Below, one piece after another: positions 1 to 20,751 of a stretch of DNA of 20,751 nucleotides; position 1 is the first letter of the stretch, and every line of letters begins with the position of its first letter. The position numbers and the translations under genes were made by a program. The notes under the pieces were generated by a model. It searched no databases. It saw only the letters and a program-made list of their open reading frames with translations, and had not been told where the DNA came from. The DNA lies in IMG/VR virus record IMGVR_UViG_3300042691_017797, positions 1-20,751 of that record; one strand, written 5' to 3'. The stretch comes from a virus.

Positions 1-256
1 GAGAAGCCACAAGGGCGGGGTCACTGATGGCAACCCCGCCCTGTGAGTTCGTCTGGAACATCCTGACATAGGTCATGTCACGGAGCGCCTCCTCGCTGCC
101 GTCCCTTTGGGCCAATGACCAACCAATGGCGGTCATGGCACGAGATACGGCGGAGTTTATGGCAGGAACGTAGTCCTGAACGTCAAGGTAACGGTCGCTT
201 CCCTCGGCGTCGAGGTTGGCTTGCATTACGGTTTTTAGCTCAGGGTACGTGATCAT
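1..256 (-). CDS. Unknown phage structural or connector-like protein, C-terminus beyond the window
   Basis: An open frame starts at an ATG at 256 on the minus strand and is still open at base 1, giving 85 codons beginning MITYPELKTV. It follows the upstream gene by 12 bases, with AGGAA just before the ATG, so it is the next gene of the leftward head-gene operon. The visible part looks mostly helical, with many Asp, Arg and Ala residues (SDRYLDVQDYVPAINSAVSR), and has no signal peptide or membrane segment. I do not recognise a named family. Its place after portal, scaffold, capsid and a head-associated gene suggests a head-to-tail connector or completion protein; this is inferred only from gene order. 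Confidence 0.7.
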   Translation of the reverse strand, partial: MITYPELKTVMQANLDAEGSDRYLDVQDYVPAINSAVSRAMTAIGWSLAQRDGSEEALRDMTYVRMFQTNSQGGVAISDPALVAS

Positions 257-268
257 TTCCTGCTATTA

Positions 269-1072
269 TTACTCTGGAGTATTTACATCGCTCAGCAAAG
301 AAGCCTTGCCAGCGGCGGAAAGAAGGCTACGCATGTTGATCTCATCGCGCTCGATATCGCGTGCGGCAAGCACATTGGCGATATTGGTACGGATGGTAGA
401 GAGCGACATCTTGCTGTCCAGCTTGATGCCATTCTCAGCGGCCAAGCGGTAAAGCTGCGGCGCCATGCGGGTGTTCAGGCTCTGCATGTGCTGGGAGAAC
501 TTCTGAGCGAACTTGACCTGATCGGTGGTGATGTTCGCCTCATTTGCGTTGGAGAAGAAGATCTTCTTGTACAGGTCGTGGGTCTCCAGATATGCCTGCT
601 CCCGCTTGGAGTTGGTCACATAGGTGCTCATGTAGCGGGTCTGGAACTGGTCCCCGTTACGGATAGCGTCTCCGTGGCTCATCTTGAAAACCATCTTCTT
701 GTAAGGGGCCTTCACAAGCTGGCCACCAATGCGCTTGGCGGGCACGATCCAAAAGAACTGCGGGGTGAAGTACACCTTCTCTTCGCCGATGTCGTCAGGG
801 TCAACGTCACGGTCGTCCACCAAACCATCGTCGCCGGGGTCCGACACGACAGTACGCATCACCTTGCCCATCTCTTGGGCGATCACCTTACCAAGTTCGG
901 CCACGTCAGTGCCGGTGGCCTTGGGAGCCTCCTCTACATCTTCCTTGGCTGACTTGATCGCCAGCTTGAGGGTTTCTTCAGTAACGTCCTCGTGGTAAGG
1001 GATACCAAGCTCGTCCGCCTGCTTCTTCAGTTTGCCAAGACGGGCCTTGGCTGCCGTTTCGCTATTCGCCAT
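269..1072 (-). CDS. Putative head-associated virion protein downstream of the major capsid gene
   Basis: This protein of 267 residues starts at ATG 1072 (MANSETAAKARLGKLKK). An in-frame GTG at 1093 would add seven residues, but it overlaps the -7 promoter element, so the ATG is preferred. Residues 1-60 are charged and probably helical, followed by an acidic Gly/Asp linker (about residues 78-95: DPGDDGLVDDRDVDPDD). Next comes a compact central domain around YFTPQFFWIVPAKRIGG, then a helical C-terminus. It lies 99 bases after the capsid gene, across an intrinsic terminator, and has its own promoter. Position suggests a decoration, head-completion or internal head protein. No family is recognised, so the role is inferred from context. 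Confidence 0.75.
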   Translation of the reverse strand: MANSETAAKARLGKLKKQADELGIPYHEDVTEETLKLAIKSAKEDVEEAPKATGTDVAELGKVIAQEMGKVMRTVVSDPGDDGLVDDRDVDPDDIGEEKVYFTPQFFWIVPAKRIGGQLVKAPYKKMVFKMSHGDAIRNGDQFQTRYMSTYVTNSKREQAYLETHDLYKKIFFSNANEANITTDQVKFAQKFSQHMQSLNTRMAPQLYRLAAENGIKLDSKMSLSTIRTNIANVLAARDIERDEINMRSLLSAAGKASLLSDVNTPE

Positions 1073-1092
1073 AGTGTATGGTTTAGTTGGCA

Positions 1093-1100
1093 CAAATATA
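1093..1100 (-). promoter_or_regulatory. Bacteroidota-type -7 element TATATTTG for the 1072 gene
   Basis: The minus strand reads TATATTTG, an exact TAnnTTTG match, 20 bases before the ATG at 1072 and just after the capsid-gene terminator. This placement supports a separate transcript for the two leftmost genes. I did not find a convincing -33 TTTG. Confidence 0.6.
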
Positions 1101-1123
1101 GAGCATGTTCTTGATAATCAAGC

Positions 1124-1150
1124 AAAAGCCCCGGCTAAATGCCGGGGCCT
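1124..1150 (-). terminator. Intrinsic terminator after the major capsid gene
   Basis: On the minus strand an 8-bp perfect G+C stem (GCCCCGGC with GCCGGGGC) closes a 5-base loop and is followed directly by TTTT. It sits 20-odd bases after the stop of the capsid gene, so it ends the scaffold-capsid transcript. Confidence 0.85.
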
Positions 1151-1171
1151 TCGCATAGTAGTTGGTGGCGA

Positions 1172-2491
1172 TTAGGCCACATCCACGATAAAATTCTGCG
1201 CCGCGTTCTGCACCTTCGTGCCCACCATACCCTCGACGGTATACCGCTCGAAATCGTAGATCTCGAAGGGGGTGATGTTGCTGCGGCTCTGCGACACCTT
1301 GGCCTCCTGAGAGATCATGGGCACACCACGCATGGTGGCGAGCTTCACGCTGCTCTTCTGGAGAACCACAAGGCGACGGCTGTACTCCTCGGGGAAGCTG
1401 GCCACGTCGTTCCAGATCTGGGTCGGAACAAGGGTCAGCTTCTGACCGCCAAAGCGCCACTCCTCGAAGTCCAGATCCCACACCTTGTCACCGGTGCTGT
1501 AACGGATGAACTCGGCCTTCTGCTTCAGGTTCAGAGCGTGCAGCATCTCGGGGGTACCGAAGATCACGCGCTCGTTGTTGATGGGGCCGAAGTTGGTCTG
1601 GAAGATACCCGTGGTGAGGTCGTCCCACACGGTGCTCATGGTGCTGTTCAGGGTCGCGCCACCGTTGTTCTGGATGCTCGGCACGATACCCTCGGTGAAC
1701 TTGGCAATGGCGGTCTCGCCGCTGTTGCTGTAGCTCACCAGACCCTCGCCATATTGGCCCAGCCAAATGCGCTGGCACATGCTCACCTTGAGCTGGGTCA
1801 GAACGTTCCGCATATCAACCTCCATGAAGTTGGTCTGCGACTGGTTCTTCCACTTGATGCGCTCGAGGCGGTTCCAGATCATCTGCTCCGGACCCACCTT
1901 TTCGATCAGGTTGGTACGACGCACGGTCTTGGTACGCACAGGGTTGCTGAAGGTCTGGAAACCATCGCCACCGGCGGTCAGGCCGTTGGTGAGGTTCAGG
2001 CCAGCGACAGCCACAGCACCGATGCCAACGCCCACCATCGAGCGGAGGGTCACGGTAAGGGTTGTGGTATTGACATTGCTCACGATCACTTGGTTGGGCA
2101 CACCAGCGTCATCCGTGTAGTGCAGCTTCTGGCCCACGAACACATAGTTCAGGGAGTCGGCGGTCACCACAACGGTACCAGTAACGGTAGCGCCCGGCGT
2201 GGCGGCAACACCAGCAATGGCGCCGTCGGTCACAATGGGGCTACGGCTCCACACGTTCTCGTGCCACATCAGCTCGTCGCCGGGGGCCTCCTCGGTGGCG
2301 AAGGCCATGAGGTACTGGAGGTCAAGGAACTGCTGGGGCTGCGCATCGAAGATGATGGGGTCCACCGGCAGGTAGAGGTGGCTGGTCACACCACGGCCAT
2401 AGGCAGCGGCGTAGGGCGAGCCGGGCGCGTTAGTATTGGCTAGGCCAAACGGCGCGTTATTTACATTCTGTACGTAAGACTGAAGAGACAT
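1172..2491 (-). CDS. Major capsid protein
   Basis: This protein of 439 residues lies directly after a scaffold-like gene and shortly after portal and terminase, the standard place for the major head protein. Composition fits a HK97-type capsid subunit: an N-terminal extended region with Asn/Pro/Gly-rich turns, a central mixed domain (for example FGTPEMLHALNLKQKAEF) and a C-terminal strand-rich end. Residues about 85-170 form a Thr/Val/Gly-rich, strand-like stretch that could be an inserted surface domain. An in-frame ATG at 2491 follows the scaffold stop by 20 bases with an A-rich leader. I assign the role from order, length and composition, not from a named family match. Confidence 0.8.
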   Translation of the reverse strand: MSLQSYVQNVNNAPFGLANTNAPGSPYAAAYGRGVTSHLYLPVDPIIFDAQPQQFLDLQYLMAFATEEAPGDELMWHENVWSRSPIVTDGAIAGVAATPGATVTGTVVVTADSLNYVFVGQKLHYTDDAGVPNQVIVSNVNTTTLTVTLRSMVGVGIGAVAVAGLNLTNGLTAGGDGFQTFSNPVRTKTVRRTNLIEKVGPEQMIWNRLERIKWKNQSQTNFMEVDMRNVLTQLKVSMCQRIWLGQYGEGLVSYSNSGETAIAKFTEGIVPSIQNNGGATLNSTMSTVWDDLTTGIFQTNFGPINNERVIFGTPEMLHALNLKQKAEFIRYSTGDKVWDLDFEEWRFGGQKLTLVPTQIWNDVASFPEEYSRRLVVLQKSSVKLATMRGVPMISQEAKVSQSRSNITPFEIYDFERYTVEGMVGTKVQNAAQNFIVDVA

Positions 2492-2511
2492 TTCTGTTTG
2501 GGTTTAAAAAG

Positions 2512-3687
2512 TTAGGTTTGAAGACCGGCCTTCATCAGGATCTGGCGAATTGCATCATCTGGGTTAGTCGCCATAGGCTGAGCGCCGGGGTCGCGATTTG
2601 CCGCACGGCTCATTGCCGGTTGGCGGGAAGTCGCCTCAAGGAGTGCCTGCTGCCGCCCGCGCTCGTAGCCTCTCGCCTCTGCGGCCTTCACTGCGGGGTC
2701 GAAGTGAAGCGCCTTCAGATACAGGGTCGTAGCCTCGGGGGTTGGCGTCACGCCATCCTCTTTGACGAACTTGTGAATGAAACTCCCGTTGGATACCTGA
2801 CCGACAACATTGTCGTCAACGAATACACGAAGGGAGGAATTCTTTGCAACTGCAATTGAATCTGCAACGCCTTTTTGGTAATCCTCAAAGGCTTGCTTTT
2901 TCATGGCCTCCTGCTGCTGGACCTGCGTAATGATTTCATCGCGCTTCTTGTCGTGCATTTCGGCAGCAGTATCACGAAGAATGGCAATACGCGACTCGAT
3001 CGCATCCACCGTGTCTTCGTCGGCCTCGGGGTCGTTCAGCATATCCCACTGCTCGGGCTTGATCTTGCCCGGGAGGTAGGTGTCGATAAGAAGCCTGTCC
3101 TCAAGAGACTTGCTCTCTTTGTTCTCAAGCGCGATCTTGGGAAGCGACTTGAGGTAGTCTTGGGCGTCATCAACCTTGCCCTCCAAGGCAAGCTGAAGCG
3201 CCCTATACATGGTCGGAGGAAGCTTTTCAAGCTGACCGAGGACGGGAGCTACCTCGTCATATTTCTGCTTGTAAAGCTGGCTCTCCGCCAGTTTAGAGTC
3301 GAGTTCTTTTTTGTAAGCAATGGGATCTTCTACGCCATAGGTCTGCTTGAACAGATTCTTGGCCTCGTCGGTCCACGCTACGTTGATCTCCGGTGACTGA
3401 TCGCCAACGATATTGGCCACCATGGTGGCGTAAGGATCATTGGCTGCGGAGTCACCACCGGTATTTGCAACAGGAGCGGGTTGCTCTTGTTGCACGGGAG
3501 CCGCTACCGGAGCGGACTGGGCCTCAGCAGCAGGCTGGGCCGGGGCTGCTTCAGTAGCAGCCGGTTGCTTGTTTTCCTGTCGGTCAACCGGCGGGGGGCC
3601 AGCAAGGGAAGATTGCCCACGAAGAATATTCGCAAGGGCATCCCCGGACAGGTCTACAACTTCCTGAGTGTCAGTCTGTTGATTCAT
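2512..3687 (-). CDS. Head scaffolding protein
   Basis: This 391-residue protein sits between portal and major capsid protein. Residues about 30-80 are a low-complexity Pro/Ala/Gln linker. The rest is highly charged and helical, with predicted coiled-coil stretches (for example LAESQLYKQKYDEVAPVLGQ and the Lys/Gln/Glu-rich part near residues 245-275), and the C-terminus is short and basic/Pro-rich. An extended, charged helical protein of this size directly before the capsid gene is typical of phage scaffolds, which fill the procapsid and then leave. I see no protease motif. The ATG at 3687 is only four bases from a TATATTTG promoter element, so the transcript may be leaderless. Confidence 0.75.
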   Translation of the reverse strand: MNQQTDTQEVVDLSGDALANILRGQSSLAGPPPVDRQENKQPAATEAAPAQPAAEAQSAPVAAPVQQEQPAPVANTGGDSAANDPYATMVANIVGDQSPEINVAWTDEAKNLFKQTYGVEDPIAYKKELDSKLAESQLYKQKYDEVAPVLGQLEKLPPTMYRALQLALEGKVDDAQDYLKSLPKIALENKESKSLEDRLLIDTYLPGKIKPEQWDMLNDPEADEDTVDAIESRIAILRDTAAEMHDKKRDEIITQVQQQEAMKKQAFEDYQKGVADSIAVAKNSSLRVFVDDNVVGQVSNGSFIHKFVKEDGVTPTPEATTLYLKALHFDPAVKAAEARGYERGRQQALLEATSRQPAMSRAANRDPGAQPMATNPDDAIRQILMKAGLQT

Positions 3688-3691
3688 GGTA

Positions 3692-3699
3692 CAAATATA
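3692..3699 (-). promoter_or_regulatory. -7 element TATATTTG for scaffold-capsid transcript
   Basis: The minus strand reads TATATTTG, then TACC, then the ATG of the scaffold gene. The element matches the Bacteroidota -7 consensus exactly. The 4-base spacing means transcription would begin at or next to the start codon. A separate promoter here would let capsid and scaffold be made in excess over portal and terminase. Confidence 0.6.
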
Positions 3700-3732
3700 T
3701 GAGCAGTGTGCTCTTTTTGGTTATTTTTCAGT

Positions 3733-6087
3733 TTATTGTCCTTGGCCCATTGCTCCAAGGAGTTCGGTATCCGGCTTCATCCATTCACTTTCGGCTTGGC
3801 GATAGGGCTGTGATGCCTTTTGGTCAAGCTGAGCCATTTTAATGTCGGCATTGCTTTGCTGCTTGGCCATCTCCATCTGTTGCTGGTCAATTGCCTGCTG
3901 CTCTTGGTCGAACTGCGCTTGGGCCATAGCCATCTGCTGCTGTTCTTGCTGAGCGGCGGCGGCTGCTTGAGCCTGCTTGGCGAACTGACGGGCGGCTGAG
4001 TAGACATCGTCCGGAGTCGAACGACCCATAAGCTGCGCTGCGGTGACCGGGTCGAGCATACCCATCTGCATAAGCTGCGGGATGATTTGCTGATCGGTGA
4101 TGGTGCGAAGCTGAGCGCCCTCAGGGGATAGGTTGATCTTCACGCGGAACTGCTCAATCTGCATTTCTTCGCTGGAAATCATGGCTTGGATATCATCGTC
4201 GCCAACCATTTGACTCAATAGCCAAGGACGCTTGGAGTAGAACTGCTTGCCAGCTTGGGCATTGAACTGGTGGATCTGCTTGTACAGCTCGGCAATAGCA
4301 GCATAGAATGGCTGCTGCATCACGCCAGCCTGCTGAAGCTGAAGCTGGAGCGTACCTACAAGCTGCCCGCCCTGAGGGGCGCCATAGTTGCTCTCGTATA
4401 CGCCAGTTGCGCTTTCTGCGATGGCCTTGAACTGCGGTAGGGCGCCAAGCAAGTTGTAGATGCCAGCACCCGGAGATGCATCGATCTGGCCGGAAGCGTT
4501 CTGAAGACCACCAAGCATGGAAGCAGAAAGGACAAGGGTGTCCCCCTCCTTAACCTTCATGTTGATCTCCTCTTCGTCCATGTTCGAGCCGTCCACCGCT
4601 TCCTTGGCAATGAGCGTGGCCTTGCCACCAGCCTTACGCATCCTCCAAGCAATGTCGGAGGTGATCTGGTTCATCCACCGCTGCGGGTCGCGGGCGGAGG
4701 TCAGAGGGGCAACAACGTGACCGCCGAGGTAGCGCCATGACGAGAATTTGATCGGGAACTTGACAGAGTACACGTCATCGGGGTCAGACTCCTGCAAAGG
4801 ATACATCCCATAGTCCAGCACAAGGTCACCAACCACCCCAACATCAGGAAGCCCGCTGTTCATGGGCGGCTTGGGTGCGGTGCGATCTGCGGCGAAGGGC
4901 ATGTTCTTGGTATACCCGCCCGGGAGATACTCCCAAGGGATCATGGAGCAGTAACGAACTACTTCAATGGCCCGGCGCTGCTTCTTGCTTTTTTTCTCAC
5001 TTGCGGTCCACGCATCGGTGTAGATGTTCATGGGCGGCTCGATGAGATCCTTGTCGGTAAAGTCAGGCTTTCCCGTGTCTGGGTTCACCTCGTTGATCGT
5101 CACATACTGTTCTTCACCGTCCTTGATCACGTAGCCACGGTCCACGTACTTCATGTCTTTCCAGTACATGGTGAAGACACGGGGACGGGATTGGGGCCAT
5201 CCAGCATTGAAGTTATAGCCACCCGGCAGGATACGTGCCCACTTGTCAAGGGCCTCGATCTTATCCTTTACGGGGTTCCAGCGTTCGCCGATAGAAGAGA
5301 CGTTCATCAGCGGACAATGGTAGACGAACTGACCATCAGCGAAGTCGGGACGCATAGAAGAGGTGTCCCAGCCCACTTCGCGGGGTTCGCACATCTCCCA
5401 CTCGAGGTTGTTGCCGTTGATGAAACAATGGGCGGCAGCAGCCCCGGAAAGGGCCATATACCCAGCGGCAACCCGCTTGGTATCATCAAGCTTGCTGCGC
5501 TCGGCAAGCATGTTCATCAGGGAGTTCGCACCACGAATGATTTGATCCTGATAAGTCATGTCGAAGATCTGCTCGGTCTCTTGCTCGTTTGGAGAAATGC
5601 CCATATTCTCATAGACCGATGTCATTGCAGGTCCAGCCTGTGCGGCACGAGACATTACCATGGCCTTGGCAAGAGCGTCTTCTTTTCGCGTTTGCGCAAG
5701 ATGCTGCGTGGCCGGTTCGGCCTTTGCGGTGATAGAAATGTTGTCCACGGCGCCAATCATACGAGTGAGCATCGGGGACAGGATGGGGAACTTGAACGGG
5801 ATGCGGGATGTCTGAGCGGGACCGTCGCCAAGGAACATACGCACATCCTCCTCCTCGCCCCAGCGAGAGTCGATAGCGTATTCCATGTTCAGCACGTAGT
5901 TCGAGCGGTAGAACTCGATCCAAGCGCCTACTTGACGCGACAAGAAGTAACGCGTCCACAACGCATGATATGCCTCCCCCTTGTCCTGTTCGGGGGTCAT
6001 CATGCTGGGCGGGATCATCGTGGCAATTGGAATCCACGTCCAAAAGCCACGGTTATTTGTCGTTGTTGGAATACTGGTGCCGCTCAT
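3733..6087 (-). CDS. Portal protein
   Basis: At 784 residues this matches the long P22-like class of portals, which form the dodecameric ring for DNA entry and connect head to tail. The N-terminal part contains the common layout of a helical stem followed by NxSPMLTRMIGAV-like text (here PILSPMLTRMIGAVDNIS, near residues 100-117) and a large mixed central domain. The C-terminus, roughly residues 690-770, is very Gln/Ala/Met-rich and probably a long helical barrel (QAAAAAQQEQQQMAMAQAQF). The start overlaps the upstream gene by ATGA, indicating translational coupling. Position between terminase and scaffold/capsid genes supports the call strongly. Confidence 0.85.
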   Translation of the reverse strand: MSGTSIPTTTNNRGFWTWIPIATMIPPSMMTPEQDKGEAYHALWTRYFLSRQVGAWIEFYRSNYVLNMEYAIDSRWGEEEDVRMFLGDGPAQTSRIPFKFPILSPMLTRMIGAVDNISITAKAEPATQHLAQTRKEDALAKAMVMSRAAQAGPAMTSVYENMGISPNEQETEQIFDMTYQDQIIRGANSLMNMLAERSKLDDTKRVAAGYMALSGAAAAHCFINGNNLEWEMCEPREVGWDTSSMRPDFADGQFVYHCPLMNVSSIGERWNPVKDKIEALDKWARILPGGYNFNAGWPQSRPRVFTMYWKDMKYVDRGYVIKDGEEQYVTINEVNPDTGKPDFTDKDLIEPPMNIYTDAWTASEKKSKKQRRAIEVVRYCSMIPWEYLPGGYTKNMPFAADRTAPKPPMNSGLPDVGVVGDLVLDYGMYPLQESDPDDVYSVKFPIKFSSWRYLGGHVVAPLTSARDPQRWMNQITSDIAWRMRKAGGKATLIAKEAVDGSNMDEEEINMKVKEGDTLVLSASMLGGLQNASGQIDASPGAGIYNLLGALPQFKAIAESATGVYESNYGAPQGGQLVGTLQLQLQQAGVMQQPFYAAIAELYKQIHQFNAQAGKQFYSKRPWLLSQMVGDDDIQAMISSEEMQIEQFRVKINLSPEGAQLRTITDQQIIPQLMQMGMLDPVTAAQLMGRSTPDDVYSAARQFAKQAQAAAAAQQEQQQMAMAQAQFDQEQQAIDQQQMEMAKQQSNADIKMAQLDQKASQPYRQAESEWMKPDTELLGAMGQGQ

Positions 6088-6671
6088 CGACGTGATTGTC
6101 TAAATGCCCTTACACTTCCATCAAGCTCATCAACTACTGTCTGCTCTCGCTCAACAACTCCAAATCCCCCTTTTTCGAGGGTTTTAGATGTTTCCTCCAA
6201 TAGCCTCCAAATACCGGGAGCGCGTTTGCTCCATGACTCCTGTTCCTCCAAGTCCATGGTGGCAATGTCAACTGCAAGCATTTCCTTGCAATTTTCCCGC
6301 ACTCTTTGAGTGTAAAGATAATTCTCAACACGGGCCCCTAGGTTAAAAGACTCCATTCTCTTGAATGCAGACTTTATATTGTCGGGGAACCCTGTCTTGA
6401 ATTCCTTCAGCTTTGACTCCCTTTGCTGCTCAGTAGGGTATGATATCCTCACGCAGTTCTCCAGCTTTTCAGCATCCTCCATGTCGTAATAGGGAGATGC
6501 AGAACAGCGGAACCACCACACGAACAGAAGGTCGTGTGTCTTGATCGCATCCGGCTTGAACTCGGCATAGTCAAGCAACTCAGGGTATTGGACCCGAAGG
6601 TCTTTCCCGTTCTTTGGAGCAAAGATCAGATACCTGTGCTCCAGCATTTTTTCTACAACGTCGCTTGTCAT
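6084..6671 (-). CDS. Unknown protein between terminase and portal
   Basis: This 195-residue soluble protein overlaps both neighbours by ATGA (terminase upstream, portal downstream), so it is translated with the packaging genes. It is charged and largely helical, with an aromatic patch (LLFVWWFRCSASPYYD, about residues 48-63) and a helical second half rich in Glu, Lys and Arg. No helix-turn-helix that would mark a small terminase subunit is clear to me. Candidates are a packaging accessory factor, a divergent small terminase or a portal chaperone; the sequence does not decide between them. Confidence 0.75.
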   Translation of the reverse strand: MTSDVVEKMLEHRYLIFAPKNGKDLRVQYPELLDYAEFKPDAIKTHDLLFVWWFRCSASPYYDMEDAEKLENCVRISYPTEQQRESKLKEFKTGFPDNIKSAFKRMESFNLGARVENYLYTQRVRENCKEMLAVDIATMDLEEQESWSKRAPGIWRLLEETSKTLEKGGFGVVEREQTVVDELDGSVRAFRQSRR

Positions 6672-9010
6672 CGGTATTTTACTTCTACCTTTTCAGTTAC
6701 ATAATATGGCATCAGGTTCGCGCTACGCTTGATGACCCTCTTGTGCTTGTACTGCTTGGCGTCTGCGGTCAGCTCAATGGGCTGCTTGTTGATGCTCCTA
6801 TAGCACAGTTCAGCATAGGCGATAGCGTAGACCATGTCGTCGTTGTAGACGTTCTTGTTCATGGTGCCCCATACAACAGAGCCGTCCGCCCTTGACTCCA
6901 CCGAGATGTTCCTGACCTGACTCCAGAAGTCATAGTACCAGATGTTGTGGCCGTGGGTGCGAATGAGGTCGGTCACGTCGCCATACAGCGACTCCTTTCG
7001 GCTTCCCTTGCCCCCTTTCATGTCCACGCCATACAAATGGGTTCCTCCCCTATACTTCGGGAGCAATTCGTTACGGGTCAATAGCGACTCGCGGAGGTTG
7101 AAAACCGGGGAGCACTTGAAGTCGGTGTACCTGTGGCCGACGTTGATCTCCACAAGCTCCCGACAAGCCCGCTGCCCCTCGTTGCGGTAATACATGCCCA
7201 TCAGAACGCTCTGCATGAACAAGTCTGCTGGGAATGTGGTCCTAGCGTTCAGCACACAAGCAACGGTCGGGATCCAGTGGGTGTCTTCGCCCTCTCCCAC
7301 CTTCTTGGCCGCAGCATCCCATATCGCGCTGGAGAACCGCGAAAAACCGCCATCGTTCTGGATGGGGTCGGTCCCTTGGAAATACCTGTAAGCCCACCCG
7401 CGACTAGGCTCAATGAACATCTTCACGGGAGCGTCCAAATCATCGGATACGCTGGGCATCCACGAGACAGACTTGACCGGGTGCGGGAAAAGGCTTCCCT
7501 CGGGTAGCTTGACGGACTCATCCCAAATGGGAACGAACTTACCCGGGGTCGGGGCCAAGCCCTTTTTGTGGCACTCGTTCTGTATCCTGTTCTGCTGTTT
7601 GACGATGATCTCCATGGGCACCAGCGTCTTGTGGCTGGTCATGAAAGCATCATCGGGCTTGCTAGGGTAGTGGGCGCAGAACAACGAAAGACGCTCAGTT
7701 GTGGACAGCCCCTTGGTCTCCTCCGTTTGGCCACGCAGATACTTAGCTCTCTGCTTGAGGTAGAACTCGCGGGTCATACCCGGTCGGCAGGTCCAATCCA
7801 TGAAGACAGGAACCCAGCCAGCGGTGTCCTCGCCTCCCTCCCAAGCGGCCATCAGGCCCTTGAAGTCGTTCTCAAACGCTCCTTGGCCGGTATTGTTGGA
7901 AGACCCAGTTCCCCATGCAAACGCCTGTCGAACCAGTTCAAATCGGCCTTTTGCCTTGTTGAACTGGTACATAGTGGGATCAATCTCCGCCTTCACCATC
8001 TGGAAGGTGGGAATGTTCTGGGCCTCATCGAACAGCGACCACGTTGGGGTGCGACCGTTCACGGTCATGCTGTCCTCTGCGGAGAGCAGACGAAACTCGG
8101 ATATGTCCCGGCCCTTCTGTGCCTTGGTATCGCCGGGGTCAAAGTCAAGGATTGCGCTCTCCGACGAGAAACCCTTGCTCACGTCCACCTCTCCGATCAT
8201 CCAGTGCGGGAAGTGCTGGAAGGTGGACTGGAACTTGTCACGGAACAGGGTTTTACCAGTTCCTTCCTTTTTGTGGACCATGAACACCCCACTGAACGAA
8301 GAGCGGACCACGCTTTCCAGCGCGGCCATGGCCATCATAGTGGAGGTAATGGCGGCCTGACGACCCTTTACAAGGTCAAAGCTGTTGCCCCGGTCCACAA
8401 GAAAAGCCAGCAATGCCTGCGGGGTGGATGCCTCGTACTGCCTGCGGCCACCGATAAACCCATCCTCCTTGATGGACACGTACTTGTTCAGTCCATAAAG
8501 CTTGTTATCGGCCACGCGGGCAAGTTCCCGGCGCTTCCATTCATACCGCTCAACCGGGTCAATATCCGCTAATGTTCGTTTATCCTCCAGCCACCTCCTC
8601 GCCTGCTCTACGTACAGGTAGAATGGCTCGTAGGCAATAAGACTATCAAACTGCGGGATGTGGGAGTTTATGAACCTGCGGAACTCGTCATCGGCAGCGT
8701 CAGGAGCATCGGGCCTCCAGTGCGACTTTTGGATGTCAACATCCTTCCACTTTTCAGCCCAAGTCGCAGGTATTTTGTCGTAGTAGCAACTGCCCTCAAG
8801 ATGCTGACCAGCCCTATCACCCTCGGTGATCACCGGTATTTCATACAGCCACAGGTGCTTCTCCCCGTTGTCAGGGGCCTTGTCCTCCTCCGCTTCGTAT
8901 CCCTTTTGCTGAGCCTTAATAGCAGAAAGCTCCTGCGACAGGCCAGCGGACTTGATTTCCTGCTGGTGGGTTGGCGAAATGGCAACCCCTTCATAGCTGA
9001 GTTTCAGCAA
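6668..9010 (-). CDS. terL: Terminase large subunit (packaging ATPase and nuclease)
   Basis: This protein of about 780 residues drives DNA into the prohead and cuts the genome. The N-terminal ATPase has GRQAAITST (about 216-224), which fits the deviant Walker A position of the KGRQxGxS/T type. Walker B WSLFDEAQ is at 324-331, and a GTGSSN coupling-like motif follows near 367. A second P-loop-like string, EGTGKT, occurs at 249-254. The nuclease half shows YFQGTDP (543-549) and NDDMVYAIAYAE (723-734), the usual acidic RNase H-fold positions. At 780 residues it is longer than many terminases. No in-frame ATG exists at the 5' end: TTG at 9010 is the annotated start, but the frame continues without a stop to an ATC at 9052 placed five bases after a promoter. 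Confidence 0.9.
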   Translation of the reverse strand: MLKLSYEGVAISPTHQQEIKSAGLSQELSAIKAQQKGYEAEEDKAPDNGEKHLWLYEIPVITEGDRAGQHLEGSCYYDKIPATWAEKWKDVDIQKSHWRPDAPDAADDEFRRFINSHIPQFDSLIAYEPFYLYVEQARRWLEDKRTLADIDPVERYEWKRRELARVADNKLYGLNKYVSIKEDGFIGGRRQYEASTPQALLAFLVDRGNSFDLVKGRQAAITSTMMAMAALESVVRSSFSGVFMVHKKEGTGKTLFRDKFQSTFQHFPHWMIGEVDVSKGFSSESAILDFDPGDTKAQKGRDISEFRLLSAEDSMTVNGRTPTWSLFDEAQNIPTFQMVKAEIDPTMYQFNKAKGRFELVRQAFAWGTGSSNNTGQGAFENDFKGLMAAWEGGEDTAGWVPVFMDWTCRPGMTREFYLKQRAKYLRGQTEETKGLSTTERLSLFCAHYPSKPDDAFMTSHKTLVPMEIIVKQQNRIQNECHKKGLAPTPGKFVPIWDESVKLPEGSLFPHPVKSVSWMPSVSDDLDAPVKMFIEPSRGWAYRYFQGTDPIQNDGGFSRFSSAIWDAAAKKVGEGEDTHWIPTVACVLNARTTFPADLFMQSVLMGMYYRNEGQRACRELVEINVGHRYTDFKCSPVFNLRESLLTRNELLPKYRGGTHLYGVDMKGGKGSRKESLYGDVTDLIRTHGHNIWYYDFWSQVRNISVESRADGSVVWGTMNKNVYNDDMVYAIAYAELCYRSINKQPIELTADAKQYKHKRVIKRSANLMPYYVTEKVEVKYR

Positions 9011-9057
9011 TAGCTCAGCAGTATGCTCCTGTATGGATTTTCTAGTATCGATGGCTA

Positions 9058-9089
9058 CAAAGTTAGTACAAAGAACTGTATATCAGCAA
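9058..9089 (-). promoter_or_regulatory. Promoter of the packaging operon (TTG-N21-TAACTTTG)
   Basis: On the minus strand TTG (9089-9087) is followed after 21 bases by TAACTTTG (9065-9058). Both elements and their spacing fit the Bacteroidota -33/-7 promoter. It faces the terminase gene and is divergent from the 9097 promoter. Confidence 0.7.
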
Positions 9090-9096
9090 CTTATAG

Positions 9097-9104
9097 TATC
9101 TTTG
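9097..9104 (+). promoter_or_regulatory. -7 element TATCTTTG for the 9109-9660 gene pair
   Basis: TATCTTTG is an exact consensus match, followed by CTCC and the ATG at 9109. No clear -33 box is seen. The four-base spacing implies a leaderless transcript. Confidence 0.6.
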
Positions 9105-9108
9105 CTCC

Positions 9109-9180
9109 ATGTATCAATCGTGCGTTGTCTCGTCTGGCTTTGCAGAAGGCGTGACCGCCATTGTCTTCAAATACCACTAA
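9109..9180 (+). CDS. Short ORF (23 aa) coupled to the following virion-like gene
   Basis: ATG to TAA encodes MYQSCVVSSGFAEGVTAIVF followed by KYH. The stop is three bases before the ATG at 9184, and the ATG is four bases after TATCTTTG. It is too short to classify by sequence. A similar arrangement, a 27-codon ORF ending four bases before a start codon, precedes the collagen-like fibre at 14954. The downstream proteins of the two pairs share a sequence module. It may be a translated leader that loads ribosomes for the next gene, or a small functional peptide. Confidence 0.45.
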   Translation: MYQSCVVSSGFAEGVTAIVFKYH

Positions 9181-9183
9181 GAG

Positions 9184-9660
9184 ATGGCTAACTGGAGGTA
9201 TGACGTTGTGCTGGGGGCAGAGTACATTCAACTTGTCTATACCGGAACAGGTGACTCGGCTCAAATCATTCACTATCGAACAGTGATTGATGCTGTTGCT
9301 CATGTCAAGTATAAGTATGTGTATGATACTTATAGCGGAGGTAATGACTTTACTCCATTAAGTCACAACCTTCCTCCGCAGGTAGTTGATATTTCTTCTA
9401 CGGCCAACAACGCAACTTTGAGTCAGGATGCTTGGCCAGATCCAAACGATTTAACAACGCTGTCAACGTCTCAGCTTCCAAGCACCCTTTTTAAGGAGAA
9501 TGGCGACTATCAGCAATGGTTTGTGCGCCTGCGTTACAACGATGGGCGGTTCTTGGACTTGCCGATGGGGAAGATTGACAATCAAGCAGGGTGGACAAAT
9601 GACCAAGTTGGTTCAGCGGCGTGCCTTGATGACATCCTTGGCGCCTGCATCACCCCCTAG
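9184..9660 (+). CDS. Putative virion protein sharing a module with the collagen-like fibre N-terminus
   Basis: This 158-residue protein is rich in Tyr, Thr, Asn and Asp and looks strand-rich. Its C-terminal part, LDLPMGKIDNQAGWTND (124-140) followed by CLDD (147-150), parallels residues 55-80 of the collagen-like protein (IDLRSGLPDQLKWSND then CVDD). Both have W[ST]ND, a Gly three residues later, then C[LV]DDI. The shared stretch is probably a virion-attachment or small folding module. It lacks collagen repeats. It follows a 23-residue ORF by three bases and its stop touches that of the opposite-strand gene 9657-9839. The virion role is inferred. Confidence 0.7.
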   Translation: MANWRYDVVLGAEYIQLVYTGTGDSAQIIHYRTVIDAVAHVKYKYVYDTYSGGNDFTPLSHNLPPQVVDISSTANNATLSQDAWPDPNDLTTLSTSQLPSTLFKENGDYQQWFVRLRYNDGRFLDLPMGKIDNQAGWTNDQVGSAACLDDILGACITP

Positions 9661-9839
9661 TCCGTCTTCTCAATTTCTACAAGAAGCTGAAGCAGTGCGT
9701 TAATTCCGCCCTCCAAGTTTCCAACCCTTAGATAGTCTGCTGCGGTAACGCGCTCCTCCTTGTTCACGGCATCTGTCCACTGCTTTTCCAGTTCGGATAG
9801 CTTGGACAATACAAGTTGCTTTAACTCTTGCTTTTCCAT
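9657..9839 (-). CDS. Small helical protein (60 aa), unknown function
   Basis: The protein starts MEKQELKQLVLSKLSELEKQ and is predicted to be almost wholly helical, with heptad-like Leu spacing that suggests a small coiled coil or dimer. It runs opposite to its neighbours and overlaps the end of the 9184 gene by about four bases (tail to tail). Its ATG is five bases after a TATCTTCG promoter element, giving it an independent and probably leaderless transcript. I do not recognise a family. Confidence 0.65.
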   Translation of the reverse strand: MEKQELKQLVLSKLSELEKQWTDAVNKEERVTAADYLRVGNLEGGINALLQLLVEIEKTD

Positions 9840-9844
9840 GGGTG

Positions 9845-9852
9845 CGAAGATA
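9845..9852 (-). promoter_or_regulatory. -7 element TATCTTCG for the 9839 gene
   Basis: The minus strand reads TATCTTCG, then CACCC, then ATG. It differs from TAnnTTTG by one base; the same TTCG variant recurs at 17035 and elsewhere. Confidence 0.5.
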
Positions 9853-9914
9853 TAATCAGTTGGCTAGGTGCAGATTTTTTTTCGAGAGAACATTCATAAC
9901 TGCCTGATAATCAG

Positions 9915-9922
9915 TATCTTTG
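9915..9922 (+). promoter_or_regulatory. -7 element TATCTTTG for the 9943 gene
   Basis: TATCTTTG precedes the ATG at 9943 by 20 bases, an ordinary leader length. No -33 TTTG is evident at the right distance. Confidence 0.65.
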
Positions 9923-9942
9923 CCTCATAAACGAATCAGACA

Positions 9943-10428
9943 ATGATCATCCAGTTTCAAACTTCGAGCGGCGAAGTGGTGAATACCAACTTCGTTACGC
10001 CTCAGCTTATGGCCACGGTAGGTCCGTTCTCCAAGCTGATCACCTACCCCACCTATGCCAAGAGCGGCGACTATAGCTACAGCGGCCCTTACTTTGGAGA
10101 GAACCCCGGCCCCAATTACAACCCGGGAGCCCCAACAGCCACCAATCTGTTTGGCAACACTGAGCCCGTTGAAGGTCAGCTTACCGCTGATTACCTTGAC
10201 GATGATGTTCTGACCCCGGTCGGGCCGACCGGCAGCTACCTGTTCCCGCTGGGTCGTGGCGGCTCGTGGATCGGCTTCTACAGCCCCACCGGCGTGCTCT
10301 ATACCAAGTTCAAGATGGAAGACGCAGCCGCTGCTGCTACTGGCATTGCCACCATTGCGGCCGCCCTTGGTGCTGGCGACCCCTACCTGCTGCTGGATGT
10401 CGATGGCAGCAACATCACCCCTCCGTAA
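9943..10428 (+). CDS. Putative virion-associated protein, unknown
   Basis: This 161-residue protein has no Cys. It is rich in Gly, Pro, Tyr and Thr in its first two thirds (for example SYSGPYFGENPGPNYNPG) and ends with an Ala-rich helix (AAAAATGIATIAAALGAG) and a short acidic tail. It forms a single-gene transcription unit, with a promoter before it and a terminator right after it. The composition suggests a structural or surface protein expressed at a high level, but I recognise no family and the role is inferred. Confidence 0.75.
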   Translation: MIIQFQTSSGEVVNTNFVTPQLMATVGPFSKLITYPTYAKSGDYSYSGPYFGENPGPNYNPGAPTATNLFGNTEPVEGQLTADYLDDDVLTPVGPTGSYLFPLGRGGSWIGFYSPTGVLYTKFKMEDAAAAATGIATIAAALGAGDPYLLLDVDGSNITPP

Positions 10429-10452
10429 TATAATTCACTTCAAACTATGTAG

Positions 10453-10476
10453 AAAGCCCCCTTCATTGGGGGTTTT
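10453..10476. terminator. Intrinsic terminator after the 9943 gene
   Basis: A CCCCC/GGGGG stem with loop TTCATT is flanked by AAA on the left and TTTT on the right. It can therefore stop rightward transcription (U-run) and perhaps leftward transcription. It lies 25 bases after the stop at 10428. Confidence 0.8.
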
Positions 10477-10485
10477 CTATTTTGA

Positions 10486-10493
10486 TAGATTTG
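10486..10493 (+). promoter_or_regulatory. -7 element TAGATTTG for the 10498 gene
   Basis: TAGATTTG fits TAnnTTTG and is followed by AAGC and ATG. It comes directly after the terminator, so the next gene starts a new transcript that is probably leaderless. Confidence 0.55.
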
Positions 10494-10497
10494 AAGC

Positions 10498-10752
10498 ATG
10501 AAACAAGTATTTCCAGACCTGCGTAACCCCGAGCCCGGGAGAGTGTCCGTAACCCGCGAAAACGTGGTCATCCAAGACCTTGTAGCATCACTGGTCGAGA
10601 TAGACAAAGCCGTGACCCGATTTGAATCCGAGGGTGACTCACGGTTCGGTATGCTGGTGAACAGAAGGGTGGATGAGATGATAACGCACTGCGAGAACAT
10701 CAAGCGCAGGGTGAACGACATCCGCAGAATGATCAATCTTTCTGAACGCTGA
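10498..10752 (+). CDS. Small charged protein (84 aa), unknown function
   Basis: The protein begins MKQVFPDLRNPEPGRVSVTR and continues with a helical half rich in Arg, Glu and Asp (residues about 25-84), possibly a coiled coil. It has its own promoter and converges with the leftward gene 10733-10933, overlapping its end by 20 bases. No family is recognised. Confidence 0.7.
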   Translation: MKQVFPDLRNPEPGRVSVTRENVVIQDLVASLVEIDKAVTRFESEGDSRFGMLVNRRVDEMITHCENIKRRVNDIRRMINLSER

Positions 10753-10933
10753 TGCCAAAGGTGTGGTTGGAGCACATCCTCACCTGATTGGTGTCGAAGA
10801 ACTTTATCTCCCCGTTCTCAAGGCCCACCATGAACACGCTGTTGGCTTGTGGGCCGTAGTCTATCAAACAGATGACTATGCCGTCCCCAAGTTCTGTGGA
10901 GACCCATAGTATCTGCTTGAACTCGTGTATCAA
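10733..10933 (-). CDS. Small unknown protein (66 aa) at the end of the fibre operon
   Basis: The start ATG overlaps the stop of the upstream gene (ATGA), so it is the last gene of the leftward fibre operon. The sequence alternates hydrophobic and polar residues (for example STELGDGIVICLIDYGPQAN), consistent with a small beta-barrel or SH3-like fold, but no family is identified. Its 3' end overlaps the convergent gene 10498-10752. Confidence 0.65.
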   Translation of the reverse strand: MIHEFKQILWVSTELGDGIVICLIDYGPQANSVFMVGLENGEIKFFDTNQVRMCSNHTFGISVQKD

Positions 10934-11253
10934 GGGACCACAATGAGGGAGGGTCTCTCCTCTTCTTTCGCGACTTCTGTAGCCCCCTCGATCTCCTTCT
11001 GCTTCTCCTCCACGGCTTCGGCCATCTTGTTGATCATCTCGATGGTCTTGGAGAAGATGTCCGGGTGGGTGATAGCCATATGGGCCACGACGGTCTGCAC
11101 CATGCCCTCGCTGTAGTTGCCAAGTGCCTTAGCCATTCCGGGCTCATCACCGTCGATCATAATGAACGCCTGAAGATTGCTTGCCTTGGCGTGCTTGCGA
11201 AGCTGCTCGGCAAGGATGAACAGCTTGTTGCGCTTGGGATTGTTAGAGCTCAT
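10930..11253 (-). CDS. Unknown helical protein (107 aa)
   Basis: Starting at ATG 11253 (MSSNNPKRNKLFILAEQL), two bases after the stop of the DUF6321 gene, it encodes a helical protein. The longest helix, about residues 65-95, is rich in Glu, Lys and Met (EMINKMAEAVEEKQKEIEGA) and likely coiled coil. An upstream GTG/ATG in the same frame would overlap the preceding gene heavily and is not preferred. It is tightly packed in the leftward operon. No function is recognised. Confidence 0.7.
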   Translation of the reverse strand: MSSNNPKRNKLFILAEQLRKHAKASNLQAFIMIDGDEPGMAKALGNYSEGMVQTVVAHMAITHPDIFSKTIEMINKMAEAVEEKQKEIEGATEVAKEEERPSLIVVP

Positions 11254-11255
11254 TT

Positions 11256-11579
11256 TCAGTCTTTCTTTTTTCCTTTGTATCGTGCGAGCATCCGCCTGCC
11301 CTTGGCAACAGCAGATGCCTTGTCTCCATAGTGGCCCCACGCCTCAAGCGACAGTTTCAGACGGGTCTTCTTTCCATCCTTCATCAGAGGGCCAGCCGCA
11401 GAACCCATCCGGACCAAGAAAGAGCCCTTGCGGCGCATTTTGTCTGGACTGTCTGGGGCTCCCTTCACCGGTGCTTTCAGATTGCTACCGGTCTCGCGAT
11501 TGTATTTGGCGCGGCCAGCCTCGGAAAGACCGCCTTTGGGGTTCTTGTGTTCTTTGCGAAGGTTTACCTGCTTTGACAT
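11256..11579 (-). CDS. DUF6321 family protein
   Basis: This 107-residue, very basic protein carries the hallmarks of the DUF6321 family: NPKGGLSEAGRAKYNRETGS near residues 13-32, then LKAPVKGAPDSPDKMRRKGS, RLKLSLEAWG and a terminal KGRRMLARYK stretch. Members occur in phages and bacteria; their biochemical role is not established. The many Lys, Arg and Gly residues suggest nucleic-acid contact, which is inference. The gene lies between a TPR gene and a helical-protein gene in the leftward operon and may also be served by a weak internal promoter ending five bases before its ATG. Confidence 0.8.
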   Translation of the reverse strand: MSKQVNLRKEHKNPKGGLSEAGRAKYNRETGSNLKAPVKGAPDSPDKMRRKGSFLVRMGSAAGPLMKDGKKTRLKLSLEAWGHYGDKASAVAKGRRMLARYKGKKKD

Positions 11580-11584
11580 GGCCG

Positions 11585-11592
11585 CGAATATG
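11585..11592 (-). promoter_or_regulatory. Weak -7-like element CATATTCG before the DUF6321 gene
   Basis: The minus strand reads CATATTCG, CGGCC, ATG. It departs from TAnnTTTG at two positions, so it is listed only because the five-base spacing to the ATG repeats that of stronger sites. Confidence 0.3.
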
Positions 11593-11610
11593 CTACTGCT
11601 AAGATATGGA

Positions 11611-12165
11611 CTACTTGGACTTGCTATCCATGATTTGCAAATTGTGAACGCAGCTCTGCTTGTAGTCTTCCCTTATGTTCTGCGACAAGAGGTGCTCAAA
11701 CAGCTTCCTGCTCTCTCGGAACTTGCATATCCACCATCCGGAGATGGCCTTCTGGTACACAAGGCCATACGTACCGGGGAAGTCAAGCTTTTCGTTGGGC
11801 GGTGAGTCAAAGAATTTCTTGGCCCCGATGTCGGCGAACATGTAGCTCTCGTGCCACTGCTTGGTCTCCTCGTAGAACCTGCTCAAAAGGAAGTAAGCCT
11901 CCGGGCGGTCAGGGATCAGGGAGATGGCGTGCATGAGCTGGTTTTTTTGCGAGTTGTTCCTCTCGCCCATTTTGCGGAAGTTCAGCGCATTGATGACCAA
12001 GCACTCATAGGCAAGCTCTTTGCTCTCGGTAAGCTCTGCTGCCCGCAGAAGGAACGAGAGAGCCGAGGCGTACTGCTCAATGTCGCTGTACCACAAGCCG
12101 ATCCTGTAGTTTACCACGTCATTGGATGGGTCGTTGGCGTACTGCTCAAGCAATTCCTTCATCAT
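11611..12165 (-). CDS. TPR-like repeat protein
   Basis: This 184-residue protein is made of antiparallel helical repeats with TPR-like spacing: NYRIGLWYSDIEQYASALSF (about 19-38), a second unit near 53-75, RPEAYFLLSRFYEETKQWHE (about 91-110) and a last unit near 130-165. TPR proteins are protein-protein scaffolds. Such proteins with a preceding GH130-like propeller gene are often found near glycan-active genes. The start overlaps the end of the GH130-like gene by 20 bases, so the two are co-translated and probably act together. The partner is unknown. Confidence 0.75.
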   Translation of the reverse strand: MMKELLEQYANDPSNDVVNYRIGLWYSDIEQYASALSFLLRAAELTESKELAYECLVINALNFRKMGERNNSQKNQLMHAISLIPDRPEAYFLLSRFYEETKQWHESYMFADIGAKKFFDSPPNEKLDFPGTYGLVYQKAISGWWICKFRESRKLFEHLLSQNIREDYKQSCVHNLQIMDSKSK

Positions 12166-13117
12166 TGAGCATGGTTTTTACGATGTGGGCGGGGGTACGC
12201 AACAAGAACGCAGAGTTATCCTGAAACCCGAACGTGATGAGAAGGTCATCCCCAAGCTGGGCCAGACCACAGCAGAACTCTATGCGGGCGTCCATGAACT
12301 TGAACTCCTTGGAAGCTGCGATGACATTGAATTCCCTGTCCCACATGATGAACCTGTGGTAGTAGTGGGCATCCTTGTGACCTCCCTCGGTGTACCAAAA
12401 GTCCACCTCATGCGTGACAGCTAAATACCCGCCGTCAAATGGAATAAGCTGCGACCCACCCCGAATATCCCTGTAGAACGGGATTTTGCACGGGTTCATG
12501 TAAGCAGTCTTTGCTTTGCCCTCCTCGGCCACGACAACCTCCGTTGGGCTGGTCCACTTGACGTAATGGAACGGCTTGTCGAGCACTGGCATCCAGTTCT
12601 TCTCGCAGTAGCTCTCGGGGTTGGGTGGCTCAATACGAGTCCTGCTTACTTCCCTGCCATCGACTATCTCCGACAATTCCATCCTTCCCTGACCGATGGA
12701 GTTGGTATCCCTCCTGACGCCGGTCATATACAGCTTCTCATTCCATTTCACTAGCCTCACGTCCTCAAGGCCGATGAACGTCCACGCTGGCTGGTGCAGA
12801 CCTAGCATATTGACTTTTTGAAACGACTTTATGGTCAGATCTGTTTCAAGTTCGCAGAGATAGTTCTCCGTGCGAAGCGTAACGTCGTTCTCCGGGTGGA
12901 GGTAGATGAGAGGTCCATGCCAAGAAGGGAACTTCTGCTCCTTCTCACTGTGATAGATCATGTACTGAACGTGCCTTACGTTCAGCAGGATCTTGCCATC
13001 GTCCACAAAGATGGATGGGTTGCACAGACCCGTCCCATTGGTGTGTTTGCTTGATATGATAAGCGGGGCAATTGCACCCCCGCTTGCAAGCGATCTGCTT
13101 GCTAGGTTTTCAGACAT
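12146..13117 (-). CDS. GH130-like five-bladed beta-propeller protein, possible glycan-active enzyme
   Basis: This protein of about 323 residues (start at ATG 13117; ATG 13150 would add 11 residues and overlap the fibre gene) is strand-rich throughout. It carries motifs seen in GH130-type propellers: NPSIFVDDGKILLNVR near the N-terminus, TFIGLEDVRLVKWNEKLYMT centrally, and CEKNWMPVL in the second half, followed by HEVDFWYTEGG. GH130 enzymes are mannoside phosphorylases or hydrolases. I cannot confirm the catalytic residues here, so activity remains open. Its place between a collagen-like fibre and a TPR protein suggests work on glycans of the fibre or of the host surface. Confidence 0.7.
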   Translation of the reverse strand: MSENLASRSLASGGAIAPLIISSKHTNGTGLCNPSIFVDDGKILLNVRHVQYMIYHSEKEQKFPSWHGPLIYLHPENDVTLRTENYLCELETDLTIKSFQKVNMLGLHQPAWTFIGLEDVRLVKWNEKLYMTGVRRDTNSIGQGRMELSEIVDGREVSRTRIEPPNPESYCEKNWMPVLDKPFHYVKWTSPTEVVVAEEGKAKTAYMNPCKIPFYRDIRGGSQLIPFDGGYLAVTHEVDFWYTEGGHKDAHYYHRFIMWDREFNVIAASKEFKFMDARIEFCCGLAQLGDDLLITFGFQDNSAFLLRTPAHIVKTMLNDEGIA

Positions 13118-13127
13118 GATGTTGGGC

Positions 13128-14954
13128 CTAGTGCCTTTGTAGTACTCCAAACACGTTCTTTACCGTCACGTTGCTTGCGCTGACTTCAGACGCATACCTA
13201 AGAACAATGTTTCCAGTGGCGGTGACATTAACATACCCGGTAAGCGTTGCAGTCAAATCAACGTTCGCAGTTCTGGTCGATGGCGCAGGGAGTCCGCCAT
13301 CGAATGCTCTGATCTGCATGTTACCACCATCCGTTGTAAGCGTAGAATACCCAACGTCAATGCCAAGGTAGTCGATTGTTGCCGTTCCGTTAATGCTTAA
13401 CTGTATGCCAGTGGTCGTAGCCACTGATTGGTAAACTACCACAAGCTGGATGCTATAAAAGCCCGGCGACACACTACTCCACCCTGCGCTTGAATCAACA
13501 TCAGCAAGCGTTGTGGCGCTGCGGACCTGATTCCCGCCTGTGTACGTTATGAATTGTGGGGTGTTCGCAGACGCAGGCCCTTGAATGCCCTGCAATCCCT
13601 GAGGGCCTTGGGCGCCTTGGGCGCCCTGAGTGCCAGCACCGGTGGTTCCCTGTATGCCGACAAGGCCCTGAATCCCCTGAACTCCCTGCAAGCCATCAGC
13701 TCCTTGAACTCCCTGCAATCCCTGAACACCTTGCAAGCCTTGGGCGCCCTGAGTGCCCTGAGCTCCAAGGTCGCCTTGAACTCCCTGCAAGCCCTGCAAG
13801 CCCTGCAAGCCCTGAACACCTTGCAAGCCTTGGGTGCCTTGAACTCCCTGAATGCCCTGTGTGCCTTGTATGCCTTGGGCACCCTGAACCCCTTGTGTGC
13901 CTTGTGGTCCCTGAGTTCCTTGGACCCCTTGAGTGCCCTGAGGGCCTTGCAAGCCCTGTGCTCCCTGCGTCCCCTGTATGCCAAGGTCACCTTGGATGCC
14001 CTGAGTACCCTGCAATCCCTGAGGGCCTTGGGTGCCTTGGGTGCCGTCAAGCCCTTGCAGTCCACGATTACCCTGTACCCCCTGTGTCCCTTGTATGCCT
14101 TGAGCCCCTTGGGGACCAAGCTGGGTATACATCACCTGCGTCACGGTGACGATGACACTGGGTATGGCGGGGTGAACAAGGTTAGCCGGGTCGGCAAGTA
14201 TTGAAACAGCGGTGTCTGATGTCGCCCAGTATATCTCTATGTAGTCATTGGCGGCGAGGGTGACCACGAAGTTCCACGCCGGGAGATGGTATCCATCAGT
14301 CCCTCCTTGCCTTTTGTGGATGGTGAACTGGCTGTCGCTCTCTGGGATGTCAGTACCGTTCTTCTTGAACCAGATGTCAACCACCTCCTCAGAGGTGGAT
14401 GCGTTGGCGAACTGCGCGGAGAACTGAAAGTTGTACGTACCAGCGGCGGATACGGTGATCTCGGTGGGCTGACCAAGGCCGTTGTTGACGATGCTGACCC
14501 CGTTAGACTCTGCTGTGGTGTTCAGCTTGAACGGGTAGCCCGTGTCCGCGAGGGCTGCGGTCTGGTCGGTGGTGTCGTAGAACGCACCATAGTAACCAAG
14601 TGCTCCCCCGGGTCCGACAGGGCCAAGGGTTCCTTGTAGTCCCTGTGCTCCTTGTGGGCCTTGTACGATCAGACCATCGAACGGGTTGCAACACTCCCCT
14701 GCGATCGCAGAGATGTCGTCGACGCACTTCTTGGCACCGAAGAGGTCATTGGACCACTTGAGTTGGTCGGGGAGACCGCTTCTGAGGTCGATGGTGAACT
14801 TCTCCGCGTTCTTGCGCTCGACGTGGACCAGATAGTACTGAGGGGTGCCGGGGACCACCTCGTACCACACCCTAATGATGTCAGTACCGAGTATGGTCGT
14901 CACGAACGACCCAACGTCAAAGGTGACCTTTGATTTGGTGAATGTGACTATCAT
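13128..14954 (-). CDS. Collagen-like fibre protein
   Basis: This 608-residue protein has five parts. An N-terminal module (1-98) contains WSND and CVDD and resembles the 9184 protein. A short Gly-X-Y segment covers 99-118. A strand-rich domain (119-278) looks C1q/TNF-like in composition. A long collagen-like tract (280-461) has Gly every third residue, mostly GxQ with Leu, Val, Ile, Thr or Ala at X. A second strand-rich tip (465-608) is rich in Thr, Val and Gly. Collagen-like tracts make trimeric rods in phage tail fibres, so a trimeric receptor-binding fibre is likely. The ATG at 14954 follows a 27-codon ORF by four bases. The downstream GH130-like and TPR genes are in the same operon. Confidence 0.85.
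   Translation of the reverse strand: MIVTFTKSKVTFDVGSFVTTILGTDIIRVWYEVVPGTPQYYLVHVERKNAEKFTIDLRSGLPDQLKWSNDLFGAKKCVDDISAIAGECCNPFDGLIVQGPQGAQGLQGTLGPVGPGGALGYYGAFYDTTDQTAALADTGYPFKLNTTAESNGVSIVNNGLGQPTEITVSAAGTYNFQFSAQFANASTSEEVVDIWFKKNGTDIPESDSQFTIHKRQGGTDGYHLPAWNFVVTLAANDYIEIYWATSDTAVSILADPANLVHPAIPSVIVTVTQVMYTQLGPQGAQGIQGTQGVQGNRGLQGLDGTQGTQGPQGLQGTQGIQGDLGIQGTQGAQGLQGPQGTQGVQGTQGPQGTQGVQGAQGIQGTQGIQGVQGTQGLQGVQGLQGLQGLQGVQGDLGAQGTQGAQGLQGVQGLQGVQGADGLQGVQGIQGLVGIQGTTGAGTQGAQGAQGPQGLQGIQGPASANTPQFITYTGGNQVRSATTLADVDSSAGWSSVSPGFYSIQLVVVYQSVATTTGIQLSINGTATIDYLGIDVGYSTLTTDGGNMQIRAFDGGLPAPSTRTANVDLTATLTGYVNVTATGNIVLRYASEVSASNVTVKNVFGVLQRH
13572..14117 (-). repeat. Collagen-coding tandem repeat tract
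   Basis: About 546 bases encode 182 residues of Gly-X-Y. At DNA level the tract is a run of degenerate 9-base units such as CCCTGCAAG and CCTTGAACT on the plus strand, with several near-identical units side by side near 13790-13815. Such a tract can gain or lose units by slippage or recombination, changing fibre length. Confidence 0.9.
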
Positions 14955-14958
14955 ACCC

Positions 14959-15042
14959 CTAATTCAAACAGTAGACGAATGTGTAGCTCTCCGAAGAGAT
15001 GGACACAAAGATACCGTCTGATGCGTAAAAGTACTCAACCAT
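14959..15042 (-). CDS. Short ORF (27 aa) coupled to the collagen-like fibre gene
   Basis: The minus-strand ATG at 15042 opens a frame MVEYFYASDGIFVSISSESY then TFVYCLN, with a TAG ending four bases before the fibre ATG. The pairing of a tiny ORF with a downstream virion gene repeats at 9109-9184, where the gap is three bases. The two peptides share only a loose S[DS]G-(I)F pattern and a Tyr near the end, so homology is unproven. The ORF contains TATCTTTG in its codons, which may be chance. Its role could be ribosome loading or a small peptide. Confidence 0.45.
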   Translation of the reverse strand: MVEYFYASDGIFVSISSESYTFVYCLN

Positions 15043-15057
15043 CTGATACACAAGGGG

Positions 15058-15065
15058 TAAATATA
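15058..15065 (-). promoter_or_regulatory. Candidate -7 element TATATTTA before the fibre mini-ORF
   Basis: TATATTTA differs from the consensus only at the last base and lies 15 bases before the ATG at 15042. No -33 box is seen. An alternative is TATCTTTG on the minus strand at 15013-15006, with TTG 22 bases upstream, but that lies inside the mini-ORF. Confidence 0.35.
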
Positions 15066-15371
15066 TCACTCCTTATGTATGTATTCTTTTTTTTGAGCAT
15101 ACCCGTCCCTATACCCATGGGGTGGCGGAACCGAAGATTCCTTTGAGGGAGTTGCCCATTCCCGTCAGGTGGAACACCACCATAAGCCTGTGAATCTCTA
15201 TACCCTCAGGGGGACACCCTTACGATAGACTGACCTGCGTGCTATGATACTCTCATGAGCATGGGTACCCTGTTGTCGGACGGTCGGACAGCGCAGGGGT
15301 TTGTGACGCAGGACGCCACTGCTTCGCTCGTTTTGTCTTGCAGAGCCTTTGTTCTTGTTGGCCAGCTCTAC
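15066..15371 (-). other. Long leader of the leftward fibre operon, no gene seen
   Basis: About 300 bases lie between the boxA-hairpin and the mini-ORF. An 82-codon frame runs through it but has Cys/Arg/Ser-rich, low-quality coding text and overlaps the boxA element, so I do not call it. The stretch holds a GGTGG-AACA-CCACC hairpin near 15170-15183, an imperfect inverted repeat near 15277-15293 (TGTCGGAC/GTCGGACA) and an A8 run on the minus strand near 15088-15095. It is probably untranslated leader RNA. Confidence 0.5.
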
Positions 15372-15406
15372 GTGGTTGAGCGGAGAACCACTATGTTGTA
15401 AAGAAC
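15372..15406 (-). promoter_or_regulatory. boxA-like element plus hairpin (nut-like) in the fibre-operon leader
   Basis: On the minus strand GTTCTTTACAACA (15406-15394) matches the boxA antitermination element of ribosomal RNA leaders. Two bases later GTGGTT and AACCAC form a 6-bp stem with an 8-base loop (15391-15372). boxA binds NusB/S10 and promotes antitermination in known systems. The 17942 site in the opposite operon has the same order and the same stem and loop sizes. Confidence 0.55.
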
Positions 15407-15414
15407 AGAGGGTG

Positions 15415-15422
15415 CGAACATA
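15415..15422 (-). promoter_or_regulatory. Candidate leftward promoter TATGTTCG of the fibre operon
   Basis: The minus strand reads TATGTTCG eight bases before the boxA element, so the RNA would begin almost at boxA. A TTG lies 23 bases upstream, slightly beyond the usual spacing. Confidence 0.45.
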
Positions 15423-15465
15423 AGAACTTTTTTCATCTCGACGCACAACGGGTCAAAAAAAATGT

Positions 15466-15473
15466 TAGCTTCG
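15466..15473 (+). promoter_or_regulatory. Candidate rightward -7 element TAGCTTCG
   Basis: TAGCTTCG fits TAnnTTYG and is eight bases before a GTG at 15482. It is divergent from the leftward 15415 promoter. No -33 TTTG is present at the right distance. Confidence 0.4.
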
Positions 15474-15481
15474 TGGTCAGA

Positions 15482-15655
15482 GTGAACTCAAGCTGGAAGC
15501 TCAAGGACCGCAGGTTCCGAAAGAAGAAGCAAGCCAAGGACCGCTCCAAGTGGATCAGAAAAGAGAAGGAGAAAAGGTGTCCGTGTGGCTGCGGTCAGCT
15601 ATTGCTTGAGAGGAAACAGAGAAACATCAAGTGGCCAGTACAGGGTGTTTACTGA
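15482..15655 (+). CDS. Small basic protein with Cys cluster (57 aa)
   Basis: The frame from GTG 15482 reads MNSSWKLKDRRFRKKKQAKD and later KRCPCGCGQLLLERKQ. A GTG three codons earlier is possible but overlaps the promoter-like element. The protein is extremely basic in its first half and has a CPCGCG cluster that could bind zinc, though with only three Cys it would need another ligand or a dimer. Nucleic-acid binding is plausible. A minus-strand promoter-like site at 15714 would produce antisense RNA to it, so its status is less certain than that of its neighbours. Confidence 0.5.
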   Translation: MNSSWKLKDRRFRKKKQAKDRSKWIRKEKEKRCPCGCGQLLLERKQRNIKWPVQGVY

Positions 15656-15713
15656 GGTACAAGCAAAACCCGTCCACCGACATCCGGTGACACTATGCCC
15701 CTGCGGCCGTGAC

Positions 15714-15721
15714 AAAGATAT
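15714..15721 (-). promoter_or_regulatory. Leftward TATCTTTG element facing the 15482 gene
   Basis: The minus strand carries an exact TATCTTTG within TTATATCTTTG. No gene follows directly on that strand except a doubtful 18-codon frame from 15684. It could drive antisense RNA or an even longer fibre-operon leader, or be a chance match. Confidence 0.35.
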
Positions 15722-15744
15722 AACTCTCTGAAACACAAGCACTT

Positions 15745-15972
15745 ATGGACCACAAAAAAAATCACGAGATCATCGACTCTTTGATCGAGCAAGGGAAGAG
15801 AGGGGAAGCTGCGACGATGATCATGAACGACCCCGCCGCCTGCCTGATGGTTGCGATTGGCGCCCTGTCAGACCACGGGGACAAGAGCATGGCATTGGTC
15901 ATGGCCGGTCGTGCGTGTGAGCTCTTGAGCGAAGAGCTGTTCCCCCAAAAGCCCGTTAAGTTCGATGACTGA
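15745..15972 (+). CDS. Small helical protein (75 aa), unknown function
   Basis: The protein begins MDHKKNHEIIDSLIEQGKRG and is predicted to be helical throughout, with two or three amphipathic helices resembling a single TPR-like hairpin (EAATMIMNDPAACLMVAIGA; MALVMAGRACELL). It overlaps the start of the methyltransferase-like gene by eight bases, so the two are coupled. A CACCG-ACATC-CGGTG hairpin lies upstream near 15676-15690. No family is recognised. Confidence 0.7.
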   Translation: MDHKKNHEIIDSLIEQGKRGEAATMIMNDPAACLMVAIGALSDHGDKSMALVMAGRACELLSEELFPQKPVKFDD

Positions 15973-16504
15973 CCAGCTTGAGTACATCATGCGGTCTGTG
16001 TGGATGCCCGGGGACCACATCCGGCCATCGGACCAGTTCTTGGAGCACTACCGCCACAAGATGGAGGTCGCGAAAAGGTTCCAACCCCGCAACGTGGTCG
16101 AAATAGGGACCAGATGCGGGTACTCACTGGCAGCTTTCAGCGTGGGCCACAAGAGCAGCTACCTCTGCTTCGACGCTCAGGCTGACCACGACAGCGAGAG
16201 ATGCGAAGAGCACTGGCACACGGTGGTAAGCGACCTCATGCTCGACGCCAAGCTCATTGTGGTCAACAGCCAGTCCCTCATCCGCATCCCCAAGGCAGAT
16301 CTTGCCCACGTCGACGGGGACCATGGGTACAAGGGAGCGTACCATGATCTAGTTCTTGTCAAGGACTCTGACGTGATCCTCGCCGACGACTGCGACATCT
16401 ACGACGTAAAGAAAGCAGTCCACGACTTCTCAAAGTTGTACAACAAGAACGTAGAGCTAAAACACGATGGTCTACGTGAATACGCAATCCTGACAAACAA
16501 ATGA
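15965..16504 (+). CDS. Class I methyltransferase-like protein (Methyltransf_24 type)
   Basis: This 179-residue protein shows the Rossmann SAM-binding signature VVEIGTRCGYSLAAF (about residues 44-58, ExG-x3-G) and LCFDAQADHD after strand 2. HVDGDHGYKGAYHDL (about 115-129) and VILADDCDIYD follow, a pattern characteristic of Methyltransf_24 proteins. Members methylate sugars or small molecules and often sit in glycan loci. No membrane segment is present. It overlaps the upstream helical gene by eight bases and the downstream coiled-coil gene by ATGA. The substrate is unknown; a surface or fibre glycan would fit the GH130-like and TPR genes nearby, though those are in the opposite operon. Confidence 0.8.
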   Translation: MTDQLEYIMRSVWMPGDHIRPSDQFLEHYRHKMEVAKRFQPRNVVEIGTRCGYSLAAFSVGHKSSYLCFDAQADHDSERCEEHWHTVVSDLMLDAKLIVVNSQSLIRIPKADLAHVDGDHGYKGAYHDLVLVKDSDVILADDCDIYDVKKAVHDFSKLYNKNVELKHDGLREYAILTNK

Positions 16505-16731
16505 CCAACAACGAAGAACTTGCTTCTGAGGTGGAGTCCATCCGAAGCTACATGGACAACTACGTCCAGCCACTGGCAGGGAGCGTTGAAAAACTCGTGT
16601 CCAACATGGAGACCATGCAGCTACGCTTGAACGAGATGGAAGAAAAGCTCAAGTACGTCATGGGCCGCATCTCCGAGCAGGACAGGGACATGGCAGACGT
16701 GTTCCGCATCATGTCAACCCTCGCAAAATAA
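16501..16731 (+). CDS. Small coiled-coil protein (76 aa)
   Basis: The sequence (MTNNEELASEVESIRSYMDN onward) shows regular heptads of Leu, Met and Val through residues 10-65, for example EKLVSNMETMQLRLNEMEEK. It should form a parallel or antiparallel coiled coil. It overlaps the methyltransferase-like gene (ATGA) and the next gene (TAATG). Small acidic coiled-coil proteins beside a membrane peptide can belong to lysis or assembly units, but nothing here proves that. Confidence 0.7.
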   Translation: MTNNEELASEVESIRSYMDNYVQPLAGSVEKLVSNMETMQLRLNEMEEKLKYVMGRISEQDRDMADVFRIMSTLAK

Positions 16732-16823
16732 TGGACACCCTGCTCATCTTCTCGGCCATTCTCATAGCCATAGTGGTAGGACACATCTTGGACGAGTACT
16801 CCCACTACTCGCGAAAAGACTAA
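16731..16823 (+). CDS. Single-pass membrane peptide (30 aa)
   Basis: The frame starts in a TAATG overlap with the preceding stop and encodes MDTLLIFSAILIAIVVGHIL then DEYSHYSRKD. Residues 4-20 form one strongly hydrophobic segment with a charged C-terminal tail, so N-out/C-in or the reverse is possible. It could be a very small holin-like or accessory lysis peptide, but that is a guess from size and topology. Its end overlaps the convergent HTH-like gene stop by three bases. Confidence 0.55.
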   Translation: MDTLLIFSAILIAIVVGHILDEYSHYSRKD

Positions 16824-17029
16824 CCCCCTGTGGCCAAACGCCTCTCCCTCTTCTTACGATGAGGGTAGAACCCTATGTCATAACGCATAAGGTTCAGATA
16901 AGCCTTCTGTAGTGGACTAAGAAAGCTCTCCTCAAGAGCCTTCACAGCCCATACCTCACACCCAAGTTCCTTGGCCACCTCCTCCAAGGTGAACAGAGCC
17001 TCCCTCCTTCGTGTCAACCTGTTATCCAT
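16820..17029 (-). CDS. Small HTH-like DNA-binding protein
   Basis: The 69-residue protein from ATG 17029 has a basic N-terminus (MDNRLTRRREALFTLEEVAK) and a predicted helix-turn-helix: LEEVAKELGCEVWAVKALEE (about residues 15-34), where AKELGC is the turn. It then shows a helix and a basic tail (PHRKKRERR). It resembles small phage regulators or sigma-region-4-like domains, with no more specific match. An in-frame GTG at 17074 is rejected because a TAACTTCG -7 element sits five bases before the ATG. The gene borders the repeat-rich control region and is the best candidate to bind its repeats (inference). Confidence 0.6.
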   Translation of the reverse strand: MDNRLTRRREALFTLEEVAKELGCEVWAVKALEESFLSPLQKAYLNLMRYDIGFYPHRKKRERRLATGG

Positions 17030-17034
17030 GTGGG

Positions 17035-17042
17035 CGAAGTTA
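17035..17042 (-). promoter_or_regulatory. -7 element TAACTTCG for the HTH-like gene
   Basis: The minus strand reads TAACTTCG, CCCAC, ATG. The five-base gap is the same as at 9839. Confidence 0.5.
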
Positions 17043-17201
17043 TGCGGAGAATACACCCCTTTATCTCCGCGCACAGTAAAAATCTGCCCTCAGAGACACG
17101 ATATGGTACCAAAAGTACCCCCACCCCCACTCAATAGGAGAAATCGTCCCCAAGCCCCGAAAACCAGCCAAGAAAAGGGGTACCTAAATGTTTTGACATA
17201 T

Positions 17202-17261
17202 ACGGGGATAGCCAAACATTCATAGCACGGGGGATGGTTGAATATTCTAGACACGGGGGAT
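17202..17261 (+). repeat. Three iteron-like repeats ACGGGGGAT, spacing about 25 bases
   Basis: ACGGGGAT at 17202, ACGGGGGATGG at 17227 and ACGGGGGATGG at 17253 are spaced 25 and 26 bases apart. The regular spacing puts successive copies about two and a half helical turns apart. They could bind an initiator or repressor. Confidence 0.55.
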
Positions 17262-17473
17262 GGACCCCACTCAACCCACCCCTCCCCCTCTTCGCGGGAA
17301 GAATGGTACCTGTTCATTCTGTGGCCCCCGGGTAAAAGGGAACCTAAACCCATGTCAGCACACTATACATGCACCGGGCTGCACCATGTCCTCTATTTTC
17401 CGCCGGGGCAGGGTCGTCGTCCATCTGCTTTGGGGGAAGGATCATCGCCCACCATCTGGGCAGGGAGAAGGTG

Positions 17474-17519
17474 CGCCTGATCATCAGGCGAGGGGCGATG
17501 CATTTTGGCGAGGGGTGAT
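17474..17519. repeat. 17-base palindrome plus paired direct repeats
   Basis: CGCCTGATCATCAGGCG (17474-17490) is a perfect inverted repeat around a central C. It runs into GGCGAGGGGCGAT (17487-17499), repeated as GGCGAGGGGTGAT at 17507-17519, 20 bases on. This looks like a protein-binding cluster such as an operator. Confidence 0.5.
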
Positions 17520-17755
17520 TTGGTAGTCAAGGTGCGGGAGGAGAAAGGGTGGGAGGAGCCAGCCGGGGCGACCCTCTTGTGGTGGTAGAGTGCTACTATC
17601 CCCCCTCCTCCCCTCTCTATCTGATCACGCCTCCTTGACCGTACACGCACGAGCACCTACTGTAGGGGGCGAATTTTTTTCTCCCTGAGCGTCAGTTGAT
17701 TAGCTTGTTTTTGCAAATTTTTTTTGCACCTGTGATTTGAGACATGGCAAAAGTG

Positions 17756-17824
17756 GCTGAAACCCGCGTGGCTGTAGGGCTGTAGAGCGACGACCGAAAT
17801 TGCCTGATTCGCTGAAACCCGCGT
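17756..17824 (+). repeat. 14-base direct repeat upstream of the early promoter
   Basis: GCTGAAACCCGCGT occurs exactly at 17756-17769 and 17811-17824, 55 bases apart, the second copy ending 19 bases before the promoter's -33 box. Possible operators or activator sites. Confidence 0.55.
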
Positions 17825-17843
17825 CATTGCTGGGGATTCTCGA

Positions 17844-17876
17844 TTTGCACATCGAAAGTTGATGCCCCCATCTTTG
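17844..17876 (+). promoter_or_regulatory. Early promoter TTTG-N21-CATCTTTG
   Basis: TTTG (17844-17847) and CATCTTTG (17869-17876) are separated by 21 bases, matching Bacteroidota -33/-7 spacing with one mismatch in the -7 box. It would transcribe the boxA leader, the tRNA-like elements and the small-gene operon. Confidence 0.6.
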
Positions 17877-17941
17877 CACAGTCGGACAACGGAACACCCC
17901 CTCGAATAGCAGGCCGGTCCTTAAGAGTCCTCTCCGATCGC

Positions 17942-17982
17942 GTTCTTTGACATCTTGGCCAACGTAGGGATAGCAGCCTACG
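17942..17982 (+). promoter_or_regulatory. boxA-like element plus hairpin (nut-like) in the early leader
   Basis: GTTCTTTGACATC (17942-17954) closely resembles the boxA of Bacteroidota and Bacillus ribosomal RNA leaders. After a short spacer CGTAGG and CCTACG make a 6-bp stem with loop GATAGCAG (17963-17982). The layout recalls lambda nut sites and copies that of the leftward leader at 15372-15406. Confidence 0.6.
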
Positions 17983-18029
17983 GTCGATGCCGCTCCATCA
18001 AACCAAGGTGAGAGGCCATCGGCAGGATC

Positions 18030-18098
18030 AGCGTGGAGGCACCAACCGGAACATCGGTGGTGGTGCGGTGAAGGGTTCGAATCCCTTCCCACGCTCCA
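18030..18098 (+). ncRNA. tRNA-like element 1, D-armless, followed by CCA
   Basis: A 7-bp acceptor-like stem pairs AGCGTGG (18030-18036) with CCACGCT (18089-18095), and CCA follows at 18096-18098. The T-arm has a stem GAAGGG/CCCTTC and a 7-base loop TTCGAAT (18076-18082). Between them a single hairpin pairs GCACCA with TGGTGC and ACCG with CGGT. There is no D-arm or standard 7-base anticodon loop, so it is not a decoding tRNA. It lies in the leader just before the first early gene. Confidence 0.65.
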
Positions 18099-18119
18099 AA
18101 CATCTAAACACCCAACAGC

Positions 18120-18365
18120 ATGGATACCAAGAACAAGAACCACGAAGTGGCAGCAATGCTCATCGCCTCGATGCTGAACGAGCGCAAGGATGGCTCGGCC
18201 AAGATGTCAAACAACGAGTACTACAGCACCATCGAACTGAGCAGCCCATCCATCTACGGATGGACGGTGCTCGAGGTCATGGCCAAGGCTGCAACATGGC
18301 AGGTACAGGTGGTCATAGACGTCAACGTCATGAACGGGCTTCAGATCAGGGTGCATAACAACTGA
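18120..18365 (+). CDS. Small early protein (81 aa), unknown function
   Basis: The protein starts MDTKNKNHEVAAMLIASMLN after an A/C-rich leader lacking a Shine-Dalgarno, as is usual for this host group. It has an N-terminal helical half and a strand-rich second half (WTVLEVMAKAATWQVQVVID, then VMNGLQIRVHNN). It is the first gene after tRNA-like element 1 and is separated from the next gene by element 2. No family is recognised; small early proteins like this often modify host functions. Confidence 0.7.
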   Translation: MDTKNKNHEVAAMLIASMLNERKDGSAKMSNNEYYSTIELSSPSIYGWTVLEVMAKAATWQVQVVIDVNVMNGLQIRVHNN

Positions 18366-18385
18366 TCAGCCCTGCGCGAGATATA

Positions 18386-18428
18386 AAGGTGGATGGTCGA
18401 AGGGGCGGTTCAACTCCGCCCCCACCTT
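18386..18428 (+). ncRNA. tRNA-like element 2, acceptor stem plus T-arm only
   Basis: AAGGTGG (18386-18392) pairs with CCACCTT (18422-18428). The T-arm has stem GGGCGG/CCGCCC and loop TTCAACT (18409-18415). Only ten bases lie between acceptor and T-arm, containing ATGGTCG, which recurs in element 3. It begins 20 bases after the stop at 18365 and ends 26 bases before the next ATG. Confidence 0.6.
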
Positions 18429-18454
18429 CAACAACTTCAAAACAACCCAACAAC

Positions 18455-18688
18455 ATGGTACGCACCAACAACATCAAGATCGTGGAGAACAGCTACGGTT
18501 TCCGCTCGCTGATCATCGACGGACGCTACAGGATCAGCACCGACCTTGCCAAGGTCGCCGCGGGGAAAGACAAGTGGTTGTCGGAAGTCCTGCTGGAGTG
18601 CAGGACGTGCAAGGGAAAGCACCCGGCCTACAGCATGGAGCTGCACGGGCAGTACTGCACGGAGTGCTGGGAGGCAGAAGAGGTCTGA
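18455..18688 (+). CDS. Small early protein with CxxC-CxxC zinc-binding motif (77 aa)
   Basis: From ATG 18455 (MVRTNNIKIVENSYGFRSLI) an N-terminal strand-rich region leads to a C-terminal four-Cys motif CRTCKG...QYCTECW (about residues 48-71), a CxxC-x17-18-CxxC zinc ribbon type. A frame open further upstream runs through tRNA-like element 2, so the ATG after it is the start. Zinc ribbons bind nucleic acids or proteins; no more specific function can be read. Confidence 0.7.
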   Translation: MVRTNNIKIVENSYGFRSLIIDGRYRISTDLAKVAAGKDKWLSEVLLECRTCKGKHPAYSMELHGQYCTECWEAEEV

Positions 18689-18695
18689 TCAGTAC

Positions 18696-18741
18696 AGGGG
18701 GCGATGGTCGCCCAGCGCAGGTTCGACTCCTGCGGCCCCCT
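18696..18741 (+). ncRNA. tRNA-like element 3, acceptor stem plus T-arm only
   Basis: AGGGGGC (18696-18702) pairs with GCCCCCT (18735-18741). The T-arm has stem CGCAGG/CCTGCG and loop TTCGACT (18722-18728). The 13-base linker can also form GGGCGA-TGG-TCGCCC (18699-18713), which competes with the acceptor stem. It starts seven bases after the stop of the zinc-motif gene. Confidence 0.7.
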
Positions 18742-18766
18742 CTAAACCATTAACACCAACACCAAC

Positions 18767-19033
18767 ATGGACGCATCAACACTTCGCACCGCCGTTACGG
18801 CAACCGGGTCGCACTTCTTCGACGCCGCCACCATGCGGTTCTTCGGGGACAGGATGGGGAACTACTACGTGGCCAAGCACCCCGTGACCATCACCAAGCG
18901 CGATGGAAGCACGGCAACGTGCTGGGAACTTCGTCGCCGCAAGCCCGTAAAGTTCGGCCAGCAGGGGTCTTGCTACTTCAACATCGAAACATACGAGCGC
19001 GTGATGCCAGCACCTTGGAACGAAACCATCTAA
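18767..19033 (+). CDS. DUF7447-like early protein (88 aa)
   Basis: The text TGSHFFDAATMRFFGDRMGN (about residues 13-32) followed by NYYVAKHPV, WELRRRKPVKFGQQGSCYFN and a short tail matches the pattern of the small phage family DUF7447, in which GSHFF, MRFFGD and RKPVKHG are typical. The biochemical role of the family is not established. The ATG at 18767 follows an A/C-rich leader downstream of tRNA-like element 3. It heads a set of five closely spaced small genes. Confidence 0.8.
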   Translation: MDASTLRTAVTATGSHFFDAATMRFFGDRMGNYYVAKHPVTITKRDGSTATCWELRRRKPVKFGQQGSCYFNIETYERVMPAPWNETI

Positions 19034-19046
19034 CCTCAGCAATACC

Positions 19047-19226
19047 ATGCTTACCAACACCACCGCCCGATACTGGGCAGACCCAGCAGAGGCAGAGGCA
19101 GTAGCCGCCGATGCCAACGCAAACGACAACTGGACCTATGTGGCGGTCCACGACCCCAAGGGTACCGGGTACTCCTACATCAACGTGTACGACGAGGAGG
19201 GCCACTATGTGGGCAAAATGTTCTAA
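19047..19226 (+). CDS. Small acidic early protein (59 aa)
   Basis: ATG 19047 to TAA 19226 encodes a protein beginning MLTNTTARYWADPAEAEAVA and ending INVYDEEGHYVGKMF. It has an Ala/Glu-rich helix and a strand-rich, Tyr-rich second half (YVAVHDPKGTGYSYINVYDE) that looks like a small beta fold. The gene follows its neighbour by 13 bases. No family is recognised. Confidence 0.7.
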   Translation: MLTNTTARYWADPAEAEAVAADANANDNWTYVAVHDPKGTGYSYINVYDEEGHYVGKMF

Positions 19227-19238
19227 CATCAACTGACC

Positions 19239-19481
19239 ATGACCATCCAAAACATTGACGGGGCCAAGGCCCTGCTGCTCACCGCCTATTGGCAATTTCA
19301 GCGCGAAGACCTGCTGGTGCGCCTGACCAGCGAGGAAATTCAAGCGTGGGCGCAAGATCGCATCGCATCGCGCCCTGACCTGTTCGTGGGCACCGCCCGC
19401 GAAATAGACCTCACCGCCCAGCACCTTGTGCTTTGGCTAATCAACAAGCCTTCCATCTTTGACAAGCTACACAACGCCTAA
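19239..19481 (+). CDS. Small helical early protein (80 aa)
   Basis: The protein starts MTIQNIDGAKALLLTAYWQF and is mostly helical and amphipathic, with a balanced charge and no membrane segment or Cys. It begins 12 bases after the previous stop, with an A/C-rich leader (CATCAACTGACC). Function unknown. Confidence 0.7.
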   Translation: MTIQNIDGAKALLLTAYWQFQREDLLVRLTSEEIQAWAQDRIASRPDLFVGTAREIDLTAQHLVLWLINKPSIFDKLHNA

Positions 19482-19494
19482 CACCAACACGACC

Positions 19495-19620
19495 ATGAAC
19501 ACCGAACGCATCACGAACGCCATTGAACGGGTCATCATCCCCGCAGGCTTCGCCATCGCCTCAGCCTTTGTGGTGTGGGGCTTCCTGCTGATCATCATCA
19601 ACGCAACCAAAACCCTCTAA
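19495..19620 (+). CDS. Single-pass membrane protein (41 aa)
   Basis: ATG 19495 to TAA 19620 encodes MNTERITNAIERVIIPAGFA, then IASAFVVWGFLLIIINATKTL. An amphipathic N-terminal helix precedes a strongly hydrophobic segment (residues about 14-35). It could be a host-membrane effector. It is spaced like its neighbours in the early operon (13 bases after the previous stop). Confidence 0.65.
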   Translation: MNTERITNAIERVIIPAGFAIASAFVVWGFLLIIINATKTL

Positions 19621-19631
19621 AAAATACGAAC

Positions 19632-19841
19632 ATGGAAGAGAAAAGCTTTGGCCAGCGCCTGCTGGATAAGTACAACGCCGAGCCGCGCATCAGCGCCACA
19701 ATCGCCAAGGTTCACGCCTCATCAGCCACCATGGACAATGGCGATACCGTCAGCCAGCGGTTCTGCCGCTACTCTCTTTGGGAGGCCGGGCAGATTGTGA
19801 ACTATCCGAAGCGGTATGCAGCGGTGAAGGGCACGAACTAA
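19632..19841 (+). CDS. Small basic early protein (69 aa)
   Basis: The ATG at 19632 (MEEKSFGQRLLDKYNAEPRI) is chosen because it follows the previous stop by 11 bases. An upstream ATG in the same frame would overlap the membrane-protein gene. The protein is mixed alpha/beta, basic, with Tyr-rich C-terminal text (YSLWEAGQIVNYPKRYAAVK). Function unknown. The gene is followed after six bases by tRNA-like element 4. Confidence 0.65.
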   Translation: MEEKSFGQRLLDKYNAEPRISATIAKVHASSATMDNGDTVSQRFCRYSLWEAGQIVNYPKRYAAVKGTN

Positions 19842-19847
19842 AGCAAC

Positions 19848-19893
19848 AGGGGGCATTGGATGCCCAGCACAGGCTCGACTCCTGTGGCCCCCT
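19848..19893 (+). ncRNA. tRNA-like element 4, acceptor stem plus T-arm only
   Basis: AGGGGGC (19848-19854) pairs with GCCCCCT (19887-19893). The T-arm has stem CACAGG/CCTGTG and loop CTCGACT (19874-19880). GGGCAT-TGG-ATGCCC (19851-19865) can form an alternative hairpin. Against element 3 the paired changes CG to CA with CG to TG in the T-stem, and GA/TC to AT/AT in the hairpin, are compensatory. Confidence 0.7.
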
Positions 19894-19923
19894 CTAAACA
19901 CCTAAACACCCAACACTACCACC

Positions 19924-20115
19924 ATGCGACACCTCGAAGACATCTACAAGACCAACGACCTACACTACCACTTGTGGAGCGTGGACAACAACTGGGTGAT
20001 TCAAGCTTGGTCGCCCCTCGCCAAGATGTACCTGCCCTACCAGCGCAAGGAATACAGCGGACCTAACGCTGAGACCCTCGCCCGTGCAGCGTTCCAACGC
20101 ATCGTTGAAAGTTAA
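19924..20115 (+). CDS. Small aromatic-rich early protein (63 aa)
   Basis: The protein begins MRHLEDIYKTNDLHYHLWSV and is rich in Tyr, Trp and His, with strand-like text (WVIQAWSPLAKMYLPYQ) and a C-terminal helix (ETLARAAFQRIVES). The ATG lies 30 bases after tRNA-like element 4, behind an A/C-rich leader nearly identical to that after element 1. Its stop codon is inside the hairpin at 20111-20130. Function unknown. Confidence 0.65.
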   Translation: MRHLEDIYKTNDLHYHLWSVDNNWVIQAWSPLAKMYLPYQRKEYSGPNAETLARAAFQRIVES

Positions 20116-20130
20116 CACCGAAGTGTTAAC
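20111..20130 (+). promoter_or_regulatory. Perfect 8-bp inverted repeat GTTAACAC-CGAA-GTGTTAAC
   Basis: The stem is perfect with a CGAA tetraloop and includes the stop of the preceding gene. It ends nine bases before the -33 box of the next promoter. It is a possible operator or a U-poor terminator hairpin. Confidence 0.5.
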
Positions 20131-20139
20131 AACTTGCGC

Positions 20140-20169
20140 TTGGCACTTAAAAGCAACACCGTACTTTTG
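20140..20169 (+). promoter_or_regulatory. Promoter TTG-N19-TACTTTTG for the 20194 gene
   Basis: TTG (20140-20142) and TACTTTTG (20162-20169) with a 19-base spacer match the Bacteroidota consensus. It lies 24 bases before the ATG at 20194. Confidence 0.7.
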
Positions 20170-20193
20170 CACTCAACAAACAACAACTGAAAC

Positions 20194-20523
20194 ATGGGAC
20201 AACGCAGCAACATCGAGATCAAGTTCGCCAACCAACCCTCCATCTACATCTACTCACATTGGGGAGGGGGCTGGGGTAACCAGTCGGACCTGCGCTTGCG
20301 CCTGTACCGGGCGCTGGACCGCCGCCAGCGGTGGAACGACGAGCAGTACCTCGCCGCGATCATCATGCGTGAGGTACTGCGCGGTCGGCTGGACGAAGAA
20401 ACAGGCGTAGGGCTTGCGCCGTACCCCGGGGAGGAAGAGTACGTCACCACCACCGTGGACATGAGCGCCCGTACCGTTGACGGAAGGCCGTTCGCCGAGT
20501 GGCTCGAAGACTTCAACAAGTAA
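20194..20523 (+). CDS. Small early protein (109 aa), unknown function
   Basis: The protein begins MGQRSNIEIKFANQPSIYIY and has the text HWGGGWGNQSDLRLRLYRAL (about residues 22-41), an Arg-rich helix, then an acidic C-terminal part ending WLEDFNK. The HWGG...LRLYRAL pattern is seen in small phage proteins of unassigned role. It has its own promoter with an adjacent inverted repeat, so it may be controlled separately from the earlier genes. The next gene starts 13 bases after its stop. Confidence 0.75.
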   Translation: MGQRSNIEIKFANQPSIYIYSHWGGGWGNQSDLRLRLYRALDRRQRWNDEQYLAAIIMREVLRGRLDEETGVGLAPYPGEEEYVTTTVDMSARTVDGRPFAEWLEDFNK

Positions 20524-20536
20524 CAGCCGCACAACC

Positions 20537-20751
20537 ATGAACACCTGTCACGCCATCCAGATCAATAACCAATGCACCACCCGGTACCAGTTGTTCCGAG
20601 CCACCGATGGCCGACAACTGATCGGCACCTACCACGATACCACGCCCAGCGCCCTGCTCGACTACCTGATGGGCAGCGAAGACGTGTACCCCTGCGAGCA
20701 CAACGGTCTGCGCTGCTGGAAGAAGTGCAGCAGCGGCCGCATCGTCGCCTA
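20537..20751 (+). CDS. Cys-containing early protein, 3' end at or beyond the window edge
   Basis: The frame from ATG 20537 (MNTCHAIQINNQCTTRYQLF) is open for 71 codons; the last two bases (TA) begin a further codon that may or may not be a stop. Five Cys occur, at residues 4, 13, 53, 60 and 64 (YPCEHNGLRCWKKC), possibly a metal site. It follows the 20194 gene by 13 bases with leader CAGCCGCACAACC. No family is recognised. Confidence 0.6.
   Translation, partial: MNTCHAIQINNQCTTRYQLFRATDGRQLIGTYHDTTPSALLDYLMGSEDVYPCEHNGLRCWKKCSSGRIVA

Follow-up and report, generated by a model that had tools for sequence, protein, structure and literature searches.

Anticodon-less tRNA-like structures between phage genes: candidate RNA-processing marks downstream of an rRNA-type boxA

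Phages and mobile elements from two or more bacterial phyla appear to share an undescribed type of cutting mark between their genes, a tRNA-like structure without an anticodon arm, by which mRNA would be processed by the host's RNase P. Some Bacteroidota phages seem to combine these marks with an rRNA-type boxA, so that their early operons would be handled like tRNA or rRNA operons, and the marks seem better conserved than most of the genes that lie between them. We give this reading as a whole a probability of roughly 0.6. It arose from the analysis of one viral sequence (IMG/VR record IMGVR_UViG_3300042691_017797, positions 1 to 20,751; this whole stretch of 20,751 nucleotides is called the window), in which four such tRNA-like structures (TLS1-4) occupy intergenic gaps 3' of a plus-strand boxA. 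The preliminary description of this DNA, which dealt with boxA-like strings and hairpins, did not mention them. The relevant features are the following:

15372..15391, minus strand: hairpin GTGGTT-ctccgctc-AACCAC, probably coincidental
15394..15406, minus strand: weak boxA-like string GTTCTTTACAACA, located in what may be the leader of the fibre operon (rank 4, 12.6 bits)
17843..17877, plus strand: weak candidate promoter of Bacteroidota type (TTTG ... CATCTTTG), read by eye
17942..17957, plus strand: boxA in its extended form GTTCTTTGACATCTTG, top rank in the window against a Bacteroidota 16S-leader matrix and the same in the relative L015
17963..17982, plus strand: hairpin CGTAGG-gatagcag-CCTACG, the tip of a longer stem, not kept after boxA in relatives
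18030..18095, plus strand: TLS1, a tRNA-like structure that has one additional hairpin inside it and lies in the leader, ahead of the first small ORF (fold z -3.6; conserved in L010 and L015)
18120..18365, plus strand: predicted small ORF, 81 aa
18386..18428, plus strand: TLS2, canonical 43-nt tRNA-like structure (59.7 bits against model R1, whose training set includes it)
18455..18688, plus strand: predicted small ORF, 77 aa
18696..18741, plus strand: TLS3, starting 7 nt past the stop of the ORF that ends at 18688 (36.1 bits to R1, outside its training set)
18767..19033, plus strand: predicted small ORF, 88 aa
19848..19893, plus strand: TLS4, starting 6 nt past the stop of the ORF that ends at 19841

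In each of TLS1-4 an acceptor stem is stacked on a T-arm. The element consists of a 7-bp acceptor stem, a T-stem with a normal T-loop and a short GG-bearing linker (10 nt in most copies), and the anticodon arm is absent. The fold z-scores of the copies in the window range from -3.6 to -1.9. Neither in the window nor in nine TLS loci did ARAGORN call a tRNA, PHROGs and Pfam had little to say on the small early ORFs, and a megablast search of INPHARED returned no related phage. Among seven TLS sequences, changes on both sides were observed at 9 of the 13 predicted pairs, and an alignment of 24 sequences, whose rows had been preselected for pairing, gave a covariation score of 1.01 versus 0.19 when shuffled. 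A less biased test is provided by 104 distinct genome matches for which linker and T-loop were the sole criteria: in 84 of them the acceptor helix has at least five contiguous pairs, versus about 11% when the 5' strand is displaced. Both the structures and their covariation are matters of observation, and so is their conservation: TLS1-3 follow one another in the relatives L010 and L015 as they do in the window, and show compensatory changes there. Homology to L010 breaks off about 2 nt or less from the edges of TLS1, TLS3 and TLS4, and most of the neighbouring genes differ.

Homology blocks that stop at the TLS edges while most of the genes between them are exchanged are what would be expected if the elements were DNA sites for recombination or integration, either attC-like borders of cassettes or attP sites that contain the 3' end of a tRNA. 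Integration sites commonly lie at tRNA 3' ends, and the position of the TLS directly 3' of stop codons would suit such conserved borders of swapped genes as well. We regard this explanation as quite improbable, however. A DNA site would not account for covariation in both acceptor strands and in the T-stem, nor for eight different copies within one 5-kb stretch of Gordonia phage VanLee, and conservation of R73-C74 is a signature at the RNA level; moreover, no integrase was found among those predicted proteins of the window that were examined, which are part of the set. An attP with one copy of a host tRNA 3' half does not fit: there are instead four to eight different copies, with a paired 5' strand that shows compensatory changes.

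When measured in viral sequences, the 5' end lies 6-8 nt past the stop of an ORF of at least 60 codons in 45 of 114 TLS (40%), versus 1.4% at random; TLS2, for its part, sits 20 nt past its upstream stop codon. An earlier test of placement by ORF overlap said nothing, since in GC-rich DNA greedily called ORFs take in 92% of random positions, and it was replaced by this stop-codon distance test and by the deposited annotation of isolated phages. Against that annotation, TLS fill all eight gaps longer than 55 nt in the 5-kb stretch of VanLee and eight of the nine gaps of one operon of mycobacteriophage Beckerton, one of Beckerton's eight being a linker-less minihelix read by eye. All of them are unannotated in the deposited records. 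Stable hairpins immediately 3' of stop codons could also be transcription terminators, attenuators or signals for stop-codon read-through, and the 7-nt spacing resembles that of read-through stimulators. We consider this highly improbable: at least five T within the 9 nt downstream are present in only 11 of 126 TLS, versus 4% at random, and past the stop the reading frame shows no consistent pattern, either in staying open or in matching the frame of the next gene.

Placement bears also on the possibility that the TLS act in trans, as released small RNAs that mimic tRNA and titrate RNase P, the CCA-adding enzyme, TruB/TrmA or EF-Tu, or that serve as decoys for a tRNA-targeting defence. Conservation of the T-loop and acceptor shape, the tRNA mimicry itself and the presence of several copies per genome with differing acceptor sequences would all fit. 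We think it unlikely nevertheless, since a decoy needs no position 6-8 nt past the stop codon in gap after gap and a single strong copy would suffice. Action in trans is in itself compatible with cutting.

Scores of viral contigs contain the element, as do Actinomycetota genomes. These counts, obtained by pattern scans with a fixed linker, are lower bounds because such scans miss divergent copies, so that TLS of the kind of TLS1 and TLS4 are under-counted. Rfam holds no family for it, and we found no description of it in open-access papers, although one may exist elsewhere. It is, apparently, a widespread and undescribed RNA element.

The interpretation of the TLS as cutting marks draws on what is known of RNase P. 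Hairpins made of an acceptor stem, a T-stem and a T-loop are efficient substrates of this enzyme, and the 3' RCCA pairs with its RNA (PMC11143913). The TLS have this substrate shape, with 12-13 bp of coaxial acceptor and T stem and a T-loop. C74 is kept in 84% of viral and 97% of genomic TLS, and R73-C74 in 66% and 96%, respectively. Since C75 is mostly not kept and the CCA is not encoded, the affinity of RNase P for these structures is uncertain. RNase P often favours U at N-1, a base that is rare there among TLS.

The second component of the operon is its leader. The preliminary description had reported a boxA-like string on each strand, and both are present in the window sequence, GTTCTTTGACATC at plus 17942-17954 and GTTCTTTACAACA at minus 15406-15394; their resemblance to the boxA of rRNA leaders holds for the plus-strand copy and is poor for the other. 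With a matrix built from boxA-like sites of Bacteroidota 16S leaders, the plus-strand site ranked first of 41,482 positions (18.7 bits). It is identical to leader strings of that group such as GTTCTTTGACA. The boxA-like core of these leaders is GTTCTTTGA, and among the loci having enough upstream sequence the form GTTCTTTGA(C/A/T)A lies mostly 82-146 nt upstream of the 16S gene, several loci having none. Among the matches listed for the extended phage motif GTTCTTTGACATNTTG, 69% are non-coding, versus 4% for the reversed pattern, and tRNA genes lie downstream in 57 of 110 (control, 0 of 89) at a median gap of 14 nt; the two patterns were compared here by genomic location and not by the number of matches. 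The match to boxA and its link to tRNA operons are therefore observed directly. In L015 the corresponding early leader is headed by GCTCTTTGACATCTTGGCC. The strings could in principle be chance AT-rich matches without function, as the weakness of the minus copy and the lack of a boxA in the corresponding leader of L010 might suggest; but this is improbable for a plus copy that is the rrn motif of the host group and whose extended form is so strongly tied to tRNA genes. The plus-strand boxA is genuine and well above chance, and the sequence supports the view that the early operon has a leader for Nus/boxA antitermination. A further candidate, GGTCTTTGACA in L003/L020, was rejected as boxA, as it falls within an ORF.

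That antitermination serves the fibre operon too, as had been proposed, is a weaker case. The minus-strand copy (12.6 bits, rank 4) scores no better than probably coincidental matches elsewhere in the window, and it interrupts the consensus GTTCTTTGA (GTTCTTTAC). A good GCTCTTTGACA is present in an apparent fibre leader of the relatives L018/L019, about 60 nt downstream of a Bacteroidota-type promoter. A string GTTCTTTGAGT at 4118 in L014/L016 was dropped as a fibre-leader boxA, because the surrounding bases, judged by eye, seem to be coding on the other strand, as a homologue of the ORF at 16501-16731 of the window.

Both strings are followed by hairpins with a 6-bp stem and an 8-nt loop (17963-17982 on the plus strand, 15391-15372 on the minus strand), which had been taken for a matched module with boxA. 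This idea of a boxB-like module did not survive. Such a hairpin starts within 15 nt of 0.7% of positions (4.7% when loops of 3-10 nt are admitted), which is the expected frequency; a search of related leaders found no 6-bp hairpin of this kind after the boxA of L015 or L018, and on the plus strand the hairpin forms the end of a longer stem with TTGGCC/GGTCGA. Equal hairpin size is hence not a conserved feature and, the minus copy being weak, the matched pair looks coincidental.

The early operon is thus probably a boxA-led unit in which TLS punctuate the mRNA for cutting by RNase P, a transcription unit in the style of stable RNA. RNA polymerase would start near 17.88 kb, at the putative promoter; the nascent leader would expose the host-type boxA (17942), to which Nus factors of the host (NusB-S10 and partners) may be drawn, and polymerase could then proceed through long stretches of RNA that are translated briefly or not at all. 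Four minimal TLS separate the small genes. The GG of the linker could dock with the T-loop, like G18-G19 of tRNA, and host RNase P would read the stacked 12-13 bp, the T-loop and R73-C74 and cut each TLS at its 5' end, typically 6-8 nt past the upstream stop codon. The next message would be released by a second cut, on the 3' side, made by RNase Z or some other nuclease; in many phages that message begins with a hairpin (hairpins follow 14-24% of TLS, versus 1-2% in shuffled sequence). The polycistronic RNA would in this way become single-gene units with separate stabilities, and perhaps separate expression. BoxA and TLS need not work together, because the L010 leader has a TLS and no boxA, and a recognisable boxA is absent from most TLS loci.

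The punctuation of messages by tRNAs is a hallmark of mitochondria. There, as in t-elements, tRNA or tRNA-like structures between genes are cutting signs for tRNA-processing enzymes, and the likeness extends to the TLS at gene borders of the predicted polycistronic RNAs of VanLee and Beckerton. TLS differ in belonging to operons of bacterial phages and mobile elements, in their dedicated anticodon-less form, in being sequence-diverse repeats, often 6-8 nt past stops, and in that their cleavage is predicted. In haloarchaeal constructs, RNase P and tRNase Z cleaved tRNA-like elements that flanked an RNA (PMC4946936). M3 RNA and the C4 antisense RNA of P1/P7 are RNAs other than tRNA that phages encode and bacterial RNase P cleaves (PMC11143913); they are single small or regulatory RNAs, whereas TLS are repeated intergenic punctuation, and Rfam families of the M3 RNA/C4 type gave no match to TLS. 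The mascRNA/menRNA family (RF01684) is likewise tRNA-like without a proper anticodon arm, and one TLS (L015:420-377) has it as its highest-scoring Rfam family, at 31.6 bits, below the gathering score of 42.5; these RNAs stem from mammalian nuclear lncRNAs, and nothing points to common descent. The boxA shares GTTCTTTGA and its leader position with Bacteroidota 16S leaders, but would head a phage early operon that encodes small proteins and contains TLS. The lambda nut site (boxA, boxB hairpin and N protein) is similar in that a hairpin comes after boxA in the leader of an early phage operon; the present hairpin is not conserved in L015/L018, however, and no N-like protein was identified.

If this reading is true, the TLS constitute a bacterial counterpart of tRNA punctuation made from dedicated mini-tRNAs, a new layer of phage gene control, and a portable natural part for cutting RNA. 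They would explain many gaps of 80-100 nt that are blank in annotations. TLS occur in isolated laboratory phages (Gordonia phage VanLee and the mycobacteriophages Beckerton and Konstantine), and 5' ends would be expected at TLS +1 in phage RNA-seq. The boxA motif, for its part, is a searchable leader signature for tRNA operons of Bacteroidota phages. Finally, near-threshold hammerhead or twister ribozymes lie on the same strand in related operons.

The window, a virus record of 20,751 bases, carries a late operon on its minus strand and, on its plus strand from ~18.1 kb, an early operon of small ORFs. Proteins of the late operon include one that weakly matches the P22 portal, a fibre protein with collagen-like sequence and one of 780 aa that served as the query in our search for relatives. 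Between genes of the early operon, four stretches fold into an acceptor stem plus a T-arm whose T-loop is of type TTCRANT or CTCGACT; we call these anticodon-less tRNA-like structures TLS.

Features of the window
13128-14954 (-), fibre protein with collagen-like repeats (Pfam Collagen, E 1.8e-30)
15391-15372 (-), hairpin with 6-bp stem and 8-nt loop
15406-15394 (-), boxA-like string, putative fibre-operon leader
17942-17957 (+), boxA of the early-operon leader
17963-17982 (+), hairpin with 6-bp stem and 8-nt loop
18030-18095 (+), TLS1
18386-18428 (+), TLS2
18696-18741 (+), TLS3
19848-19893 (+), TLS4

ARAGORN did not detect the TLS of the window, and no Rfam 15 family exceeded its gathering score there; the nearest family, for the copy in the relative L015, was mascRNA-menRNA (31.6 bits against a cut-off of 42.5). 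In L015 and a second relative, L010, TLS1-TLS3 recur in the window's order with sequence changes that preserve pairing. When the window's early region was compared with L010 by BLAST, matches fell at 18029-18096, 18386-18444, 18695-18743 and 19847-19895; the matches at TLS1, TLS3 and TLS4 cover the structure and only 1-2 nt more. A single gene (19025-19245) and minor stretches also matched, and the remaining genes between the TLS gave no match. The TLS outlast most genes. In both relatives an inverted repeat, GTTAGTGA ... TCACTAAC, abuts the 3' end of TLS1 and TLS3 and is repeated at several TLS per phage. Two other relatives, L018 (2019-1631, -) and L019 (2792-2404, -), have real tRNA gene arrays in roughly the region of the L010/L015 TLS, and TLS may replace such arrays.

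The linker-plus-T-loop pattern matches at least 119 viral stretches, and a structural scan of the collected loci gave 94 candidates where shuffles gave 1.8, although some of the 94 belong to ordinary tRNAs. In GTDB genomes a stricter pattern matched 91 stretches; these genomes are mostly Actinomycetota (Streptomyces, Nonomuraea, Nocardia, Corynebacterium), besides one Bacteroidales MAG. A similar pattern matched 72 stretches in viral contigs. At least five contiguous acceptor pairs form in 84 of the 104 distinct hits in genomes, and displacing the 5' strand lowers this share to ~11%; the others mostly retain the acceptor and have a mismatch in the T-stem, while about four resemble chance hits. 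Both-side changes occur at 11 of 13 pairs in a 24-sequence alignment, whose rows were picked for good pairing, so that the percentage paired is no evidence. Named phages carry TLS without annotation: VanLee has one in each of the eight gaps longer than 55 nt within 5 kb, and the Beckerton gp40-gp53 operon has them in 8 of 9 gaps, one of the eight being a linker-less minihelix read by eye. Since a TLS just behind the Beckerton gp53 stop (L293 19428-19469) overlaps the annotated gp54 start, it suggests that this start is misplaced. Several genome copies have plasmid relatives. The TLS-rich Nonomuraea region L191 resembles plasmid genes of Streptosporangium roseum pSROS01 (L258) and Planobispora rosea pPR2 (L259), annotated as a NUDIX protein and adjoined by a gene for a Pycsar effector family or RapZ-like protein, a possible defence operon.

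Of 114 viral TLS, 45 begin 6-8 nt behind the stop of an ORF of at least 60 codons (1.4% at random). With positions counted by tRNA numbering, C74 is present in 84% of viral and 97% of genomic TLS, and R73-C74 in 66% and 96%; a hairpin follows directly 3' in 14-24%, against 1-2% when shuffled. RNase P cleaves hairpins in which an acceptor stem continues into a T-stem with its T-loop; the enzyme pairs with a 3' RCCA, and its known substrates include the M3 and C4 RNAs of phages as well as some mRNAs (PMC11143913); in haloarchaeal constructs tRNA-like elements serve as RNase P/tRNase Z cutting signs (PMC4946936). As rivals we considered that TLS are trans-acting mimics, recombination sites, terminators or read-through signals; the simplest reading is that they are putative cutting marks between cistrons, with the linker GG possibly docked on the T-loop. 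TLS would then work like the known t-elements and tRNA punctuation, as a dedicated anticodon-less phage form. No description of TLS was found in the open-access full-text literature; their novelty is probable, and such a form, present in elements from two phyla, appears to be new. Contigs with TLS also carry near-threshold ribozymes on the TLS strand.

Ribozyme matches in TLS-bearing contigs
L124 12652-12595 (-), phage contig, hammerhead type III, just below the Rfam cut-off
L050 720-777 (+), the same
L137 4680-4734 (+), the same
L058 1247-1308 (+) and L075 9225-9286 (+), twister-P1, sub-threshold (47.9 bits, cut-off 67.2, E ~1e-7)

Both twister-P1 matches lie shortly 5' of a start codon, with TLS further downstream on the same strand.

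The preliminary description had proposed matched boxA-plus-hairpin leaders, acting through Nus-factor antitermination, for both the fibre and the early operon, and the boxA-like strings are indeed present on both strands. In leaders fetched from whole genomes, GTTCTTTGA(C/A/T)A is common before Bacteroidota 16S genes, mostly 82-146 nt upstream; several 16S loci examined lack it. Under a matrix built from these sites and applied to all 41,482 window positions, the plus-strand boxA ranks first (18.7 bits), whereas the minus-strand site ranks fourth (12.6 bits), among matches that are probably chance. A chance match was also weighed for boxA itself. Among the viral-contig matches listed, the 16-mer GTTCTTTGACATNTTG avoids open frames of at least 100 codons in 69% of 109 cases (reversed pattern, 4% of 97), follows a Bacteroidota promoter, TTG-N18-23-TAnnTTTG, in 10% (1%), and has a same-strand tRNA gene within 800 nt 3' in 57 of 110, at a median of 14 nt (controls 0 of 89). 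The plus-strand site of the window thus resembles the host's rrn boxA in a phage version, frequent ahead of tRNA arrays. Such a boxA, through putative Nus binding, would keep polymerase running through an operon handled like stable RNA. The corresponding early leader has GCTCTTTGACATCTTGGCC in L015 and is without boxA in L010; in L018/L019, GCTCTTTGACA lies ~60 nt 3' of a TTGACA...TATGTTTG promoter, and the operon behind it is probably the fibre operon.

Both hairpins exist as well; as a matched module they did not hold up, for 6-bp stems with an 8-nt loop occur at 0.7% of positions (4.7% for loops of 3-10), and no such hairpin follows boxA in L015 or L018. The plus-strand hairpin folds as the tip of a longer stem.

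From boxA to TLS1, L015 has an apparently non-coding leader of ~420 nt (2043-1623, -), partly conserved and also present in L010, which is possibly a structured RNA; it has no Rfam match. In the window, ~1 kb without a convincing gene (16805-17880) separates a small plus-strand operon from the early leader. An imperfect repeat ending in GCTGAAACCCGCGT (17741-17769 and 17796-17824) lies 5' of that leader, and similar CGCGGGTTTCAG copies occur several times 5' of the L010 early leader; the repeats are candidate regulator-binding sites.

Follow-up and report, generated by a model that had tools for sequence, protein, structure and literature searches.

What are four small tRNA-like folds doing among the early genes of a phage, and are they peculiar to that phage? 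Within the 20,751-nt stretch of viral DNA analysed here (the window), a sequence-only reading had described such elements as a feature of one early operon and had suggested that they direct processing by RNase P or act as decoys for tRNA-binding proteins. We asked whether the elements are there, whether they recur elsewhere, and which reading their retained features favour.

Four elements in the leader and gene gaps of an early operon

All four elements were found on the plus strand, with stems and loops as described. Each is built from an acceptor stem, a linker of 10-33 nt and a T-arm whose 7-nt loop is of the TTCRANY type seen in tRNA. E1 (18030-18095) has the acceptor AGCGTGG/CCACGCT and the T-arm GAAGGG-TTCGAAT-CCCTTC and is followed at 18096-18098 by CCA, the only encoded CCA after any of the four. 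E2 (18386-18428) combines AAGGTGG/CCACCTT, the linker ATGGTCGAAG and GGGCGG-TTCAACT-CCGCCC; E3 (18696-18741) combines AGGGGGC/GCCCCCT, GATGGTCGCCCAG and CGCAGG-TTCGACT-CCTGCG; and E4 (19848-19893) has the same acceptor, AGGGGGC/GCCCCCT, with ATTGGATGCCCAG and CACAGG-CTCGACT-CCTGTG. The claim that an anticodon arm is missing holds for E2, E3 and E4, whose linkers of 10, 13 and 13 nt contain neither a D-stem nor an anticodon arm, whereas E1 bears one long hairpin (GCACCA..TGGTGC) at the place of the tRNA D and anticodon arms. The minimum free energy prediction for every element contains both acceptor and T-arm; folding z scores were -3.6, -2.3, -2.0 and -1.8 for E1 to E4, and 0/200, 7/200, 11/200 and 12/200 shuffles, respectively, folded equally well. 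Because the T-stem in the window elements is 6 bp, the coaxial stack comes to 13 bp, although the first A:T pair may represent position -1:73, in which case the stack would have the tRNA value of 12.

In first-order Markov sequences of the window's length, our first descriptor matched 0.007 times per sequence (at most 1 in 300), and this control, together with the shuffled-DNA control given below, rules out a chance origin. ARAGORN, which had been suggested for excluding ordinary tRNAs, finds no tRNA and no tmRNA in the window; with Rfam also negative, an ordinary tRNA or tmRNA was rejected.

The early leader contains a promoter-like element, ATCTTTGC (17870..17877, plus strand), read from the sequence and presumably of the Bacteroidota -7 type, and a boxA-like GTTCTTTGACAT (17942..17953, plus strand); the leader segment CTTTGACATCTTGGCC (17945-17960) is common to the window and L028. 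E1 sits in this leader ahead of the first early gene, an 81-aa ORF (18120..18365) with no Pfam family at E 0.1. Also on the plus strand are a 77-aa ORF (18455..18688), five closely spaced ORFs starting at 18767, 19047, 19239, 19498 and 19632 (18767..19841) with no element among them, and a 63-aa ORF (19924..20115), after which the next promoter-like element, TACTTTTGC (20162..20170, plus strand), whose promoter type is likewise our assumption, closes the element-bearing unit. Each gap of more than 50 nt between accepted ORFs up to this site holds one of E2-E4, and the proposal that tRNA-like elements punctuate the early operon is supported.

The pair formed by an E4-type element and the 63-aa gene recurs in L031, where the upstream gene differs. 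E1 is missing from L021 (terminase identity 87%, a closer relative than L011 or L016), whose leader is matched by that of L004 over the part that this contig covers. A search with R1 gave no match in 22 of 24 records from relatives, a good many of which are fragments, so the elements are dispensable in this phage group. Five ordinary tRNAs are present in two related phages, L019 and L020.

A phage RNA family with covarying stems

The elements had been framed as a feature of a single phage, a framing that no longer fits: the four window elements are members of a phage RNA family that is widespread, lacks annotation in the records examined and extends to named Streptomyces and Mycobacterium phages. 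A search pattern in which the acceptor was left unspecified, so that its pairing was tested without bias, matched 91 viral stretches, and all six acceptor positions, not named in the pattern, pair in 67 of 73 distinct matches. A descriptor demanding stem pairing, GG, the T-loop type and a stack of at least 11 bp returned 136 non-redundant short-linker elements versus 1 in shuffled DNA; the tests independent of it are the acceptor-free pattern for acceptor pairing and an unfiltered linker set for GG. E1, with its CCA, lies outside these 136, and L076, a genuine tRNA array, was set apart. Up to 13 copies occur in one phage stretch (Papyrus) and many copies in several records; linkers recur, and most acceptor pairs vary freely. 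Since type A and type B linkers differ, a common ancestor of the two types is not proven. From the 136 we picked 58 references, 52 of which were aligned as A7; that alignment was left out of modelling because MAFFT shifted acceptor columns between classes. Alignment A8 consists of 22 type B rows.

Pairing is maintained through sequence change. Among nine short elements from the window and three relatives, in an alignment fitted to the proposed structure, 9/13 pairs change on both sides, 99.1% of cells are paired, and the covariation score was reached by 0/500 shuffles. In the 11-nt linker class (22 sequences), both sides change at 13/14 pairs, counting the outermost, which pairs in 2/22 only. 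Covariation in this class extends to a tertiary pair between linker position 9 and T-loop position 60 (AU 12, GC 5, CG 3, other 2) and to a pair between linker positions 2 and 8 (CG 12, AU 4, GC 4, GU 1, other 1). GG occurs at linker positions 2-7 in 67/69 short-linker elements, compared with 30% of random 6-mers; these linkers lie outside both search patterns and were found without a GG filter. Sequence and covariation together show the fold: acceptor and T-stem stack coaxially over 11-13 bp, the T-loop is canonical, and the short linker places GG where tRNA G18G19 would sit and, in the 11-nt class, docks on the T-loop via the covarying pair to position 60. Stems do covary in related phages, which was one of the two things on which the sequence-only reading had staked its proposal. 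An alternative hairpin in elements of the E3/E4 type, joining the acceptor 5' half to the linker (GGGCGA-TGG-TCGCCC, GGGCAT-TGG-ATGCCC), is incomplete in the three E2 elements and shows double changes at 2/6 pairs; it was rejected as the main structure and is a possible folding intermediate.

Of 41 matches in five annotated phages of Streptomyces and Mycobacterium, 39 are clear of annotated genes: 10/10 in Caliburn, 12/13 in Papyrus, 9/9 in Endor1, 1/1 in Sheen and 7/8 in the Konstantine stretch, whose atypical eighth (L162, 13353-13409), with a 24-nt linker and overlapping a CDS, was counted as not clear. Elements in gaps are on the sense strand, and a stop codon precedes 29 of 38 measured elements by 6-15 nt. 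When ORFs at the high-GC loci were called by a crude method, enrichment near a same-strand stop was weak (45/125 elements versus 9.4% at random), and mean ORF overlap was 0.76 at elements versus 0.93. Konstantine shares an identical 42-bp island with Streptomyces phages, Caliburn among them.

The Rfam scan of the sources examined gave no family at cut-off over the elements, and no tmRNA match in the sources scanned, window included; no description of such elements was recognised in the open-licence PMC literature, as judged from its listings. No named phage matched window E3 by BLAST. Gordonia phage Rabbitrun gave a BLAST match but no descriptor match (L168). Phage phiC31 has no descriptor match, its best R2 match having E 0.19. 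In cellular genome contigs, none of 26 pattern matches showed acceptor pairing by the descriptor. A search with R3 of 296 Actinomycetes genomes gave a match at E <= 1e-5 in at least two, and R2 gave none in 296 Bacteroidota genomes; with about 20 candidates scored per genome and no positive control genome, these cellular counts are lower bounds. Actinomycetes L163 also has a descriptor match, within overlapping ORFs, and L164 has none.

Candidate RNase P substrates and competing explanations

We infer that the elements are probably minimal RNase P substrates that punctuate phage transcripts. Host RNase P would take an element as a pre-tRNA and cut 5' of its acceptor stem, mostly 6-15 nt past the upstream stop codon, splitting the transcript so that the genes downstream are carried by an RNA whose 5' end is paired. 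With a further cut by a 3' tRNA nuclease, RNase Z for example, this RNA would instead receive a short free leader, which in a minority of elements would open with a hairpin of its own: a hairpin starts at most 14 nt downstream in 28/136 elements, where mononucleotide shuffles predict 3.6, and in 7/7 from Konstantine.

Model substrates are cleaved better by RNase P when they carry CCA. Two published sources bear on recognition: starting at the elbow, RNase P gauges the stack of T-loop and acceptor, and it pairs with the 3' end of the tRNA (PMC4919913), and E. coli RNase P RNA efficiently cleaves acceptor plus T-arm hairpins (PMC11143913). The features that the family retains are those of a tRNA read by bacterial RNase P, the anticodon arm being gone. 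Stack lengths among the 136 are 11 bp in 34, 12 bp in 70 and 13 bp in 32, near the 12 bp of a minimal substrate, with at least 11 imposed by the descriptor; T-loop and elbow contact are provided by the GG and, in the 11-nt class, the pair between linker 9 and T-loop 60. The second base 3' of the helix is C in 33/34 elements of 11 bp and 63/70 of 12 bp, and the first is C in 26/32 of 13 bp, where nearby C is 28%; C thus stands at the expected place in 122/136, and in 63/69 of the unfiltered subset. R-C, corresponding to R73-C74, follows the helix in 95/136, and N-1 is A in 75/104 elements of 11-12 bp. Encoded CCA follows only 4/136 short-linker elements, and it could conceivably be added later. 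Of the original claim that CCA or CNA follows each element, the CCA at E1 stands, and the conserved 3' feature in the wider family is R-C instead. The absence of CCA from most members also weakens the aminoacylation, EF-Tu decoy and CCA-end readings. For RNase P, the architecture fits the original suggestion, with cleavage as the predicted step. Points that speak against the RNase P reading are the mostly absent CCA, a stack length ranging over 11-13 bp, the dispensability of the elements in the window's phage group, the difference between type A and type B linkers and the weak enrichment near stops given by the crude ORF caller.

Compact folds might also act uncut, by blocking exonucleases or stopping RNA polymerase, as 3'-end protection or as U-less terminators. 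The position of most measured elements just past a stop codon would suit this, and U-less terminators have reportedly been seen in the early region of actinophage phiC31; we consider it unlikely all the same, since a barrier or terminator needs no 7-nt T-loop, GG linker, T-loop docking or R-C, phiC31 itself has no descriptor match, and TTTT follows within 12 nt in 4/136 elements only, so that the hairpin plus U-run of an intrinsic terminator is missing. That released tRNA mimics are themselves the product, as decoys or ligands of RNase P, EF-Tu, the CCA-adding enzyme or another tRNA-binding factor, would explain the copy number in Papyrus and the retained elbow, but we hold it to be improbable: most acceptor pairs are free to vary, encoded CCA is rare even allowing for later addition, and a decoy would need no fixed place after a stop codon.

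A role at the DNA level, with the elements as cassette boundaries offering short homologies for gene exchange among phages and the RNA fold secondary, draws on the 42-bp island and on the element and gene pair that in L031 follows another gene than in the window; compensatory stem changes within and between genomes are not demanded by homology and make this quite improbable. The five ordinary tRNAs of L019 and L020 could point to decayed tRNA genes, an origin to which we give very little credence in view of the strong covariation, recurrent linkers and many copies in several records.

Relation to known RNAs and significance

Candidate RNase P punctuation has relatives among known systems. In mitochondrial tRNA punctuation and t-elements, tRNAs or tRNA-like folds between genes mark the sites at which polycistronic RNAs are cut; the phage folds share the inter-gene position, but are minimal, anticodon-less and found in dsDNA phages, with cleavage a predicted step. 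The mascRNA/menRNA fold (RF01684), cut by RNase P and RNase Z, is alike in placing a tRNA-like fold at a transcript boundary, that of a eukaryotic lncRNA 3' end, whereas the phage elements have no anticodon arm and occur in several copies between genes. RF01684 was the best-scoring Rfam match to element E3 of L016 (E 0.0098; 31.6 bits, below the gathering value of 42.5), and no match to it is listed in the window scan or a further Rfam scan. The tRNA-like domain of tmRNA, with its acceptor, T-arm and D-loop without a stem, resembles the elements in acceptor and T-arm, but they have no tmRNA match by Rfam (sources scanned) or ARAGORN (window). AT1-type model substrates end 3' in RCCA. They have the same acceptor, T-stem and T-loop design and are cleaved by E. 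coli RNase P RNA (PMC11143913), but are synthetic; the phage elements have a docked linker in addition and mostly retain just R-C of that 3' end. The same source lists M3 RNA, C4 antisense RNA and T4 gene 32 mRNA as phage RNase P substrates; these are individual RNAs and, unlike the elements, form no recurrent intergenic family. Mycobacteriophage stoperators are repeated intergenic elements in a single orientation (PMC3029335), but are asymmetric 13-bp DNA sites for a repressor and have no RNA fold.

On balance, we think it somewhat more likely than not that tailed phages, including those of Streptomyces, Mycobacterium and a probable Bacteroidota group, use dedicated anticodon-less mimics of 40-50 nt, with a covarying linker-T-loop fold of their own, to pass transcripts at the borders of gene blocks to the host enzymes that mature tRNAs. 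If so, a large structured-RNA family has gone unnoticed in phages annotated for years, and a bacterial-virus form of tRNA punctuation lies unannotated in well-studied phages. The proposal makes it testable whether bacterial viruses use RNase P on their own mRNAs as a rule. Natural minimal RNase P substrates in many sequences would allow us to learn what the enzyme reads, and the elements would provide a rule for locating transcript boundaries in phage genomes.

Anticodon-less tRNA-like elements in the window and its relatives

The virus record of the window is 20,751 bases long and, judging from a portal-like protein and a collagen-like tail-fiber protein, belongs to a tailed phage; its host is probably one of the Bacteroidota, an assignment based only on promoter-like and boxA-like sequences. 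The early region, so named from its place and promoters, runs rightward from about 17,870. E1 (18030-18095) sits in its leader, and E2 (18386-18428), E3 (18696-18741), and E4 (19848-19893), all on the plus strand, occupy three gaps of >50 nt between accepted open reading frames (ORFs) upstream from a promoter-like site at 20162; the claim of the sequence-only reading that such elements fill the leader and every early gap of this size before that site holds for the ORFs accepted. In each element, a 7-bp acceptor-like stem is joined by a linker to a T-arm with a 6-bp stem and a 7-nt loop, and both stems are in its minimum free energy fold; the acceptor-like stem, the 7-nt loop, and the lack of an anticodon arm had been described in that reading, and a D-stem is lacking as well. 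The first descriptor of this fold gave a mean of 0.007 matches, and at most one per sequence, in 300 first-order Markov sequences of window length. In E3/E4-type elements, the acceptor stem has a competitor in an alternative hairpin (GGGCGA-TGG-TCGCCC at 18699-18713 and GGGCAT-TGG-ATGCCC at 19851-19865 in the window), in which the pairs closing the loop covary. The early leader also carries a boxA-like CTTTGACATCTTGGCC (17942-17960; 3575-3590 in the related locus L028), which resembles that of Bacteroidota rRNA leaders and suggests possible use of host antitermination.

A terminase search yielded 24 viral loci. Search model R1 matched at E ≤ 0.1 in only two of the terminase-relative records, G009 (loci L011, L027, and L062) and G014 (L016 and L028), many of the others being fragments; a third element-bearing relative, L031, came from a pattern search. 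With the window, these hold 12 elements, nine short and three E1-type, and the acceptor of E1 is kept in all three of the latter. In the alignment of the nine short elements, which was fitted to the structure of R1 (itself built from four of them), 99.1% of cells in the 13-pair structure are standard pairs and 9 of the 13 pairs change on both sides, so that the elements do have homologues with covarying stems in related phages. None of 500 shuffles reached the covariation score, and sliding the partner columns by 1 to 3 positions left at most 63.6% of cells paired. E1 was not found in L021 (terminase 87%, nearer to the window) despite the same promoter region; there CATCTTGGCC leads directly to the first gene, and the leader of L004 looks alike as far as the contig end. 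Elements therefore come and go.

Several other features were seen in the relatives. The several-hundred-nucleotide leader upstream from E1 in L062 (2700-3251) and L028 (3520-3991) looks like a structured noncoding RNA, with TGAATATAGCGA in common and a hairpin reading CAGCGCA-ACTAATG-TGCGCTG in one and CGGTACA-GCTAATG-TGTACCG in the other; an Rfam search of this leader in L011 and L016 gave no match at E ≤ 1, and the leader of the window is much shorter. Hairpin-forming intergenic dyads, GTTAGTGA-N4-TCACTAAC (form in relatives, GTTAGTGGATAATCAACTAAC), lie in L062 (3318, 3793, 4267, and 5683), L028 (4058, 4537, and 5243), and L064 and L065 (four each). In L062 and L028 they stand after E1 and E3 and before E2; they adjoin elements or replace them before the same gene, and may be either hairpin or operator. 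The patterns used found none in the window. Five ordinary tRNA genes are present on the minus strand in each of two related phages (L019, 1629-2019; L020, 2402-2792), about 7 to 8 kb upstream from the terminase gene, near the place of the window's early region. In L031 (2690-2740), an ORF end is formed by the 3' half of an element (GCGCCCCCTCTAAAC), as if fused by recombination.

Extent of the family, its linkers, and its ends

A pattern made up of the E2 linker plus some of the T-arm, with the acceptor unspecified, gave 91 viral stretches when searched over viral contigs. Among the 73 distinct matches with full flanks, the acceptor paired at all six positions in 67 and at five or more in 68, against 23% when 3' sides were exchanged between elements, a null raised by the many acceptors that elements have in common; the five free T-stem positions were all paired in 66. 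A descriptor run over the loci collected found 136 non-redundant short-linker elements in 79 loci versus one match in a shuffled 1.5-Mb copy; since it requires pairing, how often the 136 pair partly reflects its design, and the acceptor-free pattern and the recount of GG described below matter most. In whole-record searches, model R2 matched 49 of 50 records and R3 37, often several times; 49 of these records had been picked for holding a pattern match (the fiftieth is Caliburn), both models had been made from members that these patterns turned up, and model E-values are rough. At E ≤ 0.01, BLAST with one type B element matched 150 records of named phages, most of them candidates, from hosts in Streptomyces (113), Mycobacterium (26), Gordonia (10), and Arthrobacter (1); in one of them, Gordonia phage Rabbitrun, the descriptor gave no elements. 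The family looks rare in cellular genomes, with matches in 2 of 296 Actinomycetes and 0 of 296 Bacteroidota, few candidates being scored per genome. One 42-bp element (L136, 6065-6106) has exactly the same sequence in a phage of Mycobacterium and in phages of Streptomyces such as Caliburn (NC_028892, 45082-45123), with no longer match reported around it, which would reflect either transfer or very strong constraint. Larger E1-like variants have one long arm in the linker (L154, 861-920; L157, 5402-5461). Base-by-base reading covered the window neighborhood and a few relatives.

Type A linkers read ATGGTCGYAG (10 nt), of which those of E3 and E4, at 13 nt, resemble an extended version, and type B linkers read ACTGGCAGACA and variants (11 nt). 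Both contain GG at the place of the tRNA D-loop G18G19. Because the filter for the 136 elements had required GG, it was recounted without that filter in 69 short-linker elements that neither search pattern matches, and 67 had GG at linker positions 2 to 7, versus 30% of 6-mers drawn at random from those loci. Two type B pairs covary among 22 sequences, overlapping those on which the pairs were first noticed: linker 2-8 (CG 12, AU 4, GC 4, GU 1, other 1) and linker 9 with T-loop 60 (AU 12, GC 5, CG 3, other 2); the outermost acceptor pair is formed in only 2 of the 22. In the eleven-nt linkers of Papyrus (6 different), a record not used to find these pairs (related phages may have been), 2-8 pairs in 11/11 and 9-60 in 9/11, both exceptions being T opposite T. 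The linker thus bends back on the T-loop, which gives the element its own tRNA-like elbow.

Directly after the helix, most elements have A or G and then C (95/136). The second base is C in 33/34 elements with an 11-bp helix and 63/70 with a 12-bp helix; in 13-bp elements, whose outermost pair could be -1:73, C is the first base in 26/32. Among the 104 elements of 11 or 12 bp, 75 have A just before the helix. CCA follows in 4/136, and the 3' signature corresponds to R73-C74 in a pre-tRNA, the remainder of CCA usually being absent.

Position between genes

In five annotated phages, 39 of 41 elements are clear of annotated genes (Caliburn, 10/10 over a whole genome with a coding fraction of 90%; Konstantine stretch, 7/8, with an atypical match at L162 13353-13409 counted as not clear; Papyrus stretch, 12/13; Endor1 stretch, 9/9; Sheen stretch, 1/1), and the database records annotate no feature at those 39. 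Where the distance was measured, 29/38 lie 6 to 15 nt past the upstream stop codon (Caliburn, 5/10; Konstantine, 5/7; Papyrus, 11/12; Endor1, 7/8; Sheen, 1/1), and the next start codon follows after 12 to 71 nt, once 172, in Caliburn, Konstantine, Papyrus, and Endor1. One Endor1 element precedes the first leftward gene, like E1. Over all loci, with a crude ORF caller, the enrichment was weaker (45/125 stop-adjacent versus 9.4% at random places). Within 14 nt after 28/136 elements a hairpin with 6 bp or more begins, versus 3.6 expected from mononucleotide shuffles; it is present after all seven Konstantine elements, with stems differing between copies.

Known RNA classes and proposed processing by RNase P

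Lacking an anticodon arm and a D-stem, the elements are not tRNAs; window E3 gave a weak tRNA-Sec match in Rfam (22.6 of 47 bits, E 1.8). They are not tmRNA, of which ARAGORN and Rfam gave none in the window, and not intrinsic terminators, with TTTT inside 12 nt in only 4 of the 136. For mascRNA, E3 of L016 scored 31.6 of 42.5 bits, below the Rfam cutoff. Besides the window, the Rfam scan covered L011, L016, and 16 more loci, and a tRNA array, L076, accounts for all seven matches listed for these 16. A full-text search of open-licence papers found no account of such elements in that literature.

RNase P binds the stack of T-loop and acceptor, gauges the distance between elbow and cleavage site, and pairs with the tRNA 3' end; the D-loop seems dispensable and a T-loop or similar needed (PMC4919913). 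Hairpins of acceptor stem, T-stem, and T-loop are reported to be cleaved efficiently by Escherichia coli RNase P RNA at the canonical site (PMC11143913). What the data show is the fold, its conservation, and its position. The family keeps the features that RNase P reads (T-loop/acceptor stack, elbow, and 3' R-C) and drops the anticodon arm, and host RNase P therefore probably cuts just 5' of the acceptor. Mitochondria use tRNA punctuation, and mascRNA lies at the end of MALAT1; the elements would work alike. The RNase P cut would split off the upstream coding unit, which would keep a short tail past its stop codon, and the RNA downstream would begin with a paired 5' end.
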